Part shown: positions 1 to 64,000 of the stretch, one piece after another
Position numbering within the stretch: the stretch's first letter is position 1
Layout: each line of letters starts with the position of its first letter
NCBI GenBank assembly: GCA_023473665.1
Contig: JAMCYM010000003.1
Span: 124,001-188,000, forward strand
Length of the DNA stretch: 64,000 nt
Direction of reading: 5' to 3'
From: Candidatus Marsarchaeota archaeon
Lineage (GTDB): Archaea; Micrarchaeota; Micrarchaeia; Micrarchaeales; Micrarchaeaceae
The notes under the pieces: model-generated
Told to the model about the DNA's origin: nothing
What the model saw: the letters and a program-made list of their open reading frames with translations, nothing else
Databases searched by the model: none
Program-made: the position numbers and the translations under genes

Positions 1-2
1 GC

Positions 3-1526
3 GAGGACTACATATTCATATGCGGCTCGGACCAGCACGGCACGCCGATAGAGATCATGGCGCTTAAGAAGGGCGTAGAGCCCATGCAGCTATCCAATGA
101 GGTGCACGAGGAGATAAAGAAGGTGCTTTCAGACTTCGAGTGCAACTTCACGTACTACGGAAAGACCGACTCGGAGCAGAACAAGGCAGCAGTATACGAA
201 CTGATTGGCGCGCTCAGCAAGAACGGCTGCCTGACCGAGACGGAACGCACCCAGCCTTACTGCCTGGTGGACAAGCGCATACTCACCGACAGGTTCATAG
301 AAGGCACGTGCCCCTACTGCGGCGCCAGCGATGCGAGGGGCGACCAGTGCGACAACTGCGGGCACCTGCTCGATCCGAGCGACCTGATAAAGCCGCACTG
401 CGTGATATGCGGCTCTGAAAAAATAGAGTTCAGGAAGACGAAGAACCTTGCACTTGACTTCCCGAAGCTGCAGCCTGACATACTTGCATTCGTAAGGTCG
501 CATTCGAAGAACAACTGGAGCAAGAATGCTGTGAACAAGACGCTGAGCTACATCGAGCAGGGGCTCAAGCCGAGGGACATAACGCGCGACATGAGCTTCG
601 GCTTCCCGGTGCCGATAAAGGGCTTCGAGGGCAAGAAGATATACGTCTGGTTCGACGCGGTAATAGGGTACATAGGCATAACGCGCGAGTGGTCGGACTC
701 GAAATGGAAGGCCTACTGGAAAAGCCCTGGGACGAAGCTCATACAGTTCATGGGCAAGGACAACATAGAGTTCCACACGATGATGTGGCCCGGCATACTG
801 ATAGGCGCGAACGACGGCTATGTGCTACCGCACACGATAATGGCGTACGAGTACCTGAACGCCAAGGGCCTGAAGTTCTCGAAGAGCCGCGGCATAGGCC
901 TGAACATGCAGAACTCGCTCGGCATAATGCCTGCTGACTATTGGCGCTTCGCGCTCATGCACATGCTTCCAGAGAACGCAGACTCTGAATTCACGATCGC
1001 GGGCTTCGTAGAGATAGTGAACAAGATAATGAACGACAAGATCGGCAACCTGGTGAACAGGACGCTCACCCTGCAAGCGAACAATACTGCGCTGGGATGT
1101 TCGCCAAGAAGGGCAGAGCAGGTCGGCGCGCAGATAAAGGAGTACATGGAAAACTTCGAGAGCGTGAGGATGCGCGAGGCCCTTCATAACGTGATACGCA
1201 TAGCAGAGCTTGGCAACGAGACGATGAGTGCCGAAGAGCCATGGGCGCTCGCGAAGAAGGCGCAGGGAAGCGCAGAGGCGGCGCAGAAGTTCAAGTCAGT
1301 GATGGGCACGCTGATAGACATAGTGCACGTGCTCGGGGTGTTGCTCTATCCATTCACTCCTGCAGCTAGCGCTTCCATACTGGGCTATTTCGGCCAGCGC
1401 GCAGTCCCAACCCTGAAGGCGCTCGACGGGCCAAAGCAGGTTACAGGCTCTGCAGGAGTGCGGCCGATCTTCAGGAAGGTAAGTGCAGAAGAAGTCAAGA
1501 AGATGGAGAAGTTCTCCGGCGCGTAA
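3..1526 (+). CDS. metG: Methionyl-tRNA synthetase, 5' end cut by window edge
   Basis: Charges tRNA-Met with methionine in the cytosol. The reading frame is open from base 3 and continues beyond the left edge, so the HIGH-containing N-terminus is missing. Visible features are the class I catalytic stretch CGSDQHGTPIE at the start, a double zinc knuckle (CPYC...CDNC and CVIC region, bases ~307-415), the WF(D)A substrate stretch near 650, and the KMSKS signature as KFSKS (bases ~873-890). It ends after the anticodon-binding helical domain with no C-terminal tRNA-binding domain. That domain is encoded separately on the opposite strand only 3 bp away, so the enzyme is of the split type. Confidence 0.95.
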   Translation, partial: EDYIFICGSDQHGTPIEIMALKKGVEPMQLSNEVHEEIKKVLSDFECNFTYYGKTDSEQNKAAVYELIGALSKNGCLTETERTQPYCLVDKRILTDRFIEGTCPYCGASDARGDQCDNCGHLLDPSDLIKPHCVICGSEKIEFRKTKNLALDFPKLQPDILAFVRSHSKNNWSKNAVNKTLSYIEQGLKPRDITRDMSFGFPVPIKGFEGKKIYVWFDAVIGYIGITREWSDSKWKAYWKSPGTKLIQFMGKDNIEFHTMMWPGILIGANDGYVLPHTIMAYEYLNAKGLKFSKSRGIGLNMQNSLGIMPADYWRFALMHMLPENADSEFTIAGFVEIVNKIMNDKIGNLVNRTLTLQANNTALGCSPRRAEQVGAQIKEYMENFESVRMREALHNVIRIAELGNETMSAEEPWALAKKAQGSAEAAQKFKSVMGTLIDIVHVLGVLLYPFTPAASASILGYFGQRAVPTLKALDGPKQVTGSAGVRPIFRKVSAEEVKKMEKFSGA

Positions 1527-1529
1527 CGG

Positions 1530-1856
1530 TCAGTGCACCTTGGCCCCTACCGCCAGTTCCCTGTCGGGCTTGAGCAGGGATATGCTGCCGTTGTCTTCTG
1601 CGGCGAGCAGCATGCCCTGCGACACGAAGCCCGCGATTTCCTTCGGGTCGAGGTTCGTCACCACTACTACGAGCCTGCCGATGAGCTCCTCCTTGGTGTA
1701 AACATCCTTTATCCCTGCAGCTATGTCTCTGGTGCCGAGCTCGCCAAGGTCGACCCTCATCTTGTATATGGGCTTCCTTGCCTTTTCGTGGTCCTGCACG
1801 TCAACTATCCTGCCTACCCTGATGTCAAGGTTGGAGAATTCCTGTATCGAAACCAA
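1530..1856 (-). CDS. Stand-alone MetRS-type tRNA-binding domain (Trbp111/EMAP-II fold)
   Basis: A 108-residue OB-fold protein matching the C-terminal tRNA-binding domain of MetG (motifs FSNLDIRVGRI near the N-terminus, VVVTNLDPKEIAGF, SQGMLLAA). It probably dimerises and raises the tRNA affinity of the neighbouring MetRS, which lacks this domain. The two genes converge with a 3-bp gap. The start is a TTG at 1856 preceded by the SD-like GGTGGT; no ATG lies in a better position. The fold is unmistakable, while the partnership with MetRS is inferred from adjacency. Confidence 0.9.
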   Translation of the reverse strand: MVSIQEFSNLDIRVGRIVDVQDHEKARKPIYKMRVDLGELGTRDIAAGIKDVYTKEELIGRLVVVVTNLDPKEIAGFVSQGMLLAAEDNGSISLLKPDRELAVGAKVH

Positions 1857-1991
1857 AATACCACCTGCACATAATTCAAGCCAGCGCCTGCTAAATACCC
1901 ATTGGAAAAAGCAGCGCTGCCTGCCAAAATATTGAACGATATGTTTAAATATGAAGCCGGCCTATGCGCACTTGCTTGTTTGCGTGATTCA

Positions 1992-2606
1992 ATGGATGCG
2001 GTAAAGCCTGCCAATGCATCGGTGCCTGCCATCAGGCTTCGCAGCTACGAGAAAAGCCATTCCTGCGGCATAATACTTGTGGCAAAAAACGATGGTGTTT
2101 GGTACGTTGCTGAGATGCTCCAGAACGACAAAACCTTCGGCAGGCCTGACGGATACGTGCCTGCGGTTGACATAGGTGCAAAGGGAGAGATGCTCCCCGG
2201 CGAAACAGAGCGCCAGACCGCAATGCGCGAACTGTTCGAAGAAACTGGCCTGCAGGGATTCGAGCCGGTCGGTGACTTCAAGGCCACAGAGGGCCCATAT
2301 TTGATGAGCCGCTGGGATAACGGGCGCCCGACGGATAAAGTTGAGAAAACCATCACGTACTATCTCAGCATAGTGCCATATTACGTCCTGGAGGAAATAC
2401 GTCTTTCTAGGGAGCACATAGCATATTCGGTCAACCCTCTGTCGATGGTAATTGGGAAGCTCAATGTAACGTCCCCAAAAAGGGCCGAGATCTTGGCTGA
2501 GGTGCGCGAATACCTGCTGACACGCGACATCAAAGAAAGCAAAGAGCGGCGCAGTCTCGACGACGTACTTGCGAACTACAGGCTCATCTTCGGGCCTGAA
2601 CCCTGA
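1992..2606 (+). CDS. Nudix hydrolase family protein
   Basis: A 204-residue protein with a complete Nudix box (G-x5-E-x7-REL-x-EE-x-GL) around residues 63-85, the metal site of enzymes that hydrolyse nucleoside diphosphates linked to another moiety. The substrate cannot be told. An upstream in-frame ATG exists at 1902, but an archaeal TATA box (TTTAAATA, about 1944-1951) lies inside that extension, so I place the start at the ATG at 1992. The C-terminal 60 residues are helical and not recognised. It is a monocistronic unit between the converging MetRS pair and the eS8 gene. Confidence 0.8.
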   Translation: MDAVKPANASVPAIRLRSYEKSHSCGIILVAKNDGVWYVAEMLQNDKTFGRPDGYVPAVDIGAKGEMLPGETERQTAMRELFEETGLQGFEPVGDFKATEGPYLMSRWDNGRPTDKVEKTITYYLSIVPYYVLEEIRLSREHIAYSVNPLSMVIGKLNVTSPKRAEILAEVREYLLTRDIKESKERRSLDDVLANYRLIFGPEP

Positions 2607-2720
2607 GCCTGACTGTTGACGCACAACAAGTGCTAAATACTTTTTTATGGAAAACTCTTTGGGACAAAGCTGCATTCTCTTTTCTGTATTTCAAGACGGC
2701 AGCGAGTTCAAGTTGGTTTA

Positions 2721-3116
2721 ATGAGCTTATCTAGCAGACAGGTGCATGCGTCGTCGCACACCAAGAGCAGGGGCAATGGCAAGTACAAGACGAAGTTCAG
2801 GGACAGGAGGCGGAGCGAGAGCGGCAACTACTTCTCCGCAACGAAACTGGCCGAGGGCAACGAGTCGATCGCCGTGAGGCACCGCGGAGGCTCGGTCAGC
2901 GTCAGGCTGAAGAAGGCCGGAGAGGCGAACCTGCTGACAAAGGACGGCTACAAGAAGGTCAAGATAAAGGGCGTCCTCGAATCGAAGGACAACCGCAACT
3001 TCGCCAGGCAGAACATACTGACCAAGGGCACGATAATCAACACCGAGCTCGGCAAGGCGGTAGTGATAAACAGGCCCGGCAGGGACGGCGCTGTCACGGC
3101 AAGGCTAATAGAGTGA
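2721..3116 (+). CDS. rps8e: 30S ribosomal protein eS8
   Basis: A 131-residue small-subunit protein. Diagnostic segments are SSHTKSRGNGKYKTKFRDRR at the N-terminus, LTKDGYKKVKIKGVLES in the middle and FARQNILTKGTIINTELG toward the end, followed by RPGRDGAV. Length is typical for archaeal eS8. A TATA-like stretch (CTAAATACTTTTTTA, about 2633-2647) precedes it, so it probably begins a transcript that continues through the next two genes, which follow at 4 bp and 0 bp. Confidence 0.95.
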   Translation: MSLSSRQVHASSHTKSRGNGKYKTKFRDRRRSESGNYFSATKLAEGNESIAVRHRGGSVSVRLKKAGEANLLTKDGYKKVKIKGVLESKDNRNFARQNILTKGTIINTELGKAVVINRPGRDGAVTARLIE

Positions 3117-3120
3117 TGAA

Positions 3121-3498
3121 ATGCCTGAGCGCGTATACGTATGCGACGAGGCAGAATACCAGGCCCTGAAAAAGGCGCTTGAGTACGACCCCTACCTTGA
3201 CAAGAGCCTCGACGACGAGAAGCTCAGGGCGCTCAAGGACGACAAGTACGCTAACGTAATATTCTCCAGGCAGGAGTACAGCCTGAGGGAGGGCGCGGCC
3301 ATGGGGCTCGAGAAGGGCAAGTACTACCTCTACATAAAGGCGAACGACGACTTCCTGAAGAGCGCTGACGACAGGCTGGCGCACGAATTCAAGAGTGTCA
3401 AGCGCGCGCCTCCAGATGCAGAAAGCAAGGTAATCGCCCTGATAAACGAAGAGCAGTCGAAGGCCAATGAGGGCTTCGGCAGCATATTCGGTGGATGA
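3121..3498 (+). CDS. Uncharacterised small acidic/charged protein
   Basis: A 125-residue soluble protein I do not recognise. It is rich in Asp, Glu and Lys, has no membrane segment or cysteine cluster, and ends in a Gly-rich tail (GFGSIFGG). It starts 4 bp after eS8 and its stop codon abuts the start of the ornithine carbamoyltransferase gene, so the three are almost certainly co-transcribed. It is not SRP19, which often follows eS8 in other archaea. Coding status is supported by the tight packing and neighbour-like codon use. Confidence 0.75.
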   Translation: MPERVYVCDEAEYQALKKALEYDPYLDKSLDDEKLRALKDDKYANVIFSRQEYSLREGAAMGLEKGKYYLYIKANDDFLKSADDRLAHEFKSVKRAPPDAESKVIALINEEQSKANEGFGSIFGG

Positions 3499-4392
3499 AT
3501 GAACCTCATAAGCTCTGTCGACCTGTCAAGGGACCAGATAGAGAAGATCTTCGAGATCGCCGACAACCTGAGCGAGGGGCATGAGGAGGCTGCGCTCAAA
3601 GAGGGCTCACTGCTCGCGCTGTTCTTCCAGAAACCGTCGACGCGCACGCGCGTCTCGTTCGAGGCGGCCATATCCCAGCTCGGCGGCACGGGCATATACA
3701 TAGATGCTGCAACATCGCAGTTCAGCCGCGGCGAAACGCCTTCTGACACAGCGCGCATACTCAGCAGCTATTGCGACTTCATAGCTGCCAGGCTCGACAG
3801 CCATTCCGACATGACTGCATTCGCAGATGGCTCTTCTGTGCCCGTGATAAACGCGCTCACAGACAAGGAGCACCCCACGCAGGCGCTGGCCGACATGTAC
3901 ACTGTGCGCGCCCACAAGAAGGACCTGCGCGAAGCCAAGATCGCATTCCTGGGCGACATAGCTGCAAACACTGCCAATTCGCTGATGGTCACGGCGGCAA
4001 AGCTCGGCGCTGAGATAGAGCTTATCGGCCCCAAGGGCTACAATCCAGAAAGCGCGTACTTCAACAAGGCCCGCGAGTACGGCAACATACGCGTGTATGA
4101 TTCATTGGAAGAGGGCCTGGACGGCGCGAACTTCATCTACGCAGACACCTTCGTGAGCATGGGCCAGGAGAAGAATGCTGATGCGCGCAGGAAGCTCTTC
4201 GCGCCCTACCAGCTCAACGCCAAGGCGCTTGCCCTTGCGGCTCCCGACGCGCTGGCCATGCACTGCCTGCCGGCGCACCGCAACGAGGAGATAACGAGCG
4301 ACGTGCTCGACGGTCCACGCAGCATAGTCTGGGAGCAGGCGAAGAACAAGCTGCTCATAGCCAAGGCCGTGCTGATATTCCTGTCGCTTTGA
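3499..4392 (+). CDS. argF: Ornithine carbamoyltransferase
   Basis: Transfers the carbamoyl group between carbamoyl phosphate and ornithine/citrulline in the cytosol. The 297-residue protein shows the carbamoyl-phosphate motif STRTRVSFE (around residue 47), HPTQALADMYT, the ornithine-loop DTFVSMGQE, and the catalytic HCLPAHR motif followed by EEITSDVLDG. HCLP and SMG mark it as an ornithine rather than an aspartate enzyme, although HPTQ resembles the aspartate version (usual OTC: HPCQ). No other arginine-pathway gene is nearby, so a catabolic role (citrulline breakdown yielding carbamoyl phosphate) is possible. Confidence 0.92.
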   Translation: MNLISSVDLSRDQIEKIFEIADNLSEGHEEAALKEGSLLALFFQKPSTRTRVSFEAAISQLGGTGIYIDAATSQFSRGETPSDTARILSSYCDFIAARLDSHSDMTAFADGSSVPVINALTDKEHPTQALADMYTVRAHKKDLREAKIAFLGDIAANTANSLMVTAAKLGAEIELIGPKGYNPESAYFNKAREYGNIRVYDSLEEGLDGANFIYADTFVSMGQEKNADARRKLFAPYQLNAKALALAAPDALAMHCLPAHRNEEITSDVLDGPRSIVWEQAKNKLLIAKAVLIFLSL

Positions 4393-4438
4393 TGCCTTCT
4401 GGCATGCTTTTATAGATTTTGTGAGCGTTATCTGGATT

Positions 4439-5089
4439 ATGGGACTGCTCAAGAGCGTTGCCATCCTTGCAATCGTCGTGATAATAATCATCGGCATAGG
4501 CGTCGCGGCGCTGGAGCTGCTCCACGGCCCATCGTCCCACCCAATCACGTCTTCGCAGGCGGTGCAGTTCGTTACCTCGGATCTCAAGCAGGCCAGCCCT
4601 ACAGCCAACATAACAGTGATAAACGTATCCGAATCGGCGCTCAAGGCCGGGAGCTGGGACGTCGTCGTGAGCCTGATCTACAATTCCACATCTCCATGCC
4701 CAACATTTTTGGTCGAGCAGTTCGATTACCCTGCCGTGACGCTGGTGCCGAGCATAGAGGACCTTTACACAAGCGCCTGCCAGGTATACGGCCTCTCGAA
4801 CGCTCCTAGCTACATAATATCCGCGCCTCCCGTAGCTATAACGCGCGCCTACATGCTGCGCAATGCCTCTATAATGAACTACATAACAGACTACGGCTAC
4901 AACTACACGATCGTGCATGCGCGCTTCGGCTCCATAAGCGCCAACTCGACGCCTCTTGGCATGCAGTTCAACGACTCATGGCTGATAAACTACAGCGCAT
5001 CTGGCGCAAAGCAGTCGCTTTACGTGGTGATGGATACGTCGGGCACGAGCATACTGGGAACCTACACCCAGAACAGAACCGCGCAGTAA
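4439..5089 (+). CDS. Membrane-anchored extracytoplasmic protein, unknown function
   Basis: A 216-residue protein with one strongly hydrophobic N-terminal helix (residues ~5-27, Ile/Val rich) and an extracytoplasmic part with many N-glycosylation sequons (NIT, NVS, NST, NAS, NYT, NDS, NRT). It is therefore probably an anchored, glycosylated surface protein. A GTG at 4421 could extend it, but the TATA box CTTTTATAG at about 4407-4415 puts the transcript start near 4437, which favours the leaderless ATG at 4439. No domain is recognised. It is monocistronic. Confidence 0.75.
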   Translation: MGLLKSVAILAIVVIIIIGIGVAALELLHGPSSHPITSSQAVQFVTSDLKQASPTANITVINVSESALKAGSWDVVVSLIYNSTSPCPTFLVEQFDYPAVTLVPSIEDLYTSACQVYGLSNAPSYIISAPPVAITRAYMLRNASIMNYITDYGYNYTIVHARFGSISANSTPLGMQFNDSWLINYSASGAKQSLYVVMDTSGTSILGTYTQNRTAQ

Positions 5090-5270
5090 GGAGATGTAGC
5101 CGCCCGGCGGAGCATCCTGCATTTCCAGCATCGATTTTTGGCATATTTTTAGTATCAAAAAACATAGACAGATAAATGAACTTTTCCATCAATAAAAGAA
5201 TTTTACTTTACTACACGCATCATTGTGCGTGTTTGCGCATACTACAACAAATACGTCGGGCAACAAAAGG

Positions 5271-5278
5271 CTTTTAAA
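5271..5278 (+). promoter_or_regulatory. TATA box of the ftsZ1-ftsZ2 unit
   Basis: CTTTTAAA-type element followed about 25 bp later by the expected transcript start and then a G-rich SD-like GGGGAT just before the ATG at 5316. It lies inside a possible N-terminal extension of FtsZ1, which it argues against. Confidence 0.55.
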
Positions 5279-5315
5279 CGTTATCAGTTCAATTTTGCTT
5301 GACCAGGGGATAAGT

Positions 5316-6374
5316 ATGAGCGACCTTGTAAACGAACTGCTAGGCGGAAATGTAAACAACACCAGTTCTGAGGAGCTGGGATCGGCGCAGATAAAGATTG
5401 TGACGGTGGGGATAGGCGGGGGCGGAGGCAACACCGTAAACCGGCTCATCAAGACGGGCGTGAAAGGCACGGAGTTCGTTGCGATCAACACTGATTTTCA
5501 GCATTTCAAGATTCTTGACGACCGCATAAAGAAAATCCTGGTCGGCAAGAACATAACGCGCGGCCTGGGCGCAGGCGGCGACCCGCTCATAGGCAAGAAG
5601 TGCGCAGAAGTAGACAGGCCGCTCATCGAGAAAGCCTTTGAGGGTGCGCAGCTCGTGTTCCTGTGCGCAGGAGAGGGCGGAGGCACGGGCACCGGCATAA
5701 TACCAGTGGCAGCTCAGATCGCGAAGGAGCAGGGCGCCATAGTCGTGGCAATGGTCACATACCCGTTCGACCTCGAGAGGCTCAGGAAGGTCAAGGCCGA
5801 GGAAGGCATACAGGAGCTCAGGAAGTACGCGGACAGCGTCATAATCCTGGACAACAACAGGCTCGTGAAGCTGGTGCCAAACCTTCCCATGTCTGATGCT
5901 TTCGCAATGGCCGACGAGGTATTGGCCAAGGCAATCGGCGGACTGGTATGGACGATAACGCAGCCAAGCCTGATAAACATAGACTTTGCCGACGTTCGCT
6001 CGATAATGGGCTCTGGCCAGGTGGGCTTCATAGCAGTGGGCATGGGCAAGGGCACGGACAAGGTCAACATAGCGAGCGAGAGCGTGCTGAAGAACAAGCT
6101 GCTCGACGTCGACTTCGAGAACGCGAAAGGTGCTCTCATACACATAAGCGGCGGCGGTTCGCTGACAATAGGCGACGCGATAAAGGCCGGCGAGATAATA
6201 ACAGACCGCATGGACCCGAAGGCGAACATCAAGTGGGGCGCAAGGCTCATACCTGGCTACGACGACATGATAGAGATCGTGGCCATAGTGACGGGCGTCA
6301 AGGGTTCGAGCATAGTCGGCAAGTTTGAGGAGAAGCCTAAGAACCCGTACAGCGATCTGGAGATAATAGGCTGA
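5316..6374 (+). CDS. ftsZ1: Cell division GTPase FtsZ, first copy
   Basis: Tubulin-like GTPase forming the division ring. The 352-residue protein has the nucleotide-binding GGGGGNTVNRL loop (about residue 32), the tubulin signature GGGTGTG (about residue 120) and the T7-loop NIDFADVRSIM that completes the GTPase site of the next subunit. A short acidic N-terminus and a C-terminal tail (PYSDLEIIG) flank the core. I use the ATG at 5316, since the TATA box lies upstream of it inside the longer frame. A second FtsZ follows 27 bp downstream, and the SepF anchor is encoded at 10.0 kb. Confidence 0.95.
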   Translation: MSDLVNELLGGNVNNTSSEELGSAQIKIVTVGIGGGGGNTVNRLIKTGVKGTEFVAINTDFQHFKILDDRIKKILVGKNITRGLGAGGDPLIGKKCAEVDRPLIEKAFEGAQLVFLCAGEGGGTGTGIIPVAAQIAKEQGAIVVAMVTYPFDLERLRKVKAEEGIQELRKYADSVIILDNNRLVKLVPNLPMSDAFAMADEVLAKAIGGLVWTITQPSLINIDFADVRSIMGSGQVGFIAVGMGKGTDKVNIASESVLKNKLLDVDFENAKGALIHISGGGSLTIGDAIKAGEIITDRMDPKANIKWGARLIPGYDDMIEIVAIVTGVKGSSIVGKFEEKPKNPYSDLEIIG

Positions 6375-6391
6375 CGCGCATCACATTTAAT

Positions 6392-6398
6392 GGTGACC
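6392..6398 (+). promoter_or_regulatory. Shine-Dalgarno site deciding the ftsZ2 start
   Basis: GGTGACC, near-perfect complement of the 16S 3' end, sits directly before the ATG at 6402 (another ATG follows at 6405). The alternative ATG at 6390 overlaps it and is therefore unlikely to be used. Confidence 0.6.
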
Positions 6399-6401
6399 GG
6401 T

Positions 6402-7418
6402 ATGATGGACGACCAAGACGAATTCGTAGCGAAGCTGGCAGTCGTAGGAGTTGGAGGCGGAGGCAGCAACCAGATCAACAGGCTCTATGCGAGCGGCATA
6501 AAGAGCGCCAAGACTATAGCGGTCAATACTGACGTCAAGCACCTCAACATAGTCAAGGCGGACAAGAAGCTGCTGATAGGCAAGGAGATAACGCGCGGCC
6601 TGGGCGCCGGAGGCTTCCCCGAGATCGGCATGAAGTGCGCCGAGGCGAGCCAGAGCGAGATAGCTGAGGCAATAAGCGGCTACGACATGGTGTTCGTGAG
6701 CGCAGGCATGGGCGGAGGCACGGGCGGCGGCGCAGCGCCGGTCATAGCAAAGATAGCTAAGGAGCAGGGCTCGCTCGTTGTGGCGTTCGTAACATACCCG
6801 TTCGCCCTTGAGAGGAGCAGGCGCGCCAAGGCAGACTGGTCGCTGGAGCAGCTCAGCAAGAATGCTGATACCACCATAATAATAGAGAACGACCGTTTGC
6901 TCAGCTATGCGCCCAACTTACCAATAGAGAAGGCGTTCGAATTGGTTGACAACATAGCTGCCAATGCAGTGAAGGGCATAGCGGACACAGTGATGATGCC
7001 CAGCCTGATAAACCTGGATTTCGCGGACGTGCGGGCGGTGCTGCGCGATGGCGGCTCAGCTCTGATAAACATGGGCTTCGGCTCTGGTCAGGACAAGGTA
7101 AGCAAGGCTGTAAAGTCAACTACGATGCACCCATTGCTCAACGTAGACACGTCAGGCGGAAAGAGCGCGCTGGTGCACGTGGCAGGCGGCATGTCGCTCA
7201 CGATAGATGAGGCAACGAAGATAGGGGAGGGCGTCACGGCATCGCTCAATCCCAAAGCGAACGTGATATTCGGAGCCAGGCTAACGCCTGAGATGAACGA
7301 CCAGATACGCGTGATGTCGATAATAACAGGCGTGACACCGAGGTTCAGCGGGCCGGTGCACATGACCGAAAGCATCGGCAACACAGAGTTCCTGTCGGGC
7401 ATAGACCGCATCTACTGA
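6402..7418 (+). CDS. ftsZ2: Cell division GTPase FtsZ, second copy
   Basis: A 338-residue FtsZ paralogue co-transcribed with the first copy. It keeps the GGGGSNQINRL nucleotide loop and the T7-loop NLDFADVRAVL, but its tubulin signature reads GGGTGGG instead of GGGTGTG or GGGTGSG. The two copies are about half identical by eye and are aligned throughout, so this is an old duplication like the FtsZ1/FtsZ2 pair of Haloferax, where one copy assembles the ring and the other drives constriction. Which role each plays here cannot be read from sequence. Confidence 0.93.
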   Translation: MMDDQDEFVAKLAVVGVGGGGSNQINRLYASGIKSAKTIAVNTDVKHLNIVKADKKLLIGKEITRGLGAGGFPEIGMKCAEASQSEIAEAISGYDMVFVSAGMGGGTGGGAAPVIAKIAKEQGSLVVAFVTYPFALERSRRAKADWSLEQLSKNADTTIIIENDRLLSYAPNLPIEKAFELVDNIAANAVKGIADTVMMPSLINLDFADVRAVLRDGGSALINMGFGSGQDKVSKAVKSTTMHPLLNVDTSGGKSALVHVAGGMSLTIDEATKIGEGVTASLNPKANVIFGARLTPEMNDQIRVMSIITGVTPRFSGPVHMTESIGNTEFLSGIDRIY

Positions 7419-7534
7419 ACGGGCCTGCCGTACCTCATGCAGGGCCCCTCAAGCGAAGCGGCACGCACGCTTTTATAGACCTTTCTACCTTAATTAGTGT
7501 TGTTTTTCTTTATGCACGCCCTAGTGGTTTTGCC

Positions 7535-7945
7535 ATGGCTGACGAAGAGATATTGCGAACCCCGATGAAGGAAATCAGGGTGAACCGCTATATAGTTATA
7601 GACGGGATACCGTGCAAGGTAGTCGACATAGAGATAAGCTCTCCCGGCAAGCACGGGTCGGCCAAGATGCGCGTAACTGCCATAGGCATATTTGACGGCC
7701 AGAAGAAGACGCTGCTCAAGCCAAGCCATGACGATGCGGACGTGCCTGTCATAAAGAAGAAGCGCGCGCAGGTGGTTTCCGTTAACGGTATGAGCGCGCA
7801 GCTCATGGATCCCGAAACATACGAGGTCTACGACCTGCCTATACCGCAGGAATTGGCAGGCAGCGTGACTGCTGGCAACGAGGTCGAGATAATAGAGGCG
7901 ATGGGCAGGCGCGCGATATCCAGACCTGTCAATGCGGGCGAGTGA
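7535..7945 (+). CDS. eif5A: Translation initiation factor aIF5A
   Basis: A 136-residue two-domain factor (SH3-like plus OB fold) that relieves ribosome stalling. The hypusination loop SPGKHGSAK (residues ~36-44) contains the lysine modified by deoxyhypusine synthase. A TATA box CTTTTATAG at about 7468-7476 gives a roughly 35-nt leader. It heads an operon with eS24 (0 bp spacing) and eS31. Confidence 0.95.
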   Translation: MADEEILRTPMKEIRVNRYIVIDGIPCKVVDIEISSPGKHGSAKMRVTAIGIFDGQKKTLLKPSHDDADVPVIKKKRAQVVSVNGMSAQLMDPETYEVYDLPIPQELAGSVTAGNEVEIIEAMGRRAISRPVNAGE

Positions 7946-8377
7946 ATGGAACTCAGGATAACGGAAGACAAGGAGAACAAGCTCATAGGCAGGAGAGAGG
8001 TAGAGTTCGTCATAGACGGAGAGGTTAGCACTCCCCCGACTTCAGAGGTGGCGAAGGAGCTGTGCAAGAAGCTCAACCTCAACCCTGACAACACGATTGT
8101 AACATCGATAAGGCAGCAGTTCGGCCTCAGGCGCGCCGTATGCACCGCCCATTCATACAGCGACAAGCGCGCCATGGAGAGGTACGAGAGACGGCACATC
8201 GCGGCGCGAGCGACCAAGCGCTCATCGAAGGGCGCGAAGAATGCCGCAGAGGAAGCACCAAGCCAGGAGCCCAAGCCCGAAAAGGAGGCGAAGCCGGTTA
8301 AGCAGGAGCACAAAGGGAAGCATGAGGCGAAGGAGGGCCAGGCGGAGCACCAGGCGCCGCAGGCCAGCGATGCGTGA
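7946..8377 (+). CDS. rps24e: 30S ribosomal protein eS24 with long charged tail
   Basis: Residues 1-95 are eS24 (MELRITEDKENKLIGRREVEF start, TSIRQQFG, HSYSDKRAMERYE). They are followed by about 45 extra residues rich in Lys, Glu, Ala and Pro. Most archaeal eS24 proteins end near 100 residues, so the tail is an add-on. Similar tails occur on uS13 and uS4 in this window. Start ATG directly follows the aIF5A stop. Confidence 0.93.
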   Translation: MELRITEDKENKLIGRREVEFVIDGEVSTPPTSEVAKELCKKLNLNPDNTIVTSIRQQFGLRRAVCTAHSYSDKRAMERYERRHIAARATKRSSKGAKNAAEEAPSQEPKPEKEAKPVKQEHKGKHEAKEGQAEHQAPQASDA

Positions 8378-8381
8378 TTAG

Positions 8382-8540
8382 ATGGCGGAGAAGAAAGAGC
8401 AGAAGAAGAGCTTCAAGGCCTACAAGCCCGGGAAGCTGTGCCCGAAGTGCAACGTCCGCATGGCGGAGCATTCGGACCGATATTCGTGCGGAAGGTGCGG
8501 CTATACTGAATTCAAGCCGCAGAAGAAAGCAGGTGCCTGA
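8382..8540 (+). CDS. rps27ae: 30S ribosomal protein eS31 (S27ae)
   Basis: A 52-residue zinc-ribbon protein: basic N-terminus, CPKC, then CGRCGYTEF near the C-terminus, which is the classical S27ae layout. It starts 4 bp after eS24, as in many archaeal eS24-eS31 operons. Confidence 0.93.
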
Positions 8541-9272
8541 TTGGCGTACGGGAGGCGCAAGCGGAACATCGGCGCGCATGCGCACTCAAGCCGCGCGGGT
8601 TATTCTTTTGAGGCAAGCCATCCCAACATAAGGTACATATTCTATTTGTCGCTGGCAGTATGCATTCTGCTCGGTTTCATAGTGTTCGGCGCGCTGTATG
8701 CCGCGGGGCTGGTGAACCTTGCAACGGCCGAGGCCGGTTCATCGATGGCGCTCTCGCTGTTCTTCCTGCTTGTCGTTTTCTCATACCTGCTCTGGAGGGG
8801 CCGCACGCTCAGGCAGATAATATCATCGCTGGGGCTCTCGCGCTCTGCGCTGACCGCCAGGAACATAGGCATAGGCGTTGCGTTGTTCGCAGCAATACTC
8901 GTCGTCGAGCTCGCTATCGGGGCGTTTTCTGTCGTTACGGGCATAAGCCTGCCTACCAACACGGCGCAGATATTCTCCGGCCTGCCCGCATATTTCCTCG
9001 CGTTCGCATTGATAGTGGCGCCGCTGGACGAGGAGATTCTGTTCAGGGGGTTCATGGTTCCGCGCATAGGCATAGTGCTCAGTGCCCTGCTCTTCGGCCT
9101 GCTGCACCTGCTCAGCTACCTCTCCATATCGGAGTTTATAGCCGCGCTGGCCTTCGGCCTGCTAGCCGGCTACGTCTTCAGGCGCACGGGCTCTCTCTAT
9201 CCCAGCATAGCGGCGCACATGCTGGTCAACGCTCTAGGCATATTGGCGCTGATCGCCTCAATGGCGTTGTAG
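8541..9272 (+). CDS. CPBP-family intramembrane metalloprotease
   Basis: A 243-residue multipass membrane protein with the three CAAX-protease/bacteriocin-processing motifs: DEEILFRG (glutamates and arginine of motif 1), FGLLHL (motif 2) and HMLVNALG (motif 3). Six to seven hydrophobic helices are visible. The substrate is unknown; in archaea these often process or protect against peptides. It starts with TTG directly after eS31, with GGTG of the previous coding end serving as SD, so it is likely translated from the aIF5A transcript. Confidence 0.85.
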   Translation: MAYGRRKRNIGAHAHSSRAGYSFEASHPNIRYIFYLSLAVCILLGFIVFGALYAAGLVNLATAEAGSSMALSLFFLLVVFSYLLWRGRTLRQIISSLGLSRSALTARNIGIGVALFAAILVVELAIGAFSVVTGISLPTNTAQIFSGLPAYFLAFALIVAPLDEEILFRGFMVPRIGIVLSALLFGLLHLLSYLSISEFIAALAFGLLAGYVFRRTGSLYPSIAAHMLVNALGILALIASMAL

Positions 9273-9279
9273 TGATGCT

Positions 9280-9999
9280 ATGCTCAGGGTTGCGATGGTA
9301 GAACCGGAATACCAGATCAACCTCGGATACGCTGCAAGGGTGCTCAAGAATTTCGGCCTAAAGCGCATCTACCTGATAAACCCCAAGTGCGATTACAAGG
9401 GCAGGCAGGCCTTGAAGTACGCAAAGCACGCCAGCGACATTCTCGAGCATGCTGTCGTGTGCAGCAGCATAGGACAGGCATCTAAGGGCAGCCTGCTCGT
9501 CGGCACAACAGCATTGTGGCGGAAGACAGAGGCAGGCATGCACAACGTATACACGCTTGAGGGCGCAAGGCGCCTCATGCGCCGCTCCCGCGACGTCACA
9601 TTGCTCATCGGCCGCGATGGCACGGGCCTTACCAGGGAAGAGCTGGCCGGCTGCGATGCCACCGTATTCATACCGGCTTCAGACGACTATCCTACGCTTA
9701 ACATAACGCATGCCCTGGCCATCATGCTCTACGGGCTGCTATATGCGGAACACAGCAAAGCGCACAGCGAAATAGGCAATCTCTACGCCGGTCCGCGCGA
9801 TATCGCTGTGGTGAAGAAGCTATTCGACTCGTTCATAGCAGGCAAGGGCTACATACGCGACAAGCGCTCCGTATCGAACGCGTTCTATCACATGATAAGG
9901 AGATCCGCGCCTACGAAGCAGGAACTGCGCACGCTCGCAGCTGCATTCTCGCTGAGAGCCGCAGCCGCAAGCAAAACAGGGAAAAGAAAAAAGGGCTGA
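9280..9999 (+). CDS. trmJ: SPOUT RNA 2'-O-methyltransferase, TrmJ-like
   Basis: A 239-residue protein of the SpoU/TrmH superfamily that forms knotted dimers and methylates ribose 2'-OH. Motif 1 EPEYQINLGYAARVLKNFG, motif 2 LLIGRDGTGLTREEL and motif 3 IPASDDYPTLNITHALAIM match TrmJ (position 32 of tRNA) best. The C-terminal ~75 residues form a helical extension ending in a basic tail. It lies 7 bp after the CPBP gene and is probably the last gene of that operon. Confidence 0.85.
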   Translation: MLRVAMVEPEYQINLGYAARVLKNFGLKRIYLINPKCDYKGRQALKYAKHASDILEHAVVCSSIGQASKGSLLVGTTALWRKTEAGMHNVYTLEGARRLMRRSRDVTLLIGRDGTGLTREELAGCDATVFIPASDDYPTLNITHALAIMLYGLLYAEHSKAHSEIGNLYAGPRDIAVVKKLFDSFIAGKGYIRDKRSVSNAFYHMIRRSAPTKQELRTLAAAFSLRAAAASKTGKRKKG

Positions 10000-10003
10000 A
10001 CAG

Positions 10004-10375
10004 TCAGGCCTGTGGCTTCTGCTTCTTTATTATCTTTACCTTTGCCGGAGTGAGCAGTATCTTCTCGTTGTCCAGCATGGCTATGTCGCCGTTCATCTTG
10101 GATATATAATCCTTGAGCGTGTCTATCATTCCCTTCAGCGTGTTCTGCCTCTTGGACATCTCGGCTATGTTCATGAGTATGAGATTGCGCTTGTTCAGCT
10201 CCCCCTCTATCAGGGCGATGTCCTCCTCGCCTTTGAGCACAACCGGCTTTACGTAGAAATCAGCCGGCTCGTTGAGCACGTCAACGTTCTCCATCTCCTC
10301 CGAATTCATGTACTCTTCGACGTTAAGCTCCTTCGAGAGTCCGAGCCCTTTTCCCATTCTATCAAAAATACCCAT
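10004..10375 (-). CDS. sepF: Archaeal SepF, membrane anchor of FtsZ
   Basis: A 123-residue protein with an amphipathic N-terminal membrane-targeting helix (MGIFDRMGKGLGL), a flexible acidic linker and the SepF core (KPVVLKGEEDIALIEGELNK, LILMNIAEMSKR, GDIAMLDNEKILLTPAKVKI). Archaeal SepF tethers FtsZ to the membrane at midcell, so this is the partner of the two FtsZ proteins 3-5 kb upstream. GGTGACC directly before the ATG fixes the start. A TTTAAAAAATATA box sits about 50 bp upstream. Confidence 0.9.
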   Translation of the reverse strand: MGIFDRMGKGLGLSKELNVEEYMNSEEMENVDVLNEPADFYVKPVVLKGEEDIALIEGELNKRNLILMNIAEMSKRQNTLKGMIDTLKDYISKMNGDIAMLDNEKILLTPAKVKIIKKQKPQA

Positions 10376-10552
10376 GTGGTCACCATGTAGGTCGTGTCAC
10401 GCTATATTCCATGTTATATTTTTTAAACCTTTCTGTAAGCGGCGCATAACGGAAGTGTCCGTCGACGGCAAATTCCGGTGCATTCCTGGCCCTTCAGGAA
10501 GCATGCTCTCTGATAAGGTTTAAAAGTCTATTTGCATATGCTTACTGAGTAA

Positions 10553-10924
10553 ATGCTGCAGCTCAAGCGCGTATACGAAAAGGCCGAGATAAGGGACGGC
10601 ACGCGCATACTCGTCGACAGACTCTGGCCGAGGGGGATAAGGCGGAGCACTGCGACCGTAGACCTGTGGATGAAGAACGTTGCGCCGAGCAAGGAGCTCA
10701 GGAAGTGGTTCCTTCACGACCCGGCGAAATGGCAGGAGTTCAAGAAGCGCTACAGGGCGGAGCTGCGCGACAGCAGGGCCTTCCTAAAGCTCGTCGAGAT
10801 TGCGCGCACCACGGATCCGCTTACGCTGCTCTACGCGGCGCGCGACACGAAGCGCAACAATGCAGTGGTGCTCATGTCGATGCTCAAGCAGCGCCTGGAA
10901 AACATTAGGCTCCACGAGCGCTAA
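10553..10924 (+). CDS. DUF488 family protein, YeaO type
   Basis: A 123-residue protein matching the YeaO-like branch of DUF488: RILVDRLWPRGIRR near residue 20, LRKWFLHDPAKWQEFKKRY in the middle and TLLYAARDTKRNNAVVL near the end. The biochemical function of the family is unsettled. A TATA box GTTTAAAAG (about 10517-10526) lies 27 bp before the ATG, so the mRNA is nearly leaderless. It converges with the CoA-binding protein with no gap. A second, distant DUF488 protein is encoded at 28.2 kb. Confidence 0.85.
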   Translation: MLQLKRVYEKAEIRDGTRILVDRLWPRGIRRSTATVDLWMKNVAPSKELRKWFLHDPAKWQEFKKRYRAELRDSRAFLKLVEIARTTDPLTLLYAARDTKRNNAVVLMSMLKQRLENIRLHER

Positions 10925-11344
10925 TCACTTAATGCCTTCGATGAGCCTGTAGTGCATCTTCATCATGCACCTGTCCATCACGAAGAGCATGCCATGCTCG
11001 TCAGCGAACCTTTGCGCCCATTCGCTCACTATGCCCTCCTGCAGCCACAGCGCCTTGGCCCCTATCTTCAGCGCCTCCTCGGCAATTTTCGGCACTTCTG
11101 TTGCAGGCCTGAACACATCCACCACGTCGACCTGCTCTTTTACGTCCGCCAGGCTGGCATAGGCCCTCTCACCGAGTATTGTGCTGGCATTCGGGTTGAC
11201 AGGTATTATCCTGTAACCATGCTGCTGCAGATACTCGGGCACGTCGTGGCTGGGCTTGCCCTCATTCCTGGAGCAGCCCACTACTGCTATAGTGTGGAAA
11301 GCCCTTAGTATGCGCTCCGCCACAACGTCTGCGCTTGCCATCAT
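10925..11344 (-). CDS. CoA-binding domain protein (YccU-like)
   Basis: A 139-residue Rossmann-fold protein of the small CoA_binding family: IAVVGCSRNEGKPSHDVPEYL at the N-terminus, IIPVNPNA, then VDVVDVFRPATEVP and ALWLQEG. Members bind CoA or a related nucleotide; the role is unknown. Longer upstream frames exist but overlap the divergent PIN gene. The double ATG at 11344/11341 sits 25 bp from the shared TATA element, so the transcript is leaderless. Confidence 0.87.
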   Translation of the reverse strand: MMASADVVAERILRAFHTIAVVGCSRNEGKPSHDVPEYLQQHGYRIIPVNPNASTILGERAYASLADVKEQVDVVDVFRPATEVPKIAEEALKIGAKALWLQEGIVSEWAQRFADEHGMLFVMDRCMMKMHYRLIEGIK

Positions 11345-11364
11345 ACCATTCGGTGCCCGTGCAT

Positions 11365-11372
11365 TATTAATA
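11365..11372. promoter_or_regulatory. Shared bidirectional TATA element
   Basis: TATTAATA is a perfect palindrome centred between the ATG of the CoA-binding protein (11344, minus) and the ATG of the PIN protein (11395, plus). It is about 25 and 26 bp from each, exactly the archaeal TATA-to-start distance, with no other AT-rich box in the 50-bp gap. One TBP site probably serves both leaderless transcripts. Confidence 0.65.
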
Positions 11373-11394
11373 TCTTGGCCGGCAATACAAACCG

Positions 11395-11766
11395 ATGGGT
11401 TACGCCATAGTGGACACGAGCTCCATACTTTTCGGCCTTGCGCACAGGAAGGACGTCTTCGAGATAGTGGAGCGCTCGCTCCCGGGCTATGCACCGCTCA
11501 TATCCAAGGGCATAATGCGCGAGCTGGGGCACCATTCGCTGAACAAGGGCACCAATGGAGCCGCAGCCAGGGCCGCCCTCTCCATACTAAAACTTAAAAA
11601 GATTAGAGTTGATAATACAAGCAGCAACGTCGACTCCTGGATACTGAGGAAAGCAGCATCCGAGGCCGGCACGCTCGTAGTGACTAACGATACTGCTCTC
11701 CTCACGAAACTCAGGCTCGTCGGGGTGAGGACGATGAAACTTTCCAAGAGCGGGAAGCTGAAATGA
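11395..11766 (+). CDS. PIN-domain ribonuclease (Fcf1/VapC9-like)
   Basis: A 123-residue PIN domain: VDTSS with the first catalytic Asp (residue 7), a Glu in IMRELGHH, and the C-terminal acidic pair in VVTNDTALLTKL. Archaeal proteins of this group sit next to rpo7 and are thought to act in rRNA processing rather than as toxins. No antitoxin-like gene is adjacent here, which agrees. It is leaderless from the shared TATA box and is followed 53 bp later by rpo7. Confidence 0.85.
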   Translation: MGYAIVDTSSILFGLAHRKDVFEIVERSLPGYAPLISKGIMRELGHHSLNKGTNGAAARAALSILKLKKIRVDNTSSNVDSWILRKAASEAGTLVVTNDTALLTKLRLVGVRTMKLSKSGKLK

Positions 11767-11819
11767 CGGGCAATGCGACAACGCATGCCATTTATTGCTC
11801 AACCTAGCGGTGGGATAAA

Positions 11820-12416
11820 ATGTACACGATGTATTCGGTCAAGGACACGTTCAAGTTACCTCCGGAGTATTTCGACAAGGACATAGAAAGGGTCGCGACA
11901 GAGGTGCTCGAGGGCAAGTACGAGGGCGTGATAGACAAGAACATGGGCGTGATAATTGCAGTGTTCAACGTCAGGGACATAAGCGACGGCATGATATACC
12001 CTGGCGATCCTGCCACGCACCACTCGGCAGAGTTCGACGTGCTGGCCTTCATGCCAAAGATCGATGAGATCGTGGCGGGCGAAGTGACGGAACTGGTGGA
12101 GTTCGGCGCGTTCGTGCGCATAGGCCCCATGGACGGCTTGGTGCACGTATCGCAGATAACGGACGAGTTCCTGACATACGACAAGCGCGTCCCCGCATTC
12201 GTTTCGAAGCGCAGCGGCAAGAGCCTGAAGAAGGGCGACCTCGTCTATGCAAAGATATCAACAGTGAGCATAAAGAACTCGGTAAAGGACTCCAAGATAG
12301 CGCTTACCATGAGGCCGGAGGGTCTTGGCAAACTGGACTGGGCTGCAATGTCGGAATCGCGGGCCCGCAAGGCGAAAGGCAGGCAGGGCGGCAGTAACAG
12401 GAGATCGCAGAGGTGA
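11820..12416 (+). CDS. rpo7: RNA polymerase subunit Rpo7 (RpoE')
   Basis: A 198-residue stalk subunit that, with Rpo4, binds nascent RNA and helps open the promoter. The N-terminal RNP-like domain (YSVKDTFKLPPEYF) is followed by an S1/OB domain (GEVTELVEFGAFVRIGPMDG, GLVHVSQI) and a basic C-terminal tail. A strong SD (GGTGGGAT) lies just upstream of the ATG. Spt4 follows at 4 bp. Confidence 0.95.
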   Translation: MYTMYSVKDTFKLPPEYFDKDIERVATEVLEGKYEGVIDKNMGVIIAVFNVRDISDGMIYPGDPATHHSAEFDVLAFMPKIDEIVAGEVTELVEFGAFVRIGPMDGLVHVSQITDEFLTYDKRVPAFVSKRSGKSLKKGDLVYAKISTVSIKNSVKDSKIALTMRPEGLGKLDWAAMSESRARKAKGRQGGSNRRSQR

Positions 12417-12420
12417 TGCT

Positions 12421-12612
12421 ATGGAAGAACTAGCATGCAAAAACTGCAGGATCATAATAAGCCATGGCGACAAGTGCCCGCTGTGCGGCTCTACCGACCT
12501 CACATCGAGGTGGAACGGCTACGTGATAATGCTCAATGCCGACAAATCAGACATAGCCAAGAAGCTCGGCCTGAAGGTCAACAGCGTCTTCGCGCTGAAC
12601 GTGAAGGAATAG
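12421..12612 (+). CDS. spt4: Transcription elongation factor Spt4 (RpoE'')
   Basis: A 63-residue zinc protein: CKNC and CPLC ligand pairs, then STDLTSRWNGYVIML, the canonical Spt4 body. It binds Spt5 and keeps the polymerase clamp closed. The start is the ATG after the Rpo7 stop; a longer in-frame extension would lie inside rpo7 and is rejected. The rpo7-spt4 pair is conserved in archaea. Confidence 0.95.
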   Translation: MEELACKNCRIIISHGDKCPLCGSTDLTSRWNGYVIMLNADKSDIAKKLGLKVNSVFALNVKE

Positions 12613-12615
12613 CCT

Positions 12616-13338
12616 TCATTCCTGGCTTTTCTCGGTTTCAGTAGCATTCTGCTTTTCGTCGGGCTTGCTCCTCAGGTACTCCTCCCTGACCTCTATCTTC
12701 TCTATCCCTTTCAGGTAGGCGAACGCCGAGGCCATCATGCTCGCCCTGTTCACGAAGTAATCAGCATCCTTCTTTACCTTGTTGTCAAAATACATGTCAA
12801 GCTCGCCACCTTTCACCTCGACGGAAGTCGGCGTCACATCGTAGGTCTTGCACAGCGCCTCGGCCTTCTCCTTGTCGGTCTGCAGGCGTCTGATCACGGC
12901 GACATCGTATTTTATGCTCTTGCCGGCATCTGGATGGTTGGCATCGACCACAACGCGCCCTGACCCGACGCTCTTCACAGTCGCAGCTATGTTGTCCAGA
13001 TTGATGCGCATGCCCGGATACGGGTCTATCTTCTGGGTCCTGAACTCAGACAGCGGCATGACCCTGACGAGCTGCTCGTCCCTGTTGCCGAATGCGTCTT
13101 CCGGCCCTAGCACGAAGCTCTTCTTCTGGCCGACATCCATGCCCCTGAGCTCCCGCTCAAGGCCCTTCACTATCGCGTTGGCCCCTATGACAACCAGCGT
13201 AGGCCCGTAATGCATGTCCTTGCCGTATATGCCGGCGCTCTTCGCCGCCTGCTCGCTTGTAGTAGCTATCACGCTGCCATCAGCCGCGTCGCTTGCCGTG
13301 TAATCTATCTCTACAAAATCGCCGTCCGCAAAAGCCAT
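12616..13338 (-). CDS. slyD: FKBP-type peptidyl-prolyl isomerase with insert-in-flap domain
   Basis: A 240-residue protein of the long archaeal FKBP class. FVEIDYTASDAADGSVIATT opens the FKBP core, VIGANAIVKGLERELRGMDVG is its second signature and ALGPEDAFG-like VLGPEDAFGNRDEQLV leads into the flap. A C-terminal domain of about 95 residues follows, ending in a charged tail. It likely assists protein folding in the cytosol. The ATG at 13338 has a GGTTG SD; upstream in-frame codons lie in the promoter (TATA TTTTTATAT near 13410-13418). Confidence 0.88.
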   Translation of the reverse strand: MAFADGDFVEIDYTASDAADGSVIATTSEQAAKSAGIYGKDMHYGPTLVVIGANAIVKGLERELRGMDVGQKKSFVLGPEDAFGNRDEQLVRVMPLSEFRTQKIDPYPGMRINLDNIAATVKSVGSGRVVVDANHPDAGKSIKYDVAVIRRLQTDKEKAEALCKTYDVTPTSVEVKGGELDMYFDNKVKKDADYFVNRASMMASAFAYLKGIEKIEVREEYLRSKPDEKQNATETEKSQE

Positions 13339-13465
13339 AATACAACCTTTTCCAACTGGAACCTGCAGGAAGAAGCCAAAACTCCCGACTGCAGAATACA
13401 TTTTCACTGATACATATAAAAACATTAAATAAAAACCTGCTACTGCATTCTGTTTGGTGTGCATT

Positions 13466-14086
13466 ATGGAAAGCAATGCCAAGGCTGGCAGGCGACGCGG
13501 CTACCTTATGCTTATCGGCACGATCATAGTTGCTGTCATGTTCGTCAGCTCCTACCTGGTATCGAACAACAGCCAAGGCAGCGCTACGACCACCAAGACA
13601 ACCATACCATCGAACGTCAAGTCCTACTTCGCCACGAACGACAGCGTGCCGGCCACGCTGCGCGGCTATGGCAGTACGCTTTCCCTTACTATCGCAAACA
13701 ACACTACCGATATAAATTCAGTCACTGGCATACTGAGCAACCTGACCAGCGAAGGCGCTATCAGCTACACGCCGCGCGGGAACACGTTCTCCGTGCTGCT
13801 GTTCAGCAACCTGACTCCATATTCTCTCGAGCAGGAGCTCTCCAATGCTATAGGCCCGGCTTCAATCAAGAACGCAAGCGCCGTGGCATACGTCAGCCTT
13901 CCCGCAATTGTGCCGATGTATATAGGCGGCCAGCCAATCAGGGTAGCAATTGGCAATTCGACGCAGTATCCAATAACTCTTCCCAGACTCGAACCAGAAG
14001 AGTCTTTCGTGCTGGTTGGGGTGCAGGCCCTTGTCACGACAAGCGGCCAGGTATATAATAACAGCATCCGTGTAATATACAAGTAG
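13466..14086 (+). CDS. Membrane-anchored extracytoplasmic protein, unknown
   Basis: A 206-residue protein with a basic N-terminus, one hydrophobic helix (residues ~13-34) and a Ser/Thr-rich outer part carrying several N-glycosylation sequons (NDS, NNT, NLT, NAS, NST, NNS). I recognise no domain. An SD-like GGTGTG precedes the ATG at 13466. It is divergent from the FKBP gene and ends 11 bp before GluRS, so it may share a transcript with it. Confidence 0.75.
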   Translation: MESNAKAGRRRGYLMLIGTIIVAVMFVSSYLVSNNSQGSATTTKTTIPSNVKSYFATNDSVPATLRGYGSTLSLTIANNTTDINSVTGILSNLTSEGAISYTPRGNTFSVLLFSNLTPYSLEQELSNAIGPASIKNASAVAYVSLPAIVPMYIGGQPIRVAIGNSTQYPITLPRLEPEESFVLVGVQALVTTSGQVYNNSIRVIYK

Positions 14087-14097
14087 GGCAGTTTTGC

Positions 14098-15825
14098 ATG
14101 CTGAGCGAAAGGACGAAAGAGCTTGTCAGGAAGTATGCCGTAAAGAACGCGTCGGATTACGGCAAGGCGAACGAGGCGAGCGTCGTCAACAAGGTTTTGT
14201 CGCAGGCCCAGGACGCCAAGCAGAACATGCAGGAGCTCAGGCAGCTCGCGTCGCGCGTCGTGCAGGAGATAAACAGCATGAGCCCAGAGGAGCTTAGGGG
14301 ACCTTATGCCAACTATGCTGCGGAGTTTGCTGAGGAGGCCAAGGCCAAGACCGAACGCACAGCCAAGCCGAAGATGGCGCTGGATGGAGCTGTTGAGGGA
14401 GCGTTCGCGGCTCGCTACCCTCCGGAGCCTAGCGGTTACATGCATCTCGGTCATACAAAGCAGATATTCCTGAGCCAGGAGTTCTCCAAAATCTACAAGG
14501 GCAAGCTGTTCCTGTATTTCGACGATACGAACCCCAAGAAAGAGAAGCAGGAGTTTGTCGATGCGCTGAAGGCGGACCTTGCCTGGCTCGGCGTTAAGTT
14601 CGACGACGAATACTACGCTAGCGACAGCATAGAAAAGGTATATGAGCTGTGCAGGCGGCTGATAGCGGAGAGCAAGGCCTATGCATGCAGCTGCCCTCCC
14701 GACAAGATAAACAAGGACAGGTTCAGCGGTACGGCGTGCGAGCACAGGGACACGTCGCCGGAGCGGAACATGGTCCTGTTCGACGAGATGCTCGCCGGCA
14801 AATACGACGAAGGCAAGATAGTGATAAGGCTGAAGGCGGACATGGGCTCGCAGAACACCACGATGCGCGACCCCGCAATAATGAGGGTGGTAAAGTCGCC
14901 GCACTACCGCCAGGGCGATAAATACAAGGTATGGCCGGCATACTACATGAACACGCCCATCATGGACTCGCTGCACGGCGTTACCGACGTGCTGCGCGAC
15001 AAGAACTACGAGCAGTCGGAGGAGCTGTACAGGTTCATACTCAATGCGCTCAATATGCGCGTGCCAAACTTACATACGTTCTCGAGGCTGCGCATAGCGA
15101 ACAACATAACTCAGAAGAGCGAGATCCGGAAGCTCATAGACGAAGGCACGCTCAGGGGTTTCGACGATCCGCGCCTGATAACTATAGCAGCGTTGAGGCG
15201 GCGCGGTATAACTCCGCAGGCGATACGCGAGTTTGTCCTCAAGGCAGGCATGAGCAAGCTTGACACCACGGTTGACATGTCGGTGCTGCTGGCTGACAAC
15301 AAGCGCATCATTGATCAAGTATCTAAGCGCCTCTTCTTCGTGCAGGAGCCCGTCAGGATCACTGTGCGGGACGGCATGCCCAAGCGCGCCAGACTACCTC
15401 TGCATCCATCAAACGAAAGCCTGGGCTCCAGAGAATACGATCTCAGCGATACGATCTACATAAGCGGGCCCGACGCGGTCCGTCTGAGGCACGGCGACAT
15501 GCTGCACCTGAAAAATCTAATTACGATACGCGCGGCCAAAGAGGAAGCGAATAGCATCATCGCAGAGCCATGCGATGCGGGCGATGGAGTGCAGGTTGTG
15601 CAGTGGGTGCCAGAGCCCGACCATATGCCGTGCAGGGTCACCATGCCCCTGGACCTTCTTGATAATGAGGGCCGCATCAACAAGGGCAGCCTGAAGGTCG
15701 TTGACGGCTATGTGGAAAGCTATGCGGACAAGCTGGCAGAGCACGAGACAGTGCAGTTCGAGCGATTCGGCTTCTGCATACTTGACAGAAAGGAGCCGTT
15801 GGAGTTCATCTTCATCTCAAAGTGA
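14098..15825 (+). CDS. gltX: Glutamyl-tRNA synthetase, archaeal type
   Basis: A 575-residue class I enzyme charging tRNA-Glu (and, in archaea, usually mischarging tRNA-Gln). It has a ~90-residue helical N-terminal extension, the Rossmann core with RYPPEPSGYMHLGHTKQ (HIGH as HLGH), FDDTNP, the long insertion LHGVTDVLR, FDDPRLITIAALRRRGI, and the two beta-barrel anticodon domains (SREYDLSDTIYISGP, QVVQWVPE). The KMSKS-equivalent loop is degenerate (ITQKS, where archaeal relatives read LSKR); the lysine is kept. Convergent with the next gene (1-bp gap). Confidence 0.93.
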   Translation: MLSERTKELVRKYAVKNASDYGKANEASVVNKVLSQAQDAKQNMQELRQLASRVVQEINSMSPEELRGPYANYAAEFAEEAKAKTERTAKPKMALDGAVEGAFAARYPPEPSGYMHLGHTKQIFLSQEFSKIYKGKLFLYFDDTNPKKEKQEFVDALKADLAWLGVKFDDEYYASDSIEKVYELCRRLIAESKAYACSCPPDKINKDRFSGTACEHRDTSPERNMVLFDEMLAGKYDEGKIVIRLKADMGSQNTTMRDPAIMRVVKSPHYRQGDKYKVWPAYYMNTPIMDSLHGVTDVLRDKNYEQSEELYRFILNALNMRVPNLHTFSRLRIANNITQKSEIRKLIDEGTLRGFDDPRLITIAALRRRGITPQAIREFVLKAGMSKLDTTVDMSVLLADNKRIIDQVSKRLFFVQEPVRITVRDGMPKRARLPLHPSNESLGSREYDLSDTIYISGPDAVRLRHGDMLHLKNLITIRAAKEEANSIIAEPCDAGDGVQVVQWVPEPDHMPCRVTMPLDLLDNEGRINKGSLKVVDGYVESYADKLAEHETVQFERFGFCILDRKEPLEFIFISK

Positions 15826-15826
15826 G

Positions 15827-16642
15827 TCAGAGCTTGCTTGCCTCTCCATCAAGCGCCCTGATTGCGTCGCTGTCGACGTGCTTCTTAAGCGCGCCTAGGA
15901 GCCTTAATGCTTGTTTCTTGTCATGATTCTTCAGGAGCGCCAGCGCAATGTAGAAGAAAGCGTTTATAGAGAATGAGCCTGGCTTGGTGAGCTCTTCGGC
16001 ATGCCCGAGCATCTCATCGAAGCGCCCCGTCGCAGAACAGAACACCATTGCCGCATATTCGTGCACGTAATCGTTGCCAGAATCGGCCATTTCGCCGAGC
16101 ATCGCCCTAGCGGCCTTGTAGTCCCCTAACTTCACGTACGACATGAAGGCCGTGTATCTGCTGCTTGGAGATTCGCCGCCTGCGAGCGCAGCCCTGCACT
16201 GGCTTGCCGCCTTGTTGAAGAGCATCCTGGCCGTGGCGGCGTACCTCGCCGCGTTGCCCCTGTGCTCCGCGTTTTCCTCCATAAATCCCGGCCTGTCGTA
16301 GCTTATCTGCGCGACCTCGTAATTGGAACGCCTGCTGTACGCCAGCGCCTCAGCATAGACCAGCGAAGGCTCTGCATCCTTCTTTATTAGTTCATCGTAT
16401 GCAGCCAGCGCCTCGTCGTACATGTTGGCATACAGCTTTGCGTTTATGTCGTCGAGTGCAGCTACAAGGTCCGGCGACCGCTTGACCAGCATGTCTCTTC
16501 CCATCGAGATTGCGGATTCGCAGTTGTGGCATATGCCGAGCTGCCCTATGGAAGGAGTGATCAGGCCGCAGCTCCGGCACATCAGGTTGCTGGCCGAGGC
16601 TCCCATGGAATCGAGGATCTTGACATATCTGTTGACATCCAT
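15827..16642 (-). CDS. Zinc-ribbon plus TPR-like helical repeat protein, unknown
   Basis: A 271-residue protein. Near the N-terminus CRSCG...CHNC forms a zinc ribbon; the remainder is helical with TPR-like periodicity (AALDDINAKLYANMYDEALAAYDELIKK, YVKLGDYKAARAMLGEM, ALALLKNHDKKQALRLLGAL). Probably a protein-protein interaction module; partner unknown. A TTG at 16675 could extend it, but the ATG at 16642 is preferred. It lies just behind fibrillarin and may be co-transcribed with it. Confidence 0.72.
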   Translation of the reverse strand: MDVNRYVKILDSMGASASNLMCRSCGLITPSIGQLGICHNCESAISMGRDMLVKRSPDLVAALDDINAKLYANMYDEALAAYDELIKKDAEPSLVYAEALAYSRRSNYEVAQISYDRPGFMEENAEHRGNAARYAATARMLFNKAASQCRAALAGGESPSSRYTAFMSYVKLGDYKAARAMLGEMADSGNDYVHEYAAMVFCSATGRFDEMLGHAEELTKPGSFSINAFFYIALALLKNHDKKQALRLLGALKKHVDSDAIRALDGEASKL

Positions 16643-16678
16643 GTAGTTACCCGGTAATGCACACTGCCTATTCAAGCA

Positions 16679-17341
16679 TCAAAGTTTTTTAAGCACTGCG
16701 AACAGGTGCAGCTTGTCGTACGGCTCTATGTCCACCGTTTCAATCACCTCAAAAGCGCCCTTGAGGCTTTCAAGCGCCTCGCTGAAGACCTTCTCCGGCC
16801 GCTTTCCGACGTCTATGCTCTGCGACTTTATTGCGAAATAGGCGTAGCCGCCTTTCTTCAGGAACCTGCTGTTCCTGAGCAGTATTTGCGATTGCTCCTT
16901 AGCCGAAACGTCCTGGTATAGTGCGTCGCACGTGCCAACATCATCTGCATAGCCGCTCACGTTATTTGCATCTGCAAGTATCGGCAGCATGTTAGGCCTG
17001 CGCTCGCAGACGCGCAGCAGCTCGCGCATGTTGCGTTCCGAGAGCTCTATGCAGTACACGAGGCCCTTTTTGCCTACTATGTCGCTCACGTGGCTTGCTG
17101 TGGTGCCTGTGGCAGCGCCGAGGTACAGCACGCTCGACCCGGGCTTTATCTCCATGTGCTTCATGCCGTTGAGTATCGCAGCAGAGAGCTTGCTCCTGTA
17201 GGGGTTCCACGACCTGTATTCAACTTCGCCTTCCCGGAACAGCTCCTCGTTATAAACCTTTGCGCCGCCGACAAGATTGACAGTGGCGAGCCTCTCGCCG
17301 AGCATATACACGCCGTCGAAAAGCCTGCGCGGCCGCTCCAT
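16679..17341 (-). CDS. flpA: Fibrillarin-like rRNA/tRNA 2'-O-methyltransferase
   Basis: A 220-residue catalytic subunit of box C/D RNPs. The N-terminal subdomain is followed by the SAM-binding VLYLGAATGTTASHVSDIVG, VYCIELSERNMRELL and LYQDVSAKEQSQILLRNS, all classical fibrillarin. The usual partner Nop5 is not in this window. GGTGTT/GGTGA lies before the ATG and a TTATTTATAG TATA box about 35-45 bp upstream. Confidence 0.94.
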   Translation of the reverse strand: MERPRRLFDGVYMLGERLATVNLVGGAKVYNEELFREGEVEYRSWNPYRSKLSAAILNGMKHMEIKPGSSVLYLGAATGTTASHVSDIVGKKGLVYCIELSERNMRELLRVCERRPNMLPILADANNVSGYADDVGTCDALYQDVSAKEQSQILLRNSRFLKKGGYAYFAIKSQSIDVGKRPEKVFSEALESLKGAFEVIETVDIEPYDKLHLFAVLKKL

Positions 17342-17409
17342 TCACCAACACCGGAAAAGATTAGACGGCTCCAGCTATAAATAAGTATTGAGAGGTCATT
17401 CCTGTCTGT

Positions 17410-17781
17410 TCAGCGGCCGTTTAGACGCGTCCATGTGTATCCTATCAGATTCCTTACCAGCTCCTCCTTTCTGGACAGATCCCCGCTCTTCTCTCTCGTG
17501 CTGACCGCTTCCTCCTCAAGCTCCTCGCGCTCGTCATCAGCCAGCGCGCTGTCTATCTCGTCGGTCTCCGTCGCCATCCCGAGCCTGCGGTTCAGGTACG
17601 TCATGCTGGCGTTCTTCGGCGGAGTGCGCCGTTCTGTCGATATGAACAGGGCCCTGAGGAGATTCTTTGCGGCCCTCGCGTACAGGATTGAGGCGGTCGC
17701 GTAGTTCCTGCTTCGCGCGTGCTTCTTCGCAGTTTCGAAGTCCTTCACGGCTGCGCTGAACAGCTTCCTTACCTGCACCAT
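17410..17781 (-). CDS. Small helical protein, HEPN-like
   Basis: A 123-residue all-helical protein. The N-terminal half (FSAAVKDFETAKKHARSRNY, then ATASILYARAAKNLLRALF) resembles a HEPN nucleotide-binding helical bundle, but the RxxxxH active site of HEPN nucleases is not evident. The second half is very acidic (Glu/Asp run). I prefer the ATG at 17781 over the TTG at 17790. A TATTTAAG box near 17811-17818 may also serve the divergent kinase gene. Confidence 0.6.
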   Translation of the reverse strand: MVQVRKLFSAAVKDFETAKKHARSRNYATASILYARAAKNLLRALFISTERRTPPKNASMTYLNRRLGMATETDEIDSALADDEREELEEEAVSTREKSGDLSRKEELVRNLIGYTWTRLNGR

Positions 17782-17862
17782 CCACACCAATTGTCATTTC
17801 CAAATCACACTTAAATACTTTGACACACAAATTTGATTAACGCGATATAAACTCTGGTAGTT

Positions 17863-20091
17863 ATGGTAGAGAACTTCCTCATAGGCAAATTCCTCACAGA
17901 CATAATTCCGACGGCATCCAGCGCCAGCGGCGAGGCGGATTTGATAAAAAACTTCACCGGCACGGTCAAGGAGTTTTTCGGGATAGACAGCGCCCGCGTC
18001 GATACAGTATACGGCTCCGAGAGCAAGGGCAGCGCCATCGTGGAGTATCTCACCAACACCAGAAAGGCGTACATAGACAACCAGCTCAGCAAGTATTCCG
18101 AGTTTCCCGAGCTGGTGGCATACCGCAATCAGGGATTCCTCAGCGGCGCCTTCCTGCCCATAATGGCGCACGGCAAGGTGATAGCGGTGCTTGAGATGCT
18201 GTCTAACCAGGAGAGCAAGTTCTCGGGCGACCTCGTCGACAGCATAGCATTCGGCGCTGCGTTCCTGGGCTTCTCCCTCGCATACAAGGTCGAGGCAGAC
18301 CGGAATGTAAGGCTCGCGGGCTACTTCGACTCGGCCTTCGGCTCCGGAATACCCCAGTTCCTGGTATCGTCATCGAACTCTATAGTGAAGGCAAACAAGG
18401 CGGCCATGAAGGCGTTCCCGTCTCTCGCGTCAAATCCCTCAATAGCTGGAGCCATAGGCATGGACTTCGCCAGGCTCGCCCAGCTCTCCGGGGGCAGGTC
18501 GGTGACCACGGAAGTCAGCCAGGGCATGGTGGTGCGCGTCTCGGCGTCGAAGGTCAGCGATTCAATCATTCACGTCGTAGCAGAGGACATAACATACGCC
18601 AGCAGGTTTATGGAGCTAGCAGACGCCATAGGGCAGGGAAGCGACGTAGCTGTGTTATTCCTCGATGACAATCTGGCCGTGAGGGAGATATTCGGCAGCC
18701 TGGGCGCGCAGTTCGCAGATTCCAAGAATGCGCTGCTCGGCAAGAGTATAAGCGACCTGCTCGGCATAAGTATTGCAGATACGAACCACGGCAGCCAGCG
18801 CCCCGCACTGCAGAAGGCCGGTTCGGCAGATATGGCGCTCCCTAACGGCAACAGGATAATGGTCCACTACGCGCTGCACAGCACGCCTCTCTCATCGCTC
18901 ATTGTGGTGGCCAACGCAGACCTTGAGAAATACGTGGCCGGCCTGAAGCACGGCCTTGACGATTTCGTTAACACGACCTCCGACGTGGTGATCGTTACAG
19001 ACGAACAGGGCTATATAACCGACTGCAACATGCCCGTGGAGCACGCGCTCGGCTATGCGAAGGAGGAGCTTGTCGGCAAGAACATAAGGGATTTGTATAC
19101 CGATACGGCAGAGCTGGACAAGGACCTCGCGTATGTGCGCTCGGGAGGCAACATAGACAACACGTACGTGAACGTGCTGAAGGAGAACGGCGAAGTCATA
19201 CCTGCAACTCATTCGATCAGGCAGCTGCGCAGCGGCCCTGAACCATCATACATGTTCCTGGTAAAAGAACTGTGGACGAAGAACCTTATGGCCGACCAGG
19301 CAAAGGGCATCAGGGAACGCGACACCCAGATAAAGAACCTGAAGCAGGCAAGCGACCTGAAGTCGCAGTTCATCTACAACATATCACACGAGCTGAAGAC
19401 GCCGTTGACCAACATAAAGGGCTTCGCCAAGCTGATGTACGAGGGCGACTTCGGCGAACTCAATGCCGAGCAGAAGGAATACGTGAAGACCATACTGGAC
19501 GAATCGGACAGGCTCATGCTCATAATAACGCAGGTGCTCGACGCAGCGAAGCTCGACGCGCAGAAGGTCAAGCTCGAGGTGCGCGAGATGAACATGCGCG
19601 ACATATACGAGAACCCGAGCATAAAGGCGCTGGAGGAAACGGCGCACAACAAGGGCCTCTCGTTCAGCTGGAACGTCGGCTATGACGTGCCCAACATAAT
19701 GGCCGACCCGAACAGGCTCATACAGGTATTCGTCAACCTGATAGGCAACTCGATAAAGTTCACTGAGAAGGGCGGCATAACGGTGCAGATCTCGCGGAAG
19801 AGCAGGAAGACCATACAGTGCAAGGTCGCAGATACCGGCATAGGCATAAGCGACGAGGACAAGAAGAAGATATTCAGGAAGTTCTACCAGGCCCAGAAGA
19901 AGAACCTGGTGAGGCCGGACGGCACCGGGACAGGCCTCGGGCTCTCGATAACGAGGGACATAGTGAGCCTGCATGGGGGCAAGATAACATTCGAGTCGCA
20001 GCTTGGGAGGGGCACCACGTTCACCGTGCTGCTGCCTGTGGCGAAGACCGAGCGCAGGAAGTCGAAGCAGCAGGCGCCCCAGCCTAAGTGA
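17863..20091 (+). CDS. Soluble multi-PAS sensor histidine kinase
   Basis: A 742-residue kinase without membrane segments, so it senses a cytosolic signal. Order: GAF-like domain (~20-150), three PAS-like domains (~165-270, ~275-375, ~385-480; the last is the clearest, TSDVVIVTDEQGYITDCN...GYAKEELVGKNI), a short coiled coil, HisKA with the phosphorylated His509 (IYNISHELKTPLTN), and HATPase_c with N-box VNLIGNSIKFT, G1 DTGIGI and G2 GTGLGLSI. All catalytic boxes are intact. Its likely partner is the response regulator 82 bp downstream. Two-component systems are uncommon in DPANN archaea, so transfer is possible, although codon use matches the neighbours. Confidence 0.93.
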   Translation: MVENFLIGKFLTDIIPTASSASGEADLIKNFTGTVKEFFGIDSARVDTVYGSESKGSAIVEYLTNTRKAYIDNQLSKYSEFPELVAYRNQGFLSGAFLPIMAHGKVIAVLEMLSNQESKFSGDLVDSIAFGAAFLGFSLAYKVEADRNVRLAGYFDSAFGSGIPQFLVSSSNSIVKANKAAMKAFPSLASNPSIAGAIGMDFARLAQLSGGRSVTTEVSQGMVVRVSASKVSDSIIHVVAEDITYASRFMELADAIGQGSDVAVLFLDDNLAVREIFGSLGAQFADSKNALLGKSISDLLGISIADTNHGSQRPALQKAGSADMALPNGNRIMVHYALHSTPLSSLIVVANADLEKYVAGLKHGLDDFVNTTSDVVIVTDEQGYITDCNMPVEHALGYAKEELVGKNIRDLYTDTAELDKDLAYVRSGGNIDNTYVNVLKENGEVIPATHSIRQLRSGPEPSYMFLVKELWTKNLMADQAKGIRERDTQIKNLKQASDLKSQFIYNISHELKTPLTNIKGFAKLMYEGDFGELNAEQKEYVKTILDESDRLMLIITQVLDAAKLDAQKVKLEVREMNMRDIYENPSIKALEETAHNKGLSFSWNVGYDVPNIMADPNRLIQVFVNLIGNSIKFTEKGGITVQISRKSRKTIQCKVADTGIGISDEDKKKIFRKFYQAQKKNLVRPDGTGTGLGLSITRDIVSLHGGKITFESQLGRGTTFTVLLPVAKTERRKSKQQAPQPK

Positions 20092-20173
20092 GCACCCGCA
20101 AGTCCCGGGACTGATATGCGCCCCGCGGGCAAGATATATTATTCCTTGCGCTGAATCTATACTGGTGACTGGC

Positions 20174-21379
20174 ATGGAGAACGCGACCGATTACGGTAAG
20201 GAGGTGCTGGACGTCATAAACGAGCGCCAGCAGATAGCCTACAATGAGCTTACCGACCTGATGTTCAGCAGGGGGGTGCCCAAGGACAGGCTGATGTCGG
20301 CCCTTGCGCTGCTTGAGGCCAGCAAGGCGATAGCGTCAAGGAGCAGCGGAGGCATACTGACGTATTACGTGCTCCAGGCCGACAACGCGCTAAGGAAGGT
20401 GCTTGTTGTCGAGGACGACCGCAACATCAATAAGCTCATGGCTCTCTCGCTCGGAAAGGGCTTCGAGATAAGCCAGGTCTATGACGGCGACGAGGCGGTG
20501 AGGGCCGTGCAATCCAACAGACCCGACCTCGTGATACTCGACCTCATGCTGCCAGGCAGGGACGGCCTCGACATATGCCAGACGATAAAGAGCGATCCTT
20601 CGCTGAGCAACACGATAGTAATACTCGTCAGCGCCATGGACTCCACGAGCAACAGGTTCAAGGGGCTTAAGTACGGCGCGGACTACTACATAAAGAAGCC
20701 ATTCGATCCGGTGGAGCTGCGCACTCTTGTAACATTGTTCCTGAGGAAGAAGGGTAAGAAGTTCGATGCGCTCATAGACCTGCCAGACGAGGAGCGCATA
20801 TCGGCAGAGGTTGAGCGCGCCCTCAAGGAAGGAGAAACCTACGCGATAGGCACCCTGCGCATCGATAATCTCGGTGCATATGCGAAGAGGTTCGGCGAGC
20901 ATTCCGCCATGGTCATACTCAGGCTAACATCACAGCTGCTCCAGGACACGGTGAAGAGCAAATCGCCGAACGTCTTCGTGGGCTTCCTTAACAGCGACGA
21001 GTTCGTCATAGCCGGGATGAAGGATGGCGTCTCTGCCGCAGTTGCAGAGATGCAGCAGGAGTTCGGTGCTGTGCTGCCGTTCATACTGCAGGACGAGGGC
21101 TACAGGCAGATAGACCTGAACGTAGACAGCCTTTTCGAGTCGAAGGAGGTGCCTAAGATATCGCTCGTCTACTCGGAGACAGACAAGGATAGCCTTAAGT
21201 CGCGCAGGAGCGAGGTCCTCGAGAGCCGAGGTCCAGAAAGGGGCAACATCGGCACCTACACCTACGAAGAGCTGCAGAAGCTCCTGAGCAGGGACAACCT
21301 GGACATAAGCATAACCAGGGACAACAACGGGGTCCACATACGCATTGGCAAGGGTCCTGAGAATGAAGAGGCCGAATAG
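20174..21379 (+). CDS. Response regulator with N-terminal helical and C-terminal GGDEF-like domains
   Basis: A 401-residue protein. Residues 1-70 look like a winged-helix/helical domain. Residues ~74-195 are a complete receiver: VVEDD acidic pocket, phospho-acceptor Asp123 (VILDLMLPG), LVSAMD with Ser, and KKPFDP with the conserved Lys. Residues ~215-345 have the spacing of a GGDEF domain (LRIDNLGAYAKRFGEHSAMVILR, then FLNSDEFVIAG in place of RxGGDEFxxL) but the GG pair is lost, so it is probably not a cyclase. The ATG at 20174 has GGTGACT as SD and an own TATA-like box near 20131-20141. It likely takes phosphate from the upstream kinase. Confidence 0.88.
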   Translation: MENATDYGKEVLDVINERQQIAYNELTDLMFSRGVPKDRLMSALALLEASKAIASRSSGGILTYYVLQADNALRKVLVVEDDRNINKLMALSLGKGFEISQVYDGDEAVRAVQSNRPDLVILDLMLPGRDGLDICQTIKSDPSLSNTIVILVSAMDSTSNRFKGLKYGADYYIKKPFDPVELRTLVTLFLRKKGKKFDALIDLPDEERISAEVERALKEGETYAIGTLRIDNLGAYAKRFGEHSAMVILRLTSQLLQDTVKSKSPNVFVGFLNSDEFVIAGMKDGVSAAVAEMQQEFGAVLPFILQDEGYRQIDLNVDSLFESKEVPKISLVYSETDKDSLKSRRSEVLESRGPERGNIGTYTYEELQKLLSRDNLDISITRDNNGVHIRIGKGPENEEAE

Positions 21380-21932
21380 CGCAGCTCCGCGGCACAATGC
21401 AAAGGCTCAGCAGGCGCTCGACTTCATGGTGTCATACGGCATAGCGCTGCTTATAATCGCGATAGCGCTTTACGTGGTGATGCAGCTCGGCACGTCAGGC
21501 TTCTCGTCGGGGCCGCAATCGTGCACGCCGACTCCCCCGTTCCTCTGCATTTCGTATGCGATAAATACGACTGGCGCGGTGCTCATAAGGCTGGTGCAGG
21601 CGTCAGGCGGCACCATCACAGTCACGGCAATGGCATGCTCGAGCGCCGTGAACGCCACGAACAGCAGCAGGCCCGCATACGGCAACGTGCATTTGCTAAG
21701 CTACTCGGCCGCGCCCTCGTACTACCCAAACAACGATCTCAATGGCGGGGTTACCATCTACAGCGGTAGCTCCGCGCGCCTCTCCACATACTGCTACGGC
21801 ATCCTCGGCATTGCCTCGTCAGGCGTCGGCAACGAGTTCAACGGCTACCTATGGATAAACTACACGAGCTCCGCGCTGCCGCAGACACACATAGTCAGCA
21901 TGGTGGCGCAGTTCAATACCAAATACTCCTAG
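21363..21932 (+). CDS. Pilin-like protein with class III signal peptide
   Basis: A 189-residue protein whose N-terminus has the archaeal class III (type IV prepilin) layout: short basic leader, KA-QQALDF cleavage region and a 20-residue hydrophobic helix (MVSYGIALLIIAIALYVV). The +5 Glu of typical pilins is Asp. The globular part is Ser/Thr/Tyr-rich with N-glycosylation sequons (NTT, NAT, NSS, NYT) and four or more Cys, so disulfides are likely. The ATG at 21363 overlaps the end of the response regulator, hinting that the two-component pair and this surface fibre subunit are linked. Confidence 0.75.
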   Translation: MKRPNSAAPRHNAKAQQALDFMVSYGIALLIIAIALYVVMQLGTSGFSSGPQSCTPTPPFLCISYAINTTGAVLIRLVQASGGTITVTAMACSSAVNATNSSRPAYGNVHLLSYSAAPSYYPNNDLNGGVTIYSGSSARLSTYCYGILGIASSGVGNEFNGYLWINYTSSALPQTHIVSMVAQFNTKYS

Positions 21933-22000
21933 CAGTCGCAATATAAATATAAACCTTTAGAGCGTTAAGCATTCTGGCAATCGGGCTTTGCGTGGTAAAA

Positions 22001-22834
22001 ATGCGCTCCTATCTGGTGTTTGCAATTGCTGCATTCATGCTCTTGAGCATGGCCGGCGCCTCATATGTTTCGATACTTGAGCCTTACAACGCCACGATAT
22101 CGGGCGCGAACGGCAGCATATACCTTGGCAAGGTAGGGCCCGGCCAGACGTTCACCGTGACGATATCGTCAACGACAACGAACAGCTCGGGGACATTGCT
22201 GAATTACGCATGGAACGAGTTCAACGTCAGCGATCTGCCGCAGGGTTGGATTGCCAAGAACTCAGGCCTCTACAGGCAGACGCTCTCGGTCGAGGTCACT
22301 CCATCGTCGAATGCCAGGAACGGCACGTACAGCTTCATGCTCACTGCCATAAACATAGGCAACTACTCGAAGGTGGGCTCGGTCAGCTTCAAGGCATACG
22401 TCAACGTGACGCCTGACGTGTTCCACCTTCAGGTCAGCCCCAAGAGCGTCGCGAGCGGCGTCGGCTCTCCTACCAACATCTACATAACGATAAACAACAC
22501 GGGCGTGTCTGACAGTCCGTTCGTCATAAACGTGAGCGGCCTGCCCGCATGGAGCGTGGCGCCACAAGCCGTAATAGCCCTGCACCACACCACAGGCACG
22601 TTCATCTACCCGATATACCAGTATACGCCAGGCGTATACAAGGCAGATGTGCATGTCTCGTCCCTGGAAAGCCCATTGGTGTACAAGAGCGAGAACGTGA
22701 CGCTTACCGTCAGGGCAAGCCTGTCCAGCGACTACAAAGCCATAGGGATGGGCTCCGTGACGTTCCCCATTGTGTACGAGCCTGCATACGCTGTCATGTA
22801 CTTGATAAGCCTAATTTTCGGCAATGCAAAATAA
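22001..22834 (+). CDS. Secreted surface protein with beta-sandwich repeats
   Basis: A 277-residue protein with a Sec signal peptide (residues 1-22, ending MAGASYV) and an Asn/Ser/Thr-rich beta-rich body resembling CARDB/NEW3-type domains (PGQTFTVTISSTT..., SGVGSPTNIYITINNTGVSDSPF). It has a weak C-terminal hydrophobic segment and many N-glycosylation sequons. It has its own TATA box (TAAATATAAACC, about 21943-21954) and a GTGGT SD before the ATG at 22001. Likely part of the cell envelope. Function unknown. Confidence 0.75.
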   Translation: MRSYLVFAIAAFMLLSMAGASYVSILEPYNATISGANGSIYLGKVGPGQTFTVTISSTTTNSSGTLLNYAWNEFNVSDLPQGWIAKNSGLYRQTLSVEVTPSSNARNGTYSFMLTAINIGNYSKVGSVSFKAYVNVTPDVFHLQVSPKSVASGVGSPTNIYITINNTGVSDSPFVINVSGLPAWSVAPQAVIALHHTTGTFIYPIYQYTPGVYKADVHVSSLESPLVYKSENVTLTVRASLSSDYKAIGMGSVTFPIVYEPAYAVMYLISLIFGNAK

Positions 22835-22857
22835 TCGATGGCAAGGGCGTCTTTCAT

Positions 22858-23562
22858 ATGTCGGAGAAAAAGGGCAAGAAGGAAAAGAACGAGTTCAACG
22901 TCCATTTCGTGAAGCTCGCCAGCCTTATCGATCTGGCAAGGTACGTGTGCGACTTTACGCCAACGCTGCCGCCGATATACTCGTTCAAGGAAAACGGCAA
23001 GTACAGGTTCTTCTCGGAAGGCGAGAAGATTGATGACACGCGCCTCATATACTACACCGAGAGCGACTCTACCGGCCGATATGGGATATACGCGCCGGTA
23101 AACCAGTCTGCCAAGGAGAGCTTCCACGTGCTTGACAGGTACGAAAAGGACGACTACAAGGTATACAAGTTCAACATCGTCGAATTCCTCAGCAGGCCGT
23201 ACAAGGAAAAGGATGTCAAGGCCGGTACTATAGCATACGTGCGCATAAAGGAGCCTGAGCCGCTCGTCACCGCGCTGATGAGCAGGGGGATGAGCGAGGA
23301 GATGATGAACAAGGTCTACCTGTTCAGCCACAATGGCGAGACCTTCGTAGGCACTTTCGACCTCCTTGGCGCAGACGACACCAGGGTTTTCCTCTTCTCA
23401 AAGATCGAAATGAAGGAACCATGCGGCTTCTTCCGCTACAGCTATGCGACCGACAAGCTCGAAGGCACGAACGAGCCGTTCGAGAGCCAGTACACTTACG
23501 TGCGCATAATAAACCTGGCTGAGCCGCCGCCTGGCTTCAGGCCGGAGGGCACGAAGCTCTGA
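22858..23562 (+). CDS. Uncharacterised soluble protein
   Basis: A 234-residue protein that I do not recognise. It has a Lys/Glu-rich start (MSEKKGKKEKNE), no signal peptide, no membrane segment, and alternating beta/alpha character. It starts 23 bp after the secreted protein and may share its transcript. The ATG at 22858 is the only sensible start. The downstream 47 bp contain the promoter of tRNA-Asn. Confidence 0.7.
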   Translation: MSEKKGKKEKNEFNVHFVKLASLIDLARYVCDFTPTLPPIYSFKENGKYRFFSEGEKIDDTRLIYYTESDSTGRYGIYAPVNQSAKESFHVLDRYEKDDYKVYKFNIVEFLSRPYKEKDVKAGTIAYVRIKEPEPLVTALMSRGMSEEMMNKVYLFSHNGETFVGTFDLLGADDTRVFLFSKIEMKEPCGFFRYSYATDKLEGTNEPFESQYTYVRIINLAEPPPGFRPEGTKL

Positions 23563-23609
23563 CAGGCAACGCATAAAAAGCATCTGAAGCAAATGAAATG
23601 GCACAACAT

Positions 23610-23681
23610 GCCCGAATAGCTCAATGGTAGAGCGAGCGGCTGTTAACCGCTAGGTTGCAGGTTCGATCCCTGCTTCGGGCG
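23610..23681 (+). tRNA. tRNA-Asn (GUU)
   Basis: A complete 72-nt cloverleaf: acceptor GCCCGAA/TTCGGGC, D-arm GCTC/GAGC, anticodon stem AGCGG/CCGCT with loop CTGTTAA, T-arm GCAGG-TTCGATC-CCTGC, discriminator G. The CCA is not encoded. A TATA-like CATAAAAAG (about 23571-23579) lies upstream. The last 9 bases and 3 flanking bases recur 0.94 kb downstream. Confidence 0.97.
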
Positions 23682-23686
23682 ATGCA

Positions 23687-24529
23687 TTACGCAGTCGTCT
23701 TCGATTTTGTCCTCTGCTTCGAAGCGAGCCGTTGCATCGATTCCGTGAACGCCCTTACATTGCCAAAATCGTAGACCGAATCGTATGGGATTATGGCGCC
23801 CTTGTACTTTATGCCGCTCTCTATCTGCAGCCTGAGCGCCTCCTTGACGTCAATCTCCCCATTGACCCTGTCTGATTTCCTGATGAAATCGAAAATTCTG
23901 GCGTCTGTGGTGAAGAGCGGCACTATCCGTATAGGATTCTGGAACGACTGCGGCTTTACTGCAAGGCTGGTAATCGTGCCGTCTTTTCCTAGTTCGACGG
24001 TGCTATAGTTCTTCTTGCCGAATTCCTCTTCGCTAATCTGCATCTGCGCCAGGGCTACGGAGTTGCCGCTAAGTTCCGGCAGGTCATTGATTATCGTGTC
24101 AGATGCAGCCACCATGAACTCGTTTTTAATCTTGCTTTCGGCAAGAAGCAGCATGTAGCCGGTTCCCAGCGGTTCATCTACCTTGATAAAATCTATTTTT
24201 GTGGAATTCAGTTTCGAATAAAAGGCTTTTAGCTCGCCGGCCTCTGCGTCTTTGCCCTTCGCCAGCAGGTACTCCACCAAACCGTTGTTCGGCGTGAAAT
24301 GCCTCTCTATTATCTGCCCGCTTGTGCCCTTGTCGATCGGTATAATGAAATGATTGATGCCGTATCTTTCCTTGAGACCCTCAAAAACAACCTGTATTAT
24401 CGGCTCAACCTTCCCGTTGTAAGGCACAGAAAGCATGGCCTTTGGAAGTTCTATGGTCGCTGGCATGAGCCGCGTAGCCCTGCCTGCAGCCAGCAGTATG
24501 CATTGCTTGTCCACCATGTGCTCACTCAT
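23687..24529 (-). CDS. Sugar-phosphate nucleotidyltransferase
   Basis: A 280-residue member of the RmlA/GlmU-type NTP-transferase family that activates sugars for glycan synthesis. It has the nucleotide-binding loop LLAAGRATRLMP...LPKAML near the N-terminus, DEPLGTGYMLLLAESKI, and the metal Asp in AASDTIIND. No left-handed helix acyltransferase domain follows. The sugar cannot be assigned. The ATG at 24529 is about 25 bp below a TTTTTATATG TATA box, so further upstream ATGs are rejected. It lies between the tRNA-Asn gene and a copy of the tRNA 3' end. Confidence 0.85.
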   Translation of the reverse strand: MSEHMVDKQCILLAAGRATRLMPATIELPKAMLSVPYNGKVEPIIQVVFEGLKERYGINHFIIPIDKGTSGQIIERHFTPNNGLVEYLLAKGKDAEAGELKAFYSKLNSTKIDFIKVDEPLGTGYMLLLAESKIKNEFMVAASDTIINDLPELSGNSVALAQMQISEEEFGKKNYSTVELGKDGTITSLAVKPQSFQNPIRIVPLFTTDARIFDFIRKSDRVNGEIDVKEALRLQIESGIKYKGAIIPYDSVYDFGNVRAFTESMQRLASKQRTKSKTTA

Positions 24530-24609
24530 TGTATTTCCAAGCATTCGCATATAAAAATGCTTCATGGCGATACGTCAGCGATTAAATGAATGCCATTGGC
24601 ATATCAAGC

Positions 24610-24621
24610 CTTCGGGCGATG
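24610..24621. repeat. 12-bp direct repeat of the tRNA-Asn 3' end (att-like)
   Basis: CTTCGGGCGATG here repeats 23673-23684 exactly, where it spans the 3' end of tRNA-Asn and the three bases beyond. Integrative elements that target tRNA genes leave such direct repeats. The bounded 0.9 kb holds only the nucleotidyltransferase gene and no integrase, so it could be a decayed or excised remnant. Confidence 0.45.
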
Positions 24622-24674
24622 ACCCCTCTGGTCAACCCCCCGTGCTACAAGGTACACAGTGGCATAACATTTCT

Positions 24675-24699
24675 ATATATATCATAATATGATATATAT
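24675..24699. promoter_or_regulatory. Palindromic operator overlapping the promoter of the copper operon
   Basis: An inverted repeat with 11-bp arms (ATATATATCAT / ATGATATATAT) separated by 3 bp ends 1 bp before the ATG at 24701. It includes the only TATA-like sequence for the operon. PadR dimers bind such palindromes, so the PadR-TRASH protein encoded next probably represses its own operon here and leaves on metal binding. Confidence 0.65.
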
Positions 24700-24700
24700 T

Positions 24701-25132
24701 ATGCCAGACATCGAGATAAAGAATATGGTGAAGCTCTTCACTGTCCTTCTGCTAAGCGAGAAGGAGCAGTACGGCTACGAAATAATGAAGGAGGTGGGGA
24801 AGAAGACAGGGAAGAAGGTAAGCCCAGGGCAGATATACCCATTCCTGAAACAGCTAAAGGAGTACAGTTATGTTGAAACCAGGGGCAGGGCAGAGAGGGA
24901 CAAGCAGACATACTATCTGACATCTGAGGGCCGGCAGTTCGTGGCGCGGCTTTCAGACAAGTTCGACAGCCTGTTTGAAATCGCGATAAAGCCCAAGCTC
25001 ACAACATGTGCGCATTGTGGCTGCGAGATATACAAAGGGGGCTACAAGGGGAAGGTAGGCGGCAAATACCTCAACTTCTGCTGTGAGAACTGCGCCAAGA
25101 GCTATAGGGAAATGAATGCTAAAAAACGATGA
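24701..25132 (+). CDS. PadR-family regulator fused to a TRASH metal-binding domain
   Basis: A 143-residue protein. Residues ~1-85 are a PadR winged helix (LLSEKEQYGYEIMKEV, GQIYPFLKQLKEYSYVE, YYLTSEGRQFV). Residues ~100-140 form a TRASH motif (CAHCGCEIYKG...YLNFCCENCAKSY), a Cys-rich domain that binds copper or related metals. This is the layout of archaeal metal-responsive repressors. It heads an operon with a YHS protein, a Cys-rich protein and a copper ATPase, each a few bases apart. Confidence 0.88.
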   Translation: MPDIEIKNMVKLFTVLLLSEKEQYGYEIMKEVGKKTGKKVSPGQIYPFLKQLKEYSYVETRGRAERDKQTYYLTSEGRQFVARLSDKFDSLFEIAIKPKLTTCAHCGCEIYKGGYKGKVGGKYLNFCCENCAKSYREMNAKKR

Positions 25133-25136
25133 GAAT

Positions 25137-25277
25137 ATGAAAGATCCTGTATGTGGCATGGAAATCGGAAAGGACTCTAAGTTCGAGAGCGACTATAACG
25201 GCAAGAAGTACTGCTTCTGTTCTGCGTCATGCAAGCAAAGCTTCGACAAGGAACCAGGCAAGTACGCCAAGGGATGA
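25137..25277 (+). CDS. Small YHS-domain metal-binding protein
   Basis: A 46-residue single YHS domain: DPVCGMEIGKD, then YNGKKYCFCSASCKQSFDKEP. YHS domains bind copper or heavy metals; this may be a chaperone delivering ions to the ATPase, whose own N-terminus carries the same domain. It starts 4 bp after the PadR gene, and the following gene begins 1 bp after its stop. Confidence 0.85.
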   Translation: MKDPVCGMEIGKDSKFESDYNGKKYCFCSASCKQSFDKEPGKYAKG

Positions 25278-25278
25278 A

Positions 25279-25434
25279 ATGGCAGAATTCCAGTGCAGCA
25301 TATGCAAACTACACTACAGGAACAGGGGGCTTTCGGAGGGGTGCTACAAGTGGTGCTCTAAACACGACAGCTGCAACCTGAAAGTCGCCAGCCAGTCAAT
25401 AGAAGCTTTAGAAAGCAGAAAGAGGTTGAAGTGA
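25279..25434 (+). CDS. Small cysteine-rich protein of the copper operon
   Basis: A 51-residue protein with five Cys (positions 6, 9, 22, 26, 32) and His 11 and 29 in the pattern CxxCxLH...[12 protein letters not shown]. The ligand density and operon position suggest a metal chaperone or scavenger. I recall similar small proteins beside metal transporters, but I cannot name a family. Its TGA overlaps the ATG of copA. Confidence 0.75.
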
Positions 25435-27503
25435 TGGCAACAGATCCGGTATGCGGGATGAACGTTGAAGAAGGCAGCACTAGCCTGGTCAGCGAGCAGG
25501 GAGGCAAGAAATACTACTTTTGCAGCGCCACGTGCAAGCTCCAGTTCGACAAGCCCGAACTTGAGATGAGGGTGCTGAAACGGGCACTCATCGTGGCATG
25601 GCCGTTGACCGTAACAGTGTCAATACTCACATATGTTTTGCACCTGGGCTATGGCAACTATGCGATGCTTGTTCTGGCTAGCATAGTCCAGTTCTACTCG
25701 GGGCGAAGGTTCTACGCCGGAATAATCGATGCAATAAAGAACAAATCGGCAAACATGGATACTCTAATCGCGATAGGCACCTCAGCGGCTTGGGTGTACA
25801 GCACGGTTGTAGTGCTCTTCCCTGCAGTATTCCCAACGGGTGGGGTCTATTACGACACATCAACAATCATAATAGCCCTGATACTGACCGGAACGTACAT
25901 GCAGAGGCTTGCAGAGTCAAGGGCATCAACCGCGGTTTCAGCACTCGTGACGCTGCAGCCTAAGGTCGCGCACTTGGTGAAAGGAAATGGTGTAACAGAT
26001 GTTCCGATAGAGCAGATTAAGGAGGATGACATGCTCCTTGTCAAGCCTGGAGAGAAGATACCAACTGATTCCGTAGTTCAGGAAGGCGAAAGCTCTGTTG
26101 ATGAATCCATGATAACCGGTGAAAGCATACCAGTCACGAAGAGGAAGGGAGACAAGGTGACTGGAGGGACCATGAATGCCACCAGCTCGCTTAGGATAAA
26201 GGCGGCCAAGGTAGGCGAAGATACCGCCCTGGCGCAGATAATAAAGATAGTCAGGGATGCAGCTTCGAGCAAGGTGCCCATACAGAAGCTTGCTGACAAA
26301 GTATCATCATATTTCGTTCCAGTAGTGGTGCTTATCGGTCTGGTAGCTGCGCTTGCATGGTATTTTGTTTGGGGAGTGGGGCTTAATGTTTCCATACTCA
26401 TATTCGTCAGCGTGCTGATAATAGCATGCCCGTGCGCGCTTGGCATCGCGACTCCGGCGGCACTTCTTGTTTCTTCAGGAAAGGCAGCAAAGGAGGGCAT
26501 ACTGGTCAAGAGCGGAGAGAGCCTGCAGATGGCGAGCAAAGTCAATGCCATAGTGCTTGACAAGACTGGCACGCTGACAAAGGGGAAGCCAGAAGTTACT
26601 GACATAGTGCCACTTTCCAATTACAGCGAAAAGCAGGTGCTCGGTTTCGCTGCAGTAGCCGAGATAAATTCGGAGCACGTGCTAGGCAAGGCGATAGTTG
26701 CCAGGGCCAGCAATGAAAAGATAAAGGCAGAGTTCCCGAAGAAATTCAACTACAAACAAGGATTTGGAATAACTGCATTTGACAAGAATGGCAGGAAGAT
26801 AATGATAGGCAACAGGGAGCTGTTCGGCAATGTCATTCCGAAAGAATCTGGAATGCAGCTCCAGAAACTGGAATCCGACGGGAAAACGACGCTGATAATA
26901 GCTGTTGATGACAAGATAATAGGGCTTATAGCTCTTGCTGACGTCCTGAAAGAAGACAGTAAGAAGGCGATCGAGGCACTGCAAGGTTCGGGAAAAGAAG
27001 TATGGCTTGTCACCGGGGACAATGAGCGTGTCGCAAATGCAGTTGCAAGGCAGCTGGGCATAACGGATGTTATAGCGCAGTCCAAACCTGAGCAGAAGAT
27101 GGAAAAGATTGCTGCGTTGCAGAAATTAGGCAAGGTCGTGGCCATGGTCGGCGACGGCATAAACGATGCGCCAGCGCTTACAAAGGCCGACCTAGGCATA
27201 GCCATAGGCGCAGGGACTGAAGTTGCAGTACAGGCGGGCGGCATAATCCTAATAAGGAACAGCATTTATGATGCCTACATTGCATTGGAGCTTGGCAAGA
27301 AGACGATGTCAAAGATTAGGCAGAATCTCTTCTGGGCTTTCGGTTACAATGCAATACTAATACCGGTGGCTGCCGGAGCGCTTATACCGTTCTTTACAAT
27401 AAGCGTCTACAGCTTCCTGCCTATTCTGGCGGCGTTTGCTATGGCTTTCAGCTCTGTTACAGTAGTTTCAAACTCCTTGTTACTCGGAAGGTTTAAGGTA
27501 TAA
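25434..27503 (+). CDS. copA: Copper-transporting P1B-type ATPase with N-terminal YHS domain
   Basis: A 689-residue membrane pump exporting Cu(I). The N-terminal YHS domain (residues ~3-42) replaces the usual HMA domain. Transmembrane helices flank the actuator TGES loop. The ion motif is Cys332-Pro-Cys334, phosphorylation is at Asp376 (DKTGTLTKG), and the hinge is [10 protein letters not shown] in helix 7 and MxxSS in helix 8 indicate copper specificity. The SEHP motif of this family reads SEHV: His415 is kept but proline is Val416. The ATG overlaps the preceding stop and has GAGGTTG as SD. Confidence 0.93.
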
Positions 27504-27583
27504 CAAAACCCAAAAGGAAGCACCACACACACCCAGACGTCACATCCACTACATTTAAATTGCTTGAAAGCAATATAGCCAGT

Positions 27584-28150
27584 ATGGAGCAGTACGATAA
27601 AGAGTTTCTGGAATACATGAAGATCAAGTATAAGCTCACGCTAGGCGAAGCGACAAAAGGCACAGAACCACAGATAATAAAGTTTGCGCTTGCGTGGGAC
27701 GTCTGGAAGCACGCGAAGAGCATTTATTCTAAGATGGGGCAGGATAGCATATACAGTTTCATGTCCAGGGACCATTTAAGGCTTGACTATATTTTTCAGG
27801 AGTTCAGGAAGTCAAAAAAGGCAGCAGAAGCCGAGCAGCTCTTCCTCGAGTTGAGGGCAGGCATAGAGCGCCACATAAAATGGGAGGAAGGCATATTGTT
27901 TCCGCTTTCCGAGAAGAAAATGGGAAATGGTTCGCTGATAACAGATGAGCTGATACTGCAGCATAACAGGATAAAAGATGATCTGAAAGGATTGGCAACT
28001 AGCTTAAAACTCAGAGATACTGGTCTTGAGGATGATTTGGAGCAACTGCTGGCAGCGCATGACAAGACAGAGGAAGAAGACTTGTATTTATGGATGGACA
28101 ATAATGTCGATGATAAGGCAAGGAAGGATGCATTATCAAGGATGGCGTGA
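27584..28150 (+). CDS. Hemerythrin-like HHE domain protein
   Basis: A 188-residue helical protein with the HHE cation-binding pattern: DHLRLDYIF, IERHIKWEEGILFP, ILQHNRI and LAAHDKTEEEDLY. Such proteins hold a di-iron site that senses or stores oxygen or nitric oxide. About 60 N-terminal residues precede the four-helix bundle. A CATTTAAATT TATA box (about 27547-27556) fixes the start at 27584 rather than further upstream. It is next to, but not in, the copper operon. Confidence 0.85.
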   Translation: MEQYDKEFLEYMKIKYKLTLGEATKGTEPQIIKFALAWDVWKHAKSIYSKMGQDSIYSFMSRDHLRLDYIFQEFRKSKKAAEAEQLFLELRAGIERHIKWEEGILFPLSEKKMGNGSLITDELILQHNRIKDDLKGLATSLKLRDTGLEDDLEQLLAAHDKTEEEDLYLWMDNNVDDKARKDALSRMA

Positions 28151-28158
28151 TTTTCGCG

Positions 28159-28683
28159 TCATCTATAGACTATGCGCAACCTGTTAACCCTCGCACTTTT
28201 TGTAAGCTTATGGGGCTTTGAGTTTGTAGGACTGAAGATGTGCCGAACATCCACACCCTTAACTAGGAGCGCGTCCGCTATAAGCGACCTGTGGCATCTC
28301 CACGGCACCGCCTCTGCGCACATTATGACTGTCTGTCTCTTCTTCGCTAGGCCTATGAGCTTGATTAGGTTTTTTCTGAACTCGCTGGTCTGCATATAGT
28401 CCGCGAAGCCCCTGAACGATGCATTGTGCCAGTACGTATTGATTGAGTCCTTCGATGGGTGTCTAAGACCTCCAAGGCCTTTCATGTGAATGTAGTGCAT
28501 GTGGTGCCTTTTCAGGCTAGCAGCGAGTCTTCTCTCATTGAACTGTGGATTGGCTCTGGACTTTGGTATGGTACGTATATCGACAAGTTCCTTTATCCCG
28601 TATGCATCCAGCAGTCTCATTAATTCACTAAGCTTGCGTGTCGAATGCCCTACTGTAAAAACGACCGGCTTATTTTTAGCCAT
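28159..28683 (-). CDS. DUF488 family protein
   Basis: A 174-residue protein of the main DUF488 branch: FTVGHSTRKLSELMRLLDAYGI, VDIRTIPKSRANPQFN, and the C-terminal CAEAVPWRCHRSLIADAL. The conserved Cys/His residues suggest an enzymatic or nucleotide-related role, not established. Its ATG overlaps the end of the glycosylase gene by 8 bp, so both are translated from one message. A role alongside DNA repair is only a guess from that coupling. Confidence 0.85.
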   Translation of the reverse strand: MAKNKPVVFTVGHSTRKLSELMRLLDAYGIKELVDIRTIPKSRANPQFNERRLAASLKRHHMHYIHMKGLGGLRHPSKDSINTYWHNASFRGFADYMQTSEFRKNLIKLIGLAKKRQTVIMCAEAVPWRCHRSLIADALLVKGVDVRHIFSPTNSKPHKLTKSARVNRLRIVYR

Positions 28684-29191
28684 GCCTTGCCACCCTATCT
28701 ATCCCTCTCAGCTCTTTTATCCTGACGACCGCCCTGCCCCTTATCGGGAAATGCATCACATATGCTCTTGAATTGTGAATGTTCTCCTGCCAACCGAACT
28801 TGAAGCCGTCACTACCTTTGAATTTCGAATAAGTAATCTTTCCTATAAAGCAGACGACCTTTGGATTATTCACTGAGATAAAGTGCAGAACCCTTTTCCT
28901 ACCTGCCTCTTCTTCGCCACGCCTCAATTGCGATACGTTGCGCGAAGGCCTGGTCACTATGTTCGTGAAATTTAGATTGTATACTGGCAGAAACTTGCCT
29001 GTATATATCTGCTTCAGGCTTCTGTCATCTCTCAGCTGTGCGATATCCTCATGTATTATGCCGGAACGATTCAGCAGGTACCAGAACATCTTGTTATTCG
29101 AGAAAGGTACGCCGCGGCTATAGGATCCGTAATGCGGGTTTATGCCAACGAACAGTATCTTTGCGTTCTTTGATAATACGTATCTTATCAC
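28676..29191 (-). CDS. mug: MUG/TDG-family mismatch uracil/thymine-DNA glycosylase
   Basis: A 171-residue family 2 uracil-DNA glycosylase-fold protein: ILFVGINPHYGSYSRGVPFS (motif A, usually GINPG), NKMFWYLLNRSGI, FTNIVTRPSRNVSQL, and a C-terminal MHFPIRGRA in place of the NPSGLN-like motif. It would remove uracil or thymine from mismatches made by deamination. The altered motifs leave substrate range open. It starts with GTG and has a GGCGAT SD. Confidence 0.8.
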   Translation of the reverse strand: MIRYVLSKNAKILFVGINPHYGSYSRGVPFSNNKMFWYLLNRSGIIHEDIAQLRDDRSLKQIYTGKFLPVYNLNFTNIVTRPSRNVSQLRRGEEEAGRKRVLHFISVNNPKVVCFIGKITYSKFKGSDGFKFGWQENIHNSRAYVMHFPIRGRAVVRIKELRGIDRVARHG

Positions 29192-29389
29192 GCAATCGCC
29201 AGGAATCCCTTTTGCATATCCGAAGCAATGTATAAACTTGCTATATGCACAAATTTGATATTGCTGTACACCCTAATGCCTCGACCCATAGGGCTTTCAG
29301 TTTGCAGGCAGGTACAGCGCACAATATGTTTGCAGCGTGCCGCAAGACTCACAATTTAATACCTTTTCGGCGATAGTAACATATTCTAC

Positions 29390-29464
29390 GGGCCTGTAAC
29401 TCAGCTTGGCTAGAGTGGGAGGCTTTTAACCTCTCGGTCGAGGGTCCAAATCCCTCCAGGCCCG
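29390..29464 (+). tRNA. tRNA-Lys (UUU)
   Basis: A 75-nt cloverleaf: acceptor GGGCCTG/CAGGCCC, D-arm ACTC/GAGT, anticodon stem GGAGG/CCTCT with loop CTTTTAA, T-stem GAGGG/CCCTC, discriminator G. The T-loop is TCCAAAT, so position 55 is C instead of the near-universal U. It converges with the LysRS gene 28 bp away. Confidence 0.95.
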
Positions 29465-29492
29465 CTTATACTTGCGGGAAGAGCGGCGCTTT

Positions 29493-30962
29493 TCACTTTT
29501 CGGATTTCTTTTTGCCCCTGCCGCTTTCCTTGGGCTTCATCGCGGGAAACGCGATTATCTCCTTTATCGATGTGTTGTCAGTCAGTATCATGGCCGGCCT
29601 GTCGATCGATATGCCTATGCCTGCCATGGGCGGCATGCCGTACTCGACCGCCTCTATGAAATCCTCGTCGCTTGGTGGAGCCTCGTCGTCGCCCTTTTTG
29701 CGCTCCGCTTCCTGCTCCTCAAACTTCTTGCGCTGCTCTATCGGATCGGTGAGCTCGGAGTAGCAGTTTGCCACCTCCTTTCCTGTAATGTAGAGCTCAA
29801 ACCTTTCGCTGAGCTTCGGATTGCCGCGCTTGTCCTTCGTGAGCGGGCACATGTAGGCCGGGAAATCGAGCACGAAGGCCGGGTCAGATATGCTTGGCTT
29901 GACGTATTTGTCGAATAGCGCATCAGCGACGTGGTACGCGTTCTTTATCGATATCTCAAGCCCCTCCTTCTTGGCCACTGCCGGCGCCTCCTTGTCGGTA
30001 AGAGTCGAGACGTCTATGCCTGCTTTTCTTTTTATCTCGTCAACCCAATGGATCTTCCTGAAGGGCGGTGTGAAGTCGATGCTCTTGCCCTGATACGCTA
30101 TCTTGTAGGAGTCGAACAGCTCCTTGACGAGCCCTGACATGAGCTCTTCCGTCATAACCATGAAGTCGTTGTAGTCCTTGTAAGCCTCATAGAGCTCGAC
30201 TTGCGTGAACTCAGGATTATGCAGCGAGTCTATGTCCTCGTTCCTGAAGTCCTTCGACACCTCATAGACCTTCTCGAAGCCGCCTATGACCAGGCGCTTG
30301 AGGTACAGCTCGTCTGCTATCCTAAGATACACATCGGTATTCAGCGCCTCGTACCTTGTCTTGAATGGTTTCGCCTGCCCGCCGCCGTATACCGGCTGCA
30401 GAACAGGAGTCTCGAACTCCACATAGCCTCGCTTGTCGAGGAAGTCCCTTATGTATTTGAGAATCCTTGCGCGTGCCACGAAGAAGTTGCGCACCTCCGG
30501 ATTGGCTATAAGATCGAGGTACCGCTTCCTGTAGCGCAGTTCGGTGTCGTTGAGCCCGTGGAATTTCTCCGGAAGCTGCCTCAACGATTTGCTTAGCATG
30601 GTTATGCGCAGCGCCTCGAGGCTTATCTCGCCGCGCTTGCTCTTGCCTACAGTGCCCTCTACCCCTATAATGTCTCCAATGTCTATGAGCTCCAGAAGCT
30701 GCATGGCTCCCTTTTCGGTTGAATCTGCAGACGCGATAACCTGCAGCTTGCCGCTCTGGTCAAGCATGTCGAGGAAGTAGAGCTTGCCCATGTGGCGCAT
30801 TCCGGTTACCCTGCCAGCTATCGTTGCGCCCTTTCCTTTCAGGGACTCGAAGCCGTTCCGTATGTCTGCATTCATCATGGTGCGCTTGAACGAATACGGG
30901 TATGGGTCTATGCCCATCGTGCGCAGCCTTTTCAGCTTCTCAAGCTTGAAATCGTCTGTCAT
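29493..30962 (-). CDS. lysS: Lysyl-tRNA synthetase, class II
   Basis: A 489-residue class II enzyme. It has an N-terminal OB anticodon domain (GATIAGRVTGMRHMGKLYFLDM), then motif 1 (RGYVEFETPVLQP), motif 2 (FRNEDIDSLHNPEFTQVELYEAY) and motif 3 (GIGISIDRPAMIL), with GGGQAKPF in the active site. Most euryarchaea use the unrelated class I LysRS; class II in an archaeon suggests acquisition or a lineage trait. The ATG at 30962 has GGTGAGG as SD; the TTG 15 bp upstream is rejected. A Lys/Glu-rich tail closes the protein. Confidence 0.95.
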   Translation of the reverse strand: MTDDFKLEKLKRLRTMGIDPYPYSFKRTMMNADIRNGFESLKGKGATIAGRVTGMRHMGKLYFLDMLDQSGKLQVIASADSTEKGAMQLLELIDIGDIIGVEGTVGKSKRGEISLEALRITMLSKSLRQLPEKFHGLNDTELRYRKRYLDLIANPEVRNFFVARARILKYIRDFLDKRGYVEFETPVLQPVYGGGQAKPFKTRYEALNTDVYLRIADELYLKRLVIGGFEKVYEVSKDFRNEDIDSLHNPEFTQVELYEAYKDYNDFMVMTEELMSGLVKELFDSYKIAYQGKSIDFTPPFRKIHWVDEIKRKAGIDVSTLTDKEAPAVAKKEGLEISIKNAYHVADALFDKYVKPSISDPAFVLDFPAYMCPLTKDKRGNPKLSERFELYITGKEVANCYSELTDPIEQRKKFEEQEAERKKGDDEAPPSDEDFIEAVEYGMPPMAGIGISIDRPAMILTDNTSIKEIIAFPAMKPKESGRGKKKSEK

Positions 30963-31078
30963 GATGCCCCTCACCAAATAGTTTCTATGCGCCCCTTTTA
31001 ATGCTTTTAGTTAAATGCCGGGCCATTGCGGCGCACTGCCGCGCTGCCGCAATGTATTTATATGTTTGAGAGGAATTA

Positions 31079-31113
31079 AGCAGGCGAAACGCCCGAGTGA
31101 AACTCGGATTTTC
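31079..31113 (+). ncRNA. Possible small RNA: two stacked mini-hairpins behind an orphan promoter
   Basis: GGCG-AAA-CGCC (31083-31093) is followed directly by CCGAGT-GAA-ACTCGG (31093-31107) and a TTTT run. A good TATA box (GTATTTATATG, about 31050-31060) lies about 25 bp upstream, with no reading frame behind it and a separate TATA box for tRNA-Ser further on. No box C/D or H/ACA motif is evident. Confidence 0.3.
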
Positions 31114-31206
31114 GGCGTGGACCAACGTACAAACGTTTTAATAGAGTGCGCATCACATATTATGTCGTGCCAGGGTGGCGGAAACCGGTAACGCGTACGC
31201 CTGGAA

Positions 31207-31221
31207 ATCAGTGCACTCGCA
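31207..31221 (+). other. tRNA-Ser intron 1, anticodon loop (37/38)
   Basis: ATCAGTGCACTCGCA at the canonical position. The bulge-helix-bulge is relaxed: exon CTGG against intron CTCG gives one mismatch and one G-T pair in the 4-bp central helix, with 3-nt bulges AAA and CAA. Cleavage needs a splicing endonuclease tolerant of imperfect motifs. Confidence 0.75.
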
Positions 31222-31255
31222 AGCGTATGGCTCTCACGGGCCATCTGGGTTCAAA

Positions 31256-31270
31256 AGCTCACGCTGAATA
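31256..31270 (+). other. tRNA-Ser intron 2, T-loop (59/60)
   Basis: AGCTCACGCTGAATA. Here the bulge-helix-bulge is perfect: central helix TTCA/TGAA, 3-nt bulges AAA and TAT, and an inner GC/GC stem with loop TCAC. Excision rebuilds a standard TTCAAAT T-loop. Confidence 0.8.
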
Positions 31271-31297
31271 TCCCAGCCCTGGCGTTTTGGTGCTAAT

Positions 31298-31978
31298 ATG
31301 GCAGACGAGAAGGAGCAGGCCAAGCCTGATGTGCAGGCCAAGCCCCAGAGGAAGGATGAGCGGCGCGGCGCCACGTCGATAGTCAGGATAGCGGGCAAGG
31401 ACGTCGACGGTTCGCTGAGCATCACGAGAGCGCTGCGCGAGATAAAGGGCATAAGCTTCAGCATGGCCCAGGCCATGAGCTCGATGGCCCAGGAGAAGCT
31501 CGGCATAAATGCATCGACCGCAATCGGCTCGCTCAGCGAAGAGCAAACTGCGAAGCTCGAAGCGCTCATCAAGGAGCCAGCCAAGGCGGGCGTGCCAAAG
31601 TTCCTGCTCAACAGGCGAAAGGACTTCGAGACGGGCGAGGACATGCACACAGTAGGCAACGATCTCATATTTTCTACCAGGCAGGACGTGAGCCGCGACA
31701 TAACCATAAAGGCATGGAGGGGCATGCGCCACCAGTACGGCCAGAAGGTAAGGGGCCAGCACACGAGGAGCACAGGCAGGACCGGCGCTACGGTTGGAGT
31801 GGTAAAGAAGGCAGTGCTGCAGAAACCGGGAGCGGCAGGAGCTCCGGGCGCACCAGGTGTGCCCGGCGCAGCAGGTGCCCAGCCGGCCCAAAGCGCCTCA
31901 GCTGCGCCAGCAGCAAAAGCCCAAGCGGCAGGCGCGTCAACAGCCAAGAAGGAGGAAAAAACAGAGAAGAAGGAATGA
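31298..31978 (+). CDS. rps13: 30S ribosomal protein uS13 with collagen-like tail
   Basis: Residues ~25-175 are uS13 (IVRIAGKDVDGSLSITRALREIKGI, GVPKFLLNRRKDFETG, WRGMRHQYGQKVRGQHTRSTGR). A charged 25-residue N-terminal extension precedes it, and a roughly 50-residue C-terminal tail of Gly-Ala-Pro triplets (GAPGAPGVPG) then Ala/Lys follows. Archaeal uS13 normally ends soon after the TGRTG motif. First gene of the uS13-uS4-uS11 cluster. Confidence 0.95.
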   Translation: MADEKEQAKPDVQAKPQRKDERRGATSIVRIAGKDVDGSLSITRALREIKGISFSMAQAMSSMAQEKLGINASTAIGSLSEEQTAKLEALIKEPAKAGVPKFLLNRRKDFETGEDMHTVGNDLIFSTRQDVSRDITIKAWRGMRHQYGQKVRGQHTRSTGRTGATVGVVKKAVLQKPGAAGAPGAPGVPGAAGAQPAQSASAAPAAKAQAAGASTAKKEEKTEKKE

Positions 31979-31982
31979 TTGA

Positions 31983-32576
31983 ATGGGGGCACCAAAACGC
32001 AACAGGCGCACTTTCGACAAGCCCAAGGACATTTGGAACCTTGCCAGGATAAACGCGGACAACGCCCTCATAAAAGAGTTCGGCCTCAAGAACATGAGCG
32101 AGCTATGGAAGGCGCAGTACGAGCTGAGCAGGCTCAGGGGCAACGTAAGGGGCCTGCTCGCAGGGACCGGCACCGCAGACGTGGAGAAGCGCATCCTTGG
32201 CAGGCTGGTGCGTCTCGGCATAGTGCAGGATGGCGCAACATTGGAGAAGCTGCTCGACCTCAACGAGCAGGCGTTCCTCTCTAGGCGCCTGCAGACGATA
32301 GTGTTCAAGAAGGGCCTTGCAAGGAGCGTGCGCCAGGCGAGGCAGCTCATAACGCACGGCTTCATAGCGATAAACGGCCACAAGGTAGACAGGCCTGGAT
32401 ACATGGTTCGCGCAGACGAGGAGCAGGGCATCGGCTACTTCAAGCACATAGAGATCGCGCCTGTAGTCGCGTCGCAGCGCCAGGCAGAGACTCCTACGCA
32501 GCCAGCCGAGCCGTCGGCAGGGAATGAGCCTGCGCCGGTGTCGGCAGCAGAGCCGGCTGTGGCTCAGGCACAGTAA
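31983..32576 (+). CDS. rps4: 30S ribosomal protein uS4
   Basis: A 197-residue protein: [17 protein letters not shown] start, [20 protein letters not shown], and an S4 RNA-binding domain ([37 protein letters not shown]). The last ~30 residues are a Pro/Ala/Glu-rich tail beyond the usual end. It assembles early on 16S rRNA. It starts 4 bp after uS13. Confidence 0.95.
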
Positions 32577-32593
32577 CGAAATGGTGTTTTGCA

Positions 32594-33100
32594 ATGGCAA
32601 AGAAGGCAACCACGAAAAAGGTCGCGCAGCCGAGCGCAGCTCCGCAGGTGAAGAAGCCGAAGGCCGAGGTCTCATACGAGGCCAAGGCGATGGAAGAGTC
32701 GAAGATGAAGCCAAGGCCGGAGCGCTGGGCCGTTGCCCATGTTTATTCATCGAAGAACGACACCATAATAACGCTTACCGACCTGAGCGGCGCCGAGACA
32801 TTCGCGGTAGGGAGCGGTGGAATGATAGTCAACGCAGATTCGCAGGAGGGCTCGCCTTACGCAGCGATGCAGGCGGCATACAAGGTGGCTACTACAGCTA
32901 AGGAGAAGGGCATTACCAACATAAACATAGAGATACGGGCACCTGGCGGTCACAACTCCAAGACTCCTGGCCCAGGCGCGCAGGCTGTCGTCAGGGTGCT
33001 GGCAAGGAGCGGCCTCCGCGTAAACAGGATAGAAGACGTCACGCCCATACCGACCGACACGACAAGGAGGCCGGGCGGCAAGCGCGGAAGGAGGGTATGA
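32594..33100 (+). CDS. rps11: 30S ribosomal protein uS11
   Basis: A 168-residue protein with a 45-residue Lys/Ala/Pro-rich N-terminal extension before the uS11 core ([66 protein letters not shown]). Third gene of the conserved cluster, 17 bp after uS4. Rpo3, which often follows in archaea, is absent here. Confidence 0.95.
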
Positions 33101-33115
33101 AGCTGCCCGCAATGC

Positions 33116-33640
33116 ATGCGTGATCGAGTGTACTCTGGCGCATACCAGATACTTTTCAGCGTTTTCCTATACCCTATAATCTACATTTTCCCGGCATACG
33201 CAGCGAACGGCGCACCAGTGCTGTTCGGCGGTGGCAAGCCCTTGGATCTCGGCCGTACATTCATGGGCAAGCGCATCTTCGGCCCCAACAAAACCATAAG
33301 GGGCACCCTGTCCAGCATCGCTGTCGGGATAGTTGTGGGCGCCATCGAGTACCCGTTCCTGCACTACATGCTTCCTATATCGGTGCTGCTGGCGCTCGGC
33401 GCCAACGCCGGCGACCTGCTCGGCAGCTTCGTCAAGCGCAGGCTCAACCTCAAGTCGGGAGCCGGCGCCCCTGTCCTTGACCAGTATGGTTTCTTCGTGT
33501 TTGCGCTGCTGTTCGCCTTCTGGCTGGGCCACCTGCCAGGTCTCTACGGATTGCTCTTCTTGGTGGCGCTCACCGGTTTCCTCCACATAGCGACCAACAT
33601 GGGCGCGTACGCGCTCAAGCTGAAGCGCGTTCCGTGGTGA
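33116..33640 (+). CDS. carS: CDP-archaeol synthase
   Basis: A 174-residue membrane enzyme that activates digeranylgeranylglyceryl phosphate with CTP in archaeal lipid synthesis. The PVLFGGGKPLDLGRTFMGKRIFG loop, NKTIRGT, and GDLLGSFVKRRLNLKSGAGAPVLDQ are diagnostic. Five hydrophobic helices are visible. It starts 15 bp after uS11. Confidence 0.92.
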   Translation: MRDRVYSGAYQILFSVFLYPIIYIFPAYAANGAPVLFGGGKPLDLGRTFMGKRIFGPNKTIRGTLSSIAVGIVVGAIEYPFLHYMLPISVLLALGANAGDLLGSFVKRRLNLKSGAGAPVLDQYGFFVFALLFAFWLGHLPGLYGLLFLVALTGFLHIATNMGAYALKLKRVPW

Positions 33641-33671
33641 TTGTGCGGGCATACTCGCTGACATAACCTCC

Positions 33672-34418
33672 ATGTTCCTAGGCAGGGTGATCGCGCAAGC
33701 CAAAGATGGCGGCGACACGCTGACCGTTAGGGAGCGCGGCAGAGAGAGGGTATTCTTGTGCAATGACGTAGTACTCTCCAGATTGCGTTTAGATACGATC
33801 TACACAGGCAGCTACTGGGACTATTTCCTGCCACTGCCATCTCTTTACAGCAACCCACGCATCCTGGTCATAGGGCTCGGCGGTGGCACGATACCTTTCC
33901 AGATGGAAAGCATTTATCGAAACGCCCGCATCGACGTGGCGGAGCTGAGCGGCAAGGTCGCGGAGCTTTCTGCTTCATTCTTGCCGAAGAAGCTGAAGGC
34001 GCGCGTCATGATAGGGGACGGCGCAGATATTGTCAGGGGCTCGAAAGTCAACACCTACGATATAATAATAGTCGACCCATACCGGACCTATGGCCTGCCT
34101 GAGAAGTTCTCCAGCGACGAGTTCATCGGCAATTCGCTGCATGCACTTTCCGATGACGGCATACTGACGTTCAATTACATACTGAGCCCGGAAAACGTCA
34201 CAGCTTTCCAGAGGCGCATCCCTACGCTAAAGCAGAACTTCAGCATGTACCTGTTCGGCGCTCCCCGCTTCTCCGGAAACCGAATACTTATATGCTCGCG
34301 TAAGCTAAAAGGCGCGGAGATAGCGAAGCGCACGTCAGAAAACTTCCCTGACAAGAAGAGAGGCAGGCACGTGCTTGACGAATACTTCTTGATGCAGCCA
34401 TTTCCTGGAATGCATTAA
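33672..34418 (+). CDS. Spermidine-synthase-like protein
   Basis: A 248-residue Rossmann-fold protein: ILVIGLGGGTIPFQME (cofactor loop), AELSGKVAELS, MIGDGADIV, and IIIVDPYRTYGLP with the acidic residue typical of aminopropyltransferases. The N-terminal beta-strand domain is short. It may be a polyamine aminopropyltransferase or a related methyltransferase; the catalytic Asp-Tyr context is not strict enough to decide. Its TAA abuts the left end of the TnpB insertion. Confidence 0.75.
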   Translation: MFLGRVIAQAKDGGDTLTVRERGRERVFLCNDVVLSRLRLDTIYTGSYWDYFLPLPSLYSNPRILVIGLGGGTIPFQMESIYRNARIDVAELSGKVAELSASFLPKKLKARVMIGDGADIVRGSKVNTYDIIIVDPYRTYGLPEKFSSDEFIGNSLHALSDDGILTFNYILSPENVTAFQRRIPTLKQNFSMYLFGAPRFSGNRILICSRKLKGAEIAKRTSENFPDKKRGRHVLDEYFLMQPFPGMH

Positions 34419-34507
34419 CTTTGCATAGTGGGAAATCCCACACCCTTCAGGGGTGGGATGAAAGCGAATAGAGAGGGTATATAAAAACGAATGCCGACAT
34501 AAATAAT

Positions 34508-35755
34508 ATGGAAGTCACAAGGGCGTACAAATTCAGGATCTACCCTAACGATAAATGCCAGAATGCGATAGAAAACCAGCTTGCATTGTCAAAAGACTTC
34601 TACAACAAACTCCTCGAAAAGGCAAAAGATGCATACGAAAAAGACAAGTCCTTCAAAATAAAAAGAAGCACATTCAACAGAATAAAGAAAGGGATAATTG
34701 CAGAAAACAAGGACTTCCTAAAGATATACTCGCAGACGAGATGCGAAATAGAGGATAGGGTCATAAAGGCCTATGCAAACTTCTTCAGAAGAGTGAAGGA
34801 GAAGAAATCAGGTAAGAAAGTAAAGGTTGGATTTCCGCGTTTCAAATCGATAGACAGATATTACAGCATTGTCTATCCCCAGGACAATGGCTCTTTTTCA
34901 ATAGAGAAGGAAAGGAAAAAAGAGATGCTCAGGGTTTCAAGGATAGGCAGAGTCCAGATAGAACAGCACAGGAATATCGTAGGCAACATAAAGACGATGA
35001 CAATAAAGAAAGATGGCAATGAATACTATGCAATCTTCACCGCAGAACAGATAATCAATCCTCCAAAGATAGAAGACACAAATCCTGTCGGCATAGATAT
35101 GGGACTCAACAACTTCATTGCGCTGTCGGATGGCAATATGATACAAAAGCCAAAGTTCTTCAAACAGAAGGAAAAGAAAATTGCGAAATGGCAGAAGATT
35201 GTTGCAAGAAGGAGCAAAGGCTCAAAGAGAAGGCAGAATGCAAAGGAGAAACTTCAAAGTGCATGGAATGGGGTAACAAGGGCATCAGACGACTTCATGC
35301 ACAAACTTTCCAACAGATTAGTGCATGAGGGATATACATCATTCGCAGTAGAGGCACTTCACATAGACAACATGGTAAAGAACCATCGTCTTGCCCAGTC
35401 AATACAAAATGCCTCATGGAATAGGTTCATTCAGATGCTTTCATACAAGGCTGAAAGTGCTGGTATGAAAGTAATAAAGGTATATGCAAGGAATACATCA
35501 AAGGAATGCAGCAACTGCGGCAACATAATGGAAATGCCGCTGTCGCAGAGAACATACGTCTGCAACAGATGCGGCATGCAGATGGACAGGGACATAAATG
35601 CCGCAATAAACATACTTACAAAAGCTACCCTCGGACAGAGGGAAAGTAACGCTCAGGGAGATATTTGCCTCTACGATGTAAAGGGCATCGCAAGCAGTGT
35701 CGAGGAACTGAGAACCGGTAAAACACATCCTTTGCAGGATGCAGTGATTGCATGA
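34508..35755 (+). CDS. tnpB: TnpB RNA-guided nuclease (OrfB)
   Basis: A 415-residue Cas12-ancestor protein. It has an N-terminal helical/WED-like part (EVTRAYKFRIYPN), RuvC-I Asp197 (GIDMGLNN), RuvC-II Glu282 (AVEALHI), a zinc ribbon (CSNCG...CNRCG) and RuvC-III DRDINAA with Asp360. All catalytic residues are present, so it is probably active as a guided nickase/nuclease that keeps the element in place. Codons are strongly A-rich (AAA, AGA, ATA), unlike the host genes, a sign of transfer. A GGTATATAAAAA promoter lies about 25 bp before the ATG. Confidence 0.93.
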   Translation: MEVTRAYKFRIYPNDKCQNAIENQLALSKDFYNKLLEKAKDAYEKDKSFKIKRSTFNRIKKGIIAENKDFLKIYSQTRCEIEDRVIKAYANFFRRVKEKKSGKKVKVGFPRFKSIDRYYSIVYPQDNGSFSIEKERKKEMLRVSRIGRVQIEQHRNIVGNIKTMTIKKDGNEYYAIFTAEQIINPPKIEDTNPVGIDMGLNNFIALSDGNMIQKPKFFKQKEKKIAKWQKIVARRSKGSKRRQNAKEKLQSAWNGVTRASDDFMHKLSNRLVHEGYTSFAVEALHIDNMVKNHRLAQSIQNASWNRFIQMLSYKAESAGMKVIKVYARNTSKECSNCGNIMEMPLSQRTYVCNRCGMQMDRDINAAINILTKATLGQRESNAQGDICLYDVKGIASSVEELRTGKTHPLQDAVIA

Positions 35756-35766
35756 CGCAGAGGAAG

Positions 35767-35787
35767 CCCACACCGTTTACGGGTGGG
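35767..35787 (+). ncRNA. Right-end hairpin, likely scaffold of the omega RNA
   Basis: The 3' part of tnpB and the right end of such elements encode the guide RNA, whose guide begins just past the element end. The hairpin CCCACACCG...CGGGTGGG lies 12 bp after the tnpB stop. Its RNA role is inferred from the family, not seen. Confidence 0.4.
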
Positions 35788-35800
35788 AGGATGTCACGCT

Positions 35801-36025
35801 TCACAGCATGTGCAGGAAGCCCAGTATGACAAGCGCCACCATCACTATTATGTACGCCCTGAGGAAGAGGAATGCCGCCTTCGTCCAGGTCTTCATCCTG
35901 GCCCTTGGCACGTGTATCTTTGAGTAGTCCTTAATTCGCTCCCTTTTCAGGAAGGCATCCCAGTCATTCTCGTTCTTTATGAAGCTATAGCGCTCGTTGT
36001 TGTTCAATTCAACCACCAAAAACAT
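35801..36025 (-). CDS. Small single-pass membrane protein behind the Nramp-like gene
   Basis: A 74-residue protein with a polar, charged N-terminal half and one C-terminal membrane helix (AYIIVMVALVILGFL). It overlaps the end of the transporter gene by 17 bp, so translation is coupled. A TTG at 36007 with GGTGG as SD is an alternative start giving 68 residues. It may be an accessory subunit of the transporter. The TnpB element ends just beyond its stop. Confidence 0.6.
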   Translation of the reverse strand: MFLVVELNNNERYSFIKNENDWDAFLKRERIKDYSKIHVPRARMKTWTKAAFLFLRAYIIVMVALVILGFLHML

Positions 36026-37382
36026 GAGGGAAAACCAGCGAGATGCCGTAGAGGCTGCTCATCACTACGAGCACTACCATTATGGTTATTATCGCAGCGT
36101 TCTCCCATTTTTTGTTCGCGTACTTGCCCATTATTTTCTTGTCGTTGACAAGGAGCAGCAGGAACAGCAGGGCAGCCGGCATGAATATCGATGCGATTAC
36201 CTGCACCGTTATGTTGAGGAAGCTGAGCGGAAGGTGCGGTATAAGCACTATGGCTGCCGCTATGAACATGCTTGCAAGGCCGGGCAGGTAGAACTTCCTG
36301 CCCTGCCTGAACGGCAGGTTTATGCTCTTCGGCCACCCGAAGGCTTCGCCCACCGCCCAGGACGTGCTGGCCGTGAGCGCAATCGAGGCTATGAGCCCGG
36401 CATCGATAAGGCCGAGCGCGAATAGCTTCACCGCCAGCATGCCGATCTTGCTCGCGACAGTGCTGAGTATGTTGGTAAGGTCGTATGTTGCGGTGGTGAC
36501 TGTTGCCGCAATGCCCGGCTTGAACACCAACGTGCCCGTGAATACTATTATCGATACCGCTACTGCGCTCATCACTATCGCGCCTATGAGCGTGTCGCGC
36601 CTGCCTCCCTTAAGGTCTTTCGGCACGGTGCCTTTGTCGACTTCGGAGCTCTGCTGGAAGAACAGCATCCACGGCGCTATGGTCGTGCCCATGTTGGCAA
36701 GCAGCACGTATACGAACAGAGGCCTGAAGCCGCCGTTTATGCTCCATGTGACGAACGTGCTCGCCACGAGCGACCAGTCAGGATGCGCAAAAAGCACAAG
36801 AGGTATGAATATTAGGTTAAAGAATGCCACAATGAGGCTGGCTCTCTCCCAGGTATGGTACCGCATCGTCAGCGTTATGGTTGTCACGAAGGCAATCCCG
36901 ACCAATACAGCAACGGCAGGCTGCACCCCAAATATGCCCAGGCCGAACGTGATGCCTATGAACTCGGTCACGAGCGTGAGGGAGTTAGCGATAAGGAGGT
37001 CGCCGAGCGAGAACGCCCCCCAGAACGAGCCGTACCTCTTCCATATCATCTCCGCGTGGCCCCGCCTTGTCACGGCAGCCATCCTGACCGTCATCTCCTG
37101 GACCATGTATGCTACCGGTATCATGAGCACAAGGAGCGGCACGAAGAAGCCTATGCCGAATATGGAGCCGCTCTGCGCATATGTTATGACGCCGCCGGCA
37201 TCGTTATCAGCTATCATGACGAGTATGCCCGGGCCAAGGAGCGCAAGGAAGAGGAGGAATCTGGTCCATGTCCCGCGGCTGCGCCTAAGCCTTGTTACCT
37301 CAAGCCTGTCGATGGCCCTCCGCCTGAGGTCCACCGGCAACCCATTTAGCTTCTCGTCAATGTCGAACTGGCCCCCAGACAT
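36009..37382 (-). CDS. Nramp-related divalent metal transporter
   Basis: A 457-residue protein with about 11 membrane helices of the LeuT-fold Nramp family (LLGPGILVMIADNDAGG in helix 1, helix 6 LLANMGTTIAPWMLFFQQS). Classical Nramps have DPGN in helix 1 and MPH in helix 6 as metal ligands; here they read DNDAGG and IAPWM. Such substitutions mark the Nramp-related magnesium transporter branch, so magnesium or another hard ion is more likely than iron or manganese. The ATG lies 26 bp from a TATA element shared with the divergent gene. Confidence 0.85.
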   Translation of the reverse strand: MSGGQFDIDEKLNGLPVDLRRRAIDRLEVTRLRRSRGTWTRFLLFLALLGPGILVMIADNDAGGVITYAQSGSIFGIGFFVPLLVLMIPVAYMVQEMTVRMAAVTRRGHAEMIWKRYGSFWGAFSLGDLLIANSLTLVTEFIGITFGLGIFGVQPAVAVLVGIAFVTTITLTMRYHTWERASLIVAFFNLIFIPLVLFAHPDWSLVASTFVTWSINGGFRPLFVYVLLANMGTTIAPWMLFFQQSSEVDKGTVPKDLKGGRRDTLIGAIVMSAVAVSIIVFTGTLVFKPGIAATVTTATYDLTNILSTVASKIGMLAVKLFALGLIDAGLIASIALTASTSWAVGEAFGWPKSINLPFRQGRKFYLPGLASMFIAAAIVLIPHLPLSFLNITVQVIASIFMPAALLFLLLLVNDKKIMGKYANKKWENAAIITIMVVLVVMSSLYGISLVFPHVFGG

Positions 37383-37403
37383 GATTACAGAGCGAACGTA
37401 AAC

Positions 37404-37411
37404 AATTTATA
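37404..37411. promoter_or_regulatory. Shared bidirectional TATA element
   Basis: AATTTATA (CTATAAATT on the other strand) is centred about 26 bp from the ATG of the Nramp-like gene (37382, minus) and 26 bp from the ATG at 37434 (plus). It is the only AT-rich box in the 51-bp gap, repeating the arrangement at 11365-11372. Confidence 0.6.
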
Positions 37412-37433
37412 GATGCGCACGCAAGCGCAACTG

Positions 37434-38060
37434 ATGGACGATTACGAGATAATCGAGACGCACAGGGTGCCCGGGCAGGAGCATGCGCAGGAATCGTTCG
37501 TGGCAAATGCAATGAACTTCAGAGTGCCGACGCACGCCATAATGCTCGTGTCGGTCGAGCTGAAGGCCAACGATATCGTGCAGGTGGGCGAAAAGCGCGT
37601 CTACATGTATGGCAAGGACATCGGCGAGATAAAGAAGCTGGAATCAGGCACCGGCATAAAGATAGACACTAGCTACAGCATAAAGTACACCGGCGGCTAT
37701 TCACGCGACGGCTCAACCATATACATAGACTCGAACTTCCCGAAGACGATAGATGTTGATGGGAAAAAAGTAGACGCGCTCGAGAGCATAGGCAGGCACC
37801 ACGAACTAACAGAGAAGTGGTTCGTGGACAGCGCCTACGACTACCAATACGCGCACGAGATAGCGAACAGGAGCGAGCGCGCTTACGTCGAGTCTCTTGG
37901 CGTGTCGTGGGACGCATACAGCCGGGAGGTGAACAGGCACCTCTCGCTCGTGAGCTCGGCGAAGCTAGCGCGCAGCCCGAAGGACCTCGATACCGTGCCA
38001 TATATAGCGTCTGACGACACGGCCACGCTGAAGGAGATCAGGGACAGCATGGAGCCGTGA
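37434..38060 (+). CDS. Uncharacterised protein with His/Glu-rich motif
   Basis: A 208-residue soluble protein. The N-terminal half is beta-rich; the second half contains GRHHELTEKWF, then YAHEIANRSERAYVESLG, a His/Glu pattern that could bind zinc, as in small metallopeptidase-like domains seen in phage and archaeal proteins. I cannot name a family. The leaderless ATG at 37434 is set by the shared TATA box; the ATG at 37413 lies between box and transcript start. Confidence 0.7.
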   Translation: MDDYEIIETHRVPGQEHAQESFVANAMNFRVPTHAIMLVSVELKANDIVQVGEKRVYMYGKDIGEIKKLESGTGIKIDTSYSIKYTGGYSRDGSTIYIDSNFPKTIDVDGKKVDALESIGRHHELTEKWFVDSAYDYQYAHEIANRSERAYVESLGVSWDAYSREVNRHLSLVSSAKLARSPKDLDTVPYIASDDTATLKEIRDSMEP

Positions 38061-38116
38061 GCGCGGCCATGCGCGGAAGGCTTGAGAAAGCTTTTAATAT
38101 CTTAATGGACAAAACA

Positions 38117-38341
38117 ATGCTGTACAACGAACAGGTGCTTGTTATAAAGATAAAAGACATAAGGGCTCTGCCCACCACCACTCTGAAATCAAGGCTTGAT
38201 GAACTCTCTCTTGAGCTAGCGATCGAGAAGAGGAAGGTCGCCTCAACGGGAGTTTCGAGCAAGGTGGTCAAGACCCGCGAGCTGAAGAAGACAATCGCAA
38301 GGATAAATACCATCCTTAAAGAGAGAGGTGCGCCTCAGTAA
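38117..38341 (+). CDS. rpl29: 50S ribosomal protein uL29
   Basis: A 74-residue two-helix protein: KIKDIRALPTTTLKSRLDELSLELAIEKRKVAST, then KTRELKKTIARINTILKERG, the uL29 signature. A TTTTAATAT box (38092-38100) supports the leaderless ATG at 38117 over upstream ATGs at 38105 and 38057. Its stop overlaps the aIF1 start by one base. Confidence 0.9.
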   Translation: MLYNEQVLVIKIKDIRALPTTTLKSRLDELSLELAIEKRKVASTGVSSKVVKTRELKKTIARINTILKERGAPQ

Positions 38342-38646
38342 TGACCGACATATGCCCAAAGTGCGGACTTCCCAAGGAGCTTTGCGTATGCGACGTCCTT
38401 GACAAGGAGGTGGAGGGCAAGATAAAGGTCTACCTGAAGAAGGCCAAGTTCGATAAGATCATGACGATAGTTGAGGGGATCAACCCCGATGAAGTGGAAG
38501 ACACCACGAAAGACCTCAAGCGCTCTCTCGCGTGCGGCGGTACGTCAAAGGACGGCATGATAGAGCTCCAGGGCAACCATAAGGGCAAGGTCAAGAACGT
38601 GCTCATAGGCCTCGGCTACAAGGAGGGCAACATAGACATCGCATGA
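38341..38646 (+). CDS. sui1: Translation initiation factor aIF1 (SUI1)
   Basis: A 101-residue protein: zinc-binding CPKCGLPKELCVC at the N-terminus, then the SUI1 fold (VYLKKAKFDKIMTIVEGI, LKRSLACGGTSKDGMIELQGNHKGKV). It scans for start-codon fidelity on the small subunit. Translationally coupled to uL29 (TAATG). It converges directly with trm56. Confidence 0.95.
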   Translation: MTDICPKCGLPKELCVCDVLDKEVEGKIKVYLKKAKFDKIMTIVEGINPDEVEDTTKDLKRSLACGGTSKDGMIELQGNHKGKVKNVLIGLGYKEGNIDIA

Positions 38647-39171
38647 CTATATCCTGACCACTTTCTTTCCTGATTTCTGGGGGATTATCTTCATGTGCGC
38701 GCCGGGGAAGCTCCTGGCCAGCTCTTTGCCTTTGCCAAGCCTGTCAAGGAATATCGCGAGAGCCGCGACCTCGGAGTGCGGCTGGTTGCCTATTGCTATG
38801 TTGTAAGTCGCGTTGCGGTAATACCATGGCTCCACCTTCTCCGCCCCGACAACCACAAGCAGCGGCTTTCTCGGCGGCATCTTGGGCGCATCTTTTATGT
38901 TGATTCCGTACATCGTAAGATGCGCCACAGCACCGCCAGCACGCTTCCATCTCCTAACATACGCTTTGCCGTCTTTCGCGCTCTCCAGGGCGAAGCCCCT
39001 GCCGCCCCACCTCTCAAGGACCCCGCGCACAGCCGCGAGCACATGGCTGTCGTCGCCCTCAAGAACGAAGCCGTTCGCTCCGAATGCCCGCGCCACCAGC
39101 CCGACGTGCGTCGTTACGCGCTTGTCTCGCTCCGGCCTGTGGCCGATCCTGAGCACGTATACCTTCCCCAT
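38647..39171 (-). CDS. trm56: tRNA (cytidine-56-2'-O)-methyltransferase Trm56
   Basis: A 174-residue SPOUT enzyme, archaea-specific, methylating C56 of the T-loop. [37 protein letters not shown] and [25 protein letters not shown] match the family throughout. The reading frame extends far upstream but the family start and the ATG at 39171 agree. A CTTTTAATATG element near 39201-39211 probably serves both this gene and the divergent kae1. Confidence 0.95.
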
Positions 39172-39246
39172 AGTGCATCGGTTACTAATCGCATCGGCGC
39201 CTTTTAATATGTTCCACGCGAATCGTATTGTCATATCGGCGGTATT

Positions 39247-40224
39247 ATGGCAGTGCTCGGAATAGAGAGCAGCGCGCACACCTTCGGCGCAGGGGTAGTC
39301 GAAAACGGAGCCGTGCTCTCGAATGCCAAGGCCATGTACAACATAACGAGCGCAGGAATGATACCCTCTAGGGCGGCGGAGCTCCATTCCAGGAACGCGG
39401 CCAAGACTGTGCGCTCGGCAATGAGGCAGGCCGGGTTGGGCTTCGACGATATAAATGCCATAGGCTACACGCGCGGCCCAGGCATAGGCCACTGCCTGCG
39501 CGTAGGCATGCTCGCCGCAAAGACTCTTTCAAGCGCTCTCGGCGTGCCTCTCTATCCTATCAACCATGCGCTGGCGCACATAGAGGTGACGCGCCATCTC
39601 TCGGGCTTCAAGGATCCGCTTGCGCTTTACGTCAGCGGAGGCAACTCCCAGATCCTTGGCATGGCCAACGACCCCTTCAGGCATTACAGCGTGTACGGAG
39701 AGACGTTCGACATAGGCGTCGGCAACATGCTCGACAATTTCGCGAGGGCGGCGCACCTCAACCCCTCATGGGGATCCAGCGTGGCCAAGCTGGCCGAGGG
39801 CGGGCATTACATACGCATGCCTTACACCGTCAAGGGCATGGATTTCACGTTCACCGGACTGCTGACCAGCGCCGTGAAGATGCTTGCAGGGCACAAGCAC
39901 AGCGATGTCGCGTTCTCCCTCCAGGAGACTGCATTCGCCATGCTTGTCGAGGCGACTGAGCGCGCGATGCTCCTGACCCGCAGGCGCAGCGTAATAGCGT
40001 GCGGCGGAGTGGCGCAGAGCGTGCGCCTCACATCGATGCTGCGCGCCATGGTGGCGCAGCATAAGTCTGAATTCTTCGTGGCCCCGAACGAATACAATGC
40101 AGACAACGGCGCCATGATTGCGCTTGTGGCCGAGAAGATGCACAAGGCCCATGCGATTGTTCATGCGCGGGAGCTCAACATAATGCAGAGGTTCAGGGTG
40201 GACTCTGCGAGGGTGTGGTGGTAA
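39247..40224 (+). CDS. kae1: KEOPS catalytic subunit Kae1
   Basis: A 325-residue ASKHA-fold enzyme transferring threonylcarbamoyl to A37 of ANN-decoding tRNAs. [29 protein letters not shown], the metal site His107/His111 (NHALAHIE), [13 protein letters not shown] and ACGGVAQS are all present. It is a separate gene from the Bud32 kinase 1 bp downstream; many archaea fuse the two. GGCGGT lies 5 bp before the ATG. Confidence 0.96.
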
Positions 40225-40225
40225 G

Positions 40226-40858
40226 ATGCGGAAACTGGCAGAGGGCGCAGAGGCTGACGTATACGAAGGCTCATTCATAGGCATGGACGTGATCGTGAAG
40301 CGCAGGCGCCGGAAGCCATACATTGCGGCAGAACTCGAAGAGGACCTGCGCCTTCGCCGCACCAAGAACGAGGCCCGCATAATCGGCGTGGCGAGCGAGC
40401 GCGGCATAAGCGTGCCGCCAGTGCTGATGGTGGGACTAGACGCGATATACATGGGCCGCGTAGACGGCGAGCCCCTGTCGTCATACATCGCGCATGCTGG
40501 CAGAGGCGCACGCCAACGCATTTTTGCATCGGCAGGCGCTGCCCTAATGGAGATGCACAGGCTTGGCATAGCACATGGCGACTACACGCCCGCCAACATG
40601 CTGGTTGACAGAGCCCGCAGGCTTTGGATCATAGACTTCGGCCTTGCAGCGCAGTCCGCTTCGACAGAGGACAAGGCACTCGACGTTCTCCTGCTCAAGC
40701 GCGCCGTAAGTGCAATCGATTACGACGCCTTCGTCAAAGCCTACTCAAGGCATAATGGCGCTGCGCAGGTTCTGCGCAAACTCGCAGATATAGAACGCCG
40801 CGGCAGGTACCAGGCTAGGTCGCTTGCCGAATCCGAAGAACCGCAAGGCAGCGATTGA
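40226..40858 (+). CDS. bud32: KEOPS kinase/ATPase Bud32
   Basis: A 210-residue compact RIO-like kinase: EGAEADVYEGSF glycine loop, VIVKRRRRKPY with the ATP lysine, HGDYTPANMLV catalytic loop (Asp plus Asn) and IIDFGLA metal motif. It stimulates Kae1. The C-terminal ~20 residues beyond KLADIERRGRYQAR are an acidic tail. Confidence 0.94.
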   Translation: MRKLAEGAEADVYEGSFIGMDVIVKRRRRKPYIAAELEEDLRLRRTKNEARIIGVASERGISVPPVLMVGLDAIYMGRVDGEPLSSYIAHAGRGARQRIFASAGAALMEMHRLGIAHGDYTPANMLVDRARRLWIIDFGLAAQSASTEDKALDVLLLKRAVSAIDYDAFVKAYSRHNGAAQVLRKLADIERRGRYQARSLAESEEPQGSD

Positions 40859-40952
40859 ACTTTGCGCGCATTTTACGCCAGTCCGTACCGGCGCGACTAT
40901 ACGGCCGTTCGCCATGCCTGCGGCCTTGTATCTGGCCTGCATCCGTGCATGA

Positions 40953-41849
40953 CTAGAATCTGCCCGCATTGGGGAAATCTAGCGCAGCCACCTGCTCCGT
41001 GGGCTTGAACTCCTCGGTCTCAATGAACCGCATCGTGCGCGTCGACACCACCAATGTTGCGAACGACGCGAAGCTTATTAACGCTATTACCAGCGCGTAG
41101 AGCGTGCTGCTGTTCAGGTACAGGTAAGAGAAGAACAGTACGCCGACCAAGCTTGCGCCTAGGCTTGCCCCGAAGCCTGACTTAGCCCTAGCCAGAAGCA
41201 GCGCGCCAGCAACGAGCTCGAAGAACGCAACTGCCACGCCGAGCAGCCCGAGAGCGTAGCTCGTCTGCATATGCCCGATGAATGTGAAAAAGCCGACGCT
41301 GTTCGCATAGTTTATTATGTAGGCAATCTGGTCGCCTGCCATGTACAGGAAAGCGACGAACGCCAATGCCAGCAGGCCGCCTCCTGACAGCGCTGCCACG
41401 CCATAACCAAGCAATTCCTGCGTAGCGCTCTTTGTCACTTCGTCTATGTCCTCAAGGCAGTAATACCTGCCGGCATGCTCCACTATGTCCTCGAAGCAGA
41501 ACGGCCTGTGGCAGTAGTCGCACACCGCATAAGCAGGCCTCCAAGGATGCCATGCGCACACGAGCCCTATGGCTGCCTCTTTGCTTTCTATCTGCGCCCT
41601 TGTTTCCTTGGCCGGCCTGTGCCCGTACGTTTCCGCGCCTGTTGTCTCGAGCGCCTCCTCGACCTGCGCGTACGAGCCCGCAGGCGCAACCACCTCCCTC
41701 TCAGGCTGGATCTTGATGACGTTCGGCGTGCCGGATTGCTTGGGCTGTACCGCAACCACCCTTCTCTGCGCCGGCTTCGCGTTGGCAGATGCTTCCTTCT
41801 CGGCCTCCCTGAGCTTGAAGATTAGCAAATCATCCGGCGCTACCGCCAT
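40953..41849 (-). CDS. B-box-like zinc finger multipass membrane protein
   Basis: A 298-residue protein. Residues ~1-90 are polar and disordered. Residues ~97-135 form a B-box-like zinc site (CAWHPWRPAYAVCDYCHRPFCFEDIVEHAGRYYC, in parts CAWH, CDYCHRPFC, HAGRYYC). Four to five membrane helices follow. Archaeal genomes hold many such proteins of unknown role. It lies directly behind the eS26 gene (1-bp gap) and is probably co-transcribed. Confidence 0.72.
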   Translation of the reverse strand: MAVAPDDLLIFKLREAEKEASANAKPAQRRVVAVQPKQSGTPNVIKIQPEREVVAPAGSYAQVEEALETTGAETYGHRPAKETRAQIESKEAAIGLVCAWHPWRPAYAVCDYCHRPFCFEDIVEHAGRYYCLEDIDEVTKSATQELLGYGVAALSGGGLLALAFVAFLYMAGDQIAYIINYANSVGFFTFIGHMQTSYALGLLGVAVAFFELVAGALLLARAKSGFGASLGASLVGVLFFSYLYLNSSTLYALVIALISFASFATLVVSTRTMRFIETEEFKPTEQVAALDFPNAGRF

Positions 41850-41850
41850 C

Positions 41851-42084
41851 TCACATCATCTTTCTGGACCTTGCGATCGCCTGCCTCTTCTTCATCTCGA
41901 ATATACCCCTGTGCTTGGCGCAGCTTATGCAGTAGTATATCTTCCTCCTCTCGAAGAATCGCACGTCGTTGACGGTCTTGGTATCGGTGCTGAAGCTTAT
42001 GGCCTTCTCGATCGATACCGCCTTGCTGCGCGGCACCTTCCTTCCACATGACTCGCAAATCACAATAGATTCCTTTCCTCTCAA
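41851..42084 (-). CDS. rps26e: 30S ribosomal protein eS26
   Basis: A 77-residue zinc protein: ICESCGRKVPRSKAVS, RKIYYCISCAKHRGIF and a basic tail match eS26 (ligands C-x2-C and C-x2-C). eS26 is absent from many euryarchaea, so its presence is informative on lineage. It starts with TTG at 42084 with GGTG five bases upstream; a GTG at 42063 is the alternative. Confidence 0.8.
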   Translation of the reverse strand: MRGKESIVICESCGRKVPRSKAVSIEKAISFSTDTKTVNDVRFFERRKIYYCISCAKHRGIFEMKKRQAIARSRKMM

Positions 42085-42190
42085 TCTAACACCGTTGCAA
42101 TATTCTCAAAGAAGGCATAAAAACCTACATATTCCCTAGCAGCGAGTGCGAGCCGCACGGTATTTAAATTCTAAAGGATAAATGCATACC

Positions 42191-42736
42191 GTGAAAGTTT
42201 ATCTTATAGCGGCTGATGCCGACCTTGGCATAACGGTCTCAAACTTCATAAACGGCAGCGGCAGCAGCTGCATAATGTCGCAGCTCAAGACCGGCGATTA
42301 CAAGCAGCAGCTTCTGGAGCTCGCTGACAACGTGAAGGACTTCGAGATGTGCGTGGTGGCCTCAACGCAGCCGACGCTCATGGTCATAGAGTCGAACAAG
42401 ATGTCAGGCGTGCGCGCGATCGAGTGCAGGAGCAGCACAGATGTCAGCGAGGCGCTAAGCGCTGGCGCCAACGTCCTTATTTTCAGCCCGGCGGTGCTGG
42501 AGCGAGACACGCTGGAATTGCTGGGGCCGATGGTGGGCGTGCGTTCGCAGCAGAGGCGCCTTGCGCCTCAGCCCAGGCCAGTGCAGCAGAGGCCGCAGCA
42601 ACGCCAACAGCAGCAGCGCCAGCAGGCACCACAGCGCGCTCCGGAGCCAGAACAGTACGAAGACGATCGGACGCCGCTCTGGGACAGGAAGAAAGGCTTA
42701 ACGAAGAACATAAAGAACATATTCGGCGTGGAGTAA
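42191..42736 (+). CDS. RpiB-fold protein with Gln-rich tail
   Basis: A 181-residue protein. Residues 1-~115 resemble RpiB/LacAB sugar-phosphate isomerases (KVYLIAADADLGITVSNFI; SNKMSGVRAIECRSSTDVSEALSAGANVLIFS), but the catalytic Cys/His pattern is not clear. The tail (~120-150) is Gln/Pro/Arg-rich with long Q runs, then a short acidic and basic end. A TATTTAAATT box (42161-42170) is 25 bp from the GTG at 42191 and only 16 bp from the ATG at 42182, so I take the leaderless GTG. Confidence 0.65.
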   Translation: MKVYLIAADADLGITVSNFINGSGSSCIMSQLKTGDYKQQLLELADNVKDFEMCVVASTQPTLMVIESNKMSGVRAIECRSSTDVSEALSAGANVLIFSPAVLERDTLELLGPMVGVRSQQRRLAPQPRPVQQRPQQRQQQQRQQAPQRAPEPEQYEDDRTPLWDRKKGLTKNIKNIFGVE

Positions 42737-42740
42737 TAGC

Positions 42741-43064
42741 ATGCTGGCGGATTGCGAGAAGGCCATAAAGTTCACGCTGCCTGCAGTGCGCATTGCCGTC
42801 GCATTCTCATTGTTGAATGAACACGGGTTTCGGCAGGCCGATGTCGCGCATGCGCTCGGCATAGCCCAGGCCGAGGTAAGCAAATACCTGAACGGAAGGT
42901 ATTCAGCCAAGGTGGCGCGCCTGCGCGTTGCCGTGGAGCGAAGTGGCATCCACTTGCGCATTGTCAGGTTGGCCATCGGCGGCAAAGGTGTGGTCGAGAT
43001 ATCCAAGAGGATCGAGGAGGCTGCATCATCCGGCAAGCTAGTTGGCATGGCGACGAAGCGCTGA
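42741..43064 (+). CDS. Helix-turn-helix transcriptional regulator
   Basis: A 107-residue protein with an XRE-like HTH (HGFRQADVAHALGIAQAEVSKYLNGRYSAKVARLR, central region ~27-62) and a short helical C-terminus (GVVEISKRIEEAASS). It resembles small archaeal predicted regulators of the COG2522 kind. It starts 4 bp after the RpiB-like gene, so it may regulate that unit. The target is unknown. Confidence 0.8.
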   Translation: MLADCEKAIKFTLPAVRIAVAFSLLNEHGFRQADVAHALGIAQAEVSKYLNGRYSAKVARLRVAVERSGIHLRIVRLAIGGKGVVEISKRIEEAASSGKLVGMATKR

Positions 43065-43105
43065 TGCGCATTGCTCTCATGATTCGTAATCCTTTAGAAA
43101 GCCAA

Positions 43106-43678
43106 TCAGCGTGAAGCGTGGAGCAGCTCGCTGCCAGCGCTCTCCAACTGCATGCGCGCAACGTCCTGCTTGCGCCTGAACCCTGGCAGCACGCTCTCTG
43201 CAAACTTTAGCCCGCGCGTCGTATCGTATATGCGCCGCATCATCTCGTACCTGCGCTCTGCCTCTTCCTTCCTTCCATCTCGCAGCCTCTCCAGCATCTC
43301 GCGCCTCAGCTCTCCAACTACATCCATAAGGCCGAGAAGATAGGCTTCTTCTCCCACTCCTACATCATCTGCGCCTAGTATGGCTTCCTTTTCCGCCATG
43401 TTGTAGAACAGAACTGCTTCTGCATATTCCTGATATGCCTGGAGCGATACGTGCCTAAACTCAGAATCGCGGCTCTTCAGGGCAGCGACCTGCCTATTCA
43501 GCGCACCTATGGCGCGCTTCGCCTCAGCTTCCCTGCCGCTGTGTAGCAGCGTTATGGCCTGTCCTGCTTCTCTCACAACCTTGCGCGAAAGCTCAAGCAC
43601 AGCATCGAAGTCCTTCTGCCTTTCCAAAAGCCTCGAGGCTATGCCGTCTATCTCGCGCTCAAGCCTATCCTTCAACAA
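43106..43678 (-). CDS. Archaeal translin-family RNA-binding protein
   Basis: A 190-residue all-helical protein matching archaeal translin (FDAVLELSRKVVREAGQAITLLHSG, AYQEYAEAVLFYN, YLLGLMDVVGELRREMLERLRDG, FRRKQDVARMQLESAG). Translins form octameric barrels that bind or cut single-stranded RNA. It begins at TTG 43678 after an SD-like GTGAT. Divergent from the secreted protein gene. Confidence 0.85.
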   Translation of the reverse strand: MLKDRLEREIDGIASRLLERQKDFDAVLELSRKVVREAGQAITLLHSGREAEAKRAIGALNRQVAALKSRDSEFRHVSLQAYQEYAEAVLFYNMAEKEAILGADDVGVGEEAYLLGLMDVVGELRREMLERLRDGRKEEAERRYEMMRRIYDTTRGLKFAESVLPGFRRKQDVARMQLESAGSELLHASR

Positions 43679-43758
43679 ATCACAGTATGCATTGGCGCCA
43701 CAAGAAATAAATACGCCTGACTACAATGCACCCTTATACATGTTTTGGGGTGCTTGCA

Positions 43759-44610
43759 GTGAAACCGCAGATGGTGATTCTGGCCCTTGCCGCGCTCCTT
43801 TTCGTTGCTCCATGCCTTGCAGGCGCATCGACTACGGTGATCCTCAACTCGTATTGCTCGATTAGCCAGCTGCCGTCGGGTACGCAGGTCGCGTTCCATA
43901 TGAGCAACATCGGCAACGGCACCGCAGTCAACGTAACCGCCGTGCCGCAATTGTATTCGGTCGGGCTGTCGCTGAGCCCACAAAGCGCGCAGATGGGCAC
44001 CCTGCAGCCCGGAGCCAATGCAACCGCGAACTTTAATGTCTCATCGTACACATACCCGGGCAGCTACGTGGCAGGGTTCGCTGTGCAGTACGGCCAGGGT
44101 TCATCCCAGATAGCCACGGTCTACCCATGCCCGATAGACATAGGCCAGCAGGAGCAGAACTATGTTGAAATAACGCGCCTGAACTATTCGAAAGGCGCGA
44201 TAAAGGCGTCGTTCGTCAACTTGGCAAGCACGCCATTGCATGCCAGCATATACGTGCTAGCGCCCTATGACGTGTTCGTGAGCGGCCGCGTACTCAACGA
44301 GACCCTAAAGCCAGGCGTGCAGTTCAACAGGACGTTCAATGTCACGCTGTACCCTCCTTCCGGCGTCACCAATGCAACGTATGTGGTTGCTTTCGCAACC
44401 TCCTACATAGCTGACAACATCAGCGTTTCAGGCTATTCGACCGTGTTGGTGCCGCAGAGAGCTTCAGGCGGTTCACTGTTCCAGTGGTTCGATTATCTTG
44501 CCATTGCCGTAATCGTTGTGTTAGTCGCGCTGATTATTCTATCGGTGGCAATCGGCAGGCACAGGCGCAGAGCACGCGCCGGAACCCGTACACGCCAGCA
44601 TAAATCATAG
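43759..44610 (+). CDS. Secreted, membrane-anchored surface protein
   Basis: A 283-residue type I membrane protein: signal peptide (KPQMVILALAALLFVAPCLAGA), a beta-rich outer region of CARDB/NEW3 type with many N-glycosylation sequons, then a C-terminal membrane helix (~250-272) and a basic cytosolic tail. The GTG at 43759 has GGGGTG six bases upstream; the ATG at 43726 would place 11 odd residues before the signal peptide. It probably belongs to the envelope and precedes a glycosyltransferase gene by 18 bp. Confidence 0.75.
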   Translation: MKPQMVILALAALLFVAPCLAGASTTVILNSYCSISQLPSGTQVAFHMSNIGNGTAVNVTAVPQLYSVGLSLSPQSAQMGTLQPGANATANFNVSSYTYPGSYVAGFAVQYGQGSSQIATVYPCPIDIGQQEQNYVEITRLNYSKGAIKASFVNLASTPLHASIYVLAPYDVFVSGRVLNETLKPGVQFNRTFNVTLYPPSGVTNATYVVAFATSYIADNISVSGYSTVLVPQRASGGSLFQWFDYLAIAVIVVLVALIILSVAIGRHRRRARAGTRTRQHKS

Positions 44611-44628
44611 ATGTAATAGATCGATAGC

Positions 44629-45315
44629 ATGGGCTACCAAAACCGCAGACCTTACGTCAGCATAATAGTGCCTACATTCAACGAGCGCAAGAACATACGG
44701 CGCTTGATGGCCGGAGTGAAAAGTGCGCTGCGCGGGCTTTCGTATGAGATTATAGTGGTAGACAAGCATTCCGGCGACGGGACTGCAGCCACCGCGCGCT
44801 CGATGGGCGCAAGGGTGATGTACGAGAACAAGGGCAAGGGAAACGCGTTGCGCATGGGATTCGCAAAGGCGCGCGGTCGCATAATAATATCAATGGATGC
44901 CGACATGTCCCACAGGCCGAACGAGCTCAAGCTCCTCATATCCGGAATAGAGACGGGCTACGACGTCTGCATGGGCTCGCGCTTCCTTGTCGGAGGCGGC
45001 ACCGACGACATGCCGCTCTTCCGCAAGTTCGGCAACAGGGTGTTCGTGACCCTTGTCAACCTGATATTCGGGACGCACTACAGCGATCTCTGCTATGGCT
45101 ACCGCAGCATGACGCGCGAAGCGGTAAATAAGCTGCGTCTCTCGTCAGTGGGCTTCGGCATAGAGACAGAGATAAACATAAAAGCCAAGAAGGCCGGCCT
45201 TCGCGTGCTCGAGGTGCCGAGCTACGAGAAGAGGCGTAGCTTCGGGAACGGAAACCTCAGGGCGTTCCGCGACGGCTATGCGATACTGAAGACCATATTC
45301 GATAACATTGGCTAG
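44629..45315 (+). CDS. GT2 glycosyltransferase, polyprenyl-phosphate mannosyltransferase-like
   Basis: A 228-residue GT-A enzyme: VSIIVPTFNERKNI, IIVVDKHSGDGTA, and the metal-binding SMDADMSH (DxD-like), then GSRFLVGGGTDDMP. It resembles dolichol-phosphate mannose synthase and probably loads a sugar on a lipid carrier for N-glycosylation or the surface glycan. It lacks membrane helices. It overlaps the 3' end of the convergent GT-C gene by 4 bp. Confidence 0.87.
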   Translation: MGYQNRRPYVSIIVPTFNERKNIRRLMAGVKSALRGLSYEIIVVDKHSGDGTAATARSMGARVMYENKGKGNALRMGFAKARGRIIISMDADMSHRPNELKLLISGIETGYDVCMGSRFLVGGGTDDMPLFRKFGNRVFVTLVNLIFGTHYSDLCYGYRSMTREAVNKLRLSSVGFGIETEINIKAKKAGLRVLEVPSYEKRRSFGNGNLRAFRDGYAILKTIFDNIG

Positions 45316-47078
45316 CCAGACCGTGTGCCGTTGGTAAGGCCATTTATCCTGTAGAAGCCGTAGGTGGACGCGCTGCCTGGCTCGCCATGGGTCGCGTTCA
45401 TTATCAGCGTGGTGTTGTACATGCCCATTATAGAAGTGCAGATGTTGCCCGGCGTCCCGCACCAATAGCCGTAATCGAGCACAGAGCACCCATATACGGC
45501 ATTGCTCTGCTCATAGAACGAGGTATTGTATAGATAGCTCATCTGCGCGGATGCCCTGCCGTTTATGATGAAGAGCGTCGGGTCGTAGCTGTACACTATG
45601 CAGGAACTCGGTATTGCGGAAATAGAGCTGTACACGAAATTCTCGTAGAAGCGCGCGTTGCCCGCCTGAGTTATCATCGCAGGGTTTTCAGTTATGGCAG
45701 GTACTGCAGAACTGAACCCTAATACTATAAGCGCAAGCATGGCAATGGTCACCACGGTTCTGGCCGCTGCGACAAGATGTTTCGGCTTTCTCATCATGCG
45801 CATTATTCCTGTCCATTCAATCACGTATGAGGCGCCAGCACCTCCCATTATCGCAACGGGTGCTACTGCTGTCAGCATGAAGCGCCAATCGACGCCGTAT
45901 GTCACGCTTCCTGCGTAGAACGAGGTATAAAGCAGGAAGAATGCTAGGAACCACACGGCTAGTGCGGCCAGCTCGCGCCTCTTCCTATAAGCGATCATGA
46001 GCGCCGCGCCCAGCAGCGCGAACACCGTGAATATGATAGGCTGCGGCATAAGTGCGCTGTCGTAGCCATTGAACCAGAACAGCACATTGCTGCATATGTT
46101 GTACTTCAGATTGGTAAAGCTTATGGAAGAGTTTGCAATGGTAGCGATGATTGGATTTGCGCAGGTTTCGCCAATGTACGCGCCGCTGTAGCCGTAGTTG
46201 CCGTTCTGCAGCTCGTTGAGCGCATAGCCTGCTTCTGGTGCTACTAATAGCACGAACACAAGCGCCAAGATAAGCACCTTGGTGCTGAACAGACTCTCGT
46301 ACGCCCTTCTCGCATTGCGCCTTATCGACTGCATGAGGCCACCATCGCTCAGCAGCACGTACATCACAAGCATGACTGGCAGGTACATCATGGCATCGAC
46401 CTTGGTGTACAGTAAAAATGCGGTCGCGAAGATTGCAAGCGCGAGCGTGCGCGCGTTGCGCCTGTTTATGAATATCAGCAGCGCCAGCATGGCAACTATA
46501 GAATATGCCAGCATCGGTATGTCCGACGTGGTGGGCTTGGCCCATATGAGCAAAATTGGCGAAAGCGCCGTGAAGAGCTCCGCGAAGAGGGCGCCCTTCA
46601 CGTTCTTCAGAAACAGCAGCGCCAGCGGAAACATCAGGAATACCGCAATCGCGCTGAGCGCGAGCTCGGTGCCGAATGCTGCGGCCCTGCTGACGCCGAG
46701 CGCAGCGAACGCTATGGCCAGGTTGAATGCCGTGCCTATGGGCTCATGGAATATCTCGCCGGAGTAGCACGCGATTGGGGTCCCGAAATTGCACATCCAT
46801 GCCTGACCTGTATGGAGCAATGCAACCGCCATCCCTTGGTAAATCACGTCGTCGAAGAACAGCTGCTGCGTCGCAGCTACAGTGAACAGCTCTATTGCAA
46901 TGAAAATGGCAAGAATGACAAATGCCCAAACAACATGCGTCTTTTTGATTTTCAAGCGTTTGAAGAGGCCTGTTATGTCTCTCCTGGCAAGGAAAAGCGC
47001 CGCAAGCATCCCGACGAATGCAGCTGTAACGCATATAGTATACAGGTATTCCTGCGCGCCGTCAGATAATGCAAGCAT
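45312..47078 (-). CDS. GT-C membrane glycosyltransferase
   Basis: A 588-residue protein with 11-13 membrane helices and a C-terminal extracytoplasmic domain. The first outer loop carries the acidic pair in QQLFFDDVIYQGMA, the catalytic site of PMT/ArnT-type enzymes that use polyprenyl-phosphate sugars. The C-terminal domain contains several N-glycosylation sequons and Cys. The ATG overlaps the carbamoyltransferase stop by one base (TGATG), so the two are translationally coupled. Likely modifies surface glycans or proteins. Confidence 0.78.
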   Translation of the reverse strand: MLALSDGAQEYLYTICVTAAFVGMLAALFLARRDITGLFKRLKIKKTHVVWAFVILAIFIAIELFTVAATQQLFFDDVIYQGMAVALLHTGQAWMCNFGTPIACYSGEIFHEPIGTAFNLAIAFAALGVSRAAAFGTELALSAIAVFLMFPLALLFLKNVKGALFAELFTALSPILLIWAKPTTSDIPMLAYSIVAMLALLIFINRRNARTLALAIFATAFLLYTKVDAMMYLPVMLVMYVLLSDGGLMQSIRRNARRAYESLFSTKVLILALVFVLLVAPEAGYALNELQNGNYGYSGAYIGETCANPIIATIANSSISFTNLKYNICSNVLFWFNGYDSALMPQPIIFTVFALLGAALMIAYRKRRELAALAVWFLAFFLLYTSFYAGSVTYGVDWRFMLTAVAPVAIMGGAGASYVIEWTGIMRMMRKPKHLVAAARTVVTIAMLALIVLGFSSAVPAITENPAMITQAGNARFYENFVYSSISAIPSSCIVYSYDPTLFIINGRASAQMSYLYNTSFYEQSNAVYGCSVLDYGYWCGTPGNICTSIMGMYNTTLIMNATHGEPGSASTYGFYRINGLTNGTRSG

Positions 47079-48784
47079 CAGACCCCCTTCCTGTTCGTAA
47101 CCGTTATGCCGTTTATGAACATGTGCTTGGTGCCGGTCTCTTTCATCACCTTCAGCGCGTCTGCAGGGCTCATCACTATTGGATAGCCGTGCAGGTTGAA
47201 GCTCGTGTTCAGCACCACTCCATGGCCGGTATGCCTCTTTACATGGCTGAGCAGCTCCATGTAGAGCCTGTTCTCCTCCCCGACCATCTGCGGCCTTGCC
47301 GAATGGTCGACATTCACGACCGATTTTGTAGCGTCGTACATTTCTGGCTTCACCATGTATGTCATGGTCATGTACCGGTCGGCTCCCTTGCCGTCGTAAT
47401 CAAGAAGCGTGCCAGCCTCGCTCTCAAGGAGCGACGGCGCGAACGGCTGGAACCACTCGCGCTTCTTGACATAAAGATTCAGCCTGTCCTTTACCGTGTC
47501 GGACGAGCTCGGCGCCAGTATGCTCCTGTTGCCCAGCGCCCTCGGCCCATACTCCATGCGCCCCTGGAACCACAGCACGTAGTTTCCTGCATAGATGAGC
47601 TCGGCGGCATGCTTCGCCTGCTCGCTCCTGCCTTCCCTGGCATACGTGAACTGCTTGTCGCCCTTAACGATTGCTTCGGTCTCGTCCTCGCTGTAGTCGT
47701 GGCCGAGATACGCGTCGAACTCGAACGACGAATCGCCAGTAAGTTCGTGCGCGGCCCAGAGCGCCGACCCCATCGCTATGCCGCCGTCTCCCATGTGCGG
47801 AAACACATACCAGTGCTTTACTGTCTCGAGTCTGCGCACCTTCATGTTGGCCTTGACGTTCGCGAAGATGCCGCCTGCAAACGCCACATCGCCGATATTG
47901 TACCTGTCGATGGCGTTGCTGATAAGCTTCACCATCATGCTCTCAAGCACCTGCTGGGCCATGTAGGCGAACTGCTCCCTTGGCATCTGCCAGGCGGCCC
48001 TGCGCAGCATGGCGAACTGCTTTACGGGCGAATAGCTCGCCTTCAGCACCGTGCCCTCGACATGGAAGAAGTCCTTGAATTTGTTGCTCTCATAGTCGAA
48101 CGGGTAGGAGTAGTCGGCCATGGCCATGACCTTGCCCTCATCTTCGAGCTCGCGCATGCCGACTATGTTGGTCACCTGCTCGAAGAATATGCCGAGCGAG
48201 TCTCTGGCCCCTATCTTCAGGTGCCTCTCCAGCTTGCCGTTGTGCAGCGTGCTTATGCTGCCCGAAAGCCCGTCGCCAAGGCCGTCGAGCGTTATAACAA
48301 GGCTTTTCCTGAACGGAGCGGTGAATGCTGCTGTTGCCGCATGCGCTATGTGGTGCTCAACCCGGTGGAGCTTGAAGCCCTCAAAGCCCATGCGCCTTAA
48401 GTTCCTGGATATATATGAGGCGCTTATGGTGTTGCAGAGTGGCAATATGCCTATAGGCGTTAGCGTGTACTTGAGGTTGTGCCTGAAGTTCTCGAACCCG
48501 GGCTTCGGAATCTTCCTGCGCCTGAAAAGGTAATAATACTCGCGCATGTACGGGAACACGCGCTCAGCGGTCTTGGTCAGCTCTGTGGTGCTGAATGCCA
48601 CGTGCTCTATGTCTGTGGGCTTTATGTTGGCGTAGGCCAGCGCGCCCATGATGGAATTGAACGGGAACTTCATCTCCAGCTTGCGATGGGTGAAGCGCTC
48701 CTCGTTCGCGGCATAAACTATCTTATTGCCATCTATCAGTGCTGCGCCCGCGTCATGCCCGTCCCACACCCCAAGCACATACAT
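47078..48784 (-). CDS. NodU/TobZ-family O-carbamoyltransferase
   Basis: A 568-residue enzyme: N-terminal Kae1-like domain (GVWDGHDAGAALI, metal site VEHHIAHAATAAF, LVITLDGLGDGLSGS) and a C-terminal YrdC-like domain (LWFQGRMEYGPRALGNRSILA, NTSFNLHGYPIVMSP). It makes carbamoyl-AMP and carbamoylates a sugar hydroxyl. With the coupled GT-C and the GT2 gene it forms a glycan decoration unit. The ATG at 48784 has GGTGGT as SD; earlier ATGs lack one. Confidence 0.92.
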   Translation of the reverse strand: MYVLGVWDGHDAGAALIDGNKIVYAANEERFTHRKLEMKFPFNSIMGALAYANIKPTDIEHVAFSTTELTKTAERVFPYMREYYYLFRRRKIPKPGFENFRHNLKYTLTPIGILPLCNTISASYISRNLRRMGFEGFKLHRVEHHIAHAATAAFTAPFRKSLVITLDGLGDGLSGSISTLHNGKLERHLKIGARDSLGIFFEQVTNIVGMRELEDEGKVMAMADYSYPFDYESNKFKDFFHVEGTVLKASYSPVKQFAMLRRAAWQMPREQFAYMAQQVLESMMVKLISNAIDRYNIGDVAFAGGIFANVKANMKVRRLETVKHWYVFPHMGDGGIAMGSALWAAHELTGDSSFEFDAYLGHDYSEDETEAIVKGDKQFTYAREGRSEQAKHAAELIYAGNYVLWFQGRMEYGPRALGNRSILAPSSSDTVKDRLNLYVKKREWFQPFAPSLLESEAGTLLDYDGKGADRYMTMTYMVKPEMYDATKSVVNVDHSARPQMVGEENRLYMELLSHVKRHTGHGVVLNTSFNLHGYPIVMSPADALKVMKETGTKHMFINGITVTNRKGV

Positions 48785-48853
48785 TGCATACCACCAGAGC
48801 ATGGCGCATCGCCAGCTTACCAAAGATGAAGAATTCAGTTTTAAATAGGCTCT

Positions 48854-48862
48854 GCATGCTGC
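48854..48862 (+). repeat. 9-bp target-site duplication, left copy
   Basis: GCATGCTGC immediately outside the left inverted repeat; identical to 50809-50817. Confidence 0.85.
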
Positions 48863-48996
48863 GGCTTTGTTGAAGTAGTCCTTTTCTATTGATTAAGTCT
48901 GTGTTTTGTTGATAAAGTTTCTTGTCTGTAGTCTGAATATCGTGTTGTAAACAGGCCAAGCGAACGATTTTAAATCTATTATTTCAAAGGTATGAT

Positions 48997-49629
48997 ATGG
49001 CAAGGGTATCTACGACACAAAGGCCAAAACTGAGTAATAATAGTCTGATAGGCATAGCTATAACACTTATTGTCGTTGCAATCATAGCCTATTTTATAGG
49101 ACATAGCACAAATCCATTAGGGCAATTACCACAGAATGTCTCCGTTCATGTTATCACAAACAGGACGGTCATAACATATAGCATTCTGTACCCTAATTAC
49201 ATCAATTCTGGATATAATGCTAACTACATTGGTTATTTTTCACCTACTGGGGTAGATCTCTACTACGATTATTGGAACGGTAGCTATATCCCACTCCCAC
49301 TAATCAATCTAACCAAACACGGATATGACTTTAATCTCACAGCGAACAGGACAGGTTATATGATACTAAATTACACCTCAAATTCAAGTATGGGTCTGTA
49401 TGCAGGTAATTCAGATTGTTACTTAAACTTGAACGCATTTTATAAGGGAACGTTATTGGAGGACACTTATGACAATTCAGCGCAGAATGGCACTCTCGTT
49501 TTGCCCGTACACAAAGGTAAAAACTGTTTTACACTACTGTCAAGTTCGACTCAGCTAAAGACTTCGATTACATTTAACGCTACTTTCATATACTTTGGGT
49601 ATCCCTCAAGTATCCCAGTAATTCATTAA
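48997..49629 (+). CDS. Membrane-anchored glycoprotein-like cargo protein, unknown
   Basis: A 210-residue protein with one N-terminal membrane helix (residues ~16-35) and a beta-rich outer part with many N-glycosylation sequons (NVS, NRT, NGS, NLT, NYT, NSS, NGT, NAT) and two Cys. No domain recognised. A GATTTTAAATC box (about 48967-48977) lies 25 bp before the ATG, giving a leaderless transcript. Codons are AT-rich (AAT, ATA, TAT), unlike the genes outside the element. Confidence 0.72.
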   Translation: MARVSTTQRPKLSNNSLIGIAITLIVVAIIAYFIGHSTNPLGQLPQNVSVHVITNRTVITYSILYPNYINSGYNANYIGYFSPTGVDLYYDYWNGSYIPLPLINLTKHGYDFNLTANRTGYMILNYTSNSSMGLYAGNSDCYLNLNAFYKGTLLEDTYDNSAQNGTLVLPVHKGKNCFTLLSSSTQLKTSITFNATFIYFGYPSSIPVIH

Positions 49630-49899
49630 TTATTTGCTACCTTCCATCAGAATCTCAAAAGCCTTCTTACCTACATAAAAGAGAAATATTAAGACAGCAA
49701 AAACTATCAAAACTGTCGAACCCAAATTCATACTGCTCTGTACAAGGTAATAATTTTGGGTTGTAGTATTAGCTATTATATTCGGTGCTAATGTTTGAAC
49801 ACCAACAAAATGAGAGAATATCTCACTTACGGTTACATCAGCAGACGCAAGTTCTGCTACGATAATAATAGCAAAAAGCACAGCTTTCTGTTTCTCCAT
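49630..49899 (-). CDS. Small two-helix membrane protein, unknown
   Basis: An 89-residue protein with a signal-like hydrophobic N-terminus (KAVLFAIIIVAELASA) and a second membrane helix near the C-terminus (GSTVLIVFAVLIFLFYVG). Its stop abuts that of the preceding convergent gene. A TATTTAAGG promoter lies upstream in the AT-rich gap. It might act with the TIR protein as a membrane effector or be unrelated cargo. Confidence 0.65.
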   Translation of the reverse strand: MEKQKAVLFAIIIVAELASADVTVSEIFSHFVGVQTLAPNIIANTTTQNYYLVQSSMNLGSTVLIVFAVLIFLFYVGKKAFEILMEGSK

Positions 49900-50031
49900 A
49901 GTCTAATCTTTACTGAGAATATCCTTAAATAGTTATAAGTTTACGAAAATGCGAAAGACTGTTCGCTATATAAGATTAGCTACTGTCTCGGCTTTGCTAA
50001 TAAATCCAATTCTGCTAATAAATTAGAATGA

Positions 50032-50270
50032 TTAACCCATTATATGTTTTTGAACTATATCCCAACCATATACGCTTTTGACTATAGCTTCTATGGTTTT
50101 GGTATCTATTTTATTGTCTTCGGTTACTGGTAGTTCTAATTCAATGCTATTTAGTCTCTTCATAGACAATTTTCTACCATAATGATATCTCCACGACTTA
50201 ATTCTAATTAATGCACCGATATAAAAAAGAAGATAGGCGTTATTTCCATTTTTAATTGGGGATACAGCCG
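50032..50270 (-). pseudogene. Truncated type I restriction specificity (HsdS-like) fragment
   Basis: The 370-bp gap between the two minus-strand genes is not empty. Read from about 50259 to a TAA at 50032-50034 it encodes roughly 75 residues with the C-terminal signature of HsdS-type target-recognition proteins: WRYHYGRKLSMKRLNSIELE, then LPVTEDNKIDTKTIEAIVKS. No start codon or 5' part is present, and the frame runs into the 3' end of the TIR gene, so it is a remnant. The rest of the gap (49900-50031) holds the promoter of the 89-residue protein and a short direct repeat GCTAATAAAT. Confidence 0.6.
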
Positions 50271-50747
50271 TTATTTCTTTCCGCCAAATAAGAAGTAACC
50301 TAATCCTAACCCTCCCAAGAATGCAAGAAGTGTCAAGAGCGCTGCACTATCGGCTTTTCCTTTTGCTTGTTTTTCCACATACTCGTAAACCTTTGAGATG
50401 CTATTAGAAGGAGAAGAGTCATATAGCGGGAAATATGCGTATCCCTGCAACATCGCTGCTGGTTTGGTAGCATCCAAAGCTAAGACAAGTATTGATTTCT
50501 TCTCTGTTATGGCAGCACCTATTTCATTCTGAACATATTGAGAGCTATGCGAATTTGTATCGTATAACACCATGAAGAGATCGCAACCTTTGATTTGTGA
50601 AACGAGTCTTTCGCTCAGGTTGCCAGCTATCACAGTTTCCTCAGAAAGAAATGCATCTAAATTTGGTATCTTCCTGATATAATCCGCAATAGCTGATGCT
50701 GATATAGCATCCTTCGTGCTATGACTTATAAAAACACTATATGCCAT
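50271..50747 (-). CDS. TIR-domain protein with C-terminal membrane anchor
   Basis: A 158-residue protein. Residues 1-~125 are a bacterial-type TIR domain: VFISHSTKD at the start, a CDLFMVLYDTNSH strand, and the putative catalytic Glu75 in SSQYVQNEIGAAI, the position of the NAD-cleaving glutamate. Residues ~135-154 form a Gly-rich membrane helix (LLTLLAFLGGLGLGYFLFGG). TIR NADases act in antiviral systems such as Thoeris, but no ThsA-like partner is here. The ATG is 54 bp from the right end; the TTGATAAAGT repeats between may hold the promoter. Confidence 0.88.
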   Translation of the reverse strand: MAYSVFISHSTKDAISASAIADYIRKIPNLDAFLSEETVIAGNLSERLVSQIKGCDLFMVLYDTNSHSSQYVQNEIGAAITEKKSILVLALDATKPAAMLQGYAYFPLYDSSPSNSISKVYEYVEKQAKGKADSAALLTLLAFLGGLGLGYFLFGGKK

Positions 50748-50756
50748 ATGTTTATT

Positions 50757-50788
50757 TGTTGATAAAGTAATAAAAATGTTGATAAAGT
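50757..50788. repeat. Direct repeats TTGATAAAGT near the right end of the transposon
   Basis: TGTTGATAAAGT occurs at about 50778-50788 and a near copy at about 50757-50768; a third copy lies near the left end (about 48907-48917). Subterminal repeats of this kind can be transposase-binding sites or promoter parts. Confidence 0.45.
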
Positions 50789-50808
50789 CAGACTATTTCA
50801 ACAAAGCC

Positions 50809-50817
50809 GCATGCTGC
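50809..50817 (+). repeat. 9-bp target-site duplication, right copy
   Basis: GCATGCTGC immediately outside the right inverted repeat. Joining the two copies restores an ordinary divergent intergenic region between the carbamoyltransferase and the VirB2-like gene. Confidence 0.85.
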
Positions 50818-50895
50818 CCATGCGCCAGAGGCGCAGCAGGCAAAGTCCAAAGCCTAAGCCTATTCGAAAGATATATAAATGAAATACTACAATAA

Positions 50896-50914
50896 ACGTT
50901 AGGCAGACTAACGT
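50896..50914. promoter_or_regulatory. Inverted repeat in the leader of the VirB2-like gene
   Basis: ACGTTAG-GCAGA-CTAACGT, a perfect 7-bp inverted repeat, lies just downstream of the TATA box GATATATAAATG (about 50871-50882) at the expected transcript start. It could be an operator for the secretion-like gene cluster or a 5' RNA hairpin. Confidence 0.4.
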
Positions 50915-50920
50915 GGTACC

Positions 50921-51334
50921 ATGAACTCGCTGGGACTTAAGCTTTTGTTTGGCAGGACGCTGAAATTGCTTTACTTGCTTATGATATTCGGCTCGTTCGC
51001 TTCCCTGCTGACTGCAGGCACAAGCGTAACCCTCAACATTACTAATTCTACAATAGCAAAACCACTCTGCCAGCTTTATGGGGCAGTGCATACGGGCGTG
51101 TTCATACTGGGCCTTGTGCTGCTGCTGGTAGGTGCGGTCATGTACGCCATAGGGCACATCATGCCAGGCCAAAGCAAGGGCACGCTGCAGGGCTACGGGA
51201 TGGGTATGATATTCGGCGGCATAATTGGCGTTGTGATATCGATGCTCGCAGGGCCAATACTTGGCGCTATAACTGGGCAGGGCTTCACCTCCACAGGGGC
51301 ATTCTATGCCTATGCCTGCGGCGGTGTCACGTAA
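50921..51334 (+). CDS. Small membrane protein, VirB2/CedA1 pilin-like
   Basis: A 137-residue protein with a hydrophobic N-terminus (~12-32), then two helices joined by a short polar turn (VLLLVGAVMYAIGHIMPGQ...GYGMGMIFGGIIGVVIS). The size and the Gly-rich helix-turn-helix resemble VirB2/TrbC conjugative pilins and the archaeal CedA1/TedC subunits. The same helix-turn module starts the six large paralogues downstream. The ATG follows a leader with GTGGT-like SD. First gene of the cluster; its promoter survived the adjacent transposon insertion. Confidence 0.6.
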   Translation: MNSLGLKLLFGRTLKLLYLLMIFGSFASLLTAGTSVTLNITNSTIAKPLCQLYGAVHTGVFILGLVLLLVGAVMYAIGHIMPGQSKGTLQGYGMGMIFGGIIGVVISMLAGPILGAITGQGFTSTGAFYAYACGGVT

Positions 51335-51425
51335 AGTCAACGTGCCGATATTCTAGGCAATAGGCGCTGCGCATGCCTTTTATTCCTTTGCTGAGCATTG
51401 AAGCTTAGCGCTGACTGGTGATCGA

Positions 51426-52157
51426 TTGACAAACGTGCTCAAGTATGCTGCAGAAACCTACACGAAGCACCTAAGGCTTATCCTCGCCTTCTCGCTCGCT
51501 TTCATAATCGCTTTTCTTATACCTGTGTTTGCTTCCTTCCCAACATACAGCGACCTCGGCGCCATATTCCTGCGCACTGCAAGCATCTACCTGAATCTCA
51601 ACCTGATCGACATAGCGGTGGTGGTCATATCGGTGCTCTTCTCGCTGATATTCCTTAGCTTCGCGATTGTCGCAATAAATGTCATAGTGAAGCACAGCAG
51701 GACCCGCACCCGCGTGACGCAGGAGGTCATGCGCGGCCTCGAGACCTACACAGGCCGCGTCTTCATAGTGCTGCTGCTCTTCACGTTCATACTTATGGTC
51801 GTGAATGCCGCGACGTACGGCTCGAGATACTCCGGCATTATCACTGCAATAGCGGGCCTGCTGCTTACGCCGTTGTTCTTCTACGCTCCCGCATCTATAG
51901 TAATAGACGACCGAAGGATAGCGAGGGCGCTGCGCGCCAGCGTCGCGTTCTTCGCCAGGCGCTTCGATTACTTCCTGCTATGGCTCGTCATAGCTATAGT
52001 GCTCCTGAGCGTTGTCGACCTCATATTCGTGGCAGCGAGCGGCACCCTGCTCTCAAGGTATGTCGTGCTCATCATAGACTCATTATTCGTGCTGCCGTTC
52101 CTGGTTGTCGTGCAGAGCGAGATGTACATGAAGCGCTTTGCAATGCTTAAGCGCTGA
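51426..52157 (+). CDS. Multipass membrane protein, six helices, unknown
   Basis: A 243-residue protein with about six membrane helices and basic cytosolic loops (KHSRTRTRV, IDDRRIARALRAS). The pattern recalls YciC/GPDPase-type membrane domains of unknown function. The start is TTG at 51426, directly behind a perfect SD (GGTGATC, 51417-51423). It has its own CCTTTTATT promoter-like stretch near 51376. Its position between the pilin-like gene and the large paralogues suggests it belongs to the same apparatus, but this is unproven. Confidence 0.65.
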   Translation: MTNVLKYAAETYTKHLRLILAFSLAFIIAFLIPVFASFPTYSDLGAIFLRTASIYLNLNLIDIAVVVISVLFSLIFLSFAIVAINVIVKHSRTRTRVTQEVMRGLETYTGRVFIVLLLFTFILMVVNAATYGSRYSGIITAIAGLLLTPLFFYAPASIVIDDRRIARALRASVAFFARRFDYFLLWLVIAIVLLSVVDLIFVAASGTLLSRYVVLIIDSLFVLPFLVVVQSEMYMKRFAMLKR

Positions 52158-52199
52158 GCCTGTGCGCATTTATAAATTCATTCATGCTAATTCCTATCG

Positions 52200-53792
52200 A
52201 TGAAACAGGTCGCGCCGGTCATTGCGCTTGCTGCGCTTCTCTTCATTCTAATGCCGAGCGCAGGCGCCCAGTCGCTGCCGGTGCCGTTCTGCCCCCTCTT
52301 TGGGAACATAGCGCCCGAGCCTTCGGTTACATCGTCGTACTCGACGTCCGGCGGGCTGTCTGCCGGCGAGTATTACCTTGCATACACAACGGGCTCGACC
52401 TCCTCGCCGTCGATGGTGAGCGAAGTAGTCACGGCATATACTACGGTGCAGTCAGGCACGATTCACGGCACGGGCCAGATATCGGAATCCGAACTGACAA
52501 TAACCTCTCCAATACCGTCCGGCACGACGCAGATAAACTTCTACATAGGCACATCCGAATCTGCGATGTACCTTGCCAGCAGCAGCACGTCCAACTCAAC
52601 CACTATATCAACGTTGCCTGGTTCGGCCGCAGGCGCATTCCCCATGCGCGACGCGGTTTCATGCATAACCAGTTCAATTCCGATAACGCTCATAGGGCTG
52701 ATGCTCTCGTTCCTGCTCGTAGGTCTCGCCTTCATGATAGGCGAGGTGCTGAACGTGAGCGGCTTCAAGAATTGGTATAAGACCGAGCTCTGGGAGGTGA
52801 CAAAGAGCGTGCTTATGGTGATGTCGATCTTCGCTGTGCTTGCGGTGCTCAGCGCAGTGGCATACGCGTTCACTGGCAATCAGCCGATTTCAGGAAGCTC
52901 CAGCACGCTGAGCGCCTATGCCTCGGCCAACCTGGCAGGCGTCTACAGCGCCGACCTGGGCAGCTACCTTGGCCCGCAGCTCTCAAATGCGAACAACGCA
53001 TTCTCGGCCATATTCGGGCTAACGGAGGGCATATCTTTCGCCAAGAGCTTCACTGCCGAGTACTGGATACCGTACCTGCCGATACCGTTCGTCGGCTCGG
53101 TGCAATTCGGCGGCGAGTACACCCTGTTCAAGTCCAGCTACGTTGAGTCAGACCTCTCACTACCTGGATCGTCGTTCGTGAAGGATGTCCTAGGCGTTGT
53201 CGTCATACCGCTTATCGTAATATTTCAGCTGCTGTATGACAAGCTGGTCGAGTTCGCCCTGCTGGGACTGACGTTCTTCGTGCCGCTCGGAATCGTGCTG
53301 CGCGCAATACCGTTCCTGCGCGGCATAGGCGGCACAATGCTGGCCATCGGCATCTCGATAGCGCTTGTGTTCCCGGCGTTGCTCCTGATGTTCAACCTGC
53401 CTATATCGAACTACTTACCAAGCTTCGCCCCAACCCCCGCCAGCCTAGCGTGCAATTTCGCCACCAACACTAACAACGTAGGCCTCAACATAGTCGGCGG
53501 CTTCCTAGATCTAACGCTCTGCACCAATGTAAACATAGATGCAACCGTGCTGTCTGTCTTTACCGGGGGCACCTACGGCGCCTACGGCTTTGTGGCGGGG
53601 TGGCATACCGTGCTGCCTACGGCAAGCATCTTCCCCTCGCTGAACCTGATACTCGGCTATGTGTTCCCGCTCGTGATACAGTTCATACTGCTGATATTCG
53701 ACATAGTGATAACGTTTGCAGTGGGCGACGCAATAGCGCGCATGCTCGGCGGCAGCCTGAAGCTGGGCATAGGAAAGTTCAAAGTTGCATGA
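52200..53792 (+). CDS. VirB6/CedA-like channel paralogue 1
   Basis: A 530-residue protein: signal peptide (1-23), a Ser/Thr-rich outer domain (~25-160), then 6-7 membrane helices. Motif A (~residues 165-205) is a helix ending FMIGEVLNVSGFKNWYKTEL; motif B (~365-385) is VLRAIPFLRGIGGTMLAIGI, followed by a helix ending in Pro. The C-terminus is FAVGDAIARMLGGSLKLG. It is the head of a run of six related genes; a CATTTATAAATTC box (about 52166-52178) lies before the ATG. Polytopic proteins with this arginine-glycine loop resemble VirB6/TrbL conjugation channels and Sulfolobus CedA by architecture only. Confidence 0.7.
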   Translation: MKQVAPVIALAALLFILMPSAGAQSLPVPFCPLFGNIAPEPSVTSSYSTSGGLSAGEYYLAYTTGSTSSPSMVSEVVTAYTTVQSGTIHGTGQISESELTITSPIPSGTTQINFYIGTSESAMYLASSSTSNSTTISTLPGSAAGAFPMRDAVSCITSSIPITLIGLMLSFLLVGLAFMIGEVLNVSGFKNWYKTELWEVTKSVLMVMSIFAVLAVLSAVAYAFTGNQPISGSSSTLSAYASANLAGVYSADLGSYLGPQLSNANNAFSAIFGLTEGISFAKSFTAEYWIPYLPIPFVGSVQFGGEYTLFKSSYVESDLSLPGSSFVKDVLGVVVIPLIVIFQLLYDKLVEFALLGLTFFVPLGIVLRAIPFLRGIGGTMLAIGISIALVFPALLLMFNLPISNYLPSFAPTPASLACNFATNTNNVGLNIVGGFLDLTLCTNVNIDATVLSVFTGGTYGAYGFVAGWHTVLPTASIFPSLNLILGYVFPLVIQFILLIFDIVITFAVGDAIARMLGGSLKLGIGKFKVA

Positions 53793-53801
53793 GTTGATTG
53801 A

Positions 53802-54965
53802 ATGACGTTGATAGCCAGCACCTGCGCGTTCGGGGGCGGCGGCAGCTACGTGACCGGGTTTCTCGGCATAAACTACCTGGTAATACTGATATCGTTCATG
53901 GTGCTGGCCATCGTGTACATGCTCGGCAAGTTCCTGCCTGGCTCAACAAGGGGCAAGGTAAGCGAGGCCGCGAGGGCTGAGATACCGCAGCTGCTGATCA
54001 GCATAATCATCATAGCCGCGCTCCTCGCGACATCGCAGATCGCGTGCAATGCCAGCGCATTCATGGCGCGCAGCCTGATACCGGGTGCCGGTGTTCCGTC
54101 AGGCCTGTCTCCGTTCGGGTTTGCAGACTATTACGTAGGCAACCTCGCGCTCAACACCGGCCTGCGGCTTCTCACTACAATATACTCCCTGGGCATAACA
54201 TATTCGATAGACGCACGCATCTTCCATGCATTGGGCAGCCAGATTGACTTGCCAAGCTTGACTACAATATCTACACCAATCTTCAATGTCAACTCCACGT
54301 TCGGTTATGATGCAGGCATAACTTACGGCATCGTGGCGGATGACTTCTTTGCGGTGCTGGCGCCTCTCGTCACGCTCACCATCGGCATGCTGTTCCTGCA
54401 GTACCTGGCACTTCCAATAATACAATACACAGCATTCGTGGTGCTGCTGCCTGTGGCGATAGCGCTGCGCTCGCTCTCGTTTGCGGGCGGGCGCCTGCGT
54501 TCCACCGCCAACGCAGTGCTGGCCATAGCCGTTGCGCTCTACATAATCTACCCGCTCACTATAGCTTTCGACAGCTACGCAGTGTCCTGGATCTTCAGCC
54601 CCGCAAATCCCGAATACGCGTGCACCAACTGCCTGGGCAGCACGTATGCGCTTGGGTCGCTTTCTTCAAGCCTGTTCTCGAATCTTCCACTGTCGGGCGA
54701 GGTAACGCTGGGCCCGGTCTCGGTGCCCCTGAGCGTTCTCAACAACTTCCTTGGCAGTTCCGCAGGCACTTACCTCTCAAGCCTCTGGCCCACAGTAATG
54801 ATGGCGCAGCTGCGCACGCTGATAACACAGATAGCCCAATTCATATTCATAGCAGTGGTGCTCTTCGCGGTCAACATTTCAATAACGATAGGTTTCGCGA
54901 TGGGGCTCGCCAGGGCCCTTGACTCCGGCATAGAAGGTGCAGCGAACTTCTGGAGCAACTTGTAG
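53802..54965 (+). CDS. VirB6/CedA-like channel paralogue 2
   Basis: A 387-residue protein without a signal peptide, starting straight into motif A (SFMVLAIVYMLGKFLPGSTR, then KVSEAARAEIPQLL). A second outer loop holds Cys and Asn sequons. Motif B is the most divergent of the six: ALRSLSFAGGRLRSTANAVL (~residues 221-240) with the helix ending in IIYP. About seven helices. It starts 9 bp after paralogue 1. Confidence 0.68.
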   Translation: MTLIASTCAFGGGGSYVTGFLGINYLVILISFMVLAIVYMLGKFLPGSTRGKVSEAARAEIPQLLISIIIIAALLATSQIACNASAFMARSLIPGAGVPSGLSPFGFADYYVGNLALNTGLRLLTTIYSLGITYSIDARIFHALGSQIDLPSLTTISTPIFNVNSTFGYDAGITYGIVADDFFAVLAPLVTLTIGMLFLQYLALPIIQYTAFVVLLPVAIALRSLSFAGGRLRSTANAVLAIAVALYIIYPLTIAFDSYAVSWIFSPANPEYACTNCLGSTYALGSLSSSLFSNLPLSGEVTLGPVSVPLSVLNNFLGSSAGTYLSSLWPTVMMAQLRTLITQIAQFIFIAVVLFAVNISITIGFAMGLARALDSGIEGAANFWSNL

Positions 54966-54973
54966 GTGTAACA

Positions 54974-56428
54974 ATGCTACCAATGATCGCATCGATGCTC
55001 GCGATAACCTCATACAGTTCGGTGAAGTCGATGCTCATGCCGCTCGTGGCCCTCGCTTTGCTGATAGACGCGGTGCTGGTCGGGGCATGGTACATGATAG
55101 GCTCGTTGCTGAACAACAACACGGTCAAGGCTGCGGCGCGCAGCGAAGGATACCAACTTATCGGAACAGGCATCATGGTCATTGCGATACTTGCGCTGCT
55201 CATCGTAGTAGGCTACATGTTCTTCTCTGTCGCCAACGCGTATACCTTGCTCAACGCCTCTACAATAACAAACCTATGCAACGGCCTGCATGCCAATTCA
55301 CAGCTTGACGCGCTCTCCTCATCGACCTCACTGCTCGTCAGCTCTGGTGCCTTCCCGGGCCTATGCTCGGTCGCCAGCCAGGCGCAGGCTAAACCGCCAA
55401 CGTTCACCGGCATGATAGACTATCCGCTTGCGGCCACAGGCATAGTGATAGCAAACCTTACCAACCAGACGGCGATGCAGCTGAACGATGCCTTCCTCGT
55501 CGACAGCTGGCTTGGATTCCTGTCCACAATGAAGCCCACGGTCAACATATGCATAGCAGCCGGCGAACCCGTCCCGATACAGTGCATCGTACCTGTGGCT
55601 CCGCCAGACCTGACAATACAGTTCAGCATAACCCCGTTCGCAGGCCTTAAGATGGTATATGATGGCTTCGGCGCCCTAGGCACGCTCATGATAACTGCGG
55701 TCGAATCCTTCATGGCCCAGCTCACCATCACGGCCATATTCCTTTATGCGTGGCCGTTCCTGCTGTTCGGCGGCATAATATTGAGGGCTGTGTTCCTGAC
55801 GCGCAGGCTGGGAGGCCTGCTTATAGCGTTCGCCATCGGCGGCATACTCTTCTATCCGGCCATCTTCTCGATAGAATACATCGCCATGGGTAGCGGTCTT
55901 GCCAGCCTGATGGGGTACAATTCGCAGCAGTCTGGCGCACCGTACACGTTTGCGCAGAACAGCACGCCTGCCGCATACGGCTTCAACGACATCTTCACGT
56001 CAAGCCTTACATTCATCCCTGCAAGCGCAGATCCGTCTAATGAAACCCCATACCTCACGAACTTTTATGTGCTGCCGCGCATATCAAATGTGGCGCAGCA
56101 TGACAGCTGCTGGCCATACCAGGGTAAGCTGACGGACGCGGAGACGGCCGTCATTGCTTACTTCCTGATACCCGGCACGCAGGTAATTGCGATAATCAGG
56201 GGAGCCTCGCCGAACTCTATACCGTCGTTCCTCGACGCGCCGATCGACTGCAACCGCGACCAGTCGCTCAACCTGCTATACGACCTCATGAGGGTGTATG
56301 GCGTCGATGGAATCGCGGCGTACTTCCTGCCGATTATAAATGTACTGGTGGTGCTGACCGGCATCATAGGACTTTCAGGTGTGCTCGGGGGTGACACGTC
56401 GCTCGCCGGGCTCTCCAGGCTTGTGTGA
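54974..56428 (+). CDS. VirB6/CedA-like channel paralogue 3
   Basis: A 484-residue protein. Motif A: LVGAWYMIGSLLNNNTVKAA, then ARSEGYQLIG. Motif B: ILRAVFLTRRLGGLLIAFAI at ~residue 268, followed by FYP. Between and after the helices are large outer loops with paired Cys (CNGLHANS, CSVASQ, CIAAGEPVPIQCIVP, CWPYQG, CNRDQS), so disulfide-linked extracytoplasmic domains are likely. It starts 8 bp after paralogue 2. Confidence 0.68.
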   Translation: MLPMIASMLAITSYSSVKSMLMPLVALALLIDAVLVGAWYMIGSLLNNNTVKAAARSEGYQLIGTGIMVIAILALLIVVGYMFFSVANAYTLLNASTITNLCNGLHANSQLDALSSSTSLLVSSGAFPGLCSVASQAQAKPPTFTGMIDYPLAATGIVIANLTNQTAMQLNDAFLVDSWLGFLSTMKPTVNICIAAGEPVPIQCIVPVAPPDLTIQFSITPFAGLKMVYDGFGALGTLMITAVESFMAQLTITAIFLYAWPFLLFGGIILRAVFLTRRLGGLLIAFAIGGILFYPAIFSIEYIAMGSGLASLMGYNSQQSGAPYTFAQNSTPAAYGFNDIFTSSLTFIPASADPSNETPYLTNFYVLPRISNVAQHDSCWPYQGKLTDAETAVIAYFLIPGTQVIAIIRGASPNSIPSFLDAPIDCNRDQSLNLLYDLMRVYGVDGIAAYFLPIINVLVVLTGIIGLSGVLGGDTSLAGLSRLV

Positions 56429-56433
56429 ACCGC

Positions 56434-57534
56434 ATGGACGCAAAAGCCCACATAGCAATCGGCGCCTTCTCGGCGCTCCTTGTAATGGTAGCTCTGCTGC
56501 CCGGCGCAGGTGCCGTCAGCGCAACAAGCCTGTGCAATACCGCCATATCGGGCGCACCCACTATACTGTCACACAGTTCTGCTCTGGACAGCCTCCTGCC
56601 TATAGCGCTCATACTGATATTGATCATGGTCACGGTCGCAGGCATCTTGTACGCACTGGGCTCTGCCCTCAGGATAGACACGCTTTCTAGGTTCAGCAAG
56701 ACCGAGATCGGTGAAGTATTCATAACCCTGCTCATAGTGCTGATATTCCTGGGCACGGTTTCAGTATCGAACAGCGCGGCGTCAGGGCAGACAAGCGTGC
56801 TGCATATAGCGGGCACGGCGTTCAGCGGGACCAGCATATTCTACGGCGACTGCACAAGGCTCACCGACGTATCGTTAAATCTTATATACCCGCTTATAGG
56901 GATAGGCGCAACCTACGACCTCACCGACCTTCTCGGCAACCTGGAGGTCCAGCTGGAGCCCGACTTGTTTGGCGTTTCGTTCAAACCGCTTGCCGGATAC
57001 AAGACGCTTGTCGGATTGCTTAATGTGCTCATGTCTGTTACCGGCGCTCTCATCGCGTTCGGCCTCGGCATTGTCTTCTTCCTTTCAGTAATCTATTCAG
57101 TGTTCCCGATCTTCCTCTACCTCGGCATAGTGCTCAGGACAATACCTTGGACGCGTGCTGCCGGCGGCGCCTTCCTTGGCATGTTCCTCGGATTTTACGT
57201 TCTGTTCCCGCTCCTGCTCTACTTCGCGCTATCTGTAAACAGCGTTGCCCTGGCGTCGGTGTCGTCAGCGAGCTCCAGTGTCGCGGTCAGCCAGCTTATC
57301 AGTCAGTTCAGCCCGTTCAATCCGCTCGGCTCGCTCGCCAATTCAGGGGTGCAATCGGTTACGGCAGAGTACTTCATATCCCTGTTCGTGCAGAACGTGC
57401 TTGAGCCGTCATTCTACACGGTGCTGGCGCTTGGGCTGAGCCTCATCATAGCGTTCGATTTTGCGGAAACGATGGGTGACTTCCTCGGGGCGCCGAGCCT
57501 GTCGACTAAAAATTCGCTGAAGGGATTGATATGA
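56434..57534 (+). CDS. VirB6/CedA-like channel paralogue 4
   Basis: A 366-residue protein with a signal peptide (AHIAIGAFSALLVMVALLPG, cut near AGA-VSA). Motif A: VAGILYALGSALRIDTLSRF, then SKTEIGEVF. Motif B: VLRTIPWTRAAGGAFLGMFL at ~residue 232, followed by VLFP. The C-terminus reads ETMGDFLGAPSLS. The ATG at 56434 lies behind GTGTGAA; a GTG at 56425 overlapping the previous stop is the alternative. Confidence 0.68.
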   Translation: MDAKAHIAIGAFSALLVMVALLPGAGAVSATSLCNTAISGAPTILSHSSALDSLLPIALILILIMVTVAGILYALGSALRIDTLSRFSKTEIGEVFITLLIVLIFLGTVSVSNSAASGQTSVLHIAGTAFSGTSIFYGDCTRLTDVSLNLIYPLIGIGATYDLTDLLGNLEVQLEPDLFGVSFKPLAGYKTLVGLLNVLMSVTGALIAFGLGIVFFLSVIYSVFPIFLYLGIVLRTIPWTRAAGGAFLGMFLGFYVLFPLLLYFALSVNSVALASVSSASSSVAVSQLISQFSPFNPLGSLANSGVQSVTAEYFISLFVQNVLEPSFYTVLALGLSLIIAFDFAETMGDFLGAPSLSTKNSLKGLI

Positions 57535-59153
57535 ACGCTTACATGCCAAGGCGGATTGCAGCGCGCACTTCCGAGCCACGCGGCGCGCGCCACACTGCAT
57601 TGGTAATGGCAGTGCTCGTAACCGCGCTGCTGGTCCTCCAGTTCTCATACGCGCAGGTCCCGCCATCCCTGATAGTCTATCCTAATCCAGCCTCGACAGG
57701 CCAGACTGTTGCCATACAGGCAATAGCCAGCAGCCCTACCGACGGCATCGAACTGCTCGAGACCGCTCCCGGCGCGTCGTCGCCGCAGATACTGAAATCC
57801 GGAACTGGCTCTATAGTAACGACGCTTACGGCAGGGCCGCCGTACGGAAGCTACACGATTGCGGGCCGCGACATATCCACCGGAGCTTCAAACGCCATAA
57901 CGCTCGTTGTGAGCGGCGCGGCCGTCCAAAGCACGCCGGCACTGCCATCGCTTTCCATCACCCCCAACCCTGCTGCGCAGGGAACCGACGTGCTAATACA
58001 AACTACCGGTAACCCGAGCACAGATTTCGATGAGCTGGAGATCAACAGCCAGCTGTTCGGTGCTGGCACTGGAGTCGTATCATATACGATTCCTGACGCC
58101 GCAGCGGGCAGCTACAACATCACGTCGATTGACACCGTTACCGGCTATTCGAAATCAACTGCGCTTGTCGTCTATGCAACTGCAGGCACAGGCGCTGCCT
58201 ACTCGACCAAGCTGCCGTTCAATCCGATGGACTGGTACGGCATAGCGCTGATAGCCACGCTTCTCATAATATCGATAGCTGCGCTTGTGTACGCCCTGAG
58301 CGGCTTGATAGCCAGCCAGAACGCGAAGGGCTGGGCGCGCCTGCAGATATACGAGGCTGTGCTGTCAGTGGTTATGCTGCTGGCGTTCGCAGCCCTGTCA
58401 TACATGTTCTTCCTGAACCCGCAGCATGCATATGCAAGCGTTGGCCTTCTGCCGGGCGCATGCGCTGCGCCTGACATAAACACCATATTCACCCTCTCGC
58501 AGTGCGACATCGGCGTGTTCACCAACGCAACGTACGGCTACCTCTCCACGTTCATAGTGTCGGGCTTCATAATAGGCTTCAGTCCCGGCATAGGCATTGA
58601 CTTCCACATACCGCAATATCCGAACGTTGGGGTAAGCACCGCGCTTGACAGCCTGGTGCCTGGGGGCACGGCAGGCATCATCAGCATTGCGGCGTCGGCG
58701 CTGCTGACCGCCCTGGTGCTCAATCAGGTGCAGGTGATACTGCTCTCGAGCTCGTTGCTGTTCCTCTCTCTCTTCGTTACCATAGGGATAGTGGCGCGCA
58801 CCTTCGGGTTCACGCGCACCTTCGGCGGGGCGATGATAGCCATAGGGCTTGGCGTTGGGCTTATATATCCGTTGCTGGTAACCCTGACGTACGGCTTCAT
58901 AGACCCGCAGCTCGCTTCTGCCAACCTTGCGGTTGACATATCTAATGCTGTACAGCTGATCATAGGCATTGTTTTCACGAGCTCCATACCTGCCGGCCTG
59001 TCGGCGTTCTTCATGAAGCTCGGTTACCTGATTACTGGCCTTACTTTCATTCCATTCCTGAACTTCATAATAGTAGATGCTTTTATAGTTGACTTCTCGA
59101 AAGCGATAGGCGAGAGGATAGACTTCATGAGCATGATGACAAGTTTCATATAG
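57531..59153 (+). CDS. VirB6/CedA-like channel paralogue 5 with two Ig-like outer domains
   Basis: A 540-residue protein starting in a 4-bp ATGA overlap with paralogue 4. A signal-like helix (~25-41) is followed by two tandem beta-sandwich repeats (SLIVYPNPASTGQTVAIQAI and SLSITPNPAAQGTDVLIQTT, ~90 residues each). Then motif A (AALVYALSGLIASQNAKGWA, RLQIYEAVLSVV), outer Cys residues, motif B (VARTFGFTRTFGGAMIAIGL, ~420) with IYP, and a C-terminal helix. The Ig-like repeats suggest a surface-exposed, possibly recognition-related part. Confidence 0.7.
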   Translation: MNAYMPRRIAARTSEPRGARHTALVMAVLVTALLVLQFSYAQVPPSLIVYPNPASTGQTVAIQAIASSPTDGIELLETAPGASSPQILKSGTGSIVTTLTAGPPYGSYTIAGRDISTGASNAITLVVSGAAVQSTPALPSLSITPNPAAQGTDVLIQTTGNPSTDFDELEINSQLFGAGTGVVSYTIPDAAAGSYNITSIDTVTGYSKSTALVVYATAGTGAAYSTKLPFNPMDWYGIALIATLLIISIAALVYALSGLIASQNAKGWARLQIYEAVLSVVMLLAFAALSYMFFLNPQHAYASVGLLPGACAAPDINTIFTLSQCDIGVFTNATYGYLSTFIVSGFIIGFSPGIGIDFHIPQYPNVGVSTALDSLVPGGTAGIISIAASALLTALVLNQVQVILLSSSLLFLSLFVTIGIVARTFGFTRTFGGAMIAIGLGVGLIYPLLVTLTYGFIDPQLASANLAVDISNAVQLIIGIVFTSSIPAGLSAFFMKLGYLITGLTFIPFLNFIIVDAFIVDFSKAIGERIDFMSMMTSFI

Positions 59154-59160
59154 TGGTGCG

Positions 59161-60321
59161 ATGGACAAGAAGTACGCTGCATTGATTGCTGCTTTTGTGG
59201 CAGCTACTGTGCTCATTGTGCTCCTATCTGCACCATATGCAAGTGCCAAAATAGCGTCCGGCCCCCTACCCGGCCCATCTCCCGCCACGAGCAGCGCGAC
59301 TGGCTGCGGGCTGCTTACACCGTCGATTGCGCAGAACATAAACGCCAGCGCCCCGTGGTACTGCCCGATAAACACCCAGGTCTACAATGCCTGGAAGGGT
59401 GACCTGCCTATCGCTATAATCGTCGTGCTGATAGCGATGCTCATCGCGGCCTCGATATTCGCGGTGGGCACAGGCCTGAAGAACGACAGGCTCAGGAACT
59501 TCGGAATAGGCGAGATGTACGAGGCAGTCGCCAGCATGATAATAGTCGGCATATTCCTGTATGTAAGCGCGGTGATGTTCGGCCTATTGCCATCCATGAT
59601 AATAGGGCCGATAAACCCGTATGCCACATCGCTCTACCTGATAACCAATACGATAGGGTCAGCGGAAAGCGTGTATACCGCGATGTACGACACGTACTAC
59701 TTCTGGTTCTACATCTCGTCGATTGATGTTAATGTGGTTGTACCAGCGCTCCCTATTTCAGGGGCCATCATCAGTCCCGTAGTCAAGGCTGTGCAACTTC
59801 CGCTCGACATACTGGTAGTAGAGCCCATCGCCACGATATCTGGCTTCGTGAACGACGGCATACTGGCCCTCTACGCCGAATACTACCTCATAGTGTTCTT
59901 CGCTGTAGCGGCCATACCTGCATTCCTAATCCCAGGAATAGTGCTGCGCATGCTCATACCGACGCGCGCCCTTGGCGGCATGATGATCGCGCTGGCCATG
60001 GGCTTCTACTTTATAATGCCGACGCTGTTCTCCGTAGCATACTATTTCACTTCCCCATCTGTCACATCGGCGCTTTACGGCGCCTCGGTGCAGTTGCAGC
60101 GCTTTGCAGCTTCACCAAGCAACTTCCAGACAACCATATCGGCCTCGAGCCCCGAAGTAACCGCGATACAGGAGGTGCAGTCCTCGATGAGCAGCTTCTG
60201 GCTCCTTATACTGTTCTATCCAAGCCTGATTGTGGCGGTCACGTACGCGTTCGTGGTGCAAATAGCAGATCTCATAGGCGGCGCGAGCAGGATGGGCGGG
60301 CGCATGCGCGGCTTCATATGA
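59161..60321 (+). CDS. VirB6/CedA-like channel paralogue 6
   Basis: A 386-residue protein: signal peptide (KKYAALIAAFVAATVLIVLL), a short Cys-containing outer stretch, motif A (AASIFAVGTGLKNDRLRNFG, IGEMYEAVASMI), motif B (VLRMLIPTRALGGMMIALAM, ~260) with FIMP, and the C-terminal VQIADLIGGASRMGGRM. It closes the tandem run, 7 bp after paralogue 5. The next gene has its own promoter (GTATAAAAAA near 60347-60357). Confidence 0.7.
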   Translation: MDKKYAALIAAFVAATVLIVLLSAPYASAKIASGPLPGPSPATSSATGCGLLTPSIAQNINASAPWYCPINTQVYNAWKGDLPIAIIVVLIAMLIAASIFAVGTGLKNDRLRNFGIGEMYEAVASMIIVGIFLYVSAVMFGLLPSMIIGPINPYATSLYLITNTIGSAESVYTAMYDTYYFWFYISSIDVNVVVPALPISGAIISPVVKAVQLPLDILVVEPIATISGFVNDGILALYAEYYLIVFFAVAAIPAFLIPGIVLRMLIPTRALGGMMIALAMGFYFIMPTLFSVAYYFTSPSVTSALYGASVQLQRFAASPSNFQTTISASSPEVTAIQEVQSSMSSFWLLILFYPSLIVAVTYAFVVQIADLIGGASRMGGRMRGFI

Positions 60322-60408
60322 GCTGCGACGGGCTCCCATAATCACAATGTATAAAAAACGGAACGTGCAAACTACCTAAGGGCATGCCAAAATGGCCGGG
60401 TAACCCCA

Positions 60409-61227
60409 ATGAATAAGCTCTATGTCATGATAGCGTTCTTCCTCGCGTCGGCGCTCGTGCTTGCCGCTTCAGTCAGCATTCCGCTGCCGCAGTATGCGAA
60501 GATAGTCATGCTCGCAGTGGCACTTATCCTCGACGCGGCAGGCTTCTCGTCAAGGTACTACATTTACATGTTCAAGCCTCTGCTGAAGATGAAGAAGCAC
60601 GTGGTGCTCAGCAGCGAGGATGCATACTGGATATCGAGCACAGCGGATTCGATACTCCACAAATCCGGCGACGACATAGTCGCCACAGTGTACGTGCTTA
60701 TACCGCTCTACAGGTCGTCCACCGAGATGTCCGACTCGGAGAGGCTGGAATTCTCCAGGCAGGTCAGCAGGCTCATAGGCGTGAGCCGCGACCCGGTGCG
60801 CTTCACCACCGAGATTTACGTCATGAACAAGGACTCGTACATACAGACTCTGCGCGACACGATAAGCGCCACGGAGAACGAGCAGGCCGACCTTACGTTC
60901 AAGAACGCGCCGGCGTCATCGCTTGAGCGCGTCAGGGGCAAGCTCGCCATGCTCCGCAACATGCTGGACAGCATATCCAAGGGCACATCGTTCGAGATGG
61001 CGTCTTATGCCAGCATATCGGCTACAGGCAGCAAGGAATATGAGGCGATAAGCGCAGCGCAGCAGAAGGCGCGCGAGCTCATGTCAGGCATAGGCTCTGT
61101 GTTCGGCGTATCGCCAAGCCTGATAACGGGCGAGAACATACTTAAGTTCATAGAGCCGGAGGCGCTCATACCCTTCTCGACAATGACCGAGCAGATGAGC
61201 AAGGGCCTTGAGGAGCAGGTGGTGTAA
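60409..61227 (+). CDS. Membrane-anchored protein resembling a detached VirB4 N-terminal domain (1)
   Basis: A 272-residue protein: two N-terminal helices (~5-24, ~30-50) like the PrgI/VirB3 hairpin, then a cytosolic alpha/beta domain with a long helical middle (residues ~140-200). The order recalls VirB3-VirB4 N-terminal domains, in which a TM hairpin precedes the non-ATPase half of VirB4. This is judged from layout, not from a clear motif. It begins a second transcription unit and abuts the next gene, whose ATG follows the stop directly. Confidence 0.5.
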   Translation: MNKLYVMIAFFLASALVLAASVSIPLPQYAKIVMLAVALILDAAGFSSRYYIYMFKPLLKMKKHVVLSSEDAYWISSTADSILHKSGDDIVATVYVLIPLYRSSTEMSDSERLEFSRQVSRLIGVSRDPVRFTTEIYVMNKDSYIQTLRDTISATENEQADLTFKNAPASSLERVRGKLAMLRNMLDSISKGTSFEMASYASISATGSKEYEAISAAQQKARELMSGIGSVFGVSPSLITGENILKFIEPEALIPFSTMTEQMSKGLEEQVV

Positions 61228-62055
61228 ATGGACGAGGAAGGCGTTATCTATCTCATCTTTTCCCTGCTGATAATAGTGCTGGCCTTCGCCGCGCTCACCT
61301 CGTTCCACGGCATATACACGATAATAGGGCTCGCGCTCGTGGCCATCGCGCTAGTCTTCATGCTTGCAATGAACTGGGCTGACTTCCTGCTCGTGCCAGC
61401 CATCACTTCAATACTTGGAATGACATTCCAGCCGGCAAGGAACTACACCATAACGAAGGGCCAGAACGCCATAATAAAGAACTTCACCGGCCTGTTCTAC
61501 GCGACGGGCTATGTCACAGCCAACCTGTTCGCCTACACGTTCAAGGAGGAGACAGCGCCAGAGGAAGACGAGACGCGCCTCGCCAGCGCGCCAGAGATGT
61601 GGGAAAAGGCTGTCATGAGCCTCGGCTTCCCTTACAAGTTCCACGTGCTCTCGTGCGGCATGGACGTGCAGAAGGTGCGCGATGAGATAGAAGGCCGGCG
61701 CTCGTTCCAGGAGTTCCAGCTGTCGAGGGCCCTCCAGAGCGGCGCCAACGAGGTCACGGTTACGGATTTGCAGCGGCGCGTCAACATAGAGCAAGCGAAG
61801 ATGGACAGGATTTCACAGGGCGAGAAGCCAATAGCTACGCTTATGTACGCCGAGACTACGGCCGTCGGCATAACGGAAAAGGCTGCTACCGACGCGCTGG
61901 ATGCCCAGATAAAACAATTGCAGATCGCACTGAGCTCGCTAGACGTGCAGCTCAGCAGGATAGTGGGCAGGGAGCTGTACACCCTGTTCGGGTACAACTT
62001 CTCGATGCCGAACACGTTCGCCGACATAGCAGCGGCGTTCGACCAGCAGATGTGA
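61228..62055 (+). CDS. Membrane-anchored protein resembling a detached VirB4 N-terminal domain (2)
   Basis: A 275-residue protein with the same layout as its neighbour: two N-terminal helices (~5-27, ~31-52), a soluble domain (KFHVLSCGMDVQKVRDEIEG, a long helical segment with GEKPIATLMYAE) and a C-terminal helix bundle. The tandem pair may be distant paralogues or two different subunits linking the channel to the ATPase encoded next. Confidence 0.5.
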   Translation: MDEEGVIYLIFSLLIIVLAFAALTSFHGIYTIIGLALVAIALVFMLAMNWADFLLVPAITSILGMTFQPARNYTITKGQNAIIKNFTGLFYATGYVTANLFAYTFKEETAPEEDETRLASAPEMWEKAVMSLGFPYKFHVLSCGMDVQKVRDEIEGRRSFQEFQLSRALQSGANEVTVTDLQRRVNIEQAKMDRISQGEKPIATLMYAETTAVGITEKAATDALDAQIKQLQIALSSLDVQLSRIVGRELYTLFGYNFSMPNTFADIAAAFDQQM

Positions 62056-62094
62056 CACAATGGACGCAAAGATCGCGAAGGCAGGTGCATCGCC

Positions 62095-63609
62095 ATGACC
62101 CAGCTCAAGTTCCAGCACATAATGAGCAATGAGATAGCGAAGCGCGCGTTCTTCTCGAGGCCGCCTGAGCCCCCGGCCAACATACTTATAAACGAGCCGC
62201 TCAAGGCGATATTCATAGGCACCACGAAGATATTCAAGGTGCCGTTCAGCTGGTCGTTCGCCAATCTCACCAACCCGCATATTGCAGTGGTGGGAATAAC
62301 CGGCGCAGGCAAGAGCTACTTCGTCAAGACGTTCCTGATACGCGCCAGCTACATATGGGACACCAATGCAGTGATAATAGACTGGGCGTCTGAATACAAG
62401 GCGTGGGTGCGCCAGAGCGGGGGCACCGTGATATCGTTAGGCAAGGGCGACTACCTAAACATAATGGACCTGTCAGGCATGAAGCCCATGGACCGCGTCA
62501 AGCAGATCATAACATCTTTCGACATACTCACCGACATAGGGGAATACCCAGAGCAGCGCAGGCTGACAGAGGAGGCGCTCGAGCAGGCATATGTCAATGC
62601 CGGCTTCATAATATCGGAGAAGCCCCCTCCTGGCAAGGATGCGCCTACTCTTAAGGATGCCATATCGCTGCTTGAGGAGCACCTGCAGGACGGCACATAC
62701 GAATATCCGGCCGAGCTGGAGAACGCGATATACAGGTTAAGGCAGTTCGCCCGTGAGGGCGAGGACTACTTCGCAAGGAAGAGCACGCTTGACATGGTGG
62801 AGCTGGCTAACTCAGGCCTCGTCGACATAGACCTCTCAAACCTGCCCGACGAGAAGTTCAGGGCGCTCGCGGCGCTGTTCATACTGCAGACGCTCAAGGA
62901 GCGCATGCGCGTCGAGGGCTATGCAGAGGGCAAGGGCCTCAAGACGCTCGTGGTGCTAGACGAGGCGTGGAAGGTCGCAAGCGACGAGAAGAGCGATGCA
63001 GTCGCAATAGTGAGGGAGGGGCGCAAGTACCAGTTCGGGCTCATAGTCGCGTCGCAGAACCCAACGGACATAAACGAGGCCATATTCTCGAACGTCGGCA
63101 CCACATTCATACTGCGCATACGGTTCGAGAAGTTCATGAACTACCTGCAGGGGTCGCTGAACTTCTCTGAGTTCATAAAATCAGAGATAAGCAGGTTCGG
63201 CGTCGGCCAGGCCGCAGTCGACATGGCCTTCCAGACGGCATTGCGCTTCCCGGAGATATTCGTGCTCGACAGGATAAAGGGCGAGGAGCCGCTCTACGTC
63301 TACACCGTCGACATGTCGGATGTACTCACCCAGAGCGAGCTTTCCGCTTCGCTCATACAGCGCGACTACCAGTTCGAGGGCGACGAGCTTAAGAACAAGC
63401 TCATAGAGTATAACGTGCCGGGTGATGCGATAACGTCTATATTCGGCGTGATGGATTCGCAGGCCAGGTCGATAAAGATGCTGGACTTCGTGCGTCAGCT
63501 TAAGAGCGGCGGCGTGCAAACAAACGACATCGTCGCCTTCCTCAAGAGCCTGAGCATAGAGGACATGCTCATAACCCGCATAATATCCGCGGCAGAGGGC
63601 GGTGCGTGA
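62095..63609 (+). CDS. HerA/VirB4/CedB-like hexameric transport ATPase
   Basis: A 504-residue P-loop ATPase of the FtsK-HerA class. Walker A GITGAGKSY has Lys73, the strand after it reads VIIDWASEYKAW, Walker B is TLVVLDEAW with Asp289-Glu290, and the sensor is IVASQNPTD near residue 320 with the arginine-containing LRIRFEKF after it. The short N-terminus (~60 residues) has no VirB4 N-domain. In Ced/Ted and conjugation systems this ATPase powers DNA or pilin movement. SD GGTG lies 12 bases upstream of the ATG at 62095. Confidence 0.88.
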   Translation: MTQLKFQHIMSNEIAKRAFFSRPPEPPANILINEPLKAIFIGTTKIFKVPFSWSFANLTNPHIAVVGITGAGKSYFVKTFLIRASYIWDTNAVIIDWASEYKAWVRQSGGTVISLGKGDYLNIMDLSGMKPMDRVKQIITSFDILTDIGEYPEQRRLTEEALEQAYVNAGFIISEKPPPGKDAPTLKDAISLLEEHLQDGTYEYPAELENAIYRLRQFAREGEDYFARKSTLDMVELANSGLVDIDLSNLPDEKFRALAALFILQTLKERMRVEGYAEGKGLKTLVVLDEAWKVASDEKSDAVAIVREGRKYQFGLIVASQNPTDINEAIFSNVGTTFILRIRFEKFMNYLQGSLNFSEFIKSEISRFGVGQAAVDMAFQTALRFPEIFVLDRIKGEEPLYVYTVDMSDVLTQSELSASLIQRDYQFEGDELKNKLIEYNVPGDAITSIFGVMDSQARSIKMLDFVRQLKSGGVQTNDIVAFLKSLSIEDMLITRIISAAEGGA

Positions 63610-63610
63610 A

Positions 63611-63919
63611 ATGGCAGCAAAGGACACATTCTCGATAAGCAGGCTGGAGCTGAGGCGCGTGCTCACCGCCTACAAGGTGAGCGAGAGTGCCATACAGAAG
63701 CTCTTCGCCGACATGGAGAAGGCGCACAGGCACATAAACGTCGTGGCATTCGCCGCGATGCTCGAGAAGGCAGGCATAAACAGGGTTGACATGGCCAACA
63801 TATTCAGGCGCATAGGCATGGACGACATCATGATAAGCGACGCGATGAACATGGCCGACGAGCAGAAGGTATTGGCAGAATCGGGCCGCATATACGAGGC
63901 AACGATAGACTTTGGTTGA
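63611..63919 (+). CDS. Small helical protein coupled to the ATPase
   Basis: A 102-residue soluble helical protein (SRLELRRVLTAYKVSESAIQKLF, then HINVVAFAAMLEKAGINRVDM) that looks like two helix-turn-helix or EF-like bundles, no motif recognised. It starts 1 bp after the ATPase stop, with GGTG from the ATPase end as SD. It may be an adaptor of the ATPase. Confidence 0.65.
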   Translation: MAAKDTFSISRLELRRVLTAYKVSESAIQKLFADMEKAHRHINVVAFAAMLEKAGINRVDMANIFRRIGMDDIMISDAMNMADEQKVLAESGRIYEATIDFG

Positions 63920-63923
63920 TTGC

Positions 63924-64000
63924 ATGGCTAAAAACGCAAGGAACGCCCCGAGCGAGCCGCGGTGCATAATATGCGGCGAGGCTGTGGACGGCCTGGAGGT
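63924..64000 (+). CDS. Start of a zinc-binding protein, cut by window edge
   Basis: An open frame from the ATG at 63924 to the right edge: a basic start (MAKNARNAPSEPR) followed by CIICGEAVDGLEV, half of a zinc-ribbon. It is 4 bp after the preceding gene and probably continues the operon. The function cannot be judged from 25 residues. Confidence 0.6.
   Translation, partial: MAKNARNAPSEPRCIICGEAVDGLE

Follow-up and report, generated by a model that had tools for sequence, protein, structure and literature searches.

Introns at the T-loop position 59/60, archaeal tRNA genes interrupted by two or three introns, and cleavage of bulge-helix-bulge (BHB) as well as bulge-helix-loop substrates by splicing endonucleases (EndA) of the epsilon-2 type have all been published (PMC4090602, PMC6379350, PMC4033280, PMC12397907), so that the gene described here is a further case of a known phenomenon. 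One enzyme of this type, the epsilon-2 EndA of ARMAN-2, cleaves pre-tRNAs of both motif classes in vitro (PMC12397907), whilst in Cyanidioschyzon merolae the T-intron blocks formation of pseudouridine-55 by Pus4 (PMC9602550).

The locus was found in a window of 64,000 nucleotides, by which we mean the whole stretch of DNA analysed (positions 124,001 to 188,000 of contig JAMCYM010000003.1, assembly GCA_023473665.1), from the 0.78-Mb genome of a micrarchaeon (DPANN). Reading base by base, the tRNA-Ser(GGA) gene forms a complete class II cloverleaf with a long variable arm and discriminator G, and with full pairing in the acceptor (GCCAGGG/CCCTGGC, 7/7 bp), anticodon (TACGC/GCGTA, 5/5 bp) and T (CTGGG/CCCAG, 5/5 bp) stems. 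The anticodon loop (CTGGAAATCAGTGCACTCGCAA) and the T-loop (TTCAAAAGCTCACGCTGAATAT) are both 22 nt long and return to normal 7-nt loops, CTGGAAA and TTCAAAT, on removal of 31207-31221 and 31256-31270 respectively. The first insert lies between A37 and A38 (31206/31207), one nucleotide 3' of the anticodon and hence at the canonical 37/38 site, its cut register being ambiguous by one base owing to A repeats, and the second (boundaries 31255/31256 and 31270/31271) lies between T-loop positions 59 and 60. From this anatomy, the splice motifs, 92 orthologues and the EndA and RtcB genes of the host, we are confident that this is a functional, apparently single-copy gene whose pre-tRNA would contain two introns, both cut by an epsilon-2 EndA.

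Table 1. Features of the tRNA-Ser(GGA) locus (window coordinates) and further tRNA genes of the host genome (G000) with T-loop inserts.
Feature	Location	Strand	Remarks
tRNA-Ser(GGA) gene, two introns	31169..31284	+	exons 86 nt in total, discriminator G31284 included; CCA not encoded
anticodon GGA	31203..31205	+	
intron 1, 15 nt ATCAGTGCACTCGCA	31207..31221	+	canonical 37/38; relaxed bulge-helix-loop, CTGG x CTCG, U33 mismatched
5' T-loop exon TTCAAA (positions 54-59)	31250..31255	+	TTCA forms the 5' side of the BHB central helix
intron 2, 15 nt AGCTCACGCTGAATA	31256..31270	+	non-canonical 59/60, T-loop; canonical hBHBh' motif; intron-minus orthologues read TTCAAAT
T60, 3' T-loop exon	31271..31271	+	predicted loop after splicing TTCAAAT
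rpsM (ribosomal protein S13), directly 3' of tRNA-Ser(GGA)	31298..31978	+	
tRNA-Arg(TCG), L032	G000 C3:82833-82946	-	40-nt T-loop intron of the family common to Ser, Lys and Ala tRNAs of relatives
tRNA-Leu(CAA), L037	G000 C3:267270-267367	-	14-nt T-loop insert, BHB motif unclear
tRNA-His(GTG), L028	G000 C3:16955-17040	-	16-nt T-loop intron, compensated C55 (TCCG/CGGA); missed by ARAGORN

The gene escapes the common tRNA finders used here. ARAGORN missed it, also when introns were allowed and the whole genome was searched, as did Rfam at the gathering threshold, the sole Rfam mark on the gene being 12.7 bits. In a cloverleaf scan of the 778,769-base genome that allowed for introns in both the anticodon and the T-loop, it scored 23.5, against at most 18.5 for the best spurious matches. 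Since finders miss such a gene, the gene sets of ultrasmall archaea can seem to be without an essential tRNA. A second intact tRNA-Ser(GGA), the finding that the sequence-only reading had named as speaking against it, was looked for throughout the 0.78-Mb genome (95.9% complete) with ARAGORN allowing introns and with the intron-tolerant scan; none was found, and the idea of a pseudogene with an intact copy elsewhere was rejected on that ground. The gene is apparently the only serine tRNA gene of the genome able to read UCC and UCU, codons that eight genes of the window use 34 times.

The T-loop intron forms a perfect BHB, with a central TTCA/TGAA helix, bulges AAA and TAT, and an inner GC/GC helix. 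On shuffling this intron, the 4/4 central helix arose in 1.2% of cases, and together with an inner helix of 2 bp or more in 0.09%. When 65 distinct homologous introns of the T-loop were taken together, a mean of 3.94 of the 4 central-helix pairs was formed, where shuffles gave 1.58 +/- 0.11, and the mean inner helix was 3.83 bp long, where shuffles gave 0.65 +/- 0.12; none of 1000 shuffles approached these averages. The central helix also varies in a compensatory manner, since base 55 is T where its intron partner is A and C where the partner is G, both in tRNA-Ser(GGA) (TTCA/TGAA vs TCCA/TGGA, the latter in L180) and in tRNA-His (TTCG/CGAA vs TCCG/CGGA). The anticodon-intron motif of the window gene (C32-G, U33 x C mismatch, G34-U, G35-C) is weak, with one mismatch and one G-U in its 4-bp helix and no clear inner helix, and it is a relaxed motif closer to the bulge-helix-loop. 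Amongst 80 distinct homologous anticodon loops, position 32 is paired in 80/80, position 34 in 80/80 and position 35 in 78/80, U33 being paired in 19/80; a relaxed motif with unpaired U33 is the rule in tRNA-Ser(GGA) and not a defect of the window gene. Both motifs, the canonical one in the T-loop and the relaxed one in the anticodon loop, stand far above shuffles across homologues. The sequence-only reading had proposed two introns in this one gene, in loops of 22 nt that each shrink to 7 nt on removal of 15 nt, with a perfect BHB in the T-loop and a relaxed, mismatched motif in the anticodon loop, and in all of these respects it was borne out.

A search with the window gene gave matches in 97 of 99 genomes, and named records with the same pattern are mostly Candidatus Micrarchaeota or Micrarchaeaceae, including Micrarchaeum sp. 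A_DKE; the genome that we take to be the latter (G032) has both introns in tRNA-Ser(GGA). Orthologues were parsed from 92 genomes of the order (88 genes in full and four later), many of which are related draft metagenome assemblies, so that counts are not those of independent events. The match runs on into rpsM in several relatives (five genomes), which supports orthology. The anticodon intron is present in 92/92, no intron-minus orthologue for it occurring among these genomes, whilst the T-loop intron is present in 73/92 and absent from 19/92. Among the 88 full parses, predicted spliced T-loops read TTCAAAT in 71/71 and natural intron-minus loops read TTCAAAT in 17/17; this identity of the predicted product with natural intron-minus alleles is, short of RNA, the strongest evidence that the intron would be spliced out. 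In many of the genomes sampled beyond the order (at least ten), tRNA-Ser(GGA) likewise has an insert in its T-loop, in two of them (G262 and G134) without an anticodon intron. The two inserts of the window gene are almost certainly real introns, predicted to be removed by a broad-specificity splicing enzyme and inherited across the group.

Intron lengths in the order range from 10 to 24 nt in the anticodon loop and from 13 to 43 nt in the T-loop. The sequence-only reading had thought the identical 15-nt lengths of the two introns striking, a claim that did not survive: equal lengths occur in 5 of 73 intron-bearing genes (expectation from independent draws, 1.6%), two of the five being from sister genomes, and as lengths vary freely among relatives the match is a coincidence.

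T-loop introns are found beyond tRNA-Ser(GGA), in the His, Arg and Leu tRNAs of the host genome (Table 1) and in Ala and Lys tRNAs of relatives. Intronless His relatives read TCCGACT or TCCGATT, TCCGACT being the predicted spliced product. A second type of T-loop intron, ATAAAC-TTTTGG...TTTAATCAAAA, occurs whole or in part in the Ser(GGA), Arg(TCG), Arg(CCT), Lys(TTT), Lys(CTT) and Ala(GGC) tRNAs of different genomes. With a pattern that fixed only the two ends, 6/6 matches also had ATAAAC and a T run in common between the ends, and a reversed control pattern had no match in 98 genomes. Sharing of sequence beyond what the BHB requires suggests copying between tRNA genes. With such a family common to Ser(GGA), Arg, Lys and Ala tRNAs, and a member of it in the host tRNA-Arg(TCG), the T-loop intron of the window gene might be a real intron that was recently copied from another tRNA gene and not long inherited; we consider this unlikely, however, as the window intron is of the other type, AAAAGC...GCTGAATAT, which sits at Ser(GGA) in many genera of both families.

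Far less probable is that the T-loop insert is retained, giving a mature tRNA with an expanded T-loop from which only the anticodon intron has been removed. Insert lengths do vary between species, as those of a tolerated loop might, but within the order they run to 43 nt, and outside it apparently to 116 nt (G228, which like G154, the other of the longest inserts, has no clean 59/60 motif and uncertain boundaries), and an expanded loop would disturb the elbow between T-loop and D-loop. The BHB motif kept far above shuffles, the compensated changes of base 55, and the 19 of 92 orthologues that lack the insert and have the loop TTCAAAT likewise tell against retention. A decayed pseudogene or an assembly error, to which the failure of standard finders might point, is scarcely credible for a gene with all stems fully paired and no substitute Ser(GGA) gene found, when a 92%-identical region with both inserts exists in another genome of the genus and the gene itself occurs across the order.

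Two further loci of the host genome were noted. A tRNA with anticodon TAA (Leu; G000 C1:62781-62886, +, L006), labelled as His by ARAGORN, has an apparent D-loop insert of ~21 nt, and a tRNA-like 3' half, GCGGG TGCGATT CCCGC (G000 C2:353964-354014, +, L026), has no obvious 5' half and may be either a fragment or one piece of a tRNA that is split or has a long intron. The window also contains an open reading frame (34508-35755, +) that, we presume, resembles an IS605-type TnpB/OrfB protein.

Loss of the T-loop intron goes together with a change of the T-stem. The stem TAGGG/CCCTA is found in 14/19 intronless vs 1/73 intron-bearing Ser(GGA) genes by genome (Fisher, 1.3e-11), and, after states are collapsed by genus, in 9/14 vs 1/40 (3.4e-6), intron-bearing genes having CTGGG or TTGGG. 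The same TAGGG/CCCTA T-arm is present in tRNA-Ser(TGA) and (CGA) of the compared genomes, and the Ser(GGA) genes of one genome pair (G068/G069, loci L093/L092) differ mainly in the T-arm. That gene conversion by a Ser(TGA) or (CGA) paralogue lies behind the loss is thus a possible and reasonable hypothesis. As the sole route of loss it is not established, as there are exceptions in both directions: five losses keep the old stem, and TAGGG occurs in a few intron-bearing genes (G074; L303, L304). Conversion after the loss would give the same pattern as conversion causing it. A wider scheme can be proposed, in which a T-loop (59/60) intron family of the Micrarchaeota has been copied between isotypes (Ser, Arg, Lys, Ala) and is tolerated because the epsilon-2 EndA is broad in specificity, whilst the Ser(GGA) intron is old, mostly vertical in descent and repeatedly lost, often with the switch to TAGGG/CCCTA that points to conversion by the paralogues; we see this scheme as evenly poised between right and wrong.

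The host encodes one strong EndA gene, whose 388-aa product has two PF01974 matches in one frame and aligns over residues 1-388 to ARMAN-2 EndA (PDB 4FZ2; E 2.4e-179; 257/387 identical, 66%). Judged by homology it is an epsilon-2 enzyme, a single chain of ~390 aa with three units, whose homology to the ARMAN-2 enzyme extends over its entire length. The catalytic residues Y236, H251 and K282 are all conserved, as are Y160 and K161 of the ARMAN-specific loop and the remaining RNA-contacting residues that PMC12397907 names (full list checked: Y160, K161, K228, Y236, H251, R275, K282 and W384). An endonuclease of broad specificity had been expected from the gene alone, and when the check was run an epsilon-2 EndA with the ARMAN-specific-loop Tyr and Lys was indeed present. 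EndA matches were found in 35/36 genomes sampled within the class, mostly as open frames of ~380-420 aa in which a single frame holds both domain matches; in seven genomes a second, shorter EndA-domain protein stands beside the long epsilon-2-like one. An RtcB ligase is also encoded in the host genome (E 1.4e-167).

On the preferred reading, tRNA-Ser(GGA) would be transcribed as a pre-tRNA carrying both introns, each of which would be cut by homodimeric epsilon-2 EndA. In the T-loop the enzyme would recognise the canonical BHB formed by bases 54-57 (TTCA) with intron TGAA and cut at 59/60, and in the anticodon loop it would recognise the relaxed bulge-helix-loop at 37/38. RtcB presumably then ligates the exons to give the 7-nt loops CTGGAAA and TTCAAAT. 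The T-loop intron would probably have to leave before modification of T-loop bases.

To our knowledge, neither the class-wide persistence of this intron nor a shared T-loop intron family has been described in micrarchaea. A literature search on Micrarchaeota tRNA introns gave no title or abstract on this gene, the gene-by-gene list for ARMAN-2 (Fujishima 2011) lying outside its coverage. The presence/absence series, with its exact intron-minus alleles, is a ready test set for epsilon-2 EndA recognition of relaxed and T-loop motifs. Lineage and enzyme type are shared with the multiple-intron tRNAs of ARMAN-1 and ARMAN-2 (PMC4033280) and their epsilon-2 EndA (PDB 4FZ2, 9W2K; PMC12397907, PMC6379350). 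The tRNA-Ile(UAU) of C. merolae (PMC9602550) also combines an hBHBh' T-loop intron with an anticodon intron, but there in a eukaryote, a red alga, with three introns (D-, anticodon- and T-loop BHB) and a different enzyme. The 59/60 introns of Crenarchaeota and Nanoarchaeota (PMC4090602) are alike in insertion position, in BHB motif and in having a canonical 37/38 intron in the same gene, whereas here the archaeal lineage is another, the same tRNA is affected across an order and beyond, and the enzyme is of epsilon-2 and not (alpha-beta)2 type. With an intron family common to several tRNAs, and with intron loss coupled to a change of the T-stem, a second lineage is open to direct tests of how archaeal tRNA introns come and go. 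Alike introns in different tRNA isotypes are known, and the same holds in micrarchaea, here at the T-loop site only as far as examined; if such copying is real, it would parallel the spread of introns known from Thermoproteales, with an independently evolved enzyme loop.
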